Source of the DNA: Parcubacteria group bacterium ADurb.Bin115
Lineage (GTDB): Bacteria; Patescibacteriota; Patescibacteriia; Patescibacteriales; UBA12465
Direction of reading: 5' to 3'
NCBI GenBank assembly: GCA_002070735.1
Contig: MWDX01000032.1
Span: forward strand, 1-54,617
DNA: 54,617 nucleotides
Part shown: one piece after another, positions 1 to 54,617 of the stretch
How the letters are laid out: every line of letters starts with the position of its first letter
Position numbering within the stretch: the stretch's first letter is position 1
Position numbers and translations under genes: made by a program
The notes under the pieces: generated by a model
Database searches by the model: none
What the model was told of the DNA's origin: nothing
Seen by the model: only the letters and a program-made list of their open reading frames with translations

Positions 1-957
1 CCGCAGTTTAAGGGCAGCGCCATTTTAGGCAAGTCCGATTATTTTATCGCCGAAGCGGACGAGTATCAGAATAAGTTGCAATATTTTCAGCCCCACGGCA
101 TCGTTTTAAATAATATCGACTACGATCACCCTGATTATTTTAAGACTAAAGCCGCTTATGCCCGCGTCTTTGCCGACTTTATCAAAAAGTTGCCTCCTTC
201 CGGTTTTTTAACGGCTAATGCGGCTGACGCACAAATAATGAAGTTGTTGCCTCTCTGTCGGGCGCAGGTTTTTACCTACGCGCTGGCTGACAAAGTGCAG
301 CGGCGCCAGCAAAATATCACCCTGTTGGCTCATTCCGTGCGCCGGCGTCATGGTTATCAGTACTTTCAAGTGAATGATTTCGGTGAATTTAAAATCAAGC
401 TTTTGGGCGAGCATAATGTTGAGAATGCTCTGGCGGTGTTAGCCACCGCTTGGGCTTTGGGATTAGATATTAGAAAATTAAAGACCGCTTTAGCCTCTTT
501 TTCCGGGGCCGCGCGGCGGGCGGAGCTAATGGGCAAGTACGGTAAAATACCAGTATTTGACGATTACGGACATCATCCCACAGAAGTGCGAGCGACTCTT
601 CAAGCTTTTAAGGAAGCTTATTCGGGCAAGCGTTTGGTGGTTGTTTTTCACCCCCATACTTTTACCCGCACCCAAGCTTTGTTCCAAGATTTTATTCATA
701 GTTTTGCGGAGGCTGATGTGTTGGGGATATTGGAAATATATGGTTCTGCCAGAGAAGTCCAGGGAGGTGTTTCCAGTCGGGATTTAGTTAAAGCCCTTAA
801 AGCGGCCGGGAGGAAAAAGCCGGCCGTTTATCTGTCTGATTTTGACCAAGCTTTGTCTTGGCTGAAGAAAATTTTAAAGCCTAATGACATTCTGTTGCTT
901 ATCGGCGCGGGTGATATTTTCCGAGTAGGAGAGAGATTGCTAAAAAAGAAAAGCTGA
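1..957 (+). CDS. murC: UDP-N-acetylmuramate--L-alanine ligase, 5'-truncated
   Basis: This is the central and C-terminal part of MurC, the cytoplasmic ligase that adds L-Ala to UDP-MurNAc in peptidoglycan precursor synthesis. The frame is open from base 1 (the first visible residues include EADEY), so the start lies outside the window; TTG at 76 is not the true start. The Mur central-domain pattern NNIDYDHPDYF follows, then DDYGHHPTEV at nt 559-588 and HPHTFTRT, both typical of the MurC C-terminal domain. A bidirectional terminator follows. murB lies 3 kb downstream, so part of a cell-wall cluster is preserved. The family assignment is confident; the gene is incomplete only because of the window edge. 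Confidence 0.93.
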   Translation, partial: PQFKGSAILGKSDYFIAEADEYQNKLQYFQPHGIVLNNIDYDHPDYFKTKAAYARVFADFIKKLPPSGFLTANAADAQIMKLLPLCRAQVFTYALADKVQRRQQNITLLAHSVRRRHGYQYFQVNDFGEFKIKLLGEHNVENALAVLATAWALGLDIRKLKTALASFSGAARRAELMGKYGKIPVFDDYGHHPTEVRATLQAFKEAYSGKRLVVVFHPHTFTRTQALFQDFIHSFAEADVLGILEIYGSAREVQGGVSSRDLVKALKAAGRKKPAVYLSDFDQALSWLKKILKPNDILLLIGAGDIFRVGERLLKKKS

Positions 958-982
958 TGATTTTGATGGGAATTATAAAGAT

Positions 983-1008
983 AAACCCGGCCAAGTGGTC
1001 GGGTTTTT
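983..1008. terminator. Bidirectional intrinsic terminator
   Basis: An AAACCCG-GCC stem pairs with GGT-CGGGTTT around an AAGT loop and is followed by T-rich sequence on both strands. It sits between the convergent murC gene and the minus-strand gene ending at 1036, so it can serve both. Confidence 0.8.
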
Positions 1009-1035
1009 AGGAAAAGTATCATATTATCATATTTT

Positions 1036-1707
1036 TTATTGCCCCATTTTTTTGAGAATTTCCTGAGCAACGAGGATTTTTCCTGGCTGCAGGCTAAGGT
1101 TTAATTTTTGTAGCAAAGCCGCCTGTCCAGAGTCGATCTTTTTAAGGTTGTTTTGTTTGGTCCACACCTTAATGGTTTTAATGGCTGCGACCGTTGCCCA
1201 AATTTCGGGACAGGTAAGATGGTTGCCGATAAAAGCATCATATATCAATAGACCTTTTTCATAATTATTGATTGTGTGGATGAAATCTTGCCAGTGACGC
1301 TGGCAAAATTTCTTGTTTTCTTGGTCAATTTCGGTAAATCCCTCCTGATTATTGGCTTCTTTGAAAATTGCCACCTTTTCTTTGAAGGGAGCTGATTGAA
1401 ATTTGGCCTCTATAAGGGCGCCGTATCTTTCGGCCAATTTTTGTCGTTGTCCCGTTTTTTTCCTACTCAGTGGAAAAAGTTTTTTTATTTTATCAGTGTC
1501 ATATATTTTTCCCAGGACATAATCCAGACATTCATCGGTAAGCCAGGATAGAGATTTAATGCTGGGAAGTAGGGTGGTTAATTGTTGGGCATCTGCTTTA
1601 AGCAGGTAGGCGGAGATTTTTTTTGATATTTCTTTTTTTTCTCCACTTGTAGCGGTTTTCCACTTTTTGCCAAGGACGGAAATTTCTGTAATCTGAGTTG
1701 TTTCCAT
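1036..1707 (-). CDS. Hypothetical protein of unknown function
   Basis: I do not recognise this 223-residue protein. It is Lys/Glu-rich, mostly helical in appearance, and has no signal peptide or clear membrane segment. The start is taken at METTQITEI (1707); an in-frame ATG at 1773 would add 22 residues (MTKSKLF...) of poorer quality. Several Leu/Trp-rich helical stretches (LTTLLPSIKSLSWL, PEIWATVAAIKTIKVW) recall helical-repeat or peptide-binding folds, but no family motif is visible. It stands alone on the minus strand, convergent with murC and divergent from the ABC transporter gene. Confidence 0.6.
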   Translation of the reverse strand: METTQITEISVLGKKWKTATSGEKKEISKKISAYLLKADAQQLTTLLPSIKSLSWLTDECLDYVLGKIYDTDKIKKLFPLSRKKTGQRQKLAERYGALIEAKFQSAPFKEKVAIFKEANNQEGFTEIDQENKKFCQRHWQDFIHTINNYEKGLLIYDAFIGNHLTCPEIWATVAAIKTIKVWTKQNNLKKIDSGQAALLQKLNLSLQPGKILVAQEILKKMGQ

Positions 1708-1911
1708 GATTTTTATGTTTTTAAAAGGTGAGTGAACTGTCTTAGTTTTAGTAAATAATTTACTTTTTGTCAATAAGTGGGTGAACGAACGTACTTCCGG
1801 GTAATAAGCTAGTACGTAACCTAACTTATTTATTATTTTTAGGAAAATGTAATGTTTTTTAGATATTTCCGTATTCTATAGAGAGCGGATCAATCCGTTT
1901 TTAAATTTTTT

Positions 1912-3708
1912 ATGAACGAAAATTCGGACAAAACTAAAGAGATGGAGCCAAGCCTAAGTTGGCGTTTATTCTGGCGCGAGTTGTGGCGCCTATTATCGCC
2001 CGACCACCGCTTAATCAACTACATTTTAGCCATCACCGTCTTGGGGGCGGTTTTTGATTTGGCTAAACCCTATATTTTAAAGATTTTAATTGATAATTTA
2101 TATAATTTTCAATCAATCGATTTATCTTTTCTATTGTGGCTGATTGTTTTGTATCTCGGTTCTGGTCAGGTTCGTTCCCTTATCCAGTATTTTAATGATC
2201 GGGCTATTTTGAAATTATTAGTTAAAATCGAATATCATTTAGGTTTAAAAGCGCAGGATAAGCTGTTAAATTTAAGTTTGGGCTATCACGAACGCGAGAA
2301 TACCGGTGCCAAAATCGTCAAAATCGAGAGAGGGGTCGATCGGATTTCGACGCTAATTAATAATATTAGCTGGGAAGTGGCGCCGACTTTAGTACAACTA
2401 GCCTTTACCATCCCGGCCTTATTTTGGGCGGACTGGCGCATCGGTATATCATTTTTGATTTTTACCCCTTTATTTATTTTTGTCACTTATTGGTCGAACC
2501 AGAAAATGTATCCGGTGAGAAAGGAAATATATAAATCTTATGAAACTGCTTCCGGCAAAATGGCGCAATCTATTATTAATATCAATGCTGTCCAATCTTT
2601 TGTTCAGGAAGAAAGGGAGTTTAATGAATTTAGCGACATCAAGGCCGGTATTCGCGATAATGAAAATAAGCAGTGGGGCTGGATGATGAAGATTGGTCTA
2701 GGCCGCAATATCATTGTTGATATCGGTCGGGCGGCGGTTTTGTTTCTGGGTGTGTATTTTGTCTATCACGGCGAAATCAGCGTTGGTACTTTGATTTTTG
2801 CTTTTACTCTCAGCGAGATGGCCTATTCTTCTATTTACCGTCTTTCTCGTTTCTATGACCGCATGGAAGAAGGACGGGCAGGGGTTAATCGCCTTTTAAC
2901 CCTATTTAATGCCGAGAGCGAGGTGAAGAATGAAGAGGGTGCGATAATTCCTGAGAAAATTGAAGGCAAGATTGAGTTTAAAGATGTTTCTTTCCAATAT
3001 CGTGAGGCTAAAGTGATGGCTCTTGATAGGGTTAGTTTTAAAATTAGCGCCGGTACCACGGTGGCTTTAGTCGGTCCTTCTGGTGGCGGCAAGACTACCG
3101 TTGCTCGTTTGCTTTATCGACATTACGATCCCACTTCGGGAAAAGTGATGGTGGACGACAAGGATATAAAATCATTTGATTTTAACGCCTATCGTCGCTT
3201 CTTAGCGATTGTCCCGCAAGAAGTGGAAATATTTGACGTGAGCGTGCGCGATAATATCGCTTACGCTAATCCGGCGGCCTCTTTGGCCGAAATAGAGGCG
3301 GCGGCTCGTATTGCCAATGCCGAGGAATTTATTTTGAAGTTGGATAAGGGCTATGACACTCTAGTAGGTGAGCGTGGTATTAAATTATCCGGTGGTCAGC
3401 GCCAGCGTTTGGGTATTGCCCGAGCTATTCTCGCCCGTCCTAAAATCTTAATTTTTGACGAGGCCACTTCTAATCTTGATAGCCAGAGCGAGTCTTTAAT
3501 TCAAGAAGCTCTAGGGCGCATCGGCCGCCATCGGACAGTAATTATCATTGCTCATCGCCTCAGTACGATAAAGAAGGCGGATAAAATTATTGTTTTAGAA
3601 AACGGCAAGGTGGCGGAGCAGGGCAGTCATTTAGAGTTGTCCCAAGTAGCCGGGGGTCTATATGCTAAGCTCTTGAAGTTGCAGAATTTAGGGGAGATAT
3701 CAGAATAA
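1912..3708 (+). CDS. ABC transporter, fused permease and ATPase (exporter type)
   Basis: This is a 598-residue half-transporter of the ABC exporter type, expected to dimerise in the cytoplasmic membrane. The N-terminal half (about residues 35-330) holds hydrophobic membrane segments. The ATPase domain shows Walker A GPSGGGKTT near residues 388-396, the signature LSGGQRQRLGIARAIL near 491, Walker B ILIFDEATSNLD near 512-523 and the H-loop in IIIAHRLST. Length and order are normal for MsbA/multidrug/lipid exporters. The substrate cannot be read from the sequence. ATG 1912 follows an AT-rich stretch without a Shine-Dalgarno sequence, as is common in this window. Confidence 0.9.
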   Translation: MNENSDKTKEMEPSLSWRLFWRELWRLLSPDHRLINYILAITVLGAVFDLAKPYILKILIDNLYNFQSIDLSFLLWLIVLYLGSGQVRSLIQYFNDRAILKLLVKIEYHLGLKAQDKLLNLSLGYHERENTGAKIVKIERGVDRISTLINNISWEVAPTLVQLAFTIPALFWADWRIGISFLIFTPLFIFVTYWSNQKMYPVRKEIYKSYETASGKMAQSIININAVQSFVQEEREFNEFSDIKAGIRDNENKQWGWMMKIGLGRNIIVDIGRAAVLFLGVYFVYHGEISVGTLIFAFTLSEMAYSSIYRLSRFYDRMEEGRAGVNRLLTLFNAESEVKNEEGAIIPEKIEGKIEFKDVSFQYREAKVMALDRVSFKISAGTTVALVGPSGGGKTTVARLLYRHYDPTSGKVMVDDKDIKSFDFNAYRRFLAIVPQEVEIFDVSVRDNIAYANPAASLAEIEAAARIANAEEFILKLDKGYDTLVGERGIKLSGGQRQRLGIARAILARPKILIFDEATSNLDSQSESLIQEALGRIGRHRTVIIIAHRLSTIKKADKIIVLENGKVAEQGSHLELSQVAGGLYAKLLKLQNLGEISE

Positions 3709-3751
3709 AATTGTGGCCGCTGACGCTGTTGTCAATGACCAGCCTTGTTAG

Positions 3752-3874
3752 CCTTTATTTATAGATAATAAAGGCCAACCGGTTCGGGTATTTTTACCTG
3801 AAAATGGTCTTAGATCGCTTATCACCCCGGCGAGAAAGCTATTAAGTTTAGAACATTTGCCGGTGATTGCCTAA
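3752..3874 (+). pseudogene. Orphan C-terminal reading frame (possible gene remnant)
   Basis: After a TAG at 3749-3751 an open frame of 40 codons runs to TAA at 3872. It reads like real protein (KGQPVRVFLPENG..., then ...LLSLEHLPVIA) but has no credible start codon or promoter. It sits in the spacer between the ABC transporter and murB. I do not recognise the parent family. It may be the 3' end of a deleted gene; chance cannot be excluded. Confidence 0.25.
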
Positions 3875-3914
3875 GTAGGTGATACTAATCTCTTGCTTCT
3901 CTCCCGCTTTATTC

Positions 3915-3943
3915 GCCCGCGCCTAAAAAACGTGGGCTTTTTA
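3915..3943 (+). terminator. Intrinsic terminator upstream of murB
   Basis: GCCCGCG pairs with CGTGGGC (7 bp with one G-T pair) around CCTAAAAAA and is followed by TTTTT. It insulates murB from upstream transcription. Confidence 0.75.
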
Positions 3944-3955
3944 TTGCCCCTTGTC

Positions 3956-3985
3956 TAGACTTTTTTCCTATACTTGCGTTATAAT
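3956..3985 (+). promoter_or_regulatory. murB promoter with leaderless spacing
   Basis: A perfect -10 TATAAT lies at 3980-3985 with a weak -35 (TAGACT, 3956-3961) 18 nt upstream. Only 6 nt (ACCTTT) separate the -10 from the murB ATG at 3992, so transcription would start at or next to the start codon and give a leaderless mRNA. Confidence 0.65.
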
Positions 3986-3991
3986 ACCTTT

Positions 3992-5014
3992 ATGTTTACA
4001 CTCCAAAAACAAGTAGATATTTCTGCTTATACCACTTTAAAGATTAAAGCTAAGGCGGCCTTTTTGGCTGTTATAAAGGAAGAGACTGAATTGCAGGAAG
4101 CTTTGAGTTGGGCGCGCCTTCAGAAATTACCAGTATTTATTCTGGGCGGCGGGTCCAATATTCTCTTCACGCAAAAGATCAAGGCTTTAGTTTTAAAAAA
4201 TGAAATTAAGGGCGTACGGGTAATTAAGGAAACGGAAACATCCGTTTGGGTAGAAGCGCGCTCGGGAGAATGGTGGAGCACTTTGGTGCGCTTTGCGATT
4301 GAGCGTCGTTGGGGCGGAATTGAAAATTTATATTATGTTCCCGGCACCGTGGGCGCGGCGCCGGTACAGAATATCGGCGCTTATGGCGTTGAGCTCAAAG
4401 ATACTTTTGTGAGTTTGCGCGCAATTAATTTAAAAACCGGCAAGGAAAAAATTTTTACTAAAAAAGATTGCGCTTTCGGCTATCGCTCTAGCGTTTTTAA
4501 GAATAAAGAAAAAGGCAAATATTTTATTGCCAGCGTCACTTTGAAGTTGTCGAAGAAACCGGTTTTGCGTTTGGATTATGGCGATATCCGCGCCCAATTG
4601 AACGAACAGGGAATTAAGCGGCCGAGCGTTCAGCAATTAGCGGAAATTATCAGAAAGATTCGTGACAATAAATTACCCAACCCCGCCATTTATCCTAATG
4701 CCGGCTCCTTTTTTAAGAATCCGGAAGTCACCAAAGCTGACTTTGTGGGTTTGCAGAAGAAATTTCCAGAAATAAAATTCTTCCCCGGCTCTAAAAGCGG
4801 TTTAGTTAAAATTTCGGCCGGTTGGTTGATTGAGCAGGCGGGCTTTAAAGGCAAGCGTTACGGGCCGGTCGGCATGTATGAGAAGCAGGCTTTGATTCTT
4901 GTTAATTATGGCGGCGCCAGTGCCAAGCAGGTTTTGGCGCACGTCCGTCGCGTCCAAGCTGGCGTTTATCAGAAATTCGGGATAAAGATTGAACCGGAAG
5001 TTAATATTATTTAA
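3992..5014 (+). CDS. murB: UDP-N-acetylmuramate dehydrogenase
   Basis: MurB is a FAD-dependent cytoplasmic enzyme that reduces UDP-GlcNAc-enolpyruvate to UDP-MurNAc with NADPH. The 340-residue protein starts at MFTLQKQ; the upstream ATG at 3974 lies inside the promoter and is rejected. Family motifs include the early FAD-binding run FILGGGSNILF, the YYVPGTVGAAPVQNIGAYG segment, the YRSSVFK motif and the C-terminal PNAGSFFKNP motif with SAGWLIEQAG. The YRSSVFK form points to a type I MurB. It pairs functionally with murC upstream. Length is normal. Confidence 0.94.
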   Translation: MFTLQKQVDISAYTTLKIKAKAAFLAVIKEETELQEALSWARLQKLPVFILGGGSNILFTQKIKALVLKNEIKGVRVIKETETSVWVEARSGEWWSTLVRFAIERRWGGIENLYYVPGTVGAAPVQNIGAYGVELKDTFVSLRAINLKTGKEKIFTKKDCAFGYRSSVFKNKEKGKYFIASVTLKLSKKPVLRLDYGDIRAQLNEQGIKRPSVQQLAEIIRKIRDNKLPNPAIYPNAGSFFKNPEVTKADFVGLQKKFPEIKFFPGSKSGLVKISAGWLIEQAGFKGKRYGPVGMYEKQALILVNYGGASAKQVLAHVRRVQAGVYQKFGIKIEPEVNII

Positions 5015-5158
5015 TACGAGGAATTTTTTAAGAAAAAGACAGAACAGGGCGACGGTACTTTCCCTGAGAAAAAGACCGGCGGCGGTAATTATAATGATGA
5101 ATTGACAGACATTTCGCTAGCTATCATTAATGGCGATTTAGAGCTTATAGGAAAATAA
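5015..5158 (+). pseudogene. Orphan reading frame directly after murB
   Basis: Immediately after the murB TAA, in the same frame, 47 sense codons run to TAA at 5156. The peptide (YEEFFKKKTEQGDGTFPEKK..., ending ...IINGDLELIGK) looks protein-like but has no start codon. It may be the tail of a deleted gene fused by deletion to the murB stop, or a former C-terminal extension of murB. I do not recognise the family. Confidence 0.3.
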
Positions 5159-5193
5159 TAAAAGATTAATTTTTAGGGTTTAATTTAAAATAT

Positions 5194-7074
5194 ATGACCG
5201 CTAATGAGTTGAGACAAAAATATTTAGATTTTTTTAAGGCCAGGGGTCATGCCATCATCCCCAGTGCTTCTTTATTGCCGGAAAATGATTCTACTTTATT
5301 ATTTACCAACTCCGGCATGTTTCCCTTAGTGCCTTATCTTTTGGGAGAAAAGCATCCGGCCGGCATCCGTTTGGTTAATAGCCAAAAATCTTTTCGCACC
5401 GAGGATATTGAAGAAGTTGGCGATGGTCGCCATAATACTTTCTTTGAGATGCTTGGTAATTGGTCTTTAGGTGATTATTTCAAAGCGGAGCAATTAGCCT
5501 GGTGGCTAGAGTTTTTATTTGTTGAATTAAAATTGGATCCATCTCGTATTTATCAAACAGTTTATGCTGGTAGTGAAGACGGAAAAATAGCCAAGGACAA
5601 AGAATCAATTTTGATTTTACAGGATTTGTTTAAAAAATATGGTGTTAGTGCGGAGGAAGGGCCGGTTACTACTGGTAAAGGCGTCCTCGGTTCTGGTCAG
5701 GAGCTTGATTTTTCTAGGCAGAGAATATTTGCTTATCGCGATAAGAATTGGTGGCAAAAGGGCGATGTCGTAGGTGAGTTGGGCGGACCGGACAGTGAGA
5801 CTTTTTATGATACCGGCAAAGAGCATGATTTAGCTTATGGTCCCCATTGCCATCCTAATTGCGATTGCGGCCGTTTCTTGGAAATCGGCAATTCGGTGTT
5901 TATGCAATATCAGAAAACAGCTGAGGGCTGGCAGGAATTAAAGAATAAAAATGTTGATTTTGGCGGCGGTCTGGAGAGAATTTTAATGGTTTTAAACGGA
6001 CAAGACAGTATTTTTAAAACTGATCTTTTTACCAGGGCGATGGCGAAAATCGAAGAACTGTCCGGCAAGAAATATGCTGATAATAAGAGGGCTTTTGAGG
6101 TTATTGTTGATCATTTAAAAGCGGCGACCTTTATTGTCGGCGATGACCACGGCGTGCCGCCCTCAAATACTGATCAGGGCTATATCGTCCGCCGTCTTCT
6201 GCGTCGCGCTATTCGTTATGGTCGTCAAATCGGTATTTCTCAGGAGAAGTGGTTGAAAGAAGCGGCTCTCATTTTTATTGATGACTACGCCGCCACTTAT
6301 CCGGAATTAAAGAATAATCAAGAATTTATTTTTGCGGAGTTTGAAAAGGAAGAAGAAAAATTCAACCGGACTCTGGAGAAGGGGATGATTGAATTTAAAA
6401 AATTAGCGACGCATGATTTAAACGGTGTGGCCGCTTTTAATCTTTACCAAAGTTACGGTTTCCCTTTAGAAATAACGGAAGAATTAGCCGCTGAACACGG
6501 GATTAAGGTTGATAGACAGGGTTTTATGGCCGAACTACAAAAGCATCAAGAACTTTCCCGCACCGCTTCTGCCGGTAAATTTAAAGGCGGTTTGGCTGAC
6601 CACAGCGAAGAAACAACAAAACTTCATACGGCCGCTCATTTACTCTTAGCGGCCTTGCGCCAAGTTTTGGGCAATCATGTTAGCCAAAAGGGAAGTAATA
6701 TCACCGCCGAACGTCTGCGCTTTGATTTTTCTTATCCGGAAAAAATGACGCCGGCACAAATTGCGTCTGTTGAAAAATTGGTTAACGAGGCGATTGGTAA
6801 GGGTTTAGACGTTGCTTTTGAGGAGATTTCTTTATCTGAAGCTAGGGCGAGCGGCGCGACCGGAGTTTTTAATTCTAAATACGGTGACCGCGTTAAAGTA
6901 TATACCATTGGGCATAATAATGGCGGCAGACACGCGTCTTGGGAAGATATTTTTTCCAGAGAAATTTGCGGCGGTCCCCATGTTTCCAGTCTTAAAAATC
7001 TCGGACATTTTAAGATTCAAAAAGAAGAGGCCTCGTCGTCCGGTGTCAGGAGGATTAAGGCTATTTTAGAATGA
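5194..7074 (+). CDS. alaS: Alanine--tRNA ligase, short form without C-Ala domain
   Basis: AlaRS is a class II synthetase charging tRNA-Ala and clearing mischarged Ser/Gly in its editing domain. The 626-residue protein keeps the N-terminal catalytic core (TNSGMFPLVPYL; RTEDIEEVGDGRHNTFFEML; GGGLERILMVLNG), the tRNA-recognition helices and the editing domain with HxxxH (H478, H482) and C592xxxH596. It ends right after the editing domain at GVRRIKAILE, so the DHHA1/C-Ala domain of the usual roughly 875-residue enzyme is absent. The C-terminus is followed by a normal TGA and a good promoter for the next operon, so I read it as naturally short, not broken. Confidence 0.95.
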   Translation: MTANELRQKYLDFFKARGHAIIPSASLLPENDSTLLFTNSGMFPLVPYLLGEKHPAGIRLVNSQKSFRTEDIEEVGDGRHNTFFEMLGNWSLGDYFKAEQLAWWLEFLFVELKLDPSRIYQTVYAGSEDGKIAKDKESILILQDLFKKYGVSAEEGPVTTGKGVLGSGQELDFSRQRIFAYRDKNWWQKGDVVGELGGPDSETFYDTGKEHDLAYGPHCHPNCDCGRFLEIGNSVFMQYQKTAEGWQELKNKNVDFGGGLERILMVLNGQDSIFKTDLFTRAMAKIEELSGKKYADNKRAFEVIVDHLKAATFIVGDDHGVPPSNTDQGYIVRRLLRRAIRYGRQIGISQEKWLKEAALIFIDDYAATYPELKNNQEFIFAEFEKEEEKFNRTLEKGMIEFKKLATHDLNGVAAFNLYQSYGFPLEITEELAAEHGIKVDRQGFMAELQKHQELSRTASAGKFKGGLADHSEETTKLHTAAHLLLAALRQVLGNHVSQKGSNITAERLRFDFSYPEKMTPAQIASVEKLVNEAIGKGLDVAFEEISLSEARASGATGVFNSKYGDRVKVYTIGHNNGGRHASWEDIFSREICGGPHVSSLKNLGHFKIQKEEASSSGVRRIKAILE

Positions 7075-7096
7075 TCAGATCAGATGCCCGTTACTA

Positions 7097-7125
7097 TTGA
7101 CAATTTTTAAGCTTGTCTATATACT
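7097..7125 (+). promoter_or_regulatory. Sigma-70 promoter of the infA-rpsI operon
   Basis: TTGACA (7097-7102), a 17-nt spacer and TATACT (7120-7125) form a near-consensus housekeeping promoter. Transcription should start near 7132, leaving a leader of about 77 nt before infA. Confidence 0.8.
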
Positions 7126-7158
7126 ATTTCCATTGAGATTTCTAAGAGGAATATTTCT

Positions 7159-7203
7159 AAAAAATTTTGATAAAGCTAAAAATTGTCTTTATCAAATTTT
7201 TTG
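7159..7203 (+). promoter_or_regulatory. Leader hairpin just upstream of infA (possible attenuator)
   Basis: TTTGATAAAG (7166-7175) pairs perfectly with CTTTATCAAA (7187-7196). Flanking A-rich and T-rich arms extend the stem past one mismatch. The T-rich 3' arm ends about 6 nt before the infA ATG. It resembles an intrinsic terminator or a start-sequestering structure placed between promoter and first gene. Confidence 0.55.
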
Positions 7204-7208
7204 TGTTA

Positions 7209-7466
7209 ATGTCAAAAAGTAAAACAAACAACCAAGAGAACGTCGAGACTTTGAATGCCAAGGATTTTTTAGAGATGCAGGGAGAAGTATTAGAATTGAT
7301 GCCGGCGGCGACTTTCCGAGTAAAATTGGATAGTGGGCATGAAATTTTGGCTCATTTGTCCGGTAAGATGAGAATGCATCGCATCAGATTATTGCCGGGT
7401 GATCGGGTTCATTTACAGATGAGCCCCTATGATTTAACTAAGGGTCGTATTATTTTCCGCTATTAA
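7209..7466 (+). CDS. infA: Translation initiation factor IF-1
   Basis: IF-1 is a small OB-fold protein that occupies the ribosomal A site during initiation. The 85-residue product starts at MSKSKTNNQ; an in-frame ATG at 7167 lies in the leader hairpin and is rejected. The core ([41 protein letters not shown], and the [14 protein letters not shown] end) is typical. About 18 residues precede the usual IF-1 start (normal length about 72), a short hydrophilic N-terminal extension. It is the first gene of the alpha-type operon and is followed by rpmJ and rpsM as in most bacteria. Confidence 0.93.
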
Positions 7467-7510
7467 TTTTTTAAGTGGATTTAGTCCCTTTTTATATTTT
7501 TCATGATTTT

Positions 7511-7624
7511 ATGAAAGTAAGAGCGAGCGTTAAGAAAATTTGTAAAGATTGCAAGACTGTCCGTCGCAAGAGTCGCGTTTATGTAATCTGTAAGAATCCA
7601 AAACATAAGCAAAGACAAGGATAA
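7511..7624 (+). CDS. rpmJ: 50S ribosomal protein bL36
   Basis: This is a 37-residue protein beginning [17 protein letters not shown]. It shows the bL36 zinc ribbon with Cys11, Cys14, Cys27 and His32, and the usual basic C-terminus ending KHKQRQG. Its position between infA and rpsM is canonical. Length matches the family's usual 37-38 residues. Confidence 0.95.
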
Positions 7625-7670
7625 TTTAAGCATTAGGCCAAGCTCTTGCGGCGCGGCTGAATATTTATTT

Positions 7671-8063
7671 ATGGCTATTAGAATCGCGGGGGTAAACATT
7701 CCCAATGACAAAAGAGTAGATATTGCCCTTACCTATATCTACGGTATCGGCAACAGCCGGGCAAAAAAAATCCTGGCCGCTTTAAATATCAAGCCGGAGA
7801 CTAAAGTTAGGGACTTGAAAGAAAATGACGCCAATCGTTTGCGTGAACAAATTGAGAAGAAGTATATAGTTGAAGGTGATTTACGTCGTGAAGTGGCGAG
7901 CAATATTAAGCGTTTGAAAGAAATTGGCTGCTATCGCGGTCAGCGCCACAGTCGCAATTTACCGGTTCGTGGTCAACGCACTAAGACTAACAGTCGCACC
8001 GTGCGCGGCAATAAGCGCATGACGGCTACCAGTGGTCGCGTTAAGGCCGGTCTAAAGACTTAG
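7671..8063 (+). CDS. rpsM: 30S ribosomal protein uS13
   Basis: uS13 sits in the head of the small subunit and contacts the P-site tRNA and the B1 intersubunit bridge. The 130-residue protein has the helix-two-turn-helix start ([22 protein letters not shown]) and the basic tail with [11 protein letters not shown]. It is slightly longer than the usual 115-120 residues because of a Lys/Arg-rich C-terminus. Second ribosomal gene after the infA promoter, followed by rpsK with a 37-nt gap. Confidence 0.96.
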
Positions 8064-8100
8064 TCATCAGTCGTTTTCTCAAGATTAATTTATAATTATT

Positions 8101-8700
8101 ATGCCTGAAGAAAAGAATTTAAATTCTGAAGAAGAAAAGATAGAGGCGCCAGCAGCGACCGCCAAGCCAGCCGAAGCGAAAGCAGCAGCAGAAGAATCTG
8201 AAGACGATCGTGATGAGAGCCCGGATTTTTCTTTGGATTCTGGCGCTGATGAAGAATTGCCAGAAGAAATTAAACAGAAATTAGAAAAAAATAAGCAGGC
8301 CAGGGCTAAAAAGAAATTAGTGAAGAAGCGCAAGAAGCGCACAGCTCGTACGGTTAAAGTCGGTCGCGCCTATATTAATGCCACTTATAACAACACTATG
8401 GTCACCTTGACCGACTCTAATGGTGATGTTATTGCCTGGGCAAGCGCCGGTATGGCTGGTTTTAAGGGGGCGAAGAAAGCAACTCCTTACGCCGCGCAGA
8501 TTATTACTAAGATTGCTGTTCAGAAAGCTAAAGAAGAATATGGTCTGCAGGAAGTCAGCGTTTTTGTTGCCGGCGTCGGTACCGGCAGAGAAGCGGCTAT
8601 CCGCGCTTTAAATGCTAATGGTTTGGAGGTTTCGGCTATTAAAGATGTAACCGCCGTTCCCCATAATGGCTGTCGTCCGAAGAAGCCCCGCCGAGTTTAA
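8101..8700 (+). CDS. rpsK: 30S ribosomal protein uS11 with acidic N-terminal extension
   Basis: uS11 lies on the platform near the mRNA exit. The conserved core begins around residue 78 ([20 protein letters not shown]) and ends with the classic [17 protein letters not shown]. The first 75 or so residues are an Ala/Glu/Asp-rich, low-complexity extension followed by a Lys-rich hinge, so the protein has 199 residues against a usual 129. The ATG at 8101 is the only in-frame ATG before the core, so the tail is probably real. Similar tails occur on other ribosomal proteins here. Confidence 0.94.
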
Positions 8701-8722
8701 TTAATTTAAAGATTTATATCAT

Positions 8723-9355
8723 ATGGGAAGAAATTTAGACAGTAAATGTCAGCAATGTCGCCGTGTCGGTGAGAAGCTGTTTTTAAAAGGGGAACGCTGT
8801 AATACGCCGAAATGCGCCATGGTTAAGCGTAACTACCCCCCCGGTTTTCACGGGCCCTCTCGCGGTCGCCACAAACTCAGTGATTATGGTACTCAGTTAG
8901 CAGAAAAACAGAAAGCGAAGAAATATTATAATGTCATGGAAAAACAGCTCCGCTTAACTTTTGAGAAAGCCTCAAAGAAGACTGGCGATTCCGGTAAAAA
9001 TCTCTTACGTTTATTGGAGATGCGTTTAGATAATGTTGTTTTCCGTCTCGGTCTGGCTAAATCTCGCAGTCAAGCCCGTCAATTGGTAAATCATGGACAT
9101 TTTGAGGTTAATGGCGTGAAGACTGATATCCCCTCTTTTATAGTTAAGCCTGGACAGGAAATCGCCGTTCGTGCTCGCGCAAAAAAAAGCCCATATTTTA
9201 AACAAATTGCCGAGAGTTTAAAAAAGGTGGAGTTGCCGGCTTGGCTAAATTTACAGGCCGCCGAAATGAAGGCCAAGGTTTTACATGAACCGGCCGACAC
9301 TGATTTACCGACAAATTTTAAGGTGCAGATGATTATTGAGTATTATTCAAAATAA
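8723..9355 (+). CDS. rpsD: 30S ribosomal protein uS4, zinc-type
   Basis: uS4 is a primary assembly protein of the 30S body and forms part of the mRNA entry site. The 210-residue protein starts MGRNLDSKCQQCRRVGEKL; the Cys-x2-Cys pair and later CNTPKCAM supply a four-Cys zinc site near the N-terminus. The S4 RNA-binding domain is clear in MRLDNVVFRLGLAKSRSQARQLVNHGHFEVNG. Position between rpsK and rpoA is canonical. Confidence 0.96.
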   Translation: MGRNLDSKCQQCRRVGEKLFLKGERCNTPKCAMVKRNYPPGFHGPSRGRHKLSDYGTQLAEKQKAKKYYNVMEKQLRLTFEKASKKTGDSGKNLLRLLEMRLDNVVFRLGLAKSRSQARQLVNHGHFEVNGVKTDIPSFIVKPGQEIAVRARAKKSPYFKQIAESLKKVELPAWLNLQAAEMKAKVLHEPADTDLPTNFKVQMIIEYYSK

Positions 9356-9380
9356 TCTGTCAATCGGATCGCTGAGGAGG

Positions 9381-9403
9381 CGCTTCTCGCTAATTAGGAA
9401 GCG
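9381..9403 (+). promoter_or_regulatory. Intercistronic hairpin upstream of rpoA
   Basis: CGCTTC (9381-9386) pairs with GAAGCG (9398-9403) in the 77-nt spacer between rpsD and rpoA. It has no U-tract, so it is more likely an mRNA processing or translational control element than a terminator. Confidence 0.4.
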
Positions 9404-9432
9404 TAAAACTGCGTTCTGAGGGCATATGTTTT

Positions 9433-10239
9433 ATGGAAAATATCGCTTTGCCAAAAAAAGTAGATTTCTTGGCAGGAAAAACCGAGAATGAGGGAGTGGT
9501 TGTCGTGGAACCGCTATATCCCGGTTACGGCATGACTTTAGGTAATTCTTTGCGCCGCGTCTTGCTGTCTTCTTTGCCGGGAGCAGCGGTAGTCGGCGTT
9601 AAGATTAAAGGCGCCAGCCATGAATTCATGACTTTACCTGGTATTCAGGAAGATGTTTTGGAAATAATGCTTAATATTAAGCAGCTCCATATCAAAATGT
9701 ACGGCGACGAGGAGGTCCGCCTGGAACTAAAAGTTAAAGGTAAGCAGCTGGTGACCGCCGCTAATATCACTAAGAATAGCCAGGTGGAAATCAAAAATCC
9801 GGAACTATTAATCGCCTCTTTGACCGAAGAAAAAGCTTCTTTAGAAGCGGAAATCTTTGTTCGTCCCGGCCGCGGTTATCGTTTAAGCGAGGGAACCAAG
9901 AAAGAAAATAATGAATTAGGTTATATGGAAATAGATTCGATTTTCTCTCCGGTTTTAGCAGTCAGTTTGGATGTGGAAAATACTCGTGTTGGTAAAATGA
10001 CTAATTGGGATAAACTTTTAATTACCCTCAAAACAGACGGCACCATCAGTCCCAGGGAAGCTTTTAATCAAGCCGCGCAAATTTTAGTCGATCAGTTCAG
10101 CGCGTTGTTACCTTCAGCTCAAAAACCGGCCCCGGAAATTGAGTCCAAGGAAGAGTCTGTTGATTTAGAGACTAAAGAAGTGGCTGAAGTTGACGCCGAC
10201 GAAGCGGACAAGCCAGCCAAGAAAAAAAGCAAAAAATAA
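9433..10239 (+). CDS. rpoA: RNA polymerase alpha subunit lacking a recognisable C-terminal domain
   Basis: The alpha subunit dimerises to scaffold assembly of RNA polymerase. The N-terminal domain is intact (YPGYGMTLGNSLRRVLLSSLPGAAV; FMTLPGIQEDVLEIMLNIK; VRPGRGYRLSEGTKKEN; the C-terminal part around INWDKL-like TNWDKLLITLKTDG). After about residue 228 the sequence is an acidic Glu/Asp/Val linker ending KPAKKKSKK. The helix-hairpin-helix alphaCTD of a normal 310-330-residue RpoA, which binds UP elements and activators, is not visible. The stop is followed by rplQ 23 nt later. Confidence 0.95.
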   Translation: MENIALPKKVDFLAGKTENEGVVVVEPLYPGYGMTLGNSLRRVLLSSLPGAAVVGVKIKGASHEFMTLPGIQEDVLEIMLNIKQLHIKMYGDEEVRLELKVKGKQLVTAANITKNSQVEIKNPELLIASLTEEKASLEAEIFVRPGRGYRLSEGTKKENNELGYMEIDSIFSPVLAVSLDVENTRVGKMTNWDKLLITLKTDGTISPREAFNQAAQILVDQFSALLPSAQKPAPEIESKEESVDLETKEVAEVDADEADKPAKKKSKK

Positions 10240-10262
10240 GCCTTTATAAATATCCTTAATAT

Positions 10263-10613
10263 ATGCGTCACAGAAACACTAATAAAATTCTAGATCGGAA
10301 AAAGGGACCACGCGAGTTAATGCTCCGAAATCTTGCCTCCAGCATTTTGATTTACGAAAAAGTGAAGACCACTAAAGCGAAGGCTCAAGCCGTTCGTCCT
10401 TTGGTTGAAAGAATGATTACGGCCGCTAAAGCCGGTGATTTAAACGCCCGTCGCGGACTTATTAAAGTTTTATTACAGAAAAATGCGGTGAAAAAATCAA
10501 TGGAAGTTTTGGGCCAGCGTTATCAGAATCATCCTGGTGGTTATACCCGTATAACCAAACTTGGTCCGCGTCCGGGAGACGGCGCAGAAATGGTTCAGAT
10601 TGAACTTGTTTAA
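10263..10613 (+). CDS. rplQ: 50S ribosomal protein bL17
   Basis: bL17 lines the region around the exit tunnel. The 116-residue protein starts MRHRNTNKILDRKKGPRELML and contains the family's LASSILIYEKVKTTKAKAQAVRPLVERMIT helix and the GGYTRITKLGPRPGDGAEM motif. Canonical position after rpoA and normal length. Its 3' end is separated from rplM by 19 nt. Confidence 0.96.
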   Translation: MRHRNTNKILDRKKGPRELMLRNLASSILIYEKVKTTKAKAQAVRPLVERMITAAKAGDLNARRGLIKVLLQKNAVKKSMEVLGQRYQNHPGGYTRITKLGPRPGDGAEMVQIELV

Positions 10614-10632
10614 TTTACGCGTAAACACCAAT

Positions 10633-10989
10633 ATGAATAAAATTGAAAGAAAAATCCACAAACTCGATGCTGCCGGCCAGGCGGTCGGACGTTTAGCTAG
10701 TCAGATCGCGATTATTTTGCGCGGCAAAAATAAGCCGGAATTTCTGCCTTATGTTGATGGCGGCGATATTGTTGAAGTTGAAAATATTGCACAAATGTCT
10801 TTTAGCGGCCAGAAACTCCTGCAGAAGAAATATTTTAGTTATTCCGGTTATCTCAGTGGTTTGAAGAGCAAAAGAATGTCTGAGGTTTTCAGTCAGAATC
10901 CGGGAGAAGTTTTGCGCCGGGCGGTAAAACAGATGTTACCCCCGACCAAATTGCGCGACGCGCAAATGAAGCGCTTAATTATTAGATAA
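10633..10989 (+). CDS. rplM: 50S ribosomal protein uL13
   Basis: uL13 is an early assembly protein of the 50S subunit. The start is placed at MNKIERKIHKLDAAGQ (10633), giving 118 residues; the upstream frame overlaps rplQ and is rejected. AVGRLASQIAIILRGKNKPEF, the Y-SGY-like KYFSYSGYLSGLKSK segment and the RRAVKQMLPPTKLRDAQMKRL helix are typical. It is shorter than the usual roughly 142 residues, losing the C-terminal HPH-type extension. It pairs with rpsI as in most bacteria. Confidence 0.94.
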   Translation: MNKIERKIHKLDAAGQAVGRLASQIAIILRGKNKPEFLPYVDGGDIVEVENIAQMSFSGQKLLQKKYFSYSGYLSGLKSKRMSEVFSQNPGEVLRRAVKQMLPPTKLRDAQMKRLIIR

Positions 10990-11000
10990 TCTAACGTTTT

Positions 11001-11534
11001 ATGGAAAAGAAGACTAAAACAGTAAAAGAAAAGAAAGTCCGGGCGCCGAAGAAGGCGGTGATTGAAGAGGTGTCGACTGAATTTTCTAATGAAGAAGAAG
11101 CGAAGAAAAATGCTTTTAAAGATATACCGGAAACAGCGGAGTTTAAGGGGGAATATATTCAAACTGTTGGTCGTCGCAAGACTTCCGTTGCTCAAGTGAG
11201 GATGTATAAAGACGGTAAAGGAGTTATTATGATTAACGGCAAGAAGGGCAGCCAATTTTTTGTCGGTGAAGGCATGAGTATCGTTACTCAGCCATTAAAA
11301 GCTACCGGCCATGTCCGTGATCTTAATTTTTCCATTATCGTGAAAGGCGGCGGTATTACCGGCCAGATTGAAGCTTGTCGTCACGGCCTCGCCCGAGCTT
11401 TACTGGTGCTCGACCCACTACTTAAAGAAGCTTTGAAAGCCAATAAATTTTTGACTCGCGATCCGCGTAAAAAGGAAAGAAAGAAGCCTGGTTTTAAGGG
11501 GGCGCGCAAACGTCCGCAGTGGAGCAAGCGTTAA
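11001..11534 (+). CDS. rpsI: 30S ribosomal protein uS9 with N-terminal extension
   Basis: uS9 reaches the P-site tRNA with its C-terminal basic tail. The core starts near residue 52 (YIQTVGRRKTSVAQVRMYKDG) and ends with GARKRPQWSKR, including the universal final Lys-Arg. The first 50 residues are a Lys/Glu-rich low-complexity extension, giving 177 residues against the usual 130. It is the last gene of the operon and is followed by a strong terminator. Confidence 0.95.
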   Translation: MEKKTKTVKEKKVRAPKKAVIEEVSTEFSNEEEAKKNAFKDIPETAEFKGEYIQTVGRRKTSVAQVRMYKDGKGVIMINGKKGSQFFVGEGMSIVTQPLKATGHVRDLNFSIIVKGGGITGQIEACRHGLARALLVLDPLLKEALKANKFLTRDPRKKERKKPGFKGARKRPQWSKR

Positions 11535-11571
11535 CATAGATATCTCTTAGATATCTCTATAGATTATATAC

Positions 11572-11601
11572 AAAAAACTTCCTAATTTTAGGGAGTTTTT
11601 T
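11572..11601 (+). terminator. Intrinsic terminator of the infA-rpsI operon
   Basis: AAAAAACTTCCT pairs with AGGGAGTTTTTT (one T-G pair) around AATTTT, ending in a run of six T. It lies 37 nt after the rpsI stop. Confidence 0.85.
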
Positions 11602-11682
11602 GATATTTAATTTAATCATGTATGGTCGAAATTTCAGAAAAGAGGTGATTTTCTCGCTCCGTAATATTGCTAATCACCCGTC

Positions 11683-11702
11683 ATTCCCGCGAAGGCGGGA
11701 AT
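11683..11702. repeat. REP/dRS3-like palindromic repeat
   Basis: ATTCCCGCGAAGGCGGGAAT has the form ATTCCC-N8-GGGAAT, the same layout as the Neisseria dRS3 repeat and similar dispersed palindromes in other bacteria. The flanks (CCCGTC and CCAGA) also match the common context of these repeats. Only one copy was noticed in this window, so repeat status is by resemblance. Confidence 0.5.
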
Positions 11703-11803
11703 CCAGAAATATTCAATAATAACAAAAAAATGGAGTTATATATTAAATGTTAAAACAAGTAAATAGGTGATATTATGCTTAATTTTAGCTGAATAATCAA
11801 GCC

Positions 11804-11832
11804 TTGACGCTTCTTGTATATTATAATATACT
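11804..11832 (+). promoter_or_regulatory. Promoter of the AAA ATPase gene
   Basis: TTGACG (11804-11809), a 17-nt spacer and TATACT (11827-11832) precede the gene by 33 nt. The inserted gene therefore has its own housekeeping-type promoter. Confidence 0.7.
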
Positions 11833-11865
11833 AGAGATAGGCATTTGTAATATAACATAATAAAC

Positions 11866-13290
11866 ATGAATAATGATTTGATACAATATATACAACAGCA
11901 GATTAGAACCACGGGAGAAAGAATTAAGAGATATACACACAGCCCCAGAGGAGAAAAATATCCTCAACGTTTTATGTTTGCAAAGATCAAACAGTACATT
12001 GATGGATTTTTGGATAAAACTCAAGATAACAGAATGGTTATTATTCCTGGTTTTAGGGGCGTTGGTAAAACTACATTAATGGCGCAAATATGCGCAGCTT
12101 ATTCAAGGAAGGTGGAAAATATTTTATTTTTATCCGTGGAAGAAACAGAAAATTTATTAAACGCGGGAGTCAATGATATTATTTTTGCTTTTGAAAATGT
12201 TATTGGGCAAAGTATTGAAGAACTAAAAAAACCAACTTTAATATTTTTAGATGAAATACAAACGGACCCTAAATGGGCTATTAGTCTGAAAACTTTATTT
12301 GACAAAACATCAAATGTATTTTTTTGTTGTACTGGCTCATCGGCAATTATTTTACAAACTACAACAAATTTGGTTAGAAGAGCTTTATTTGAGAGAATGC
12401 CGCCCATGTCATTTATAGAGTATGAGATAATTAAAAATCAAACATTTCCTAAAAACGGTTTAAAAGATAAGATACGCCAAATAGTATATTTTTCAAATTC
12501 TGCAGAAGAAGTGTTTAATAGGTTGCAGGACTTACAAGGAGATGTTAATAATTGTTGGTCAAAAATAAATAGACATGATATTAGAACTTATTTATCATAC
12601 GGAACCTTGCCTTTTTCGCTTATAATGCCAAACGAAACAGCGGTGTATGATGCCATATCATTACTGTTGGATAAAATTATAAAACAAGATTTACCAACTC
12701 TTGGAAGTTTTGATCAAGATACTTTGGGCGCTGTAAAAAGGATATTGTTTGCTATCGCAGAAAACGACACAACCAGTCTCGGCACATTGGAAGAGAGATT
12801 CAAAATAAATCGTTTAACTATATCAAATATTTTTGAGGCGCTGGAAAAAGTGGAATTATTGATAAAAGTGCCGGCTTATGGATCAAATATGACAGTTGCC
12901 AAGAAGCCGAATAAATATTTGTTTATGTCGCCGGCAATCAGAATGACTTTCTTTTATTTTACGGGGCAAGAAAGCACATATTTAACCAGACAAGGCAAGT
13001 TGCTGGAAGACTCTTTTGCATCTCATCTTTATCGTGAATTTATTTTAAAAAATCAGGGTTTGGTGCGATATGACAGCGCTCAAGGCGGAGCTGATTTTAT
13101 TTTGCAGATTATGAACAATAAACAGATAGTGATTGAAGTTGGCATGGGGAATAAAGATGTAAAACAAATAGCCACTACCACTAAAAAAATTAATTCTGAT
13201 TATAATTTGATTTTTTCAAATACCGAATTAAAAATCAACGAGGAATTAAAGACGGTTTTTATTCCTTTGGATTATTATTTTTTGATGTAA
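11866..13290 (+). CDS. AAA ATPase with C-terminal nuclease-like domain (DUF4143-type)
   Basis: This 474-residue protein has a P-loop ATPase domain: Walker A PGFRGVGKTT near residues 62-71, Walker B LIFLDEIQ near 125-132 and a sensor-like CCTGSSA. A winged-helix-like middle follows (ERFKINRLTISNIFEALEKVELL). The C-terminus has a PD-(D/E)XK-like layout (GADFILQI ... IVIEVG). This is the arrangement of the widespread ATPase/DUF4143 family, whose cellular role is poorly defined. The gene is visibly AT-richer than its neighbours, has its own promoter and splits two housekeeping blocks, which suggests transfer. A link to defence or toxin-like functions is inference only. Confidence 0.75.
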   Translation: MNNDLIQYIQQQIRTTGERIKRYTHSPRGEKYPQRFMFAKIKQYIDGFLDKTQDNRMVIIPGFRGVGKTTLMAQICAAYSRKVENILFLSVEETENLLNAGVNDIIFAFENVIGQSIEELKKPTLIFLDEIQTDPKWAISLKTLFDKTSNVFFCCTGSSAIILQTTTNLVRRALFERMPPMSFIEYEIIKNQTFPKNGLKDKIRQIVYFSNSAEEVFNRLQDLQGDVNNCWSKINRHDIRTYLSYGTLPFSLIMPNETAVYDAISLLLDKIIKQDLPTLGSFDQDTLGAVKRILFAIAENDTTSLGTLEERFKINRLTISNIFEALEKVELLIKVPAYGSNMTVAKKPNKYLFMSPAIRMTFFYFTGQESTYLTRQGKLLEDSFASHLYREFILKNQGLVRYDSAQGGADFILQIMNNKQIVIEVGMGNKDVKQIATTTKKINSDYNLIFSNTELKINEELKTVFIPLDYYFLM

Positions 13291-13297
13291 CTAATGT

Positions 13298-14395
13298 ATG
13301 GATAATCTAGGTAAATTTTTAGAAGACTTAGACCGGCGGCGACAAGAATTGGCTGCAGTTTTTAGGATTGATGAATTAAAAACAGAAATTGAGGTTTTAC
13401 GCCAACAAAGGGAAGCGCCGGATTTTTGGCAAGACCAGGAAAGGGCAGTTATTGTTAATCGGCGGGCGGAAAATTTGCAAAAAAATTATCAACGCTGGCT
13501 AAGTCTTGAACAGTCGCTAGCGGAGACTAAGGAGTTGGCGCAAATGGCAACCAGTGAGAAAGATAATAAACTTTTGGCGGAACTATCTGATCAATCTTTA
13601 AAGCTATCAGCCGATTTAGCAGAACTAGAGAAGCTGTCTCTTTATACCGGCGCCTATGACGAGAGTAACGCTTTATTAAGTGTTAATGCTGGCACCGGCG
13701 GAGTGGATGCTCAGGATTGGGCGCAGATGCTGGAGCGGATGTATTTACGCTTCGCCGAAAGACAAGGCTGGAAAACCGAGATTATAGATCGCCTTTTAGC
13801 CAATGAAGCGGGAATTAAAAGCGTGATGTTAAAAATTACGGGAGTAAGAGTTTATGGCAATTTAAGAAGTGAAAACGGGACGCACCGGCTCTTGCGTAAT
13901 TCTCCATTTAACGCCGATGGTTTACGTCAAACCTCTTTTGCCTCAGTGGAAGTCATTCCCGAAATACTGCCTAACGATCTCGTGATTAAAGACGAAGATG
14001 TGCGCCTAGACGTTTTTCGGTCTAGCGGTCCGGGCGGGCAGAGCGTTAATACAACCGACTCGGCGGTCAGGCTGGTCCATTTACCGACAGGGATTACGGT
14101 TAGTTGTCAGACGGAACGCTCTCAACATCAGAATAAAGATAACGCTTTCTCCATTCTTCGCGCGCGTTTGGCTAAATTAGAATTAGAGAAAAAAGAAGCG
14201 GAAGAGAAACGTTTAAAGGGTGGCGTGGTCAAGGCGGAGTGGGGACAACAGATTCGTTCCTATTGGTTTTATGGTAATCGTTTAGTAAAAGATCACCGTA
14301 GTAATTGGGAAGACACGGATGTGGACGGCGTGATGGACGGGCATCTTGATGAATTTGTGATAGCTTATCTGCGTTGGCGAAAAGACCTTGTTTAG
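13298..14395 (+). CDS. prfB: Peptide chain release factor 2
   Basis: RF2 recognises UAA and UGA stop codons and triggers peptide release. The 365-residue protein has the anticodon-like tripeptide SPF (residues 202-204), which marks RF2 and not RF1, and the catalytic GGQ (246-248) in RSSGPGGQSVNTTDSAV. The frame is continuous from the ATG: the programmed +1 frameshift that regulates many bacterial prfB genes is absent. Its presence is consistent with UGA being a stop codon. It starts 7 nt after the ATPase gene. Confidence 0.95.
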   Translation: MDNLGKFLEDLDRRRQELAAVFRIDELKTEIEVLRQQREAPDFWQDQERAVIVNRRAENLQKNYQRWLSLEQSLAETKELAQMATSEKDNKLLAELSDQSLKLSADLAELEKLSLYTGAYDESNALLSVNAGTGGVDAQDWAQMLERMYLRFAERQGWKTEIIDRLLANEAGIKSVMLKITGVRVYGNLRSENGTHRLLRNSPFNADGLRQTSFASVEVIPEILPNDLVIKDEDVRLDVFRSSGPGGQSVNTTDSAVRLVHLPTGITVSCQTERSQHQNKDNAFSILRARLAKLELEKKEAEEKRLKGGVVKAEWGQQIRSYWFYGNRLVKDHRSNWEDTDVDGVMDGHLDEFVIAYLRWRKDLV

Positions 14396-14427
14396 ATAAA
14401 TTTTACGGACCGGTTATTTTAATTATT

Positions 14428-14433
14428 TATAAT
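14428..14433 (+). promoter_or_regulatory. -10 box of comEC with leaderless spacing
   Basis: A perfect TATAAT lies 6 nt (AGAAGC) upstream of the ATG at 14440. No good -35 is seen at 16-18 nt, only TTTACG-like sequence near 14402. The spacing equals that at murB and scpB. Confidence 0.5.
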
Positions 14434-14439
14434 AGAAGC

Positions 14440-15927
14440 ATGTCCGCTTCTATTTTTTTATATCTATTTGCCTTTTTTGCCGGTTTAGCCGTTGCTTCTT
14501 TCCAGGCTTGGCCGCCAATTATTTTGATATTTTTTGCTGCGATTGGGTTAGCGTTTTTAAGCCGTCGCGGGCGTTTGTTTTTTATGTTACTAGCCGTTTT
14601 TTGTCTCGGCGCTTGGCGGGCAAGCGTTTCGGCGGCGGCTGATTCGTTGTTAACTCCTTATTTAGGCAAGCCTGCATCAAATTGGCAGTTTCAAGTATGT
14701 GCCGACCCTGAGCCAGCTTGGGATAAGCAGATTGTAATTTTGTGCATGTTGGAGCCTTCTTCTGGAAAATTTAGCAAAGACAAAATTATCGCTAACCTGC
14801 CTTTATATCCGCGTGTTTATTATGGCGATACTTTAAATTTGCATTGTCTTTTGGAAAAACCGCCGGTCTTTGCTGATTTTGATTATGCGGCTTTTTTGGC
14901 GGCGCGCGGCATCGGCGCTCTTTGTGCTTGGCCTCAAGTTAATGCTTTAGAAAGAGAGGAAAACCGCCGCGATATTTTTAGTCGCCTTTTTATTTTTAAA
15001 AGAGAGATGCTGCGGCAAATCAATCAATCTTTGCCGGAACCAGCGGCCGGATTGGCGGCGGCTTTATTGCTTGGATACAAGAAAACTTTATTTCCGGCAG
15101 AAAATTTAATTTGGCAGAAAGCCGGTTTGAGCCACTTGGTGGCCATTTCCGGGGGGCATATCACCCTATTTTTAAGCTTGCTGATTAATCTGTTGGTTTA
15201 TTTGGGGATAAATAAGCGCTTTGCCCTGTGGCCGGCTTTATTTGGGGCGGGCCTGTATGTTTTTTTGACCGGCTGGCAAGCTTCGGCTTTCCGTTCATTA
15301 CTGATGGGAGGCATTTTTTTGTATGCTTGGCGCCGAGGACGCTTAAGTTCGGCTTGGCTCCCTTTATTATTAGCGGGTGCCATTATGTTGTGGAATAATC
15401 CTAATTTATGGCGGCATGATTTAGGTTTCCAGTTATCTTTTTTGGCAATCGCCGGCATGATTGCTTTTTATCCTTTATTAACATCTGTTTTCACCCACCA
15501 CTTTACCCATAGTCGTCTGCGTCTTGTTTTTGAAGCTTTTAGTTTATCTTTGTCGGCGCAATTAACCATTTGGCCGCTTTTGGCTTGGCGGAGCGGGGGT
15601 GTTTCTTTAATTGCTCCGTTGAGTAATATTTTAGCTTTCAGTGTCTTCAGCCCTCTAATGATTAGCCTGATTTCATCGTTGGGTTTTAATTTCTTATTTG
15701 GTTTTTCTGAATTTATTTGGCTACCGTCAAAAGCGCTACTTAATTATCTTTTGTTTTTGGCGCGCTTGGCGGCGTCTATTCCTGGAGCTTATGTGGAAAC
15801 GCCTAATTTTCATTTGGCTTATGTTATCGCTTATTATTTTGTCATAATATTATTTTTTCTTGGGCGTTATTATATTTTAACTAAGCGCCGCCGGTTGATT
15901 TTGGGGCCAACGAAAAAGGACTCTTGA
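14440..15927 (+). CDS. comEC: ComEC/Rec2-type DNA uptake channel protein
   Basis: ComEC forms the inner-membrane channel for single-stranded DNA during natural transformation. The 495-residue protein starts with two or three hydrophobic segments (SIFLYLFAFFAGLAVASF...), has a soluble N-terminal OB-like region (about residues 75-175) and a multi-spanning Competence domain with the signature AISGGH at 235-240. The C-terminal metallo-beta-lactamase domain of long ComEC proteins is absent. The start at MSASIFLY is preferred over an earlier in-frame ATG (14374) that overlaps prfB, because the -10 box lies between them. Confidence 0.9.
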   Translation: MSASIFLYLFAFFAGLAVASFQAWPPIILIFFAAIGLAFLSRRGRLFFMLLAVFCLGAWRASVSAAADSLLTPYLGKPASNWQFQVCADPEPAWDKQIVILCMLEPSSGKFSKDKIIANLPLYPRVYYGDTLNLHCLLEKPPVFADFDYAAFLAARGIGALCAWPQVNALEREENRRDIFSRLFIFKREMLRQINQSLPEPAAGLAAALLLGYKKTLFPAENLIWQKAGLSHLVAISGGHITLFLSLLINLLVYLGINKRFALWPALFGAGLYVFLTGWQASAFRSLLMGGIFLYAWRRGRLSSAWLPLLLAGAIMLWNNPNLWRHDLGFQLSFLAIAGMIAFYPLLTSVFTHHFTHSRLRLVFEAFSLSLSAQLTIWPLLAWRSGGVSLIAPLSNILAFSVFSPLMISLISSLGFNFLFGFSEFIWLPSKALLNYLLFLARLAASIPGAYVETPNFHLAYVIAYYFVIILFFLGRYYILTKRRRLILGPTKKDS

Positions 15928-15940
15928 GGAGTCCCTTTTC
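15913..15940. terminator. Bidirectional terminator between comEC and rpmB
   Basis: GGACTC pairs with GAGTCC around TTGAG, flanked by an A-run and a T-run. It overlaps the comEC stop codon and also serves the convergent rpmB gene. Confidence 0.75.
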
Positions 15941-15955
15941 TTTTTCAGTGATTGT

Positions 15956-16132
15956 TTACTTGTTGTTTTTAGCCATTGTCCGCAGGCAGCTAGTGCAAAT
16001 TTTTAATTTTAAACCGTCGATATTTTTAGTCTGAAGATTAATGCCCTGGCGTTTCAAGGTTTGAATTTTGGAGTGGGAGCGGCTGGCGCCTTTAGTCGCG
16101 CCGCGTTTACATAAATCACATCTTTTAGCCAT
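15956..16132 (-). CDS. rpmB: 50S ribosomal protein bL28, short zinc type
   Basis: The 58-residue protein starts MAKRCDLCKRGATKGASRSHSK and shows the bL28 pattern (SHSKIQTLKRQGINLQTKNI). Cys5/Cys8 and Cys46/Cys49 give a four-Cys zinc ribbon. The usual length is 62-78 residues, so this is compact. The longer upstream frame to 16243 is rejected because bL28 starts at this Met. It is encoded alone on the minus strand, convergent with comEC. Confidence 0.92.
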   Translation of the reverse strand: MAKRCDLCKRGATKGASRSHSKIQTLKRQGINLQTKNIDGLKLKICTSCLRTMAKNNK

Positions 16133-16296
16133 ATGCTTAAGGAAACGGCCGAGAGAAAGACACCAAAAAACTGGCTTTTGGCGGCGGCCGCTATATTTAA
16201 AATTTTGATGCTTAAATATTAGCACATTTTTAAAATTAATCAAGTTGTGCTAAAATAAAGTCATAATTAATTAGGGATAGTCTAAGTTTTTCTTTT

Positions 16297-16896
16297 ATGC
16301 TCTCTTTATTTCAAATTATAGTTTTAATCTTTTCTGCTATTATTCATGAGTACATGCACGGCTGGATGGCCGATCGTCTGGGTGATAATACTGCCCGTCT
16401 GGCCGGACGTTTAACCTTAAATCCTTTGGTTCACCTGGAATGGTTTGGTTCGGTCTTGCTTCCCGGTTTGATGTTGCTCTCAGGAATGCCTTTTGTTTTT
16501 GGCTGGGCAAAGCCGGTGCCCTATAATCCCTATAATCTTAGAGACCGTCGCTGGGGCGGGGCTAAAGTCGCCTTGGCCGGGCCGGCGGCTAATTTTATTG
16601 TAGCCCTTGCTTTTGGTCTTCTTTTGCGGCTTTTACCTTTTATCAGTCTGACTTTTTCTGGTTTAATCGCTTTAATTATCTATATTAATCTCATTTTGAT
16701 GATTTTTAACCTTTTGCCGATTCCGCCGCTGGACGGTTCCAAAATATTGGCGCCCTTCCTCTCGCCCTCAGCACAGTTAAAATATCTCAATTTAGAAAGA
16801 TTCGGTTTCATTTTTGTGATTTTATTCGCTTGGATAGGCTTTCCCTATCTTCTGCCGCTGATTGACTGGCTTTTCCGTTTGTTGGCAGGGGCCTAA
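16297..16896 (+). CDS. Site-2 protease family membrane metalloprotease (M50)
   Basis: This is a 199-residue multi-spanning membrane protein of peptidase family M50. The zinc motif HEYMH is at residues 17-21 in the first membrane helix. GWAKPVPYNPYNLRD and the second metal-site motif NLLPIPPLDGSKIL (Asp146) follow in order. It is the short form without PDZ or CBS domains. Such proteases cleave membrane-bound substrates such as anti-sigma factors or signal peptides; the substrate here is unknown. Confidence 0.92.
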   Translation: MLSLFQIIVLIFSAIIHEYMHGWMADRLGDNTARLAGRLTLNPLVHLEWFGSVLLPGLMLLSGMPFVFGWAKPVPYNPYNLRDRRWGGAKVALAGPAANFIVALAFGLLLRLLPFISLTFSGLIALIIYINLILMIFNLLPIPPLDGSKILAPFLSPSAQLKYLNLERFGFIFVILFAWIGFPYLLPLIDWLFRLLAGA

Positions 16897-16941
16897 TCTC
16901 GTTCTGGTAGATGGCCAAGAGAATCAAATTCTTCGCTTATC

Positions 16942-16970
16942 TTGACTTATTTTTTTGATTTTGATAAAGT
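16942..16970 (+). promoter_or_regulatory. Promoter of the rpsL-rpsG-fusA operon
   Basis: TTGACT (16942-16947), a 17-nt spacer and TAAAGT (16965-16970) lie 155 nt before rpsL. The long leader that follows carries two hairpins (near 16986 and 17074). Confidence 0.55.
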
Positions 16971-16985
16971 AGGCGAGTAATAACT

Positions 16986-17008
16986 CTATCCTGATGGGTC
17001 AGGATATT
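16986..17008 (+). promoter_or_regulatory. First hairpin of the rpsL leader
   Basis: ATCCTGA pairs with TCAGGAT around TGGG, followed by ATTTTGTT. It may terminate part of the transcripts or be a control stem; it lies just downstream of the expected transcription start. Confidence 0.45.
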
Positions 17009-17073
17009 TTGTTATCACAAAAATTTTATTTAATCAAAAGAGAGAGCGACAATTTTAGTTTGCTCCTCATTTT

Positions 17074-17095
17074 ATGGGTTTCAACCCATTTTTAT
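17074..17095 (+). promoter_or_regulatory. Terminator-like hairpin in the rpsL leader
   Basis: ATGGGT pairs with ACCCAT around TTCA and is followed by TTTTTATAA. It lies 30-odd nt before rpsL, between promoter and first gene, which fits an attenuator. Confidence 0.5.
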
Positions 17096-17125
17096 AACGA
17101 AGGTTTTTAAAACCGTTGAAGCATT

Positions 17126-17551
17126 ATGCCGACAATTAACCAATTAGTCCGCAAGGGCAGAAAAGCCAAAAGTCAGCGCCAATCATCTTTAGTTTTGCAT
17201 ACCAGCCTGGATTCTTTGCATCGCAAAAAAAATGTAAATGTCAAAGGCGCTCCCTTTAAGCAAGGTGTTTGTGTTAAAGTGACTACAACTACCCCCAAGA
17301 AGCCGAATTCCGCTTTGCGTAAAATCGCTCGCGTCCGTTTGTCCAACGGCATGGAAGTAACTGCTTATATTCCTGGTATGGGGCATAATTTGCAAGAGCA
17401 CTCCATTGTTTTGATTAAGGGTGGTAAGACTAAGGATCTTCCTGGTGTTCGCTATAAAATTGTCCGCGGCGTTTATGATGCTGCTGGCGTCGAGGCTCGC
17501 CGCCAGGGGCGCAGTCGCTACGGTGTCAAGAAACCAAAAGCTGCTAAATAA
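17126..17551 (+). CDS. rpsL: 30S ribosomal protein uS12
   Basis: uS12 is at the decoding centre and is the classic streptomycin target. The 141-residue protein starts [17 protein letters not shown] and has [22 protein letters not shown] and the [18 protein letters not shown] loop. The decoding-site lysine of the KPNSALRK motif is present. A short Arg/Lys-rich C-terminus makes it slightly long. First gene of the str operon. Confidence 0.97.
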
Positions 17552-17564
17552 TTTTGTTTATTGT

Positions 17565-17585
17565 GGAGAGGCTTTTAGCCCCTCC
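17565..17585 (+). promoter_or_regulatory. Intercistronic hairpin between rpsL and rpsG
   Basis: GGAG-A-GGCT pairs with AGCC-C-CTCC around TTT, with one internal A-C mismatch. There is no U-tract. In many bacteria the S12-S7 spacer binds uS7 for autoregulation; that role here is inference. Confidence 0.4.
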
Positions 17586-17649
17586 TTCATATCATATATA
17601 ATTCAGGCGCGCATTAGTAATAGCTGTTGATGCGGCCTTATAAGCGATT

Positions 17650-18117
17650 ATGAGAGGAAAACAAGCCCCCAAAAGAGACATTGAAGGGGACGGCAAATAC
17701 AACGATAAAAATATTACCAAACTCATCAATTATGTGATGCGGGATGGCAAGAAAAGCGTAGCCGAGAGAATCGTCTATAGCTCTTTTAATTTAATTAAAG
17801 AAAAGACCAAACAGGACCCTCGCCATGTTTTTAATAAAGCGATGAAGAAGGTTTCTCCTTTAGTTGAAGTGCGCGGTAAGCGCGTTGGCGGCGCCAATTA
17901 TCAGGTGCCTTTTCAGGTACGAGGCGAACGCCGTTTTTATCTCGGCTGTCACTGGCTGATTACCGCCGCTCATGCTCGTCGCGGCCGCTTTATGGCGGAA
18001 AAGATGGCCGCTGAAATCTTAGACGCCGCCAATGGTGAAGGTGCGGCCGTGAAGAAAAGGGAAGCGGTTCATAAGATGGCTGAGGCAAATAAGGCCTTTG
18101 CTCATTTTTCTCGCTAA
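17650..18117 (+). CDS. rpsG: 30S ribosomal protein uS7
   Basis: uS7 nucleates assembly of the 30S head. The 155-residue protein starts MRGKQAPKRDIEGDGKY and contains YVMRDGKKSVAERIVY, EVRGKRVGGANYQVPFQV and the Arg-rich RRGRFMAEKMAAEILDAANG segment. Length is normal. It lies between rpsL and fusA as in the str operon. Confidence 0.97.
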   Translation: MRGKQAPKRDIEGDGKYNDKNITKLINYVMRDGKKSVAERIVYSSFNLIKEKTKQDPRHVFNKAMKKVSPLVEVRGKRVGGANYQVPFQVRGERRFYLGCHWLITAAHARRGRFMAEKMAAEILDAANGEGAAVKKREAVHKMAEANKAFAHFSR

Positions 18118-18203
18118 AATTTTTTGGCCCAGACTTTCGGCTATTTCCGACGTAATTTTGTTAATACAAATTTAATTTTTTACATATTTAGTTTTTATAT
18201 TTT

Positions 18204-20285
18204 ATGCCTCGTGATTACGCTCTTGATAAAATCAGAAATATTGGCATCATGGCTCACATTGATGCCGGCAAAACCACTTTTACCGAGCGGGTTTTATTCT
18301 ATACCGGAAAAAAACATAAAATCGGAGAAGTGCACGAAGGATCTGCAGAAATGGACTGGATGGAACAGGAAAAAGAAAGAGGGATTACCATCACTTCCGC
18401 CGCTACTACTTGTTTTTGGAAGGGTAATAAAATCAATATTATCGATACTCCCGGACACGTTGATTTTACCGTTGAAGTGGAACGCTCTTTACGCGTGCTG
18501 GACGGCGCCGTGGCTGTTTTTGACGGTCAAGCCGGCGTAGAACCGCAGTCAGAAACAGTTTGGCGTCAAGCGGATAAGTATCACGTACCCCGCCTCTGTT
18601 TTATTAATAAGATGGACAAAATGGGGGCTGATTTTTACATGAGCCTTGATTCCATCAAACAGCGTTTAAATTCAAAGGCTGTCGCCATTCAATTACCTAT
18701 TGGGGCGGAAGATAATCTGAAGGGTGTCATCGATTTATTGGCATGTAAAGCTTATACTTTTACTGGTAATTTTGGTGAGAATATTACTGAAGTAGAAATT
18801 CCCGAAGACATGAAAGAAAAAGTGGAAAAATATCGTTCTGATTTAGTGGAAAGGGCGGTCGAGTGCGACGAAGTAATCATGGAAAAATATTTAAACGAAG
18901 AAAAAATCAGCGTGGCTGATTTAAAAAAAGCAATTCGTCAAGGTGTTTTAAATAATACAATTTATCCGGTTTTGTGTGGCACTGCTTTGCAAAATATCGG
19001 TATTCAGTTGGTCCTTGATGCTGTTAATGAGTATCTGCCCTCACCTTTGGATGTTAAAGATGTGGAAGCAAGCGATCTTAATGACGCCGATAAGAAAGTA
19101 ATAGTTAAAGCTGATGATAATGCTCCTTTTGTCGGTTTAGCTTTTAAGATTGCTACTGATCCTTTTGTTGGCAAACTTTGTTTCGTCCGTGTGTACCAAG
19201 GCGTTTTGCAAGCCGGTTCTTATATTATTAACGCCTCTACCGGTAACAAGGAACGCATTGGCCGTTTAGTGCGCATGCACGCTAATTATCGTGAAGAAAT
19301 TAAGGAAATTTATGCCGGTGATATCGCCGCTGTTATTGGTTTGAAAAATACTACCACTGGCAATACTTTGTGCGATGAAAATAAACCAGTTTTACTGGAA
19401 GCGATTACTTTCCCAGAACCGGTTATTAAGATTGCGGTTGAGCCAAAAACTAAAGCTGACCAAGAAAAGATGGGTGTCGCTCTCTCCCGTTTGGCGGAAG
19501 AAGACCCGACTTTTCGGGTTGAAACTGATGAGGAAACCAATCAAGTCCTTATTTCCGGTATGGGCGAATTGCACTTGGATATTATTGTTGATCGTATGAA
19601 GAGGGAATTTGGCGTGGAAGCGAATGTGGGCAAGCCTCAAGTCTCGTATCGTGAAACCATTACTCAAAAAGCGGAAGCGGAATATAAATATGTCAAGCAG
19701 TCAGGCGGCCGGGGTCAATATGGGCATTGTTTGTTGCGGGTTGAACCATCTGGTAAAGGTCAGGGTTATCAGTTTGTTGATGAAGTTAAGGGAGGCGTTA
19801 TCCCTAAAGAATATATTCCGGCTATTGAAAAAGGGGTTAAGGAAGGTTTGTTGTCCGGTGTTGTCGCCGGTTACCCCATGGTTGATGTTAAGGTGACTGT
19901 TTATTATGGCAGCTATCATGAAGTTGACTCTTCGGAAATCGCCTTTAAGATGGCCGGTTTATTTGCTTTTAAAGATGCCTGTCAGAAGGCGAAGCCGATT
20001 CTATTGGAACCGATTATGAACGTAGAGGTAACCACTCCGGAAGATTATATGGGTAACATTATTGGCGACCTTAATTCCAAGCGCGGCCAAATCGAAGAAA
20101 TGATTGATAGGCCTAATAAAATTAAAGCGATTAAAGCGAAAGTGCCTTTGGCGGAAATGTTCGGATATGTGACCGCTTTGCGTTCGATGTCTCAGGGCCG
20201 AGCTAATTCAGTCATGGAATTTTCTCACTATAGTGAAGTCCCTCGCAATATTCTGGAAACAATAAAGGAAAAATCGGGTAAATAA
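18204..20285 (+). CDS. fusA: Elongation factor G
   Basis: EF-G is the translocation GTPase. The 693-residue protein has the G1 loop [10 protein letters not shown], the switch region [20 protein letters not shown] and NKMDKMGAD, followed by domains II-V with [19 protein letters not shown] and the RGQYGH segment of domain IV. Length and order are standard. The start [18 protein letters not shown] fits the family. A frame overlapping from 18124 on another register is a shadow. Confidence 0.98.
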
Positions 20286-20290
20286 TTAAG

Positions 20291-20306
20291 CCGCTAAGGA
20301 GGGCGG
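20291..20306 (+). promoter_or_regulatory. Shine-Dalgarno sequence within a hairpin loop
   Basis: AAGGAGG (20296-20302) is one of very few strong Shine-Dalgarno sequences in the window. It lies in the loop of a CCGC/GCGG hairpin (20291-20294 with 20303-20306), 13 nt before the ATG at 20316. This could tune translation of the small gene between fusA and tuf. Confidence 0.4.
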
Positions 20307-20315
20307 TGCGAAATT

Positions 20316-20645
20316 ATGCGCGAACAATTAAAAAAAGCTTTAAAATTAGCACGAAAAACTAATAATCCCATTATTTTCTTCGACGCTGAGACCCCAGAAG
20401 ATTCCTTTGCCATTATTGACCTAGATCGTTATGAAAAAATAGTTGATTCTGTAACTTTAGATAAAAAAGAAGCAATTTATAAGCCTAATTTGACAGAAGA
20501 AGATTTAGCTGATAAAATAAATCGCGAAATCTCAGACTGGAAAAATCAAGAACAATCTGAATATTTAGCTGAAGAAAGCAAATCCAGAAGGAATTGGAAT
20601 ATCCCCCCTCAGATTAAAAATAAAGCGGAAAATCATGATAAATAA
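20316..20645 (+). CDS. Small hypothetical protein between fusA and tuf
   Basis: I do not recognise this 109-residue hydrophilic protein with confidence. The N-terminal half (NNPIIFFDAETPEDSFAIIDLDRYEKI) resembles the beta-strand/helix start of Phd/YefM-type antitoxins, in which a 'P-V-V ... V-L-L-S-L-E-E-Y' pattern is common. The C-terminus is Glu/Lys/Asn-rich (QEQSEYLAEESKSRRNW). No partner toxin gene is adjacent. The position inside a translation operon suggests a household role. It is preceded by an unusually strong Shine-Dalgarno sequence. Confidence 0.65.
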   Translation: MREQLKKALKLARKTNNPIIFFDAETPEDSFAIIDLDRYEKIVDSVTLDKKEAIYKPNLTEEDLADKINREISDWKNQEQSEYLAEESKSRRNWNIPPQIKNKAENHDK

Positions 20646-20681
20646 GTTTAAATTATAAATTTAAAAATATTAATTAATTTC

Positions 20682-20728
20682 ACGGCTGGTTTCCTCTATA
20701 TAGGAAAGAAACCCCTTTAGGGGGCCGT
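20682..20728 (+). promoter_or_regulatory. Structured leader of tuf (three-way junction)
   Basis: ACGGC (20682-20686) pairs with GCCGT (20724-20728) and closes two inner hairpins: TTTCCT/AGGAAA (20690-20707) and CCCC-TTTA-GGGG (20712-20723). The structure ends 13 nt before the tuf ATG and may control EF-Tu synthesis. Confidence 0.5.
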
Positions 20729-20741
20729 AAGTATAAACAAC

Positions 20742-21929
20742 ATGGCAGACAAATTTGAACGCACAAAACCCCATGTCAACGTCGGCACTATCGGCCACGT
20801 CGATCATGGAAAAACCACTTTGACCGCCGCGATGTTAGCGGTGTTCGGCGCTAGAGGAATGAACGCTTCTAAAAAAGGCGTTAGTGAAATTGATGCCGCT
20901 CCGGAAGAGCGTGAAAGCGGTATTACTATTGCCACCGCTCACGTAGAATATGAGTCCAAGACTCGTCATTATGCTCACGTCGATTGTCCCGGCCACGCTG
21001 ATTATGTCAAAAACATGATTACTGGCGCGGCGCAGATGGACGGCGCTATTTTAGTAGTTTCCGCCACTGACGGCCCTATGCCTCAGACTCGCGAGCACAT
21101 CGTTTTGGCTCGTCAAGTAGGCGTACCCTATATCATTGTTTTCTTAAACAAGTGCGATATGGTGGAAGACAAGGAACTTATCGACTTAGTTGAAGAAGAA
21201 GTTCGCGATTTACTCAAGAAATATGAATTCCCGGGCGATACCACTCCGATTATTCGCGGTAGCGCTTTGAAAGCTTTAGAAAATCCGACCGGTCCCGATG
21301 CCGAACCGATCATGGAATTAATGAAGCAGTTAGATGAATATATTCCCTTGCCTCCTCGCGACCTGGATCAACCTTTCTTAATGCCCATTGAAGATATTTT
21401 CTCCATTGAAGGTCGCGGCACCGTCGTTACCGGTCGCATTGAGCGCGGCGTGATTAAGATTGGTGATGAAGTGGAAATCGTCGGTTTAATGGAAACCAAG
21501 AAGACCACTATCATTGGCGTGGAAATGTTTAACAAGTCTTTGGATCGCGGCGAGGCTGGCGATAATGCCGGTTTATTACTCCGCGGCACCAAGAAGAATG
21601 AAGTCGAGCGCGGTCAGGTTTTATGCAAACCGGGCAGCGTTACTCCTCACACTGAATTCGAGGCTCAGATTTATGTTCTCTCCAAAGAAGAAGGTGGCCG
21701 GCACAAGCCTTTCTTCACAGGTTATAAGCCCCAGTTTTATATCCGCACTACCGATGTCACCGGTGAAGTGCAATTGCCGGCAGGCACTGAAATGGTTATG
21801 CCTGGCGATACCGTTACTATTACCGTTAAGTTAATTTCCCCGGTTGCCTTGGAAGAGAAGCAACGCTTCGCTATCCGCGAAGGTGGCCGTACTGTCGGTG
21901 CTGGTGCTGTGGTCAAGATTATTAAGTAA
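20742..21929 (+). CDS. tuf: Elongation factor Tu
   Basis: EF-Tu delivers aminoacyl-tRNA to the ribosome. The 395-residue protein has G1 GHVDHGKTT, the effector region [56 protein letters not shown] and NKCDMVED, then beta-barrel domains 2 and 3 ending in [13 protein letters not shown]. Length is standard. Codon choice is richer in C-ending codons than in neighbouring AT-rich genes, as expected for a highly expressed gene. Confidence 0.98.
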
Positions 21930-21941
21930 GTTGGCACTTAG

Positions 21942-21967
21942 GCTTGCTCTTTTTCAAAAGGGCGAGC
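21942..21967 (+). terminator. Hairpin downstream of tuf
   Basis: An 11-bp stem (GCTTGCTCTTT with AAAGGGCGAGC, two G-T pairs) closes on TTCA. The U-tract is weak (TTGTAGTGTTTATTT), so it may be a partial terminator or a 3'-end-stabilising structure between tuf and rpsJ. Confidence 0.55.
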
Positions 21968-22026
21968 TTGTAGTGTTTATTTAATTATTATAAATATAAA
22001 CTATAAATATAAACGTACATTTTTCT

Positions 22027-22365
22027 ATGTCTGAACCCAAGAAAGAGGAAAAGGATTACAAACAGAGAATCCGTATCAAGATTAAAGCTTTTGATCATAA
22101 AATTATTGATCAGGCTACTAAAACGATTGTTGATACTATTGAACGCAGTGACGCCAGTTTTTTCGGTCCGATACCATTACCAACAGAAAAACGCAAGTAC
22201 ACTATCAACCGTTCCACTTTCGTTCATAAAGACGCTCGTGACCAATATGAAATGCGCATTCACAAACGCATTATCGATATTATTGATCCCGGGGCAAAAA
22301 CGATTGAAGACCTGACAAATTTGAATTTGCCGGCAGGGGTTGACGTGGAGATAAAAATGCAGTAA
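22027..22365 (+). CDS. rpsJ: 30S ribosomal protein uS10
   Basis: uS10 is a head protein of the 30S subunit. The 112-residue product contains RIRIKIKAFDHKIIDQATKTIVDT, FFGPIPLPTEKRKYTINRS and the HKRIIDIIDPGAKTIEDLTNLNLPAGVDVEIKM end. A short acidic N-terminus (MSEPKKEEKDYK) precedes the core. A 209-nt structured spacer separates it from rplC, unlike the usual tight rpsJ-rplC junction. Confidence 0.96.
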   Translation: MSEPKKEEKDYKQRIRIKIKAFDHKIIDQATKTIVDTIERSDASFFGPIPLPTEKRKYTINRSTFVHKDARDQYEMRIHKRIIDIIDPGAKTIEDLTNLNLPAGVDVEIKMQ

Positions 22366-22400
22366 AATACAAGCAAATATTGATTAAGCGTCACTTAGGC

Positions 22401-22447
22401 GCCCGGTTATAACTCTTTGGCTTAAGCCAAAGAAAGTGTATCTGGGC
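22401..22447 (+). promoter_or_regulatory. Long stem-loop in the rplC leader
   Basis: GCCCGGTTATA pairs with TGTATCTGGGC (one mismatch, G-T pairs) and encloses a second perfect hairpin, CTTTGGCTTAAGCCAAAG. The resulting stem is one of the largest RNA structures in the intergenic DNA here and lies between rpsJ and rplC. Confidence 0.5.
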
Positions 22448-22540
22448 AAATAGGTGGCAAATTAGGAGAAAACAGCCAAAAAACAAGAAAAAAATTGAGA
22501 GCAGGGAGGAACGGCGCAATTTTAGCTTTTGTTTTTTAAG

Positions 22541-22563
22541 CTGGTAGAATTACCAGTTTTTTG
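22541..22563 (+). terminator. Intrinsic terminator or attenuator directly upstream of rplC
   Basis: CTGGTA (22541-22546) pairs with TACCAG (22551-22556) around GAAT, followed by TTTTTTG. The U-tract ends only 12 nt before the rplC start codon. The position just before an 18-gene ribosomal operon fits attenuation control. Confidence 0.7.
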
Positions 22564-22574
22564 TTTTAAAAATT

Positions 22575-23339
22575 ATGAAATTTATTTTAGGAAAAAAATT
22601 ACCAATGACTCAGCTTTGGGACAATGACCGCGTTTTGGCGGTAACTCCGGTTTTAGCCGGACCCTGCACAATCACTCAAGTAAAAACAAAAGCACTTGAT
22701 AAATATTCCGCCCTACAGTTGGCTTTGGGTGTACGTAAAGAAAAGAATATCAAAAAACCGCAGCTTGGTCATTTTAAAAAAGCGGGCGTAGCGCCGATGC
22801 ATGTCCGTGAATTTAGAACCGAAAATGATATTGATGCTAAGATTGGCGATCAGATTGATGTCTCTACTTTTGCGGTTGGCGATGTTGTTTCTGTTACCGG
22901 CACGTCTAAGGGACGTGGTTTCCAAGGCGTAGTTAAGCGTCATGGTTTTCAAGGCGGACGTAAGAGCCACGGCAATAAAGATCAGTTACGCATGCCTGGT
23001 TCGGTTGGTCCTAAGGGTCCGGCTCATATTTTTAAAGGTATGCGCATGGGCGGACGCATGGGCAAGGAAAGAGTGACAATTCAGAATTTATCCATCGCCG
23101 CTATTGATGTGGAAAAAAATATTTTATATATCAAGGGAGCTGTTCCTGGCGCTAATGACGGTTTGTTGCTAATTAAGGGTGAAGGTGAATTGATATTTAA
23201 GGCCGTTCCGGTTGTTGAAGAGTCTAAGGCCGAGGAGATAAAGGTTGAAGAAACTCCGGTCGAAGAGTCTAAAACCGGAGAGGTGTTGGCTGAAGCCGCT
23301 CCCGTTAATGGCATTAAAGAAGAGGCTCCGGCCGTTTAA
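22575..23339 (+). CDS. rplC: 50S ribosomal protein uL3 with C-terminal extension
   Basis: uL3 nucleates 50S assembly near the peptidyl transferase centre. The 254-residue protein starts MKFILGKKLPMTQLWDN and has the loop GRGFQGVVKRHGFQGGRKSHGNKDQLRMPGSVG and GPAHIFKGMRMGGRMGKERVT. The core ends near residue 215; about 40 Glu/Val/Ala-rich residues follow (EESKAEEIKVEETPVEESK). The tail is low-complexity and resembles those on other ribosomal proteins in the window. Confidence 0.96.
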   Translation: MKFILGKKLPMTQLWDNDRVLAVTPVLAGPCTITQVKTKALDKYSALQLALGVRKEKNIKKPQLGHFKKAGVAPMHVREFRTENDIDAKIGDQIDVSTFAVGDVVSVTGTSKGRGFQGVVKRHGFQGGRKSHGNKDQLRMPGSVGPKGPAHIFKGMRMGGRMGKERVTIQNLSIAAIDVEKNILYIKGAVPGANDGLLLIKGEGELIFKAVPVVEESKAEEIKVEETPVEESKTGEVLAEAAPVNGIKEEAPAV

Positions 23340-23368
23340 GCAATCAAACTAATCCCGGTTTTAATCAT

Positions 23369-24022
23369 ATGTCTATTAAAGTAAAAGTTTATAATCAGAA
23401 GGCCGTTCCCGTTAAGGATTTAGAATTAGACGAGGCGGTGTTCGGTCTTCAAGTTAACACTGATCTTCTGCATCAAGCGGTGGTTGCTCAGCAAGCCAAT
23501 GAACGTCAAGTTTTGGCGCATACCAAAGATCGGAGCGAGGTCAGAGGCGGAGGCAAAAAACCCTGGAAACAGAAAGGAACCGGACGTGCCCGTGTCGGTT
23601 CCAGCCGTTCTCCTTTATGGAGAGGCGGCGGGGTTACTTTTGGCCCCACTAAAGAACGTAATTTTTCTAAGAAGCTAAATAAGAAGATGAGACAAAAGGC
23701 GATTATGATGGCTTTGTCTGATAAGATTGCCCAGTCTAGTCTCGTAGTTATTGATAGTTTGAAGATGGCTGAATTCAAGACCAAACAGTTTAATAGCATG
23801 ATTAGGGCTTTTGAAAAAGATATTTTACCGGCCAATCGCCGTCACCTCTTGGTTATCAATGGCGAGAAAGACGAAAAGGCTTTCTATTCCGGTCGCAATC
23901 TTAAGGGTGTTAATATTATTAATCTAGAAAATATCAATATTGTCGCTTTGCTGACTTGCCGTCAAGTAATGATTAATGAAGAGAGTCTCAAGACTTTGGC
24001 AGCGAGGTATAGTAAGAATTAA
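23369..24022 (+). CDS. rplD: 50S ribosomal protein uL4
   Basis: uL4 extends a loop into the exit tunnel and in enterobacteria regulates its own operon by attenuation. The 217-residue protein has HTKDRSEVRGGGKKPWKQKGTGRARVGSSRSPLWRGGGVTFGP, the diagnostic tunnel loop, and NLENINIVALLTCRQVMINEESLKTL at the end. It lies downstream of the terminator-like leader of rplC, so an autoregulatory role is plausible but unproven. Confidence 0.97.
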   Translation: MSIKVKVYNQKAVPVKDLELDEAVFGLQVNTDLLHQAVVAQQANERQVLAHTKDRSEVRGGGKKPWKQKGTGRARVGSSRSPLWRGGGVTFGPTKERNFSKKLNKKMRQKAIMMALSDKIAQSSLVVIDSLKMAEFKTKQFNSMIRAFEKDILPANRRHLLVINGEKDEKAFYSGRNLKGVNIINLENINIVALLTCRQVMINEESLKTLAARYSKN

Positions 24023-24050
24023 TTTTTCATTTTTGAATTTGAACAAATAT

Positions 24051-24530
24051 ATGGCTTTATTTGGAGTAAAACAAAAGAACAAGACAAAGACTGCCGCCCC
24101 CAAAGAAAAGAAGGCAACGACTGTCAAAGAGGAAAAAAAGACTGTTTCGGCTGAGACTGAGGTGAGTATGCAAGCGCTCTATGCCGCTGATAATCAGGAC
24201 AAGAAGTTTGGGCGTGCTAAGAAAGCCTCTGTCGCTACTCGTTATGACGGTGCTTTTCGAGTTTTAGTTAAACCTTTAATTACAGAAAAAGCAACGGAAC
24301 TAAGTGCGCACAATCAGTATGCTTTTGTTATTTCCCAGGCCGCTAATAAGATTGAAGTAGCTAAAGCGATTCAGGCTGTCTATGGAGTGAAAGCCTTAAG
24401 TGTTAATATTATTGCCATGAAGGGCAAAGCGGTTACCCGTGGCCGCATCCAGGGAAAGCGCAAGGACTGGAAAAAGGCAATCGTCACTTTGAAAAAGGGC
24501 GAGAGCATTAAGATTTACGAAGGCGTTTAA
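24051..24530 (+). CDS. rplW: 50S ribosomal protein uL23 with N-terminal extension
   Basis: uL23 sits at the exit-tunnel rim and docks SRP and trigger factor. The start is placed at MALFGVKQKNK (24051); the earlier frame from 23976 overlaps rplD. The conserved domain begins near residue 67 (FRVLVKPLITEKATELSAHNQYAFVI) and ends VTLKKGESIKIYEGV. The first 65 residues are Lys/Thr/Ala/Glu-rich, giving 159 residues against the usual 95-100. Confidence 0.95.
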   Translation: MALFGVKQKNKTKTAAPKEKKATTVKEEKKTVSAETEVSMQALYAADNQDKKFGRAKKASVATRYDGAFRVLVKPLITEKATELSAHNQYAFVISQAANKIEVAKAIQAVYGVKALSVNIIAMKGKAVTRGRIQGKRKDWKKAIVTLKKGESIKIYEGV

Positions 24531-24555
24531 TTTATAAACAAGTAACTGATTATAT

Positions 24556-25392
24556 ATGAGTATTAAAAAAGTAAGAGCCAATACTCCCGGTCGTCGCGGC
24601 GCCACTTTCGATGACAGCGCCGATATTACTAAGCATGTTCCGGAAAAGCGCTTAATTGTCAGGAAGAAGAAAACCAGTGGTCGCAACAGCCAGGGAAAAA
24701 TCACCGTTCGTCATCGTGGCGGCGGCGAGAAGAGGTATCTTCGCTTGGTTGATTTTAAGCGCGATAAATTTGATATTCCGGCTATCGTGACTGCTATTGA
24801 ATATGATCCTAACCGGGGTGCGCGTCTGGCTTTATTAAATTACGCCGACGGTGAAAAGCGCTATATCATTGCTCCGGTCAACGTAGTTGTCGGTGATAAA
24901 CTTTTGAGTTCTAAGAACTTAATCGAAATTAAAAATGGTAACGCTATGCCTGTTCAGTATATTCCGGCCGGCGTCGCTATTAACAGTTTGGAATTAGAAC
25001 CTGGCCGCGGCGCTTTAATTGCCCGTGGTGCCGGTAACTCCGTTTTTGTGATGGGCGTTGAAGGCAAATATGCTCAGGTAAAAATGCCGAGCGGAGAAAT
25101 TAGATTGGTCAAGAAAGAATGTTTATGTACTGTTGGTCAAGTCAGCAATCCTGATAAACGCCACATCGTTTTAGGTAAGGCTGGCCGCAGCCGTCATTTG
25201 GGCATCCGCCCGACTGTCCGCGGGACGGCGATGAATCCGGTTGATCATCCTCATGGAGGCGGTGAAGGCAATCAATCCATTGGTCTTCATCATCCTAAAA
25301 CTCCTTGGGGTAAACCTGCTCTGGGCGTCAAGACCCGCCGCCAGCGCTCTTCTAATAAATTGATAATCAAGCGCCGCGGCAAGAATAAATAA
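24556..25392 (+). CDS. rplB: 50S ribosomal protein uL2
   Basis: uL2 is a core 50S protein near the peptidyl transferase centre and bridge B7b. The 278-residue protein shows NSQGKITVRHRGGGEKRYLRLVDFKRD, EPGRGALIARGAGNSVFVMG, the GTAMNPVDHPHGGGEG motif containing the functionally important His, and the KTRRQRSSNKLIIKRR end. Length is normal. ATG 24556 follows an AT-rich spacer without a Shine-Dalgarno sequence. Confidence 0.98.
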   Translation: MSIKKVRANTPGRRGATFDDSADITKHVPEKRLIVRKKKTSGRNSQGKITVRHRGGGEKRYLRLVDFKRDKFDIPAIVTAIEYDPNRGARLALLNYADGEKRYIIAPVNVVVGDKLLSSKNLIEIKNGNAMPVQYIPAGVAINSLELEPGRGALIARGAGNSVFVMGVEGKYAQVKMPSGEIRLVKKECLCTVGQVSNPDKRHIVLGKAGRSRHLGIRPTVRGTAMNPVDHPHGGGEGNQSIGLHHPKTPWGKPALGVKTRRQRSSNKLIIKRRGKNK

Positions 25393-25413
25393 TCACCTAT
25401 TATTTAAAAGCAT

Positions 25414-25710
25414 ATGTCAAGAAGTTTGAAAAAAGGCCCTTATGTTAATCTGCGCATTTTGAAGAAAGTGCAGGCTTTGAAACCGGGCGATAAGACTATT
25501 ATTAAGGTTTGGGATCGCGCCTGTTCAATTGTTCCAGAAATGGTGGGATTTACCATCGGTGTCCATAACGGCAAGCAGCATGTTCCTGTTTATATTGTAG
25601 AGAACATGGTTGGTCATCGTTTAGGAGAATTTGCTATTACCAGGAAATTTGTTTCTCATGGCGGCAAGATGGCTAAGGCTCAGGCTCAGCCGGCTAAGAG
25701 CGACAAATAA
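25414..25710 (+). CDS. rpsS: 30S ribosomal protein uS19
   Basis: uS19 is in the head of the 30S subunit. The 98-residue protein starts [19 protein letters not shown] and contains [48 protein letters not shown]. Length is normal. Followed after a 56-nt spacer by rplV. Confidence 0.97.
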
Positions 25711-25722
25711 TTAAAATGCGAG

Positions 25723-25742
25723 GCGATTGGCGTCCAATGCGC
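25723..25742 (+). promoter_or_regulatory. Intercistronic hairpin between rpsS and rplV
   Basis: GCG-ATTGG pairs with CCAAT-(G)-CGC around CGT. No U-tract follows. It is one of several GC-rich hairpins in the short spacers of this operon. Confidence 0.35.
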
Positions 25743-25766
25743 TGATTCTGCCAACACGTGAATTCT

Positions 25767-26303
25767 ATGGAAATTAAAGCTAGTTTAAATCATTTGAGAA
25801 TGTCTCCGCGCAAAGCGCGCTTGGTTCTTGATGTTGTCCGCGGCCTTCAGGTTGATAAAGCTTTGGAACAGCTGCAGTTTTTGAATAAATTGGCGGCCGC
25901 ACCGATTAAGAAATTAATTGAATCCGCCCTTGCTAATGCTGAACATAATTTCAGCCTGGAGAGAAGTAATTTATTAATTAAGGAAATTAAAGCTGATAGC
26001 GGTTTAACTTTAAAGCGTTGGATGCCTAAGGCTCATGGTCGTGCGACTGTTATCCGCCAGCGCGGTTGCCGGGTCAAGGTAGTTTTGGCGGAAATAGTAG
26101 AAAGTGGTAAGAAAGAAGCCCGTAAGAGTAAAGTTGAGGCTCCGGTTAAATTAGAGCAAATAGCCGCCGAGGCAGAAAAACGCTCTAAAGCCGGCGCGAA
26201 AAAAGATGAGGCTGTTAAGAATACCGCTAAAACCAAGACTGAATCGAAATCCGGTAAAGGATTCACCACTAAAATTTTTAATCGTAAGGCGGGAAGCAAA
26301 TAA
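25767..26303 (+). CDS. rplV: 50S ribosomal protein uL22 with C-terminal extension
   Basis: uL22 lines the exit tunnel with a long beta hairpin. The start is taken at MEIKASLNHLRMSPRKARL (25767); a GTG at 25758 is possible. The core has RKARLVLDVVRGLQVDKALEQL and KRWMPKAHGRATVIRQRGCRVKVVL, ending near residue 112. About 65 Lys/Ala/Glu-rich residues follow, for 178 in total against a usual 110. The tail is low-complexity. Confidence 0.95.
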   Translation: MEIKASLNHLRMSPRKARLVLDVVRGLQVDKALEQLQFLNKLAAAPIKKLIESALANAEHNFSLERSNLLIKEIKADSGLTLKRWMPKAHGRATVIRQRGCRVKVVLAEIVESGKKEARKSKVEAPVKLEQIAAEAEKRSKAGAKKDEAVKNTAKTKTESKSGKGFTTKIFNRKAGSK

Positions 26304-26334
26304 TTTAGCAAATTAATCACGCATAACCAATAGT

Positions 26335-27015
26335 ATGGGTAAAAAAGTAAATCCAAAAGTAATGCGCTTAGGCGTCATCAAGACTTGGCCATCGGTCTGG
26401 TTTGAAAGCGGCCGTAATTATATCAAGAATGTCCAGCAGGATATCGCTATTCGCAAGCATCTGATTAAGACAATGCGCGAAGCCGGTATTGATAAAGTAG
26501 AAATAGTGCGCAGCTTAAATAAAATCACTCTTAATATTTGGACCGCTAAGCCCGGTTTGATTATCGGTCGCGGCGGCAATGGTGTTGAAGATTTAAAAAA
26601 GAAAATTCATGATCAGTTTTTGCGTAATTTCCGCATGGGTGAAATTAATCTTAATATCAAGGAGGTTAATCGTCCTCAATTAAGCGCCCAGATTGCTGTT
26701 CAGTCCGCTATTTTAGATATTGAAAAGCGCGTGCCTTTCCGTAAAGTAATGAAGCAGCTTATTAGCCGGGTTGAGCGCGGCGGCGCCTTAGGCGTCAAAG
26801 TGCAGATTAGCGGCCGTTTAAACGGTGCCGAAATTGCGCGTACCGAAAAATTGGTTTCCGGCAAAGTGCCTTTACAGACTTTGCGCGCCGATATTGATTA
26901 TGCGCGCGGCGTCGCTCACACCAGCTACGGCGCTATTGGCATCAAAGTTTGGATTTACAAAGGAGAAATATTTGAAAAAGAAAAAGACGGCAAAGGAGAA
27001 TTGATTGCCGCTTAA
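26335..27015 (+). CDS. rpsC: 30S ribosomal protein uS3
   Basis: uS3 forms part of the mRNA entry channel and helicase site. The 226-residue protein starts MGKKVNPKVMRLGVIKTWPS, includes the KH-domain motif GLIIGRGGNGVEDLKKKI and the C-terminal RRVERGGALGVKVQISGRLNGAEIARTEKL-type region. Length is normal. Confidence 0.97.
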   Translation: MGKKVNPKVMRLGVIKTWPSVWFESGRNYIKNVQQDIAIRKHLIKTMREAGIDKVEIVRSLNKITLNIWTAKPGLIIGRGGNGVEDLKKKIHDQFLRNFRMGEINLNIKEVNRPQLSAQIAVQSAILDIEKRVPFRKVMKQLISRVERGGALGVKVQISGRLNGAEIARTEKLVSGKVPLQTLRADIDYARGVAHTSYGAIGIKVWIYKGEIFEKEKDGKGELIAA

Positions 27016-27043
27016 ATAAAAATTAAAAGATTTAAATACCGAT

Positions 27044-27448
27044 ATGTTAATGCCTAAGAAAACTAAATACCGTAAAGATCATAAACGCCGTCGCGGCGGT
27101 GTCGCCACGCGTTTGGTCGATGTCAATTTTGGCAGCTACGGCCTAAAAGCGATGACGGCACACTGGATAAATTCTCGTCAGATTGAGGCGGCTCGGAGAG
27201 TAATGACTCGTTATATCAAGAAGACCGGGAAACTTTGGATTAGAATTTTTCCTGATAAGCCGGTCACCGCTCATGGCGGGGAAATGCCTATGGGTAAAGG
27301 TAAGGGCGCAGTCGATCACTATGTCTGCGTCGTCAAGCCCGGTACGGTTATGTTCGAAATTGAGGGGATTGATGAAAAAACCGCTCGCGAAGCTATGACT
27401 TTGGCCGGTCATAAATTACCGGTTAAATGCAAGGTGCTTAGCAAATAA
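27044..27448 (+). CDS. rplP: 50S ribosomal protein uL16
   Basis: uL16 positions tRNA in the A and P sites. The 134-residue protein starts MLMPKKTKYRKDHKRRRGG, with RQIEAARRVMTRYIKKTGKLWIRIFPDKPVTAHGGEMPMGKGKG and the usual KLPVKCKV end. The start MLMP is conserved in the family, so 27044 is preferred over 27050. Confidence 0.97.
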   Translation: MLMPKKTKYRKDHKRRRGGVATRLVDVNFGSYGLKAMTAHWINSRQIEAARRVMTRYIKKTGKLWIRIFPDKPVTAHGGEMPMGKGKGAVDHYVCVVKPGTVMFEIEGIDEKTAREAMTLAGHKLPVKCKVLSK

Positions 27449-27482
27449 AAAGCCACCACTCGAGCAATTATTTATTAATAAT

Positions 27483-27668
27483 ATGGAAATAAAAGAGCTT
27501 AAAACTAAAAATCCGTCCGAGCTACAAGCTCTGTTGGCTCAATCCCGTGAAAAGCTGCGTGAATTGCGCTTTAAAGATTCTAATCGTCAACTCAAAAATA
27601 TCCGTGAAATCAGGCAGATTAGAGAAACAATCGCCAGAATTTTAACGGTGCTTAACACCAAAGCTTAA
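27483..27668 (+). CDS. rpmC: 50S ribosomal protein uL29
   Basis: uL29 is a small helical hairpin at the tunnel exit next to uL23. The 61-residue protein has MEIKELKTKNPSELQALLAQSREKLRELRF and NIREIRQIRETIARILTVLN. Length is normal and the position between rplP and rpsQ is canonical. Confidence 0.95.
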   Translation: MEIKELKTKNPSELQALLAQSREKLRELRFKDSNRQLKNIREIRQIRETIARILTVLNTKA

Positions 27669-27679
27669 CTTAAACTTTT

Positions 27680-27952
27680 ATGCCTGCCCAAAAACAAACA
27701 AAGGCTATCTCTGCCGACAATAAAATTATCAAGCGTTTTCACGGAGTAGTTGTAAGCGCTAAAGGCGACAAGACCGCCGTCGTTAAGGTTGATACCGTTA
27801 AGATGAATCAGAAATATCAGAAACGTTACACGGTTAGCCGTCAATATCAGGTGCATGATGAGGAAAATAAGAGTAAAGAAGGCGATAAAGTTACCTTTAT
27901 CGAATGCCGCCCTTTAAGCAAGAACAAGCGTTGGCGGATAATTGAGAACTAA
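27680..27952 (+). CDS. rpsQ: 30S ribosomal protein uS17
   Basis: uS17 is a primary-binding OB-fold protein of the 30S body. The 90-residue protein has [42 protein letters not shown] and [20 protein letters not shown]. The N-terminus [15 protein letters not shown] is slightly extended. It starts 11 nt after rpmC. Confidence 0.96.
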
Positions 27953-27967
27953 AGCAGCTTGGCTTAT

Positions 27968-27988
27968 CCGTCCTTTATGAGAGGGCGG
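27968..27988 (+). promoter_or_regulatory. Intercistronic hairpin upstream of rplN
   Basis: CCGTCCT (27968-27974) pairs with AGGGCGG (27982-27988), one G-T pair, in the 53-nt spacer before rplN. In E. coli, spc-operon control acts on the rplN-rplE region; a similar role here is only a suggestion. Confidence 0.4.
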
Positions 27989-28005
27989 AAATTAACGATA
28001 TTAGT

Positions 28006-28380
28006 ATGATTCAAGTACAGACAAAATTAAAAGTAGCCGATAATTCCGGCGCTAAAGAAATAATGTGTATCCGCGTATTAGGCGGCTATCGCAAGCGTTA
28101 TGCCCGAGTCGGCGATATCATCATCGGCACGGTTAAGAGCGCTTTGCCGCATGCGGCTGTCAAAAAGAGCGATGTGGTTAAAGCTGTTATTGTGCGCACC
28201 AACAAGGAAATAAGGCGTCAAGACGGTACTTACGTTCGTTTTGACGACAATGCTTGTGTGATTATCGTCGACAAGGATAAGAAAGACCCGAAGGGTACTC
28301 GCATTTTTGGCCCGGTGGCCAGGGAAGTGCGTCGTGCTGGTTTTGTCAAAATCGCCTCTTTGGCTCCCGAGGTTTTATAA
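28006..28380 (+). CDS. rplN: 50S ribosomal protein uL14
   Basis: uL14 contacts the 30S subunit at bridges B5 and B8. The 124-residue protein begins [27 protein letters not shown] and contains [30 protein letters not shown] and [13 protein letters not shown]. Length is near the usual 122. Confidence 0.97.
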
Positions 28381-28404
28381 TTAAAAGCGCCAATTTGAAT
28401 ATAT

Positions 28405-28725
28405 ATGAACATCAAGAAAAATGACACTGTTAAAATATTAACGGGTAAAGATAAAGGTAAAACCGGTAAAGTTTTGCAAGTCCTTCCGGCCGAAGATAAG
28501 GTTAGTATCGAAGGTTTAAATTTGCTGATTAAACATATGCGCCCCAGCCGTAAAGGTGAAAAAGGCCAGCGCATTGAATTTCCGGCCTTTATTAAGGCGA
28601 GTAACGTTGCTTTAATATGTCCTTCTTGTGGACGTCAAACGAGGGTTGCTGCCAAGATTGTTGCCGGAGAGAAGGGAAACAAAAAATATCGGGTCTGCAA
28701 GAAATGCCAGACCGTAATCGAGTAA
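28405..28725 (+). CDS. rplX: 50S ribosomal protein uL24
   Basis: uL24 initiates 50S assembly and borders the tunnel exit. The 106-residue protein has the KOW motif KNDTVKILTGKDKGKTGKVLQVLP and a four-Cys zinc ribbon (CPSC near residue 72, CKKC near 98). Length is normal for the zinc-bearing version. Confidence 0.96.
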   Translation: MNIKKNDTVKILTGKDKGKTGKVLQVLPAEDKVSIEGLNLLIKHMRPSRKGEKGQRIEFPAFIKASNVALICPSCGRQTRVAAKIVAGEKGNKKYRVCKKCQTVIE

Positions 28726-28735
28726 TTCCAATTTT

Positions 28736-29281
28736 ATGCGTTTAAAAGAAAAATATCAAAAAGAAATCGTACCTAGCTTAAAGGAGAAGTTTTCTTATAA
28801 AAATGCCATCCTGGTTCCTCGTTTGCAGAAAGTCGTAATTAATATGGGCTTCGGTAAACACGCTAAGGAAAAAGAGGCTATTAGCGCGATTGAATCCGCT
28901 TTGACTAAAATTAGCGGTCAGAAGCCGATTTTAACCAAAGCCAAAAAATCAATTTCCGCCTTTAAGGTTCGTGAAGGGATGGTTGTCGGTGCGGTGGTGA
29001 CTCTACGCGGTGAGAGGATGTATGATTTTGTAGAAAAATTGGTGAATATTTCTTTTCCGCGCGTTCGTGATTTCCGGGGCATCAGTGATAGAAGTGTTGA
29101 TCGCAACGGTAATATGACCATCGGTTTGAAAGATTATTCCTGTTTTCCTGAATTGAAGGCGGAAGATATTGATCAGATTTATGGCTTAGAAATTTGTTTG
29201 GACACCAACGCTAAGAACTACGAGGAAGGTTTAGCTTTATTTCAGGCTCTCGGCTTTCCTTTTAAAAAGAACAAAAAATAA
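28736..29281 (+). CDS. rplE: 50S ribosomal protein uL5
   Basis: uL5 binds 5S rRNA and the P-site tRNA elbow. The 181-residue protein includes VPRLQKVVINMGFGKHAKEKEAI, RGERMYDFVEKLVNISFPRVRDFRG and the NMTIGLKDYSCFPEL segment. Length is normal. Confidence 0.97.
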   Translation: MRLKEKYQKEIVPSLKEKFSYKNAILVPRLQKVVINMGFGKHAKEKEAISAIESALTKISGQKPILTKAKKSISAFKVREGMVVGAVVTLRGERMYDFVEKLVNISFPRVRDFRGISDRSVDRNGNMTIGLKDYSCFPELKAEDIDQIYGLEICLDTNAKNYEEGLALFQALGFPFKKNKK

Positions 29282-29293
29282 TTTACATATCAT

Positions 29294-29479
29294 ATGGCAA
29301 GAACAGCTCTCATCGTCAAAGCGAAGCGCAAACCGAAATTTTCCACCCGCAAGATTAATCGTTGCTGGCGTTGCGGTCGTAACCACGGCTATCTGCGCGA
29401 CTTCGGTTTGTGCCGCATCTGCTTCCGCGAATTAGCTGATAACGGCGACCTGCCGGGTATCACCAAATCTAGCTGGTAA
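29294..29479 (+). CDS. rpsN: 30S ribosomal protein uS14, zinc type
   Basis: The 61-residue protein starts [20 protein letters not shown] and shows CWRC and CRIC zinc knuckles in [26 protein letters not shown]. It is the short zinc-binding uS14 (type Z). Position between rplE and rpsH is canonical. Confidence 0.97.
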
Positions 29480-29518
29480 ATTCCGGCCGCCCATATTATC
29501 TAAACATAGTATAACAAT

Positions 29519-29929
29519 ATGACAGATTCAATCGCAGACATGTTTACACGCATCCGTAACGCTTCCGCCATCAAGCAAGCCGAAGTTTTAATGCCGATGA
29601 GTAAAATAAAATACGAAATCGCCAAAATTTTGGAAAGAGAAGGCTGGATTAGCCACGCTGAAATCGTTGCCGGTGGCTTGAATGCGCGCCGCAGCCAATT
29701 TGATCAATTAAAAATCGTTTTGAAATATCACAAGAATGGCAACCCGGTTATCAGTAACATCAAACGCATCTCTAAGGCCGGTTCCAGAGTTTATGTCGGT
29801 AAAGAAAACATCCCTACCGTTTTGAATAATTTTGGTATGGCGATTATTTCCACTTCTTCTGGTTTAATGACCAATCGTGAAGCCTATCGTCAGAAAATAG
29901 GCGGCGAAGTGGTCGGCGAAGTGTACTAA
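29519..29929 (+). CDS. rpsH: 30S ribosomal protein uS8
   Basis: uS8 is a primary-binding protein of the 30S platform; in E. coli it represses the spc operon. The 136-residue protein begins MTDSIADMFTRIRNASAIKQ and ends with the STSSGLMTNREAYRQKIGGEVVGEVY motif. The NARRSQFDQLKIVLKY insert is close to normal length. Confidence 0.96.
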   Translation: MTDSIADMFTRIRNASAIKQAEVLMPMSKIKYEIAKILEREGWISHAEIVAGGLNARRSQFDQLKIVLKYHKNGNPVISNIKRISKAGSRVYVGKENIPTVLNNFGMAIISTSSGLMTNREAYRQKIGGEVVGEVY

Positions 29930-29984
29930 CTAATTTCGCGGTTAGGTTCCGGTCTCAGGCTGGATCATCACCGCTTCGGAAAAT

Positions 29985-30524
29985 ATGTCTCGTTTAGGAA
30001 AATTACCCATCAAATTACTAGAAGGCGTCAGCGCTCAATTTAATAACGGCGTTTTGACCGTTAAGGGGCCGAAAGGAGAACTGTCTCGCGCCCTTAAAAC
30101 TCCGGTTACAGTAGAAATCGATGAGGCGGCCATTAGAATTGTCGTCACTCAGAACACTAAAGATGCCAGTGCTTATTGGGGTTTATATCGCGCCTTAGTT
30201 AATAATATGGTAACCGGAGTTAAAGTCGGTTTCACTAAGAAATTAGAGATTAATGGCGTCGGTTATCGGGTAGCCGTCAACGGCAGTAAGTTAAATTTAA
30301 ATCTCGGCTATTCTCACCCGATAGAATTTCCTTTACCGGCTGGCATCAGTGCCACCGTCGAAGCTAATGTCATCACTTTAAGCGGCATTGATAATGAGTT
30401 GTTGGGCAACACTGCCTTTAAAATCAGAAAATTACGCGTTCCTGAACCTTATAAAGGTAAGGGTGTTAAATATGTCGACGAGGTCCTGCGTCGCAAGGCC
30501 GGTAAGACCGCTGCTAAGAAGTAA
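29985..30524 (+). CDS. rplF: 50S ribosomal protein uL6
   Basis: uL6 lies near the factor-binding centre. The 179-residue protein starts MSRLGKLPIKLLEGVSAQFN, with NGVLTVKGPKGELSR, the LEINGVGYRVAVNGSKLNLNLGYSHP repeat unit and PEPYKGKGVKYVDEVLRRKAGKT. Length is normal. Confidence 0.97.
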   Translation: MSRLGKLPIKLLEGVSAQFNNGVLTVKGPKGELSRALKTPVTVEIDEAAIRIVVTQNTKDASAYWGLYRALVNNMVTGVKVGFTKKLEINGVGYRVAVNGSKLNLNLGYSHPIEFPLPAGISATVEANVITLSGIDNELLGNTAFKIRKLRVPEPYKGKGVKYVDEVLRRKAGKTAAKK

Positions 30525-30546
30525 AGTAATCTTTTGCTAAAAATAT

Positions 30547-30906
30547 ATGATGAATATTATAAAAAAAGAAAAAGCCAGAAAACAGCGTCGCCAGGATAAA
30601 GTGCGTGCTAAGATTAGTGGCACCGCTTCTCGCCCTCGTCTTAATGTTTTTCGTTCTAATCGGGGTCTTTATCTACAATTAATTGATGATGTTTCCGGTC
30701 GCACTTTAGCCAGTGCTCATGTTCGAGAATTAAAAGACAAAAAATTGAAGAAGGTGGAAGCCGCTGCCGCTTTAGGTAAAATTTTAGCGGAAAAGGCCAG
30801 GGCTTTGGGTATCAAAGAAGCAGTTTTTGACCGCAGTTCCTATCGCTATCACGGTCGTGTTAAGGCGGTGGCTGAGGCGGCTCGGGAGCAAGGATTAGTT
30901 TTCTAA
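30547..30906 (+). CDS. rplR: 50S ribosomal protein uL18
   Basis: uL18 binds 5S rRNA. The 119-residue protein contains [29 protein letters not shown] and [26 protein letters not shown]. The start could be 30547 or the adjacent ATG at 30550. Length is normal. Confidence 0.96.
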
Positions 30907-30935
30907 ATTTTTAGATAAGTATTAAGATTTTTCAT

Positions 30936-31625
30936 ATGGCAGACGATAACAAACAAGTAGAAGCTGATACTCCGGAAAATAAGGTGGCCACGGCGGTAGC
31001 CAAGGACATTTACGGAGGTCAGGAAAAACGTCAGCGCGGCGCTTCCGGACGCGGTCCGCGACGCGATAGTCGCGGTAGCCGTGATGAGCGCAAAGACGAA
31101 AAGGAACAGCGTATTTTAGAGATTGCCCGGGTTACTCGCGTTATGGCCGGCGGCAAGCGTATGAATTTTCGCGCTTGTGTCGCCATTGGTGATCGTAAAG
31201 GCAATATTGGTTTGGGTTTGGGCAAGGGCGCTGATGTTACCCTGGCCGTCAATAAGGCGGTTAATCGCGCTCAGAAAGAAATGTTAAAAGTGAGCATAGT
31301 TAATGACACTATTCCTCATGTTGTTCGTCAGAAATTAGGCGCGGCCCTTATCGTTTTCAAACCGGCTCAACAGGGACGCGGTGTTATCGCTGGTGGCGTT
31401 GTTCGGGCAATTTTAGAACTAGCCGGCATCAAAAACGTCACCAGTAAAGTTTTGGGCACTAACAATAAGATTAATAATGCTCGCTGCACTTTCGCCGCTT
31501 TAGCAAGCCTGCGCCAGCCAGATAAGAAATCCGTTAAGACTAAGGAGAAAAAAGAGGTGAAGACCGAAGTAAAGGAAGAAAAAACTGTTAAGGCCGCTCC
31601 GAAAAAAGCAGCGACCAAGAAATAA
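30936..31625 (+). CDS. rpsE: 30S ribosomal protein uS5 with terminal extensions
   Basis: uS5 shapes the mRNA entry site and affects decoding accuracy. The core begins near residue 58 (EQRILEIARVTRVMAGGKRMNFRACVAIGD) and includes VRQKLGAALIVFKPAQQGRGVIAGGVVRAILELAGIKN. An Arg/Gly/Asp-rich tail of about 55 residues precedes it and a Lys/Glu/Ala-rich tail of about 30 follows, for 229 residues in all. rpmD, which normally follows, is missing. Confidence 0.96.
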   Translation: MADDNKQVEADTPENKVATAVAKDIYGGQEKRQRGASGRGPRRDSRGSRDERKDEKEQRILEIARVTRVMAGGKRMNFRACVAIGDRKGNIGLGLGKGADVTLAVNKAVNRAQKEMLKVSIVNDTIPHVVRQKLGAALIVFKPAQQGRGVIAGGVVRAILELAGIKNVTSKVLGTNNKINNARCTFAALASLRQPDKKSVKTKEKKEVKTEVKEEKTVKAAPKKAATKK

Positions 31626-31654
31626 AAGCAGATTTTAAAGATAAAAATAATTTT

Positions 31655-32071
31655 ATGTTGTCATTGAACAATATTAAGCGCTCTTCCGGCGCTACCCATA
31701 AGAAGAAACGCGTTGGTCGCGGCAATGCTTCCGGCCACGGTACCTACAGTACTCGTGGTTTAAAGGGGCAGAAAGCTCGTTCCGGTGTTAGCGGCTTGAA
31801 GCGTCTCGGGATGCGCAAGCAATTACTCCAGACTCCAAAATTACGCGGTTTCCGTTCTCTCCAGCCGAAGAATCAGATTGTTTCTGTTGCCTTGATTAAT
31901 AAGAATTTTCATGACGGCGATGTTATTACTCCAGAATCTTTATGGCAGGCAGGTTTAATCAAGAACGTCTCTTCTCCGGTTAAAATTTTAGGGAAGGAAA
32001 AATTAACGATTAAAGTCAAATTCGAGAAGGTTGCCATGAGCGCCGGCGTCAAGAGCCAGATATCCGCTTAG
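31655..32071 (+). CDS. rplO: 50S ribosomal protein uL15
   Basis: The 138-residue protein has KKKRVGRGNASGHGTYSTRGLKGQKARSG, the glycine-rich N-terminal extension typical of uL15, and the VTPESLWQAGLI-like ITPESLWQAGLIKN motif. It follows rpsE after 29 nt, with no room for rpmD (uL30). Length is slightly short of the usual 144. Confidence 0.96.
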   Translation: MLSLNNIKRSSGATHKKKRVGRGNASGHGTYSTRGLKGQKARSGVSGLKRLGMRKQLLQTPKLRGFRSLQPKNQIVSVALINKNFHDGDVITPESLWQAGLIKNVSSPVKILGKEKLTIKVKFEKVAMSAGVKSQISA

Positions 32072-32109
32072 GATATTTGGCTTTTGCCTATATTTAGTAA
32101 TTTAAATTT

Positions 32110-33381
32110 ATGTTGGCAAAATTAGAACAAATTTGGAAAGCGAAAGATTTGCGCAGAAGCATATTGTTTGTGTTCGCCATGCTGGTAGTTTTCCGCTTGG
32201 CGGCCCATATTCCAGTGCCAGGGGTTGATACTGCGGCTTTGAAGAATCTTTTTGCCTCTAATGAGATATTAGGCTTAATGAATATTTTCTCCGGCGGGGG
32301 CATGGAAAATTTTTCCATCGTGATGATGGGGATCGCTCCTTACATTACGGCTTCTATTATTTTTCAACTTTTAGGCATGATTATTCCTAAAATTGAGGAA
32401 ATGCAGAAAGAAGAAAGCGGCCGCCAGAAAATTAATATGTGGACCCGCTGGGCAACCGTGCCTTTGGCCGCCATGCAAGCTTACGGCATGATTACGCTTT
32501 TACAGCGTTCCAACCAAGGTATATTAGGCGATATCAGCGCTTTTGATTTTGGTGTTATTATTTTAACCATTACCGCCGGCACTATTTTTCTAATGTGGAT
32601 TGGTGAATTAATTTCTGAGAAGAAAATTGGCAACGGCATTTCCCTTTTAATTTTTGCCGGTATTGTCGCTGGTATTTGGCAACAGCTTCAGCAATTTATC
32701 TTGACTTTTGATCAGACTCAGATATTTACCGTCGTTGGTTTCGTGGTTGTCGCTATTTTAACTGTCATCGGCGTTGTTATTGTCAATGAGGGTCAGCGCA
32801 ATATCCCGGTCCAGTATGCCCGCCAAATTCGCGGTAATCGCGCTTTCGGCGGCACCAGTACTCATTTACCCTTACGCGTTAATATGGCCGGCGTTATCCC
32901 GATTATCTTCGCTATTTCCGTCGTCTTGTTTCCGCCGATGATTGCCCAATTCTTCTTGCATGCCCGCACAGCCTGGATTGCCAATTTCTCTGCTAAGGTG
33001 ATTGAAATCTTTAACAATCAGTTAATTTACGGCATTATTTATTTCATCCTGGTTTTCGCTTTTACTTATTTCTATACTGAAGTTATTTTCCATCCTGATC
33101 AAATTTCCGAGAATTTACAGAAACAGGGCGGTTTTATTCCCGGCATTCGTCCCGGTAAACCGACTAGGGATTACTTAGCGTATACAGCCCATCGCATTAT
33201 TTTTGCCGGCGCGTTGTTTTTAAGCCTTATCGCCGTTTTGCCGTTAGTAATGCGTTATTTTACCGGTATCCAGTCGATGGCTATCGGCGGCACCGGTTTG
33301 CTTATCGTTGTTTCCGTAGTTATTGAAACGGTCAAACAGATTGAGTCGCAGCTGACAATGAGAGAGTATGATGGGATTTAA
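32110..33381 (+). CDS. secY: Preprotein translocase subunit SecY
   Basis: SecY is the channel of the general secretion pathway in the cytoplasmic membrane. The 423-residue protein has about ten hydrophobic segments, starts with RRSILFVFAMLVVFRLAAHIPVPGVD, carries the plug region (FSGGGMENFSIVMMGIAPYI) and cytoplasmic loops GQRNIPVQYAR and PGIRPGKPTRDYL. Length is normal. It closes the operon and is followed by a strong terminator; adk and map do not directly follow as they do in many bacteria. Confidence 0.97.
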   Translation: MLAKLEQIWKAKDLRRSILFVFAMLVVFRLAAHIPVPGVDTAALKNLFASNEILGLMNIFSGGGMENFSIVMMGIAPYITASIIFQLLGMIIPKIEEMQKEESGRQKINMWTRWATVPLAAMQAYGMITLLQRSNQGILGDISAFDFGVIILTITAGTIFLMWIGELISEKKIGNGISLLIFAGIVAGIWQQLQQFILTFDQTQIFTVVGFVVVAILTVIGVVIVNEGQRNIPVQYARQIRGNRAFGGTSTHLPLRVNMAGVIPIIFAISVVLFPPMIAQFFLHARTAWIANFSAKVIEIFNNQLIYGIIYFILVFAFTYFYTEVIFHPDQISENLQKQGGFIPGIRPGKPTRDYLAYTAHRIIFAGALFLSLIAVLPLVMRYFTGIQSMAIGGTGLLIVVSVVIETVKQIESQLTMREYDGI

Positions 33382-33430
33382 TTGGCCGAATTATATTTTA
33401 TTATTTTATAATTAAAAAAATAATTTAAAA

Positions 33431-33452
33431 ATGTAGCGAAAGCTACATTTTT
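33431..33452 (+). terminator. Intrinsic terminator after secY
   Basis: TGTAGC pairs with GCTACA around a GAAA tetraloop, preceded by A-rich and followed by TTTTT sequence. It ends the rplC-secY operon. Confidence 0.85.
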
Positions 33453-33453
33453 A

Positions 33454-33462
33454 TGATATAAT
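33454..33462 (+). promoter_or_regulatory. Extended -10 promoter after the secY terminator
   Basis: TGA-TATAAT (TGnTATAAT) at 33454-33462 directly follows the terminator and lies 22 nt before the next gene. No clear -35 is seen, as is allowed for extended -10 promoters. Confidence 0.6.
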
Positions 33463-33484
33463 CAGCTTGTAAATTCTTAAACCT

Positions 33485-33778
33485 ATGGATTTGAAAGATT
33501 TTTTGGCTAATATAAAAGATGAGCCCAGCGATATTATTGAGCGCAAGCTCAACGAACTGGTGCGGGAAAATTATCATTTCCAGCATCTTAGTTCTGAGAA
33601 TAAGGAAATAGTTTTGGCTTTGGTCAAGAGATATAAAGAAAAATTGCGTACCGGTAAAGGTGTTTCCCAATACGTAATTAATCGCGATATGTATAAGTTA
33701 TATCGGCAGAGATACGATTTAAAATTGACTGAAGTTGATTGTGACCATATTCGAGAAATTTTGGAGAGTTTTAAGTAA
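33485..33778 (+). CDS. Hypothetical protein
   Basis: I do not recognise this 97-residue, highly charged, probably all-helical protein (MDLKDFLANIKDEPSDIIERKLNELVRENYHF...). It has no cysteines suggesting a zinc site except one near the C-terminus and no membrane segment. It is transcribed from its own extended -10 promoter and followed 47 nt later by map. Confidence 0.65.
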   Translation: MDLKDFLANIKDEPSDIIERKLNELVRENYHFQHLSSENKEIVLALVKRYKEKLRTGKGVSQYVINRDMYKLYRQRYDLKLTEVDCDHIREILESFK

Positions 33779-33825
33779 AAAAAGAAACAGCCGCTTGGCC
33801 AAAATATTAGTTTGGTAATTTTATT

Positions 33826-34659
33826 ATGGTGTATATTAAGACAAAAGAAGAAATTGAAGCTATTCGCGCCGGCGGCAAGATTTTGGCCTCTATTTTAAAA
33901 AGATTAAAAGCGGCGGTGAAGCCCGGAGTTAATACGGCTGATTTGGAGGGAATGATGCTGGCGATGGTAGCGGCCGCCGGCGGTCGGCCGGCTTTTAAGG
34001 ATTATCCGATGGGTGGCGGTATTTTTTTTCCTTCCGCTATTTGCGCTTCAATTAATGATGAAGTCGTTCATGGGGCCGCTATCCCCGGGCGTATTCTTAA
34101 AGCCGGCGATATTATTGATCTTGATATCGGTATGGAATGGCCGGTAAAGCCGGAGTTAAGGGAGAAATTAAGCTTGCCGCTTAATCCTCACTCTCCGGAG
34201 GGCGGTTTTTATACGGATATGTGCGCGACGGTGCCGGTCGGAGAGATTAGCCGGGAAGCCAAAAGATTGTTGAGAGTGACGCGGGAGTGTTTGGAAGCGG
34301 GGATTAAACAGGTTCGACCCGGAGCGCGTCTTAATAATGTCGGCGGGGCTGTCCAAAGTTTGGCGGAAAAGGCCGGTTACGGTGTAGTTAGGGATTTAGT
34401 CGGGCACGGCGTCGGCTATCAAGTCCATGAAGACCCGGAGATATATCATTATCGCATCGGCGAACGTTCGGCCGCTAATATAGAATTAAAAGAGGGGATG
34501 GTAATTTGCATTGAGCCGATGATAAATGCCGGAACTTATAAGATTGAGGTGGCAGAAAACGGTTTTACCATTGTCACTGCCGATAAGTCTTTAAGCGCCC
34601 ATTTTGAACATACGCTGGCCGTTACTAAAGACGCTTATGAAATTTTAACTTTGGAATAA
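33826..34659 (+). CDS. map: Methionine aminopeptidase
   Basis: MetAP removes the initiator Met from new proteins. The 277-residue enzyme has the metal ligands in order: DLDIG, YTDMCAT, GHGVG, EPMI and FEHTLAV, plus the substrate-contact His in DEVVHGAAIP. Between DLDIG and TDMCAT there is an insertion of about 25 residues (KPELREKLSLPLNPHSPEGG), a feature seen in some CPR enzymes. The core is type I. Confidence 0.95.
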   Translation: MVYIKTKEEIEAIRAGGKILASILKRLKAAVKPGVNTADLEGMMLAMVAAAGGRPAFKDYPMGGGIFFPSAICASINDEVVHGAAIPGRILKAGDIIDLDIGMEWPVKPELREKLSLPLNPHSPEGGFYTDMCATVPVGEISREAKRLLRVTRECLEAGIKQVRPGARLNNVGGAVQSLAEKAGYGVVRDLVGHGVGYQVHEDPEIYHYRIGERSAANIELKEGMVICIEPMINAGTYKIEVAENGFTIVTADKSLSAHFEHTLAVTKDAYEILTLE

Positions 34660-34660
34660 G

Positions 34661-35056
34661 ATGAAAATGGAGGAAGGAAAGCAATATTTGGGGGTAGACT
34701 GGGGAGAGAAGAGAATCGGCCTGGCTTTGGCTGACGCCGAAACTCGCTTAGCCTTACCTTTTATGACTGTCACTGATTTACGCTCGCTTTTGGCAATAAT
34801 TGAAGCCGAGTCCGTTGCTTTAGTGGTTGTTGGTTCTCCTCGTAAAATGGCGGGAGACGAGGCTTCTAATCCGTTATTTTTACATTTTTTAAAGGAATTA
34901 AAGTCAAAATCGACCGTGGCGGTGGTAACGGTCGATGAGCGCTTATCCAGCAAGGCGGCAGACGCTTTGGCGGGGGGCAAGCGCGATAAGGCGGGCAGAG
35001 ATGAAATTGCGGCCACTATTTTTTTACAAAATTATTTAGATCAGGAGAATAAATAA
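34661..35056 (+). CDS. ruvX: Putative pre-16S rRNA nuclease / Holliday junction resolvase-like YqgF
   Basis: This 131-residue RNase H-fold protein of the YqgF/RuvX family has GVDWGEKRIGLALAD (Asp13), VVVGSPRKMAGDE, TVDERLSSKAA and a C-terminal DEIAATIFLQNYL in which the last acidic residue is placed. The family processes the 16S rRNA 5' end in E. coli; a role in recombination is also proposed. The start may be 34661 or the ATG at 34667. Only 1 nt separates it from map. Confidence 0.92.
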   Translation: MKMEEGKQYLGVDWGEKRIGLALADAETRLALPFMTVTDLRSLLAIIEAESVALVVVGSPRKMAGDEASNPLFLHFLKELKSKSTVAVVTVDERLSSKAADALAGGKRDKAGRDEIAATIFLQNYLDQENK

Positions 35057-35059
35057 TTT

Positions 35060-35797
35060 ATGGATTCTACTTTTCCGACGCGAGCGATTATTTTAAACAG
35101 GCGGGATTGGCGTGAGGCCGACCGCCTCGTTTCTGTTTATACGCCTGATTACGGTCGTCTGTCTTTAGTGGCACGGGGAGCGCGCAAGGCAGGCTCGAAA
35201 CTGGCGGCGCATTTGGAGCCCATTAGTCTGAGTCGATTATTAGTAGTAAAAGGAAAAGGCTTCGATTATGTCGGCGCCGCTTTGTCGGAAGAAATTTTTT
35301 TAGGAATTAAGCAGGATTTAAATAAATTATATTTTGCCGGTGAGGCCTTGCGTAATTTTAGTATTTTGGTCCAAGAAGGGGAAGCGGATTTGAATCTTTT
35401 TTCTTGGTTGGAAAAATGGTTACTAAGTCTAGAGGCGGCGGGAGAGAAGGGTAGTCTAGATAAAGATGAAGGCCGTTTTCGCTTGGCTTTATTTTTGTGG
35501 CGTTTATTCAAGCTTCTTGGTCATGAACCGCGGCTCGATGTCTGCACTGCCTGCAAAGCGGCAATTAAGCCTGGTAATAATTATTTCGACTGCAATCGCG
35601 GCGGCCTGCTTTGCCCTGACTGTTATTCGTCAAATTTAAAAATATCAGCCCCTGATTCAATGGTTCCAATTTCTGATAACTGCATTAAATTATTACGTTT
35701 GGCTTCGGGTAATACTTGGCAAAATTTAAAGTTTTCGCCTAAAATTCTTAAGGAGTGGGAGAACTTAAATTTTCAAATTATTTCTTGGCTTTATTAA
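35060..35797 (+). CDS. recO: DNA repair protein RecO
   Basis: RecO helps load RecA in recombinational repair. The 245-residue protein has an N-terminal OB fold (TRAIILNRRDWREADRLVSVYTPDYGRLSLVARGARKAGSKLAAHLEPISLSRLL) and a C-terminal helical domain with a zinc knuckle CTAC...CPDC. It starts 3 nt after ruvX, which supports a repair operon with map. Confidence 0.9.
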   Translation: MDSTFPTRAIILNRRDWREADRLVSVYTPDYGRLSLVARGARKAGSKLAAHLEPISLSRLLVVKGKGFDYVGAALSEEIFLGIKQDLNKLYFAGEALRNFSILVQEGEADLNLFSWLEKWLLSLEAAGEKGSLDKDEGRFRLALFLWRLFKLLGHEPRLDVCTACKAAIKPGNNYFDCNRGGLLCPDCYSSNLKISAPDSMVPISDNCIKLLRLASGNTWQNLKFSPKILKEWENLNFQIISWLY

Positions 35798-35862
35798 TTA
35801 AAAATAGATTTTTTGTCAATATTTTTTTAAAAAAATTTAGGCAGAATTCTAATTTTTTCAAC

Positions 35863-35891
35863 TTGCTAAAAGACCTTAAATGCGGTAAGAT
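35863..35891 (+). promoter_or_regulatory. Promoter of aspS-asnS
   Basis: TTGCTA (35863-35868), a 17-nt spacer and TAAGAT (35886-35891) lie 56 nt before aspS. The region upstream is very AT-rich. Confidence 0.6.
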
Positions 35892-35947
35892 TAGTTGGTA
35901 AAAAATAGAGGGAAAGTTATATATTTTTATAATTAAATTTTGAAAAT

Positions 35948-37252
35948 ATGTCAAAAATAAGCATTAAAGCTGCTAAAGAACAGGCGCTTGGCAAGGTTGA
36001 ACTTCATGGCTTCGTTCAAAATATCAGATTAATGAGGGGTTTGGTTTTTATTGATTTGCGCGACTCTAGCGGCAATATGCAATTGGTGGTGGAAGAAAAA
36101 ATCGGCGCCTCTTTTACAGCGGCGGAAGCTTTAACTTTGGAAAGTTTTATTAAGGTGGTCGGAGAATTGAAAGAGAAGCCGGCGAAGAAGAACGATCCTA
36201 ATCCGGTTAAAGATTGGGAATTATCGGTTTCTTCTCTGGAGATTATCAGTTTAGCTGAGGCGAATCTGCCGATTCCGGTGCTTAATAAGATAGATAACGA
36301 AGCCAATATTGATAATCGTTTCGATTGGCGCTGGTTGGATTTGCGCCGTCCCGAGCATCGGCAGATTTTTCAGGTATGGACGCAGTTAGAAGTCGGTTTC
36401 CGCGAACAATTACTCGCTGAGGGCTTTATGCAGATTTATACTCCATGTTTCATGAATACCGCCAGTGAGACCGGCTCGGAGGTGTTTGAAGTAAAATATT
36501 TCGATCGCCAAGCCTATCTTTCCCAGTCGCCGCAATTCTATAAGCAGATGGCTATCGCTTCCGGCTTTGAAAAGGTTTTTATGACTGGTCCGGTTTTTCG
36601 GGCGGAAGCTTCCTATACTAGTCGCCATGTCACTGAATTTACCGGCTGGGATTTTGAATTTGCCGATATTGAATCGCATCATGACATCATGGCTTTGGAA
36701 GAGCGGACCTTGATTAGGGCTTTTGGTAAAGTAAAAGAGCTCGGTCTTGATATTGAGATTCCCGCCGCGCCTTTTCCCAAGATGAGTTTGGCTGAAGTCA
36801 AAGAAAAATTGAAAGCAGCCGGCATTAAGAGTGAGAAAGACTATGATTTGTCGCCGGAAGAAGAAAGGGAAATTTGTCGTTTGGTTAAAGAAGAATTTAA
36901 TCATGATTTCATCTTTGTCACCGACTACCCCATTGCTGCCCGTCCTTTCTATCACATGCGCCACGCCGATAATCCTGGTTTGACTAAGAGTTTTGATTTG
37001 CTTTATCGTGGTCTAGAGGTTACGACCGGCTCTCAGCGCGAACATCGCCTTGATGTTTTGGAAAAGCAGGCTTTAGAGAAAGAAATGAATCTGGAAGAGC
37101 TGCACGATTATTTTAATTTTTTTCGTTACGGCTGTCCGGCGCATGGCGGCGTCGGCATCGGTCCGGCCCGTTTAGTGATGAAAATCGTTGGCGCCGATAA
37201 TGTTAAGGAAGCTTGTTTCTTGCCGCGCGACGCCAAGCGCTTACGCCCTTAA
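35948..37252 (+). CDS. aspS: Aspartate--tRNA ligase, archaeal-type short form
   Basis: This class IIb synthetase of 434 residues has the OB anticodon-binding domain (GKVELHGFVQNIRLMRGLVFIDLRDSSG), motif 2 (FRAEASYTSRHVTEFTGWDFEF) and motif 3 (GVGIGPARLVMKIVG). It lacks the large insertion domain of the usual bacterial AspRS (about 590 residues), so it is of the archaeal/eukaryotic type. Whether it also charges tRNA-Asn cannot be told, but a separate AsnRS follows 12 nt later. No signal of decay. Confidence 0.92.
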   Translation: MSKISIKAAKEQALGKVELHGFVQNIRLMRGLVFIDLRDSSGNMQLVVEEKIGASFTAAEALTLESFIKVVGELKEKPAKKNDPNPVKDWELSVSSLEIISLAEANLPIPVLNKIDNEANIDNRFDWRWLDLRRPEHRQIFQVWTQLEVGFREQLLAEGFMQIYTPCFMNTASETGSEVFEVKYFDRQAYLSQSPQFYKQMAIASGFEKVFMTGPVFRAEASYTSRHVTEFTGWDFEFADIESHHDIMALEERTLIRAFGKVKELGLDIEIPAAPFPKMSLAEVKEKLKAAGIKSEKDYDLSPEEEREICRLVKEEFNHDFIFVTDYPIAARPFYHMRHADNPGLTKSFDLLYRGLEVTTGSQREHRLDVLEKQALEKEMNLEELHDYFNFFRYGCPAHGGVGIGPARLVMKIVGADNVKEACFLPRDAKRLRP

Positions 37253-37264
37253 TCATTTAAATAT

Positions 37265-38653
37265 ATGTATACGACAAGCAAACAATTATATCGACACACG
37301 GATGAATTTTTGAATAAGGAAATTTTAGTTGCCGGCTGGGTACGCACGGTGCGCTCTTCCGGCGATGTCGCTTTTATCGAGCTTAATGACGGCAGTTTTT
37401 TTAAGGGTTTACAAATCGTGATTAATAAGGGATTGCCAAATTTTGCGGCTTTGGAGAAATTGAATATCGGTTCTTCTTTGGAAGTAAAAGGTGTTCTCGT
37501 TCCTTCGCCGGCCGCCGGTCAGGCTTTTGAATTGTCGGCTGTTTCGGTTACGGTTATTAATGAAGCCAAAGAAGATTATCCTTTGCAGAAAAAAAAACAT
37601 AGCTTTGAATTTTTACGGGAAATCGCTCATTTGCGCCCGCGCAGCAATACTTTTTCTGCCGTTTTCCGTTTGCGTTCCGCTTTAAGCTACGCGATTCATA
37701 AATTTTTTCAGGAGGAGGAATTCGCTTATGTTCAGACGCCGATTATTTCCACCAGTGATTGTGAGGGGGCGGGGGAAATGTTCCAAGTAACAACGCTTGA
37801 TTTAAAGAAAGTGCCGATGCAAAAAAACGGAGAGATTGATTTTGGTAAAGATTTTTTTGGACAGAAGGCCGGGCTGACCGTTAGCGGTCAATTGAACGCC
37901 GAGGCTTTGATTATGGGTTTGAATAAAGTCTATACTTTTGGTCCGACTTTCCGGGCAGAGAATTCCAATACCACCCGCCACGCTTCGGAATTTTGGATGA
38001 TTGAACCAGAGATGGCTTTTGCGGAATTGAAAGACGACATGGATTTAGCTGAAAGAATGCTGAAATATTTAATTAACTACGTGTTGACGGAACTGCCGGA
38101 AGAAATGGAGTTTTTAAATCAGTTTATCGATAACTGGCTGATTGAGAGATTAAAGGCGGTGGCAGCGGCTGATTTCGGCCGCGTGACTTACACCGAAGCC
38201 ATTGATTTGCTTCTAAAGAGTGGCGAAAATTTTGCTTATCCGGTTTCCTGGGGTATTGATTTGCAGACCGAACATGAGCGTTATTTAGCCGAGAAGATTT
38301 TTAAGAAGCCGATATTTTTAACTGATTATCCTAAAGACATTAAGGCTTTTTATATGCGTCAGAATGATGACGGCAAGACGGTGGCGGCGATGGATTTATT
38401 GGTGCCCGGCATTGGCGAAATTATCGGCGGTAGCCAGAGAGAAGAACGTTATGAATGGCTGGAAAATAGAATTGTTGAAATGGGAATGAATCCCGAGGAT
38501 TATCGCTGGTATTTGGATTTGCGCCAGTATGGTTCCATTAAACACGCCGGTTTCGGCCTTGGCTTCGAGCGGGCAATTATGTATTTATCGGGTATGGCTA
38601 ATATCCGCGACGTGATTCCGTTTCCGCGCACGCCAAAGAACGCAAAGTTCTAA
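37265..38653 (+). CDS. asnS: Asparagine--tRNA ligase
   Basis: AsnRS charges tRNA-Asn directly. The 462-residue protein has the OB domain ([33 protein letters not shown]), AsnRS-type motif 2 ([24 protein letters not shown]) and motif 3 ([15 protein letters not shown]). Length is normal. It is cotranscribed with aspS. The window's own tRNA-Asn gene, its substrate, is split by an intron at 46 kb. Confidence 0.95.
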
Positions 38654-38690
38654 TCAAGGGGCTGTCTTTTATTTTTGTTTTTTTGATATT

Positions 38691-38730
38691 CTTTCCGTTT
38701 TTTTCGCCCTGGCGGCGTGGAAGCGGAAAG
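38691..38730 (+). promoter_or_regulatory. Stem-loop upstream of the membrane protein gene
   Basis: CTTTCCG (38691-38697) pairs with CGGAAAG (38724-38730) and encloses a smaller CGCC/GGCG stem. It follows a T-rich stretch after asnS and ends 11 nt before the next ATG; a transcript-end or translational control role is possible. Confidence 0.4.
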
Positions 38731-38741
38731 AGTCTAAAAAT

Positions 38742-39677
38742 ATGACTAATAACCATAACGCCAAGTACGCTTTCTATTATTTGCTGTCGCTGGTGTCGCT
38801 AATTTTTACCGCTTTCTCGGTAGGAATGATTGCTTTCGGCATTATTGATAAGAGCGTGGCCGACGCTTGGAATTATAATAGTTACAACAATCTTGATTCC
38901 CAATTGAAGTTTGCTATTTCCGCCTTATTTATCGCCGCTCCCATCTATTATTTTCTTTCCCACCTAATTAACCGTGGTCTAAACAAGCAGGAATTGGACC
39001 TCAATTCACCCTTGCGTCGCTGGCTGACATATTTTATCATCTTGGTAACTTCGATGATTATCCTCGGCGTTTTTATCGGCGTTATCAATAATTTTTTGTC
39101 CGGGGAATTAACTTCTCGCTTTATTCTTAAAGCGGCGACGACGCTGTTGATTGCCGCTATTATCTTTTCTTTTTATTTTTATGATATTAAGCGCCAAGAG
39201 ATAAAAGCTAAAGATCTGGTGATCCGTTTTTTTGCCTTCGGCTCGGCCGCTTTAGTAATTGTTGCTTTTGTGTCCGCGTGGTTTTTGGTGACGCCGCCGT
39301 CGGTGGCGCGCGCTAAACGTCTTGATCAGAATTTGGTTAATAATATTTATCAGTTGGAGAACGCTGTTAATAGCTATTATTCTCAATATGGTAAACTGCC
39401 AGCCAGTCTTGAAGAAATTAAAGATTCCGATATTTACCTTGACTCCAGGATTACAGTTGATCCAGCCACTAAGCAGGCGATTGAGTATAGACGCGAAGAG
39501 GATAATAAATTTTCTTTCTGCGCGCATTTTCGTTTAGCTAGTGATGAGAGTGATCAGAATTTTGCTTATCCTTCAGTCAAGAAAGGACATCAAGCCGGTT
39601 ATGATTGCTTAAAGGGACAGCTCTGGAGCAAGGAGGAAAGTGATCAGGGGGCGGTCCAGCCGATTTTAATCGATTAA
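38742..39677 (+). CDS. Membrane protein with DUF5671-like domain
   Basis: The 311-residue protein has five or so hydrophobic segments in its first 190 residues (about 12-32, 55-72, 90-112, 125-145, 160-185), a layout like DUF5671. The soluble C-terminus (LDQNLVNNIYQLENAVNSYYSQYGKLPASLEEI) resembles the periplasmic part of pilin-like proteins (small-residue helix then 'YY..YG.LP..L'). Function is unknown. It precedes scpA by 2 nt and so may be part of that operon. Confidence 0.7.
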   Translation: MTNNHNAKYAFYYLLSLVSLIFTAFSVGMIAFGIIDKSVADAWNYNSYNNLDSQLKFAISALFIAAPIYYFLSHLINRGLNKQELDLNSPLRRWLTYFIILVTSMIILGVFIGVINNFLSGELTSRFILKAATTLLIAAIIFSFYFYDIKRQEIKAKDLVIRFFAFGSAALVIVAFVSAWFLVTPPSVARAKRLDQNLVNNIYQLENAVNSYYSQYGKLPASLEEIKDSDIYLDSRITVDPATKQAIEYRREEDNKFSFCAHFRLASDESDQNFAYPSVKKGHQAGYDCLKGQLWSKEESDQGAVQPILID

Positions 39678-39679
39678 TT

Positions 39680-40399
39680 ATGATTGATTTTCAGGTAGAA
39701 AAATTTCAGGGCCCTTTGGGTCTGCTCTTGCAACTTATTGAAAGCGAAGAGATGGATATAACGGAAATCGCTTTGGCGGCTATCGCCGACCAATATGTTG
39801 CTTATGTGGAACAGGCAGAAAATATCAATCCGGAAGAAATTGCCGACTTTTTAGTGATTGCCGCCCGTCTTCTCTATCTTAAATCCAAAGCTCTTCTGCC
39901 ATATTTAAGTTCGGAGGAAGAGGAGGCGGAAATAGGCGATTTAGAAAGACAACTGCGGATGTATAAGGAATTTATTGAAGCTAGCTTGAAAGTTTCTGAT
40001 TTGATCAATCGTGATCATAAATCTTTTGCCCCTATTTTTAATAAATCTGGACGTCGCGGTTTGGCGGACAAGGAGCTTATTTTCGCGCCGCCTAAACAAA
40101 TTACCGCTTCCGCTTTGGAAAATATTTGGCAACAGATTTTAGCCCGTTTAAAAAAACAGGAGGAAAAATTACCTGAAGCCAGATTAGAGCCAAAAGTCAG
40201 CCTTGACGAGCGCATCAGCCATATTCGCGGACTGCTGGCGGAACAGCTGTCGCTAAGTTTTCAACGTTTGCTAGAAAAGGCGGAAACTAAAGTGGAAGTA
40301 ATCGTTAATATCTTGGCGGTCTTGGAATTAGCCAAGCAGAGAGAGTTGGTTTTTGAACAAGAGGAGCTTTTTAGTGAAATTAGAGTGTTAAAAATTTAA
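39680..40399 (+). CDS. scpA: Segregation and condensation protein A (kleisin)
   Basis: ScpA bridges SMC heads in chromosome condensation. The 239-residue protein has the N-terminal FQGPLGLLLQLIESEEMDITEIALAAIADQY and the AARLLYLKSKALLP helix, plus a C-terminal winged helix with VNILAVLELAKQRELVFEQ. Length is normal. It is followed by scpB after 49 nt. Confidence 0.93.
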   Translation: MIDFQVEKFQGPLGLLLQLIESEEMDITEIALAAIADQYVAYVEQAENINPEEIADFLVIAARLLYLKSKALLPYLSSEEEEAEIGDLERQLRMYKEFIEASLKVSDLINRDHKSFAPIFNKSGRRGLADKELIFAPPKQITASALENIWQQILARLKKQEEKLPEARLEPKVSLDERISHIRGLLAEQLSLSFQRLLEKAETKVEVIVNILAVLELAKQRELVFEQEELFSEIRVLKI

Positions 40400-40436
40400 A
40401 CCTTCATTTTTGTTTTTAAATAATTTTTAATTTTTG

Positions 40437-40442
40437 TAAAAT
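40437..40442 (+). promoter_or_regulatory. -10-like box of scpB with leaderless spacing
   Basis: TAAAAT lies 6 nt (ATTTAT) upstream of the scpB ATG at 40449, the same spacing as at murB and comEC. No convincing -35 box is seen. Confidence 0.35.
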
Positions 40443-40448
40443 ATTTAT

Positions 40449-41000
40449 ATGTCTAGCCTGTCTTCCCAGTTAGAATCACTGTTACTTGTTGCCAATAAGC
40501 CGCTTAGCTTAAAGGAGCTTAGCGCCGCTACCGGCATCAAGGCGGCGGCAGTCGAAGAGGCGCTGCTGGCTCTCAGTCGTGAATATGAAGAATCTGGTAG
40601 GGGTTGGCGTTTGGCCAGTGCCGCTAATAATTATCAGCTGGTGAGCGCTCCGGATAATTCAGATTTGATTAAGGCCTTTTTGAAGGCGGAGACAAGCGGG
40701 GAATGGTCGCAACCCAGCCTAGAAGCCTTAACCATTATCGCCTATCGCGGACCGGTCAGTAAGATGGAATTGGATCGTATCCGGGGGGTTAACTGCAGCC
40801 TGATCATCCGTAATCTGCTTTTACGCGGCTTAATTGAAGAAGAATTTGACAAAAAGAAGAATGAAAATTATTACCAAGTGACGCTGGATTTTATTCGTTT
40901 CTTGGGATTGAATAATGTCACGGAATTGCCTGATTATGAGCGTTTGCATCAGCCCGAAGAATTAAAGGCCTTTTTGGCCGAATCAGAAAAAGCATGTTAA
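40449..41000 (+). CDS. scpB: Segregation and condensation protein B
   Basis: ScpB binds ScpA in the SMC complex. The 183-residue protein has two winged helices, with SSQLESLLLVANKPLSLKELSAATGI at the start and the family signature LEALTIIAYRGPVSKMELDRIRGVNC. It overlaps the next gene by 7 nt (ATG at 40994), which suggests translational coupling. Confidence 0.93.
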   Translation: MSSLSSQLESLLLVANKPLSLKELSAATGIKAAAVEEALLALSREYEESGRGWRLASAANNYQLVSAPDNSDLIKAFLKAETSGEWSQPSLEALTIIAYRGPVSKMELDRIRGVNCSLIIRNLLLRGLIEEEFDKKKNENYYQVTLDFIRFLGLNNVTELPDYERLHQPEELKAFLAESEKAC

Positions 41001-41905
41001 ATCTAATTGCCAATCTGTTAGCTTTAAGCTTGTCTGTTTGGAGTCCGCCGGTAAATATTGTTTATAGCAGCGGTCCTTTACGCGGGACTGAGGCCTGTCT
41101 TGAATCCGGCCACCTGCCTCTTAACGATGATGTCCCGGCGCGGAAAATGCCGGCGCCAAGCATTGCCGCTAAAAGCGCGGCCGTGCTAACCGATGACGGC
41201 CATGTTTGGTTGGCGGCGAAAGCTCCGGAGAGACGCCAGGCAATTGCCAGTATTACCAAATTAATGACCGCTTTGGTTTTTTTAGATAATAATCCCGGAT
41301 GGGAAAAAGAATATACCATCCGCCGCGATGATATAGTTGAAGGTGGTAAGATTAATCTTTTTTTAGGAGAGACTGTTAAAGTTAAGGATTTGTTTAATGC
41401 TAGCTTGGTGGCTTCTGATAATGGCGCGACTTTAGCCTTAGTTCACGCCACTGGTTTGTCGACTGCTGATTTCATAGTTGCTATGAATAATAAGGCTAAG
41501 GACTTAGGGCTGTTACAGACGGAATTTGCCGATCCGGTCGGGTTGAGTAATGGTAATTTATCCAATGTTCGCGACGTCGCTCGTTTAGCGCAGGCGGCCT
41601 TGAATAAAGCAGAAATAGAAGCGACCGTTGCCCGTCATACTTACCGCTTTCAAACTGTCCAAGGCAGGGAGAAACTGTTAGAGTCGACTGATTGGCTTCT
41701 GGATTCGTCGCCCTCTTCAACCCTTAAGGCTCTGGGCGGCAAAACTGGTTATACCGACCAGGCCGGCTACTGCTTTGTCGGTCGTTTTCAAGACAAAGAT
41801 GGAAGGAGCGTGATCGTCGCCGTTTTAGATACCGGCGGCAAAAATGAACGTTTCCTCCAGGCGCGAGCTTTAGCCACCTGGGCTTTCACTTATTGTCAAT
41901 GGTAA
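40994..41905 (+). CDS. D-alanyl-D-alanine carboxypeptidase (peptidase S11)
   Basis: The enzyme trims pentapeptides in peptidoglycan. The 303-residue protein begins with a hydrophobic export segment (MLNLIANLLALSLSVW), then has SxxK (Ser86-Lys89 in SITKLM), SDN (141-143) and KTG (250-252), the three penicillin-binding active-site motifs. The C-terminal membrane anchor domain of DacA-type proteins is missing. Confidence 0.9.
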   Translation: MLNLIANLLALSLSVWSPPVNIVYSSGPLRGTEACLESGHLPLNDDVPARKMPAPSIAAKSAAVLTDDGHVWLAAKAPERRQAIASITKLMTALVFLDNNPGWEKEYTIRRDDIVEGGKINLFLGETVKVKDLFNASLVASDNGATLALVHATGLSTADFIVAMNNKAKDLGLLQTEFADPVGLSNGNLSNVRDVARLAQAALNKAEIEATVARHTYRFQTVQGREKLLESTDWLLDSSPSSTLKALGGKTGYTDQAGYCFVGRFQDKDGRSVIVAVLDTGGKNERFLQARALATWAFTYCQW

Positions 41906-41909
41906 AAAT

Positions 41910-42389
41910 ATGTCTCTTATTAATCGCTTTTACGATGATTTCCGTAATTTTTTTGCCCATCACTTTCCTAAAGTTTTTGCTTTTTGCAATCGCCGGAAAG
42001 CGCTGGTAAAATTTTTTATTTCCGGCGGCATTGCCGGTGCCGTTGATTTGGCTGTTCTTTTTATCCTCCACGGCTTAATGGGCTGGGGAATCCTCTTGGC
42101 CACTTTTTGGGCTTTTCTGATTTCGTTCGTGGTAAGTTTTAGCTTGCAGAAGCTCTGGACTTTTCGTAACTACAGCCAGAAGCATCTGCCTCATCAACTT
42201 ATCATTTCTTTTAGTGCCGCTTTTATCAGCCTGAATTTAAACGGCTTGGGCATGCATATTCTTGTGAACAATCTCCGTGTTTGGTACCTATTTTCTCAGA
42301 TTCTCGTCAATATCTTTTTGGGTGTCATTAATTTTCTTACTTATAATATCATTTTTCGTCAGACCAAAGAAAATGAAAATAATAATTGA
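41910..42389 (+). CDS. GtrA-family membrane protein
   Basis: The 159-residue protein has four hydrophobic segments and the GtrA pattern FFISGGIAGAVDLAVLFILHGLMGW, SLQKLWTFRNY and ILVNIFLGVINFLTYNIIFR. GtrA proteins are thought to move polyprenol-linked sugars across the membrane. A charged N-terminal segment of about 35 residues precedes the first helix. It overlaps the next gene by 17 nt. Confidence 0.88.
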   Translation: MSLINRFYDDFRNFFAHHFPKVFAFCNRRKALVKFFISGGIAGAVDLAVLFILHGLMGWGILLATFWAFLISFVVSFSLQKLWTFRNYSQKHLPHQLIISFSAAFISLNLNGLGMHILVNNLRVWYLFSQILVNIFLGVINFLTYNIIFRQTKENENNN

Positions 42390-42804
42390 CAATCAGCGTC
42401 TGGGAGGAGCTTCGCCGGCGCAGTGGCTGCGCCGGGCGGGCTATACCTTAATTAATGACCGCCAGCGCGGCCAGGAGAGTTTTGTTCGTCGTTTAAGCCG
42501 TGATTTTTATCCTCGTTTCCATCTCTACGTCCAAGAGAGGGAAGGGGGCGGCTATTTTTTTAATCTACATTTAGACCATAAGAAAGCGAGTTATGAGGGG
42601 CAATCCCGCCATAGTGCCGATTATGACGGGGAAATGGTGGAGCAGGAGGCGGCGCGTCTCTCTTCACTGTTATTACCCCCCTCTGTTTCTTCGGCGCCTA
42701 TTGCCGGCGGTAATATTCAGGCCGATGTCTTGACGACCTTGAAGCCGTCTTTTAAGCCGCCGTTAGCGCCTAAACGTTCTTGGTGGCAAAGATTATTTTC
42801 TTAA
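42373..42804 (+). CDS. Hypothetical protein
   Basis: This 143-residue protein (MKIIIDNQRLGGASPAQWLRRAGY...) is not a family I recognise. Its first half alternates strands and helices with basic residues (SRDFYPRFHLYVQEREGGGYFFNLHLDHKKASYEG), resembling small proteins annotated only as conserved in Parcubacteria. The start at 42373 is preferred over an earlier in-frame ATG (42277), which lies inside gtrA. It sits 3 nt before dnaG. Confidence 0.7.
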   Translation: MKIIIDNQRLGGASPAQWLRRAGYTLINDRQRGQESFVRRLSRDFYPRFHLYVQEREGGGYFFNLHLDHKKASYEGQSRHSADYDGEMVEQEAARLSSLLLPPSVSSAPIAGGNIQADVLTTLKPSFKPPLAPKRSWWQRLFS

Positions 42805-42807
42805 CAT

Positions 42808-44613
42808 ATGTCTCCAGCCGAGGAAATAAAAGCTAAACTGGATATTGTTGAGGTAATCAGGGAATATCTCCAGGTGAAAGCGGTGGGCGTTAATTTTCAA
42901 GCGCTCTGTCCTTTTCATCGGGAAAAATCCCCCTCTTTTGTAATTTCCCCAGATAAGCAGATTTGGCATTGTTTCGGTTGCGGCAAGGGCGGCGATGTTT
43001 TGTCTTTCGTTCAGGAGATGGAAGGATTAAGTTTTCCCGACACTCTGCGCCTTTTAGCCCCGAAAGCTGGAGTAGTTTTGCGTCAGGCAGCCGCCGGCGA
43101 ATATTCAAAACGGGGGCGTTTGCTTGATTGTTTGGAAAGCGCCGCTAGACAATATGTAAATTATTTGGAGAATGATGCTACCGGCCGGAGAATGAAAGCC
43201 TATCTTCTTAAAAGAGGATTAAGTGAAAATACCATTAAAGACTGGCAGATAGGCTACGGCTCGGAACAATGGACGGCCATGTTTGACTATTTGCGTTCTC
43301 AGAAATTTACCGAGCAAGAAATTTTTGCCGCCGGCTTGGCGGGCAGGAGTGAGCGGGGAAGCGTCTATGATCGTTTTCGCGACCGCATCATTTTTCCTAT
43401 CAGGGAGGCAAGCGGCACGCTCATTGCTTTTACCGCTCGGGTGAATCCGGAAAAAGCGGACACTGTTACCGGGGGTAAATATATCAACAGTCCGCAAACG
43501 GAAGTTTATGATAAAAGCCGCGTATTATTTGCTTTAGATAAAGCGAAGAAAGCCATTAAAGAGCGGGGTTTTGCTATCGTTGTGGAAGGACAGATGGATG
43601 CTATTGCCTGCCATCAGCATGGGTTCACGAATACGGTCGCTTCTTCCGGCACCGCTTTAACTAGGGAACAATTAAAATTGCTCAAGCGTTTTTCTAATAA
43701 CTTGATTTTGTCTTTCGATATGGATAGCGCCGGACAGTTGGCGGCTGATCGCGGCATCAAAGAGGCGCTGGCGCTGGATATGAATATCAAGATTATTGTC
43801 TTGCCTTCCCAGTATAAAGACCCGGATGAATGTCTGCGCGCTAATCCTGATGATTTTAAACAAGCGGTGATAAATTCCCGGCCGATGATGGAATATTATT
43901 TTGAAAAAGTGAAGTCTGGGAAAGATTTACGCAAGCTCAGTGACAAGAAGGAGGTGGCCAGATTGATGCTGGCGATGATTGCTAAGTTTTCCAATAAGAT
44001 TGACCGTGATTACTGGCTACAGCGTCTGGCGGAAAATCTGGGCATCTCTGAACAGGCTTTGCGGGAAAGTTTGCCGGTTGTTCAAGTGAATCGACCAGAG
44101 TTAACTGCGACCAAAGCGACGCTAACGCCGACAGCTCCCGTATTAGGCCTCACTCGCGAAGAAAGACTTTCCGAAATACTGCTAGCTTTACTACTGAAGG
44201 CGCCCGATTTTATCACTTATAGCGTCTCTCATTTAGAACCAGACGACTTATCAGGCGAATCTCTGATTGCGTTTTACAAGAATTTGATTATCTATTATAA
44301 TAAGTTTGCTGTTTTAGATTACGATTCTTTTCGCTTATATTTGCAAGAACAAGCAGATGGTAGTGCTGAGATTATTGATCGCTTGGCTCTTCTGGGGGAA
44401 AAAGACTATTATCAGCATGATGCCAATCAGCTAAAAGCGGAAATTACTAAGGTATTGTTAGAATTGAAACGTTTTAGTCTTAAGCGTCAGATAAAATCTT
44501 TCCAAGATCGGATTAGCGCGGCTGAAGCCGCTGGTGAAAGTGAAGGAATGACGATGTTAATGGAAGAAATAAAAAATTTGACCGAGCAGCTTAACTCGCT
44601 GCATAGCCTCTAA
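42808..44613 (+). CDS. dnaG: DNA primase
   Basis: DnaG synthesises RNA primers for DNA replication. The 601-residue protein has an N-terminal CHC2 zinc finger ([30 protein letters not shown]), the catalytic core with [24 protein letters not shown]-type segment and TOPRIM motifs [15 protein letters not shown] and [15 protein letters not shown]. The C-terminus is a helicase-binding-like helical region. Followed by rpoD after 4 nt, the classic macromolecular synthesis pairing. Confidence 0.96.
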
Positions 44614-44617
44614 ATTT

Positions 44618-45877
44618 ATGGCCTTAACTTCAAAAATAACAAAAAATACTAAAAAGCCGGTGAAGAAGGTGATTTGGAAAAAGAAGGTGTCCAAGCCGGT
44701 GAAGAAAGCGCCGGTAAAGAAGGTGGCGGCGCCAGCGATAAAGACGACACCTCAAAATAAGCCCAAAGTGGCGCTTACGCCCCGTGAAGTTGTCCGACCG
44801 ACCGAAGAGCAATTAAAGAAGTTTCTTAATAAAGGGCGTCTGCGCGGTTTCGTTACAGAAACGGAGCTGTTGTATCTTTTTCCGGAAGTGGAAGAATATA
44901 TTTATGAATATGATGTCTTTTTAGGAGAATTGCAGAAGAATGGCATCCGTATCGCTGAAGATTCTGGCCGGATTTTGGATGTGCAGGAAAAGAATCCCCA
45001 CATTACTTCGACCAAAGCGGCGGCGGCTGTTACTTTTGATTTGTCTAAATTGAGCGCCGATTCCATTCAGATGTATTTAAAGGAAATAGGTAAAGTCCCT
45101 TTGCTTAGCGGTGAGGAAGAAGTAGAACTGGCCAAGAGGAAAGAAAAAGGAGATAAAGAAGCGGAAAAGAAGATTATTGAAGCCAATTTGCGTTTAGTGG
45201 TATCAATTGCCAAGAAGTTTGCCGGGGCCAAGGGCTTAAGTCTTTTGGACTTGATTCAGGAGGGCAATATCGGCCTATTTAGAGCCGTGGAGAAGTTTGA
45301 ATACCGTAAGGGCTATAAGTTTTCTACCTATGCCACGTGGTGGATTAGGCAGGCTATTACCAGAGCTTTAGCTGATCAAAGCCGCACTATTCGTATTCCG
45401 GTTCATATGGTGGAGACAATTAATAAATTCCAGCAGGTGCAGAGAACTTTAATCCAGGAATTGGGGCGGGAGCCTTTGGCTGAAGAAATCGCTTCAGAGA
45501 TGGGAGAAAATATTGAAAAGGTGAGATATATTATCAAGATTTCCCAAGACACCATTTCTTTGGAAACCAGCATCGGCGATGATGAGGAGGATTCAACCCT
45601 AGAGGATTTTATTGAAGACGTGAAGAATGTCACTCCGGACAGGGCGGCCGCTTTACAACTACTACGTGATTACGTGAAGAATATCGTGGCTCAGCTGTCT
45701 CCGCGTGAACAGAAGATTTTAGAGATGCGCTTCGGTTTGATTGACGGCGTAGCTCATACTTTGGAAGAAGTGGGCCAAGAATTTGAAGTAACCAGAGAGC
45801 GCATCCGTCAAATTGAAAGCAAGGCTTTGGAAAAAATCAGAAAACTGAAGGGCTTGGAGAAGCTGAAGGATTATTAA
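44618..45877 (+). CDS. rpoD: RNA polymerase primary sigma factor (sigma-70)
   Basis: The 419-residue protein has the region 2 core ([66 protein letters not shown]), region 3 ([26 protein letters not shown]) and region 4 ([49 protein letters not shown]). A Lys/Pro/Val-rich, low-complexity stretch (residues 7-50) precedes a reduced region 1.1. No large non-conserved region is inserted. Confidence 0.97.
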
Positions 45878-45909
45878 TTTTAAAGAGAAGTTTTTTAATT
45901 TTAGCATTA

Positions 45910-45937
45910 TTGACATAATGTCCTAATCTGGTATTAT
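45910..45937 (+). promoter_or_regulatory. Promoter of the intron-split tRNA-Asn gene
   Basis: TTGACA (45910-45915) and TATTAT (45932-45937) are separated by 16 nt. Transcription would start near 45944, about 60 nt before the tRNA. Confidence 0.7.
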
Positions 45938-46040
45938 ATTAGTAAATATTTCTATTGAAATATTTTGTTTTTTAAGCAGGGAGCAGGACTTTCGACAATT
46001 TAATATTCCCGGGTAGCGCAGCGGTAGCGCAGTTGGCTGT

Positions 46041-46587
46041 GAACACACTTTCTCTTTTGCTATAATATTATTATGACAAAAGATAAGAGAAAAGACGCTG
46101 ATCGTGCCGAATATTTAAAGGCGATGGTTAATGGTGGCGAAAGCAAATCCGTTAATTAGCCTTTGAATATAAAGGTGGCAAATGTTCCGTTTGCGGTGAC
46201 GATAGATGTTTAAAGGCTCTTGAATTTCATCACTTGGAATCTGATAAAAAATTTTGGTATATCTGCTAAAGGTTATACCAGAAGCTGGCAGGTTATAAAG
46301 AAAGAGCTGGATAAATGTATATTGTTAGGCGCAAATTGTCATCGTGAGGTGCACGTAAGCAACACGCAGCTTCCTCAAGTAATTGTGGAAAGAAAACGAG
46401 GTGAACTGTCTGGAAGCCTAAAATCGAAAGATTATGGTAATCAGCAGCCAAGCCCTAATTCGTTAGGGAAGGTTCAGAGACTATCCTGAAAAGGAGTAGG
46501 CCCGTTCTTAGAACGGCCCGAAGTGCCTCGCATCCATTATTTGGATGATGATATAGTCCACACCATTAAGAAATTAGTGGGTAAGTG
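46041..46587 (+). ncRNA. Group I self-splicing intron in the tRNA-Asn anticodon loop
   Basis: The 547-nt insert starts after a U (46040) and ends with G (46587), as group I introns do. The core motifs are present: GCAGCCAAG (46444-46452), a CCCTAA-TTCG-TTAGGG hairpin (46453-46468), GTTCAGAGACTA (46472-46483) and GATATAGTCC (46550-46559), with GACTAT and ATAGTC able to form P7. A further hairpin CATCCA/TGGATG lies near 46531-46547. The position between the second and third anticodon bases (35/36) prevents the unspliced RNA from working as a tRNA. It contains a decayed HNH endonuclease gene. Confidence 0.88.
46073..46489 (+). pseudogene. Decayed HNH homing endonuclease in the intron
   Basis: The reading frame starts at 46073 with MTKDKRKDADRAEYL and stops at TAG (46157-46159). 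In the next frame (from 46162) the sequence continues FEYKGGKCSVCGDDRC ... LEFHHL, and in a third frame (from about 46250) ISAKGYTRSWQVIKKELDK ... NCHREVH. Together these give an HNH domain (two CxxC zinc knuckles, HH and NCH motifs) typical of intron-encoded endonucleases, broken by two frameshifts. It is probably inactive; sequence error is an alternative. Confidence 0.8.
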
Positions 46588-46634
46588 TAACCAATTGGTC
46601 GTGGGTTCGAATCCCACCCCGGGAGCTAGGAATA

Positions 46635-46660
46635 AAATAGGCTGATATAAGCCTATTTTT
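46635..46660 (+). terminator. Intrinsic terminator after tRNA-Asn
   Basis: AATAGGCT pairs with AGCCTATT around GATATA, followed by TTTT. It ends the tRNA transcript right after the 3' exon. Confidence 0.8.
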
Positions 46661-46719
46661 GATTTTGCCAATTAAAAACCCTTGCAGGTTTAACATTTTG
46701 TTGATGCATTTTAACATAG

Positions 46720-46786
46720 AAATAGTGGTTAATTATTAGCTAAAGTTGGGAAACTTTATTTTACAGCTAATTTTACCACTATTTTT
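46720..46786. repeat. Long inverted repeat between the tRNA and the accessory genes
   Basis: AAATAGTGGT (46720-46729) pairs with ACCACTATTT (46775-46784), inside it TTAGCT with AGCTAA (46736-46741/46765-46770), and in the centre AAAGTT-GG-GA-AACTTT. Together a long interrupted hairpin of about 65 nt. It could be a terminator, a MITE-like element or a recognition site at the edge of the accessory region. Confidence 0.5.
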
Positions 46787-46830
46787 GTTTTATCCACCAC
46801 ACTAATTATTATAGAGCCTAATTTCACGCA

Positions 46831-46859
46831 TTGACTTTTGTCAATTTTTGTGGAAAAAT
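46831..46859 (+). promoter_or_regulatory. Promoter upstream of the RNase H-like gene
   Basis: TTGACT (46831-46836), 17 nt, then an extended -10 with TGG-AAAAAT (46851-46859). The expected start lies only a few nt before the ATG at 46873. Confidence 0.5.
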
Positions 46860-46872
46860 TAAAGCAAAATAT

Positions 46873-47721
46873 ATGTCGGCTACGAATGATTTAATTATTA
46901 ACTGCGACGGATCAGCTATTGGCGGACGCGGTAAAATAGTGGGTTGCGCTGGGATAGTTAAGTATCCAGACTATTGTGAAAAGCCAGACGAAATAATACA
47001 GTTGGCATATAATATGGGTACTTGTACAAATATGGAGATTTTGTCCATTCTTAATTCCATAAAATGGGTTAATGGCCATCAAGAAGATTTGAAAAGCTTA
47101 GGAGTAACGAGGATTATTATATATAACGATTGTGATACGGTAGTTGATATATGTAATAAGTGGGTTTTTCAATGGGTAAGCAATGGCTGGAAAAGGAATG
47201 ATGGCGGAGATATTAAAAATCTTAGCACCTGGAAAGAATATTATAGGGAACAAAGAAAAATGACTTTTCCGTTCGAGATACATTGGGTGAAAGGGAAAAA
47301 GACAGAAGAAAGAAAAGCGGTTGATAAGTTGGCAAAATTAGCAACACATCAGCAAATTAAAAAAGTCAATTTTAATTACATCCCAGTTAAACAGGGCAGA
47401 ACGTTGACTAAAAATAAATTTATACTAGAAGATTATAATGCTTCTGGACAACAAGCTATCATCAGGGTTTATTTTCATTCAATAATAAATAGGACTAAAG
47501 GTTCTGATTATGAAATAAGATTTGAAGAAATAGATGATAAATTTCAAGTAGTCGGTAGATATAGAGCTTACGCATCAAAAGAAATAGACAGAGCGGTTGA
47601 TAGAGGACATTTTTATAAAGCCAAATTCAATGATAGAAAGCCACCATTTATACTTGATATTCGAACGCTAAAAATTAATCAGGAATCTAGTATAAATAAA
47701 AAGGTGAAGTCTAATATGTAG
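46873..47721 (+). CDS. RNase HI-like protein with an extra C-terminal domain
   Basis: The 282-residue protein starts with MSATNDLIINCDGSA. RNase H-fold acidic residues appear in order: DGSA, NMEIL (Glu in a helix), IYNDCDTVVD and the final VDKLAKLA, with the HWVKGKK loop before the last. This matches RNase HI-type catalytic geometry (D-E-D-D). About 100 residues follow (SGQQAIIRVYFHSIINRTKGSDYEIRFEEIDDKFQV) that I do not recognise, so it may be more than a household RNase H. It is AT-rich, the first gene after the tRNA, and 5 nt from the next gene. Confidence 0.75.
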   Translation: MSATNDLIINCDGSAIGGRGKIVGCAGIVKYPDYCEKPDEIIQLAYNMGTCTNMEILSILNSIKWVNGHQEDLKSLGVTRIIIYNDCDTVVDICNKWVFQWVSNGWKRNDGGDIKNLSTWKEYYREQRKMTFPFEIHWVKGKKTEERKAVDKLAKLATHQQIKKVNFNYIPVKQGRTLTKNKFILEDYNASGQQAIIRVYFHSIINRTKGSDYEIRFEEIDDKFQVVGRYRAYASKEIDRAVDRGHFYKAKFNDRKPPFILDIRTLKINQESSINKKVKSNM

Positions 47722-47726
47722 AGGTT

Positions 47727-48185
47727 ATGGAAATAAAGAATCTAACAACAAAAAATCTTTTAGAACTTTATGCAAATATTGTAGAAGAGTTAAGAAGTAG
47801 AAAGATCGTTAGAACTAAAAATAACATAGTTGCTGATTATGCCGAATATTTAGTTGCAAAAAATTTGAATTTAGAACTAATGCCAAATTCAAATAAACAT
47901 TTTGACGCAATTGACAACAAAACTAACTATAAATTTCAAATCAAGTCTAGAAGAATTACTAACTACAACAAGTCAAAACTTCTTGGGGTTGTAAGAGATT
48001 TAGATTTTACTGGCTTTGATTATTTGGTTGTTGTATATTTTGATATTAATTTCAAGGTTATAGAATCATTCATGATACCAAAGGAGATATTAAAAATATA
48101 TTCTAAATATAACAAACTCCAGAATGGATATAGGATTTCATCAAAAGTTTTTGAGGATGCTTCTGTAAAAAAAATTAATTTATGA
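47727..48185 (+). CDS. PD-(D/E)XK-like protein (DUF6998-like)
   Basis: The 152-residue protein has a pattern KHFDAIDN...YKFQIKSRR that fits the Asp then (E/Q)xK core of PD-(D/E)XK nuclease folds (here QIK), preceded by the helix ADYAEYLVAKNLNLELMPNS. The layout resembles DUF6998. FDYLVVVYFDINFKV and the FMIPKEIL region follow. A restriction-enzyme-like or DNA-related role is plausible but not shown. Its neighbour is an RNase H-like gene. Confidence 0.6.
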   Translation: MEIKNLTTKNLLELYANIVEELRSRKIVRTKNNIVADYAEYLVAKNLNLELMPNSNKHFDAIDNKTNYKFQIKSRRITNYNKSKLLGVVRDLDFTGFDYLVVVYFDINFKVIESFMIPKEILKIYSKYNKLQNGYRISSKVFEDASVKKINL

Positions 48186-48244
48186 ACGTAAAAAAATTAA
48201 TAAAAAAAGATTGGCACGTGGACGCAGGTATAATTTTTTTATAA
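48182..48244 (+). pseudogene. Short truncated frame overlapping the previous stop
   Basis: ATG 48182 overlaps the TGA of the PD-(D/E)XK-like gene (ATGA). Twenty codons, MNVKKLIKKDWHVDAGIIFL, then TAA. The start resembles the first residues of HicA-type toxins (K-V-K-E-L-I-K...), but the rest is missing. It is most likely a remnant or chance. Confidence 0.2.
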
Positions 48245-48335
48245 TTTTATTAGCGTCAGCAGGTTTTAGTGCTGTTAATAGCAATATATTTATAATAATC
48301 TGCACGTATAAGTAGATATAACGCATAATATTTTA

Positions 48336-48494
48336 ATGAAATACAAAAGAATATCTGAATTGGAATGCGATTCGGAAAAGGTGGTAAAAATTGGTAATTT
48401 AATTATTCGTGATTTAAATAAAAGCGTGAATGATTTGGTCGATGATTTTAAAAAAATGTCTATTGAAGCTTATGGATATGTTAAAGAAAAGTAA
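48336..48494 (+). pseudogene. 5' part of a frameshifted two-domain gene
   Basis: This frame encodes 52 residues (MKYKRISELECDSEKVVKIG ... EAYGYVKEK). It ends at TAA 48492, while the downstream -1 frame (from about 48487) carries on as VIKRLYKYTNIFNRGIKIESPKRF with no start codon of its own until 48656. Together they read as one gene broken by a single-base shift in the A-rich TTAAAGAAAAG. See the next entry. Confidence 0.4.
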
Positions 48495-48655
48495 TTAAGC
48501 GTTTATATAAATATACGAATATCTTTAATAGAGGAATAAAAATAGAATCACCAAAGAGATTCAAAAATGTCGGAGAAAATTTTGTTATTTCTGGTTCAGT
48601 TTCTAGGGCCTGGCTTAAATCCGAAATTGGATATAGAGACTGTATTTCTATTGAG

Positions 48656-49486
48656 ATGTATGATATTAATAGCCGATTGATTATGGGTGGTAATGTTATT
48701 TTAGGGGTTTCAAGCGATGAAATAGAAAAATCTGATGATAGTAGGTTTTTTGATTTTCTTTACATCTTTCAGTTCCATTTCGGAAGTGGGCTAAAAGAGT
48801 CATTTGGTTGTATGACTATCAGGCTACAAGGTTGGGGAAAAAAATCACAATCTATTTTTATACCTGTAAATGTAAAATTTTTTAATCCAGACGGTGGGTT
48901 GAGCGGAAAAATTAAAAGAAGGCATAAAAAGGTAGGTAGCTTAGTTGAGAAATATGAGAGAGATTCTGTTGTATATGATAAAAAGATGTCAAAAATTTAT
49001 CAGAGTCGTCAAAAAAAGTCTTATATAAATGACGAAAAAGATGATCAAACGCAGTATGTTATTCCATTTGATAATGATAGATGGCAAATGCTGGAAGGCC
49101 TTTTAGGTGTATTTGAGGAGAGCGGCGAGGAAGTGCCTAAAAAATATACATTTTCAAAAGAAGATTTGGCCGAAGAAAAATTAAAAAAGAAATATAAAAA
49201 TCTGATTGAATGGCGTGGCCCATTGTGTGGCGGCACAATAGGAAACATGGATGGTTTCCAATTTACTGTATATAGTAACGATCATGGAGGTCATTTTCAC
49301 GTCATACATAAAGGTCGGCGTGTTGATGCTAGGTTTTCTTTCCCGGATATTAAATTAATTAGTTATAAGTCCAAGAATTATATTAGCTCTAAAGAAGCAG
49401 TAAAAATAGCTGATTATTTTAAATTACCTCAGAATTTTAAAGTATTAGAAGATGAATTTAAAAGAAGAGAGAGTGCTTTAAAATAG
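48656..49486 (+). CDS. 3' part of the frameshifted gene: Gmad2-like and DUF4160-like domains
   Basis: From the ATG at 48656, 276 residues are open, but protein-like sequence starts earlier (about 48490). The extended N-terminus IESPKRFKNVGENFVISGSV resembles a Gmad2 immunoglobulin-like domain (surface or export proteins), and the first residues after 48656 complete it. A charged linker (KYERDSVVYDKKMSKIY) follows. The C-terminal part has YSNDHGGHFHVIHKGRRVDARF, close to the DUF4160 pattern NDH..PHFHV. The combination is unusual. Function is unknown; if the frameshift is real, the gene is inactive or starts internally. Confidence 0.5.
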   Translation: MYDINSRLIMGGNVILGVSSDEIEKSDDSRFFDFLYIFQFHFGSGLKESFGCMTIRLQGWGKKSQSIFIPVNVKFFNPDGGLSGKIKRRHKKVGSLVEKYERDSVVYDKKMSKIYQSRQKKSYINDEKDDQTQYVIPFDNDRWQMLEGLLGVFEESGEEVPKKYTFSKEDLAEEKLKKKYKNLIEWRGPLCGGTIGNMDGFQFTVYSNDHGGHFHVIHKGRRVDARFSFPDIKLISYKSKNYISSKEAVKIADYFKLPQNFKVLEDEFKRRESALK

Positions 49487-49725
49487 TTTATTACTATTAT
49501 TTCCTTATTCTGTCAAATAGCCAATAAAATAAGCCCTTTGCACTGTCCTATTTGTTCCATTTTTTTTCAAATACCCGACCGACTCCCGTTATTTTGGCCT
49601 AGAAAAATACCCCTTAAACCCTTTGGAAACTGCTAGTTTTTCAGTTTGAATCCAACGTGTGGAGCCAACAAAATTTTAGTGTAGTAGACCGAGATATTTC
49701 GTCTAATATTAGTCAAAAAATAAAG

Positions 49726-49750
49726 AAACTCAGTTTATGCTGAGTTTTTT
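49726..49750 (+). terminator. Intrinsic terminator
   Basis: AAACTCAG pairs with CTGAGTTT around TTTATG, followed by a T-run. It lies 240 nt after the frameshifted gene. Confidence 0.75.
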
Positions 49751-49961
49751 AAAGGGCAGGAAACCCTGCACGAGCTGCCAGCGAGTGCGGGGAGGAGGTC
49801 ATTCGAAATAACCTCTAATGATTGGTAACTAGCCGACTAAATATATTATCAAGCCAATGCTTCGTCGGGAGTTTTACGCTTTTTATACATCGCCGCCAAC
49901 TCTCCAATAAAACAGTTTATTTCATTTTGAAAATACTCTAGATATTTATCGACTATAAACC

Positions 49962-49986
49962 AAAAAGGGCAAGAAATTGCCTTTTT
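49962..49986. terminator. Bidirectional terminator-like hairpin upstream of nurA
   Basis: AAAAAGG(G)CAA pairs with TTGCCTTTTT around GAAA, with a single bulged G. A-run and T-run make it functional on both strands. It insulates the nurA operon. Confidence 0.6.
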
Positions 49987-50029
49987 CTCTATTTGATTAT
50001 TCGTTTTTATTCCAGTATTTAGTAGTTTG

Positions 50030-50038
50030 TGGTAGAAT
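50030..50038 (+). promoter_or_regulatory. Extended -10 promoter of the nurA-herA-druA-like operon
   Basis: TGG-TAGAAT (TGnTAGAAT) at 50030-50038 lies 64 nt upstream of the nurA-like ATG. The -35 region is weak (TTCCAG). Confidence 0.45.
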
Positions 50039-50102
50039 TATAGCATAAAAGCTTTTAGGATATATTAGTAAATTCTTTATATAGAAAAAGCATTAATTTT
50101 TT

Positions 50103-51341
50103 ATGTTTTTAATTACAGAAGAAACAATTAATTCTGTTGCAAAACAGATAAATGAAAGAAATAGTAAAAATTATTCTATCCCAATAATAGGGGATGAAAC
50201 AAATTCAGAAATACCGCATTTTTTTGAAATTTTAAATTTTGAAGAAATAGATAAGACTGAAAGAAAATTTTATGCTATAGATGGAAGTTATAATAGCCAC
50301 CAGTTTTATAATGGACTTGCTGTTGGTATTTACTCAGCTGGTTATGTTTGTTATTACAAAGGTAAAGAATTAAGAATGAATAAAAATGCAGATCCGGTAA
50401 TTTTGGGAAAATCATATTACCCAAATAACATTTTAATTTTAAATCAGAACGATCTAAATGAAATATACGATGAACTTCTGGTGTTAGAGCCCGTAAAAAA
50501 ACTTATAAATTTTTTTCAAACTAACCCAGAAGAAATATTTTCTTATGGCAAAGATACTGTTTGTAGTAGCCTCTCAACCCTTTTGTCTTTTTCACAAGAA
50601 ATTTTAGAATGGTCCTTGGTTTTGGAAATAGCTAACCTTGAAGAAACTAAAAAAGGTGATTTTATTCTTCGGGATGGACCATTACGCTCACTACAAATTA
50701 AACAAGAGTTTTTGGTTAGGTTGGGTGAGTATTTGCATTCCAAAGAAATAATAATTGTCGGAATTACAAAAAATTCTCCTATTAAAATGGAACTCTCATA
50801 TACGTATAAGCAAATAGATGATTATTTGCAGGATCAGCTAAAGCCAAAATTTTGTTTTTCAATAGATGATGTAAAAAGACAAAAATTATGCTGTTGGTTC
50901 GAAGTGCCAGATTCAGTGTTGCTGGCATCATATGGTGGCGATAGAGGGTCTGCGATGTATACTAAAAAAGATATAAAAGGTGGCAGAGGTTTTGGCTTTT
51001 TTTCTACCGCTCGCCTTGATTATGTTGAAAAATTACAGAACTATGATTGGGTTATAGTTGATATAAATATTTTTGACGCTATACCTAATATTAAAATAAA
51101 GAATCCGAGTAGAGATTTAGACCAATTAAAAGTAATTTTTAAAGAGTTAACTCGTTTGACACAAGAACATTATATTCTTGGTTACCCATACCCCCTAGTT
51201 GAGGCACATAATTTTGTAACATTAAAAAAGGATTTCAAAGAAGAAATAATCAAGAGAGTCAAATCAGCTTTATATAGCGAACAACGATTAGATAACGTAG
51301 ATATAGAAAATTTATTTTTAGACATTCACGATAAATTTTAA
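50103..51341 (+). CDS. NurA-like nuclease
   Basis: NurA is an RNase H-fold nuclease that works with the HerA translocase in DNA end processing. This 412-residue protein has the metal-site Asp in AIDGSY (Asp60), a second in LRDGPL (Asp191), the GITKNS motif (about residues 220-225) and a C-terminal His in YPYPLVEAH (His369), in the order expected for NurA. Length is typical. It begins a three-gene operon with a HerA-like ATPase 22 nt downstream. NurA is common in archaea and occurs in bacteria mostly in repair or defence contexts. The AT-rich gene is clearly unlike the household part. Confidence 0.85.
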   Translation: MFLITEETINSVAKQINERNSKNYSIPIIGDETNSEIPHFFEILNFEEIDKTERKFYAIDGSYNSHQFYNGLAVGIYSAGYVCYYKGKELRMNKNADPVILGKSYYPNNILILNQNDLNEIYDELLVLEPVKKLINFFQTNPEEIFSYGKDTVCSSLSTLLSFSQEILEWSLVLEIANLEETKKGDFILRDGPLRSLQIKQEFLVRLGEYLHSKEIIIVGITKNSPIKMELSYTYKQIDDYLQDQLKPKFCFSIDDVKRQKLCCWFEVPDSVLLASYGGDRGSAMYTKKDIKGGRGFGFFSTARLDYVEKLQNYDWVIVDINIFDAIPNIKIKNPSRDLDQLKVIFKELTRLTQEHYILGYPYPLVEAHNFVTLKKDFKEEIIKRVKSALYSEQRLDNVDIENLFLDIHDKF

Positions 51342-51363
51342 ATAACTTATATTTATCAAAAAT

Positions 51364-53037
51364 ATGATTGAGAAAAATGATTTTGGCGTTCTTTATGGTC
51401 AAAAGACAACAGAGGATGCTTTGCTTATTTATTCATCTTATGCCGACTCAAAGGCTAGCCCAAAGACTGGCGATTTTATTGTATTAAGTCCGAGAGATGA
51501 AAATGGTGCTAAATATTTAGCGAGGGTCGAAGCAGAAGTTTATGATGAAGATCCAATTTTCAGATCCCAAGACAAAACATTAGTTGCTGTTCACTATGCT
51601 AGAATTGCCGAAAGAGAACTATCTGATAGAGATAAGCAAAAAATGTTTAGTTATACTTATAAGGTTAAAATTCTTGGGACCTTTACTGATAACGGAACGA
51701 AGATTCAGTTTATAACTGCCGTAAGAAAATTACCGACCGTTTCTTATCATGCGAGGCATTTAAATAAAAATGAGGTTGATCAGATATTAAATAAAGATAA
51801 CAAAGATGGAGCTGAAATGGGGTATTTATGTATTGGTGATGATGTTCAAGAAAGTAAGGGAAAAATATTATTTGATATTAATCGTTTAAAAGATAAAAGA
51901 ACAATGGTTTTTGCTCAATCTGGATTTGGTAAAACAAACTTAGTAAAAGTTTTGCTATATCATATAATAGGTGATAATAACTACGGGAAATTGATATTTG
52001 ATTTAAATGGAGAATACTTTTTAAGAGGTCAAAGAAATTACGGATTAGGCGATATTAACGAACAAAAAATAAAAGATAATTTAGTGGTGTATAGTGATAA
52101 AAATCTTCCATCAGAATATAGTGATCGTTTTATTTTTGGTGGTAAAGTTGCTATGAACATGTATGACAATCTTTCCGTGAGCGATGTTTTAAACTTTACT
52201 ACAGGTTTTTCCGAAGTAATGAAATCATTCCTAGTATATTTAAATGACGGAAATGTCGGAGATTTTATGAAAAAAATAGAAACTTATGCAAGCGAGCCTC
52301 AAAATTTATATAAAGATTTTCCAGATTTTTTTGGTAGTTTAAAGGAAAAGAAAGGAAAGGCAGAAGAATTTAAAGATGAGGCAAAGGCGAGGCCAACCAT
52401 TATGGGAATCAGAAAGAGAATAGGTTTTCTATTAGATAAGGAAAAAGGGCTCCATTCAGACAGTTCTACGTTGGTGGTTGATGTTTTTAAATATTTGAAA
52501 CAAGGGAAAACTGTTGTTATAGATCTTTCTCTCAAAGATAATGCTGAAGCCAGTATTATTTCTACAATTTTAGTAAGAAAACTATTTGAACTCAATAAAG
52601 CTAGTTATACCGCTGATAAACAAAACGATGTTATAAAGACAGTGATATTTGTTGAAGAAGCTCAAAATGTATTATCAGAGGAGTTTGTGAAGTCAAATGC
52701 AAATTATTTTGTAAGGGTAGCTAAAGAAGGTAGAAAATTTGGGATTGGAATGACTACAATAACTCAAAGACCATCTGCTATATCAGAAGAAATTAGAACT
52801 CAGGCAGAAAATTTTTTTGCATTTCATATGGGTAATTCAGATGATATTGTAGCACTCGTAAAATCAAATATAAATTATGATGGTGTAATATCAAAATTTA
52901 TTCAAACAGAAACCATCCCAGGCAATCTGTATATGGTTTCCTCTGACCAAGCTTTTGCCTTACCGGTTAGAGTGATTGAATTTGAAAAATTAGTAAACGA
53001 TAAAGTTTATAAGGAATTAAAATTTGAAAATATATAA
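51364..53037 (+). CDS. HerA-like hexameric DNA translocase
   Basis: The 557-residue protein has an N-terminal HAS-barrel-like region (GDFIVLSPRDENGAKYLARVEAEVYDEDP), Walker A AQSGFGKTN (residues 184-192), Walker B TVIFVEEAQN (426-435) and the sensor region TTITQRPSAISEEIRTQAENFFAFHMGN (from residue 464). These mark the HerA/FtsK group (DUF87). HerA pumps double-stranded DNA and stimulates NurA. Its stop codon overlaps the next start (TAATG at 53035-53039), which suggests translational coupling. Confidence 0.9.
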   Translation: MIEKNDFGVLYGQKTTEDALLIYSSYADSKASPKTGDFIVLSPRDENGAKYLARVEAEVYDEDPIFRSQDKTLVAVHYARIAERELSDRDKQKMFSYTYKVKILGTFTDNGTKIQFITAVRKLPTVSYHARHLNKNEVDQILNKDNKDGAEMGYLCIGDDVQESKGKILFDINRLKDKRTMVFAQSGFGKTNLVKVLLYHIIGDNNYGKLIFDLNGEYFLRGQRNYGLGDINEQKIKDNLVVYSDKNLPSEYSDRFIFGGKVAMNMYDNLSVSDVLNFTTGFSEVMKSFLVYLNDGNVGDFMKKIETYASEPQNLYKDFPDFFGSLKEKKGKAEEFKDEAKARPTIMGIRKRIGFLLDKEKGLHSDSSTLVVDVFKYLKQGKTVVIDLSLKDNAEASIISTILVRKLFELNKASYTADKQNDVIKTVIFVEEAQNVLSEEFVKSNANYFVRVAKEGRKFGIGMTTITQRPSAISEEIRTQAENFFAFHMGNSDDIVALVKSNINYDGVISKFIQTETIPGNLYMVSSDQAFALPVRVIEFEKLVNDKVYKELKFENI

Positions 53038-54254
53038 TGTTAAAAATACAGTTACAAAACAATTTAACTAAAACATATTTTAAAAAAATTAAATATGATT
53101 TAGATGGTATTGAAACAAGTTCTTTTGAGGAAAGGGTTAAGCTTTTAATTATAAGGGATCTATTAAGATTGGATTGGAAAGTAAATTTTGATAATGAAAA
53201 AATAGTAATTGTTCCCCCGAAAGATTACGATAAAGAGACAATAAGACAATCAATGGCAGTTAAGAGAGAGGAAATCCTATTTAAAAATAGAAAATGGATA
53301 GAAAATAACATAAATATCGCTCGGGAAAATTTAGCTGATGGTTGCGAAGTATTGAAATCTAAAATAAAGCCAATCGTTGAAATATGTGAAACGCCGGAGC
53401 AACATAAAATTTTTAGATTGTTTAGATACTATTGGTCGTCTCCGTATAGTGAATATGTTGGGAGAAGAATTAAAATTATTGTTCGTGATGATGGTATTAT
53501 TGGGAAACCAGTTATTGGTATTGCGGCACTAGGCAGTCCAATTATTCATATCCCAGAGAGAGATAACTGGGTTGGTTGGGATAAAAATACCAGAACTAAA
53601 AACATAATTTATACAATGGATGCTTATGTTATTGGGGCTTTGCCACCTTATAACTATATATTGGGAGGAAAATTAATGTCCTATCTTCTCGCCTCCAATG
53701 AAATTAGAGTAATATATGAAAAGAAATATAAGAATGAAATTACGAGAATCAAAAAAAGAAAAGCTAGCGATTTAGTTTGTTTATTTACAACAAGTTTGTA
53801 TGGTAAGAGTTCTCAGTATAACAGATTAAAATTTAATGATGAGCTTCTTTATAAGCCAATTGGAGAAACTAAGGGTTTCGGAACTCTGCATTTAACAGAA
53901 GAAACCTTTGAGGCAATGAAGCAACTGTTAAAAGAAAAAAATATTTTTGTTATGAATAAATTTGGAGATGGTCCTAGTTGGAGAATGAGAGTAATAAGAA
54001 CTGTCGGCGATCTCTTGGGATTTGATTCTGATTTTCTTTTAAAGCATTCGTTTAAGAGGAATGTTTATGCTATTCCTTTAGCAAAAAACTTTAAAAAGTT
54101 TTTAAATAATAAAGAAGAAAAACCAAAATATTATAATTATTCACAAAAAAATATTGTAAACTTTTGGAAAAGAAGATGGTTTAACAATAGAATTAAAAAT
54201 CCGATGATTATTGAACAGGTAACTAATTTTAAAAGAAATGATTTTAAGATATAA
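53037..54254 (+). CDS. DUF4338 (DruA-like) protein
   Basis: The 405-residue protein has the DUF4338 layout: VGRRIKIIVRDDGIIGKPVIGIAALGSPI, then PERDNWVGWDKNTRTKNI (Asp176), LPPYNYILGGKLMSYLLASNEI and the later ETKGFGTLHL segment. DUF4338 is the defining domain of DruA of the Druantia anti-phage system; its biochemical activity is not settled. Here it is not accompanied by the large DruE helicase in the visible window but by NurA- and HerA-like genes. It shares one base with the HerA-like stop codon. Confidence 0.8.
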   Translation: MLKIQLQNNLTKTYFKKIKYDLDGIETSSFEERVKLLIIRDLLRLDWKVNFDNEKIVIVPPKDYDKETIRQSMAVKREEILFKNRKWIENNINIARENLADGCEVLKSKIKPIVEICETPEQHKIFRLFRYYWSSPYSEYVGRRIKIIVRDDGIIGKPVIGIAALGSPIIHIPERDNWVGWDKNTRTKNIIYTMDAYVIGALPPYNYILGGKLMSYLLASNEIRVIYEKKYKNEITRIKKRKASDLVCLFTTSLYGKSSQYNRLKFNDELLYKPIGETKGFGTLHLTEETFEAMKQLLKEKNIFVMNKFGDGPSWRMRVIRTVGDLLGFDSDFLLKHSFKRNVYAIPLAKNFKKFLNNKEEKPKYYNYSQKNIVNFWKRRWFNNRIKNPMIIEQVTNFKRNDFKI

Positions 54255-54617
54255 TTGATTTCAAAAATAATATAAAAGAAACAAGTATAGACGATAAAGA
54301 TGTTGACATTTTAATATCTGCCCATAAGAACAAAGAAAAAATACAGGACACGGCAAATCGCGGATTCATAAGAGTTATAGAGATGGGCATGGATTATTGT
54401 ATCGTTGAATTTGGAGATGGACACAGGGAAAGATATGTTAATCAATTTTTTGGCAAGCGCTTTTTACCTTTGATCATATTCAAGATACTATTTATAAAGA
54501 GGAGGACAACGACAACAGGATGAAAGTTGTGGCAATGTTTAATCAGGGCGGAGACGTTTTGGAATTGAGCTATGTTTTTAAATTGGTAACCGATGCCTGG
54601 AACTACTTTCCACACAA
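54255..54617 (+). pseudogene. Broken or partial reading frame at the window end
   Basis: One frame, open from the DruA-like stop, reads IDFKNNIKETSIDDKDVDILI ... VEFGDGHRERYVNQFFGKRFLP and stops at 54521; a second frame continues FDHIQDTIYKEEDNDNRM ... LELSYVFKLVTDAWNYFPH to the window end. The switch near the T-run at 54460-54475 suggests one gene broken by a frameshift. No start codon is clear. Function unknown; it may be a fourth gene or the beginning of another module. Confidence 0.35.

Follow-up and report, generated by a model that had tools for sequence, protein, structure and literature searches.

A conserved NurA–HerA–DruA gene cassette of Patescibacteria and other bacteria: a candidate modification–restriction defence system

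A three-gene cassette encoding a NurA-family nuclease, a HerA-family DNA translocase and a DruA (DUF4338) protein is a real and strongly conserved unit. It was examined in a 54.6-kb contig from a 758-kb patescibacterial genome, and the whole of this contig (54,617 nucleotides) is referred to here as the window. We would put at somewhat short of an even chance the proposal that the cassette is a compact modification–restriction defence system, in which DruA would mark self DNA and HerA–NurA would degrade DNA that lacks the mark. DruA is an annotation derived from Druantia and applied in bacteria, archaea and phages to proteins without a known function. In the trio it occurs alone with two enzymes of known type, in a minimal and highly conserved cassette, which opens its role to direct testing. 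If DruA does mark DNA and the mark does protect from HerA–NurA, the cassette would tie TdpABC-type defence to Druantia and to the DUF4338 genes of phages, and restriction–modification biology would gain a non-methyl mark in many phyla, including the Patescibacteria.

The three genes are adjacent on one strand (Table 1), with 22 nt between NurA and HerA and a TAATG overlap between HerA and DruA, an arrangement given in a preliminary description of this DNA and borne out by the open reading frames of the window. The same description placed one extended -10 promoter ahead of the genes. The extended -10 element TGGTAGAAT is indeed there and is also found in the sister locus L016, but a promoter scan detected no matching -35 element, and the operon promoter is therefore unproven.

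Table 1. Features of the cassette and of the DNA preceding it (window coordinates)
Feature	Position	Strand	Basis
tRNA-His, anticodon GTG, interrupted by group I intron	~46008-46624		anticodon read from the sequence by eye; Rfam
Group I intron	46311-46580		Rfam RF00028, E 1e-22
mREase_II gene	47727-48185		PADLOC
Terminator-like hairpin upstream of the operon	49963-49986	+	consensus scan only; 3 found vs 1.8 expected
Candidate extended -10 element TGGTAGAAT	50030-50038	+	sequence; common to sister locus L016
NurA-family nuclease, 412 aa	50103-51341	+	Pfam NurA; TdpB closest solved relative; conservation
HerA-family DNA translocase, 557 aa	51364-53037	+	Pfam DUF87; TdpA closest solved relative; conservation
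DruA (DUF4338), 405 aa; predicted GNAT-fold enzyme, proposed DNA-modifying subunit	53037-54254	+	Pfam, PADLOC, AlphaFold, VIA

All three family assignments, originally made from motifs, are confirmed by Pfam, each above the gathering score. The first protein belongs to NurA (PF09376; 3e-9, 37.2 bits, cut-off 21) and the second to DUF87/HerA (PF01935; 2.7e-17, 64.1 bits, cut-off 23.2), in agreement with its PADLOC label of HerA. The third matches DUF4338 over nearly the whole profile (PF14236; 3.8e-61, 207.3 bits, cut-off 27, positions 3–296 of 297) and DruA in PADLOC (9.6e-84), and the failure of this protein to match DUF4338, named beforehand as an outcome that would speak against the proposal, did not occur. 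The motifs likewise lie where they had been reported, namely D60, D191 and H369 in NurA, Walker A (GFGKTN) and Walker B (VEEAQN) in HerA, and RDNWVGWD in DruA. Catalytic residues are intact throughout the relatives: D60, E169, D191 and H369 of NurA are invariant in 31 of 31 proteins, and K190, E431 and E432 of HerA in 33 of 33, with G187 and G189 also preserved and a single T-to-K exception within GFGKTN. Profile searches against PDB chains gave TdpA for HerA (6.8e-29, the sole match below 1e-20) and TdpB for NurA (5.3e-5, the sole match up to 0.01). In HerA–NurA complexes, the motor is a HerA hexamer that feeds DNA to a dimeric NurA.

The genomes of 84,980 species were scanned with a two-sequence HerA alignment as the query, which returned 39 loci; since the scan relied on two short exact peptide patterns, this number is an under-count that favours close relatives. 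NurA, HerA and DruA are encoded on one strand in all 35 loci whose HerA gene is whole, in the order NurA–HerA–DruA in 34 and with DruA first in the remaining one (L033), so that a lack of joint conservation in other genomes, which had been foreseen as a possible refutation, was not encountered. Of the four other loci, L049 and L052 are cut by a contig end, and in L048 and L053 HerA is shortened and other genes come after it. Spacing in the relatives is mostly 0–22 nt between NurA and HerA, and HerA and DruA either overlap or lie up to 47 nt apart. At least 12 named phyla are represented, including Cyanobacteriota, Bacteroidota, Chloroflexota, Spirochaetota, Acidobacteriota, Myxococcota and Nitrospirota, and the mean pairwise identity is 0.70 for HerA, 0.60 for NurA and 0.42 for DruA. 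The nearest named relative is a Falkowbacteria genome (L016; 97% identity in HerA, 94% in NurA and 93% in DruA), in agreement with a patescibacterial origin of the DNA, and strong matches to both NurA and DruA occur in 2 of 380 sampled Patescibacteria genomes (the window's own and G027). The cassette is rare within any one lineage but reaches across many and is strongly conserved, a pattern consistent with horizontal spread.

Carriage of the cassette by phages or plasmids is not supported, since scans of viral contigs with HerA, with DruA and with a 33-row HerA alignment yielded zero relatives, and plasmid and phage records contained none encoding a NurA of the window type or a close HerA. Two distant hosts possess an extra gene of ~340 aa between NurA and HerA (L036:1634-2665 and L042:6975-7994). 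Its products are homologous to each other (29%, E 2e-52), belong to no known family and likely carry membrane segments at the end; this gene may be an optional fourth component.

The DruA proteins of the trios comprise a clade a, to which the window protein belongs, and a mixed set b that has the DruAs of plasmid Druantia nested within it. On the HerA tree the a/b label requires 7 changes, at least 3 of them being forced by strongly supported branches, and the correlation of distances is 0.70 for HerA–NurA versus 0.27 for HerA–DruA. Taken together, the label switches and the correlations show a motor–nuclease core that remains constant while DruA is exchanged, in a manner reminiscent of the specificity-setting parts of restriction–modification systems.

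The operon was originally described as part of an accessory stretch behind a tRNA gene. It follows dnaG, rpoD and a tRNA, which reading of the sequence and Rfam identify as a tRNA-His split by a group I intron. ARAGORN reported zero tRNA genes in the window or in L016, missing the tRNA-His because the intron divides the gene. In L016 the cassette is likewise preceded by the same tRNA site, and here too the tRNA-His is split by an intron (~5335-5955). The intron encodes an HNH endonuclease frame, which looks open in L016 (102 aa) and disrupted in the window. The 3.3 kb between tRNA and cassette in the window (46629-49946) are without a match in L016; the genes found there (46831-49486) encode an RNase H-like protein, an mREase_II/DUF6998 protein and one protein of no known family. 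A search of the window and of L016, allowing up to 4 edits, did not detect a second copy of the tRNA 3′ end such as an integrated element would leave.

A role in defence, the central suggestion of the preliminary description, fits the spread of the cassette and its neighbours but is not proven. Defence genes are modestly enriched around the cassette. An XhoI-type restriction–modification pair adjoins the cassette in G027/L044, and PADLOC identified the mREase_II gene upstream in the window. Annotation of 140 flanking genes with PADLOC and Pfam revealed restriction and abortive-infection genes and also ordinary metabolism; restriction–modification families head the PADLOC matches, with few genes per family. 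Because these neighbours are mixed, membership of defence islands is suggestive only. The operon did not turn out to be a known repair or conjugation cassette. Directly 3′ of the cassette, L016 carries a gene for a Shedu (SduA) nuclease (10851-12155).

The nature of DruA is central to the proposal. AlphaFold models were obtained for DruA of the window (pLDDT 86) and for a second subtype from Planktothrix (L024, 30% identical, pLDDT 85.7), and the structural matches of both are almost exclusively GNATs, with top VIA matches at Z 8.6–10.3. Mom of phage Mu (8bv8), an enzyme that modifies adenine in DNA, comes first for both the window model (Z 10.3, rmsd 4.0, 177 of 222 residues) and the L024 model (Z 10.1, rmsd 4.1, 185 of 222 residues), and the RNA cytidine acetyltransferases TmcA and Kre33 also rank high. 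By the aligner's rule, Z differences below 1 are ties, so that Mom is not separated from ordinary acetyltransferases; a GNAT fold of DruA is well supported by the models, and a specific link to Mom is suggestive only. Comparison of DruA profiles with a 12-member Mom alignment (hhalign) gave non-significant probabilities of 2.4% and 1.2%, the Mom family PF25680 was absent from the Pfam matches of the window DruA, and PDB sequence searches with DruA or its profile returned nothing meaningful. In a fusion with DndF, DUF4338 has already been described as a GNAT domain (PMC10853773).

Residues R143, D151, R175, D176, W181, K212, Y231, R263, T278, R318 and R341 are invariant in 35 DruA proteins, including those of Druantia and one phage member, and R175, D176 and W181 fall inside the RDNWVGWD motif. 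These residues are as expected of an active site, which suggests catalysis. The recognition of DNA by DruA, as initially put forward, is not the best reading, the predicted fold being that of a GNAT enzyme with Mom as the top, albeit tied, match. DUF4338 genes are also present in 24 phage records, among marine Pelagibacter and Synechococcus phages, and that of Pelagibacter phage Mosig (L014:3554-4852) lies near 2OG-Fe(II) oxygenase genes. These phage proteins may be phage DNA-modifying enzymes.

In the modification–restriction system that we propose, DruA would chemically mark self DNA at short target sites, the mark being probably a base modification of acyl type or like that of Mom. A HerA hexamer would encircle DNA and drive it into an attached NurA dimer, which would degrade DNA without the mark, probably that of phages or other foreign DNA, while the mark on self DNA would block loading, translocation or cutting. 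TdpABC is a DNA-phosphorothioation defence of extreme thermophiles, in which TdpC reportedly introduces the phosphorothioate, which protects self DNA from degradation by TdpAB, and in Druantia the place held by DruA in type I is taken in type II by a methylase (DruM). These two precedents, together with the predicted fold and with a methyltransferase encoded beside HerA and NurA in Deferribacter (discussed below), each of them an indirect support, lead us to regard DruA as a probable modifying enzyme, to which the third slot of related motor–nuclease loci points by analogy. A more specific version, in which DUF4338/DruA is a Mom-like DNA-modifying family and the trio a restriction–modification system whose GNAT-made, non-methyl mark protects self DNA from HerA–NurA, is possible, though we lean against it; if true, it would account for what DruA does in Druantia as well.

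The tie of Mom with other acetyltransferases and the non-significant profile comparison count against DNA marking, and the function of DruA may instead be DNA binding or protein acetylation. The former was the model of the preliminary description, in which DruA does not modify DNA but binds it, as a targeting or sensor subunit, and brings in HerA–NurA on recognising invader DNA or a replication intermediate. DruA is the fast-changing, swapped part of the cassette, as a recognition part would be, its many invariant arginines could bind DNA, and profiles detect no homology with Mom. Nevertheless, we hold this model to be unlikely, as the predicted fold is an enzyme fold and the invariance of R143, D151, R175, D176, K212, Y231 and R263 across Druantia, phage and trio proteins suggests catalysis. 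It is improbable that the substrate of DruA is not DNA but a protein, be it HerA, NurA or one of phage or host origin, whose acylation would serve as a switch or toxin. Mom comes first for both DruA models, and the third slot of related motor–nuclease loci is occupied by DNA-modifying enzymes such as the Deferribacter methyltransferase, even if N-acetyltransferases that act on proteins or small molecules form the majority of the top structural matches.

Among solved proteins HerA and NurA are nearest to TdpA and TdpB, which raises the question of whether the cassette is an ordinary TdpABC, TdpC itself being a DUF4338 protein and DruA the maker of phosphorothioate. This is decidedly improbable: the window HerA and NurA share little sequence identity, most of it local, with TdpA and TdpB, searches of PDB sequences returned no DruA relative, and TdpC is said to activate the DNA backbone with ATP, a chemistry not suggested by a GNAT fold. 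A DNA-repair cassette, with DruA as a helper in end resection by HerA–NurA, would be in keeping with the resection role of these proteins in archaea and some bacteria and with a HerA–NurA pair in Pontibacillus that has genes for a metallophosphoesterase and an SMC ATPase behind it. However, the trio is patchy in its home phylum (2 of 380 genomes), HerA retains ~70% identity across phyla with DruA always present, and restriction genes adjoin several loci, all of which makes a repair cassette very improbable.

In SIR2-HerA and DUF4297-HerA a HerA motor is also coupled to a defence effector, but the effectors are others and a modification-like third component is lacking. The archaeal and bacterial HerA–NurA end-resection complex has the same motor and nuclease families and likely the same assembly, whereas the trio has no link to Mre11–Rad50, always includes DruA, and is patchy and apparently horizontally spread. 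Mom resembles DruA in predicted GNAT fold, without a significant sequence-profile match, and Mom stems from a phage whereas DruA is accompanied by a nuclease and a motor. On the Deferribacter plasmid pDF308 (L055:1460-7933), genes for a DNA methyltransferase, HerA and NurA stand in a row: the methyltransferase lies 4 nt before HerA, which is broken by IS200/605, and a gene annotated NurA follows. Profile comparison of the trio NurA with that of Deferribacter gave a weak local match, and this locus is therefore an analogy of layout and not proven kin. A literature search, with many journals outside its coverage, retrieved no paper naming DruA, NurA and HerA together.

Type I Druantia shares DruA with the cassette, and some trio DruAs group with Druantia DruA. 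A Druantia locus unites DruA with DruB–D and the DruE helicase, and a long helicase gene adjoins DruA in such loci, whereas only NurA and HerA accompany DruA here. Neither a large DEAD/DEAH helicase (DruE) nor DruB–D was found in the window or next to the cassette of L016, long helicase genes being absent from ~7 kb upstream of the cassette in the window and from either side of it in L016. The closest known system, overlooked in the preliminary description, is TdpABC, which likewise combines a HerA-type motor and a NurA-type nuclease with a third gene. TdpA and TdpB (PDB 8wet, 8wfd, 8y1k) are the closest solved relatives of the window HerA and NurA and, at the cut-offs given above, their sole profile matches in the PDB, with a sequence similarity that is low and mostly local. 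The window differs in its third gene, which encodes a DUF4338 protein of predicted GNAT fold, and in its gene order of nuclease, motor and DruA. Of the readings considered, a defence system of modification–restriction type is the most likely, kin to TdpABC through its motor–nuclease pair and to Druantia through DruA.
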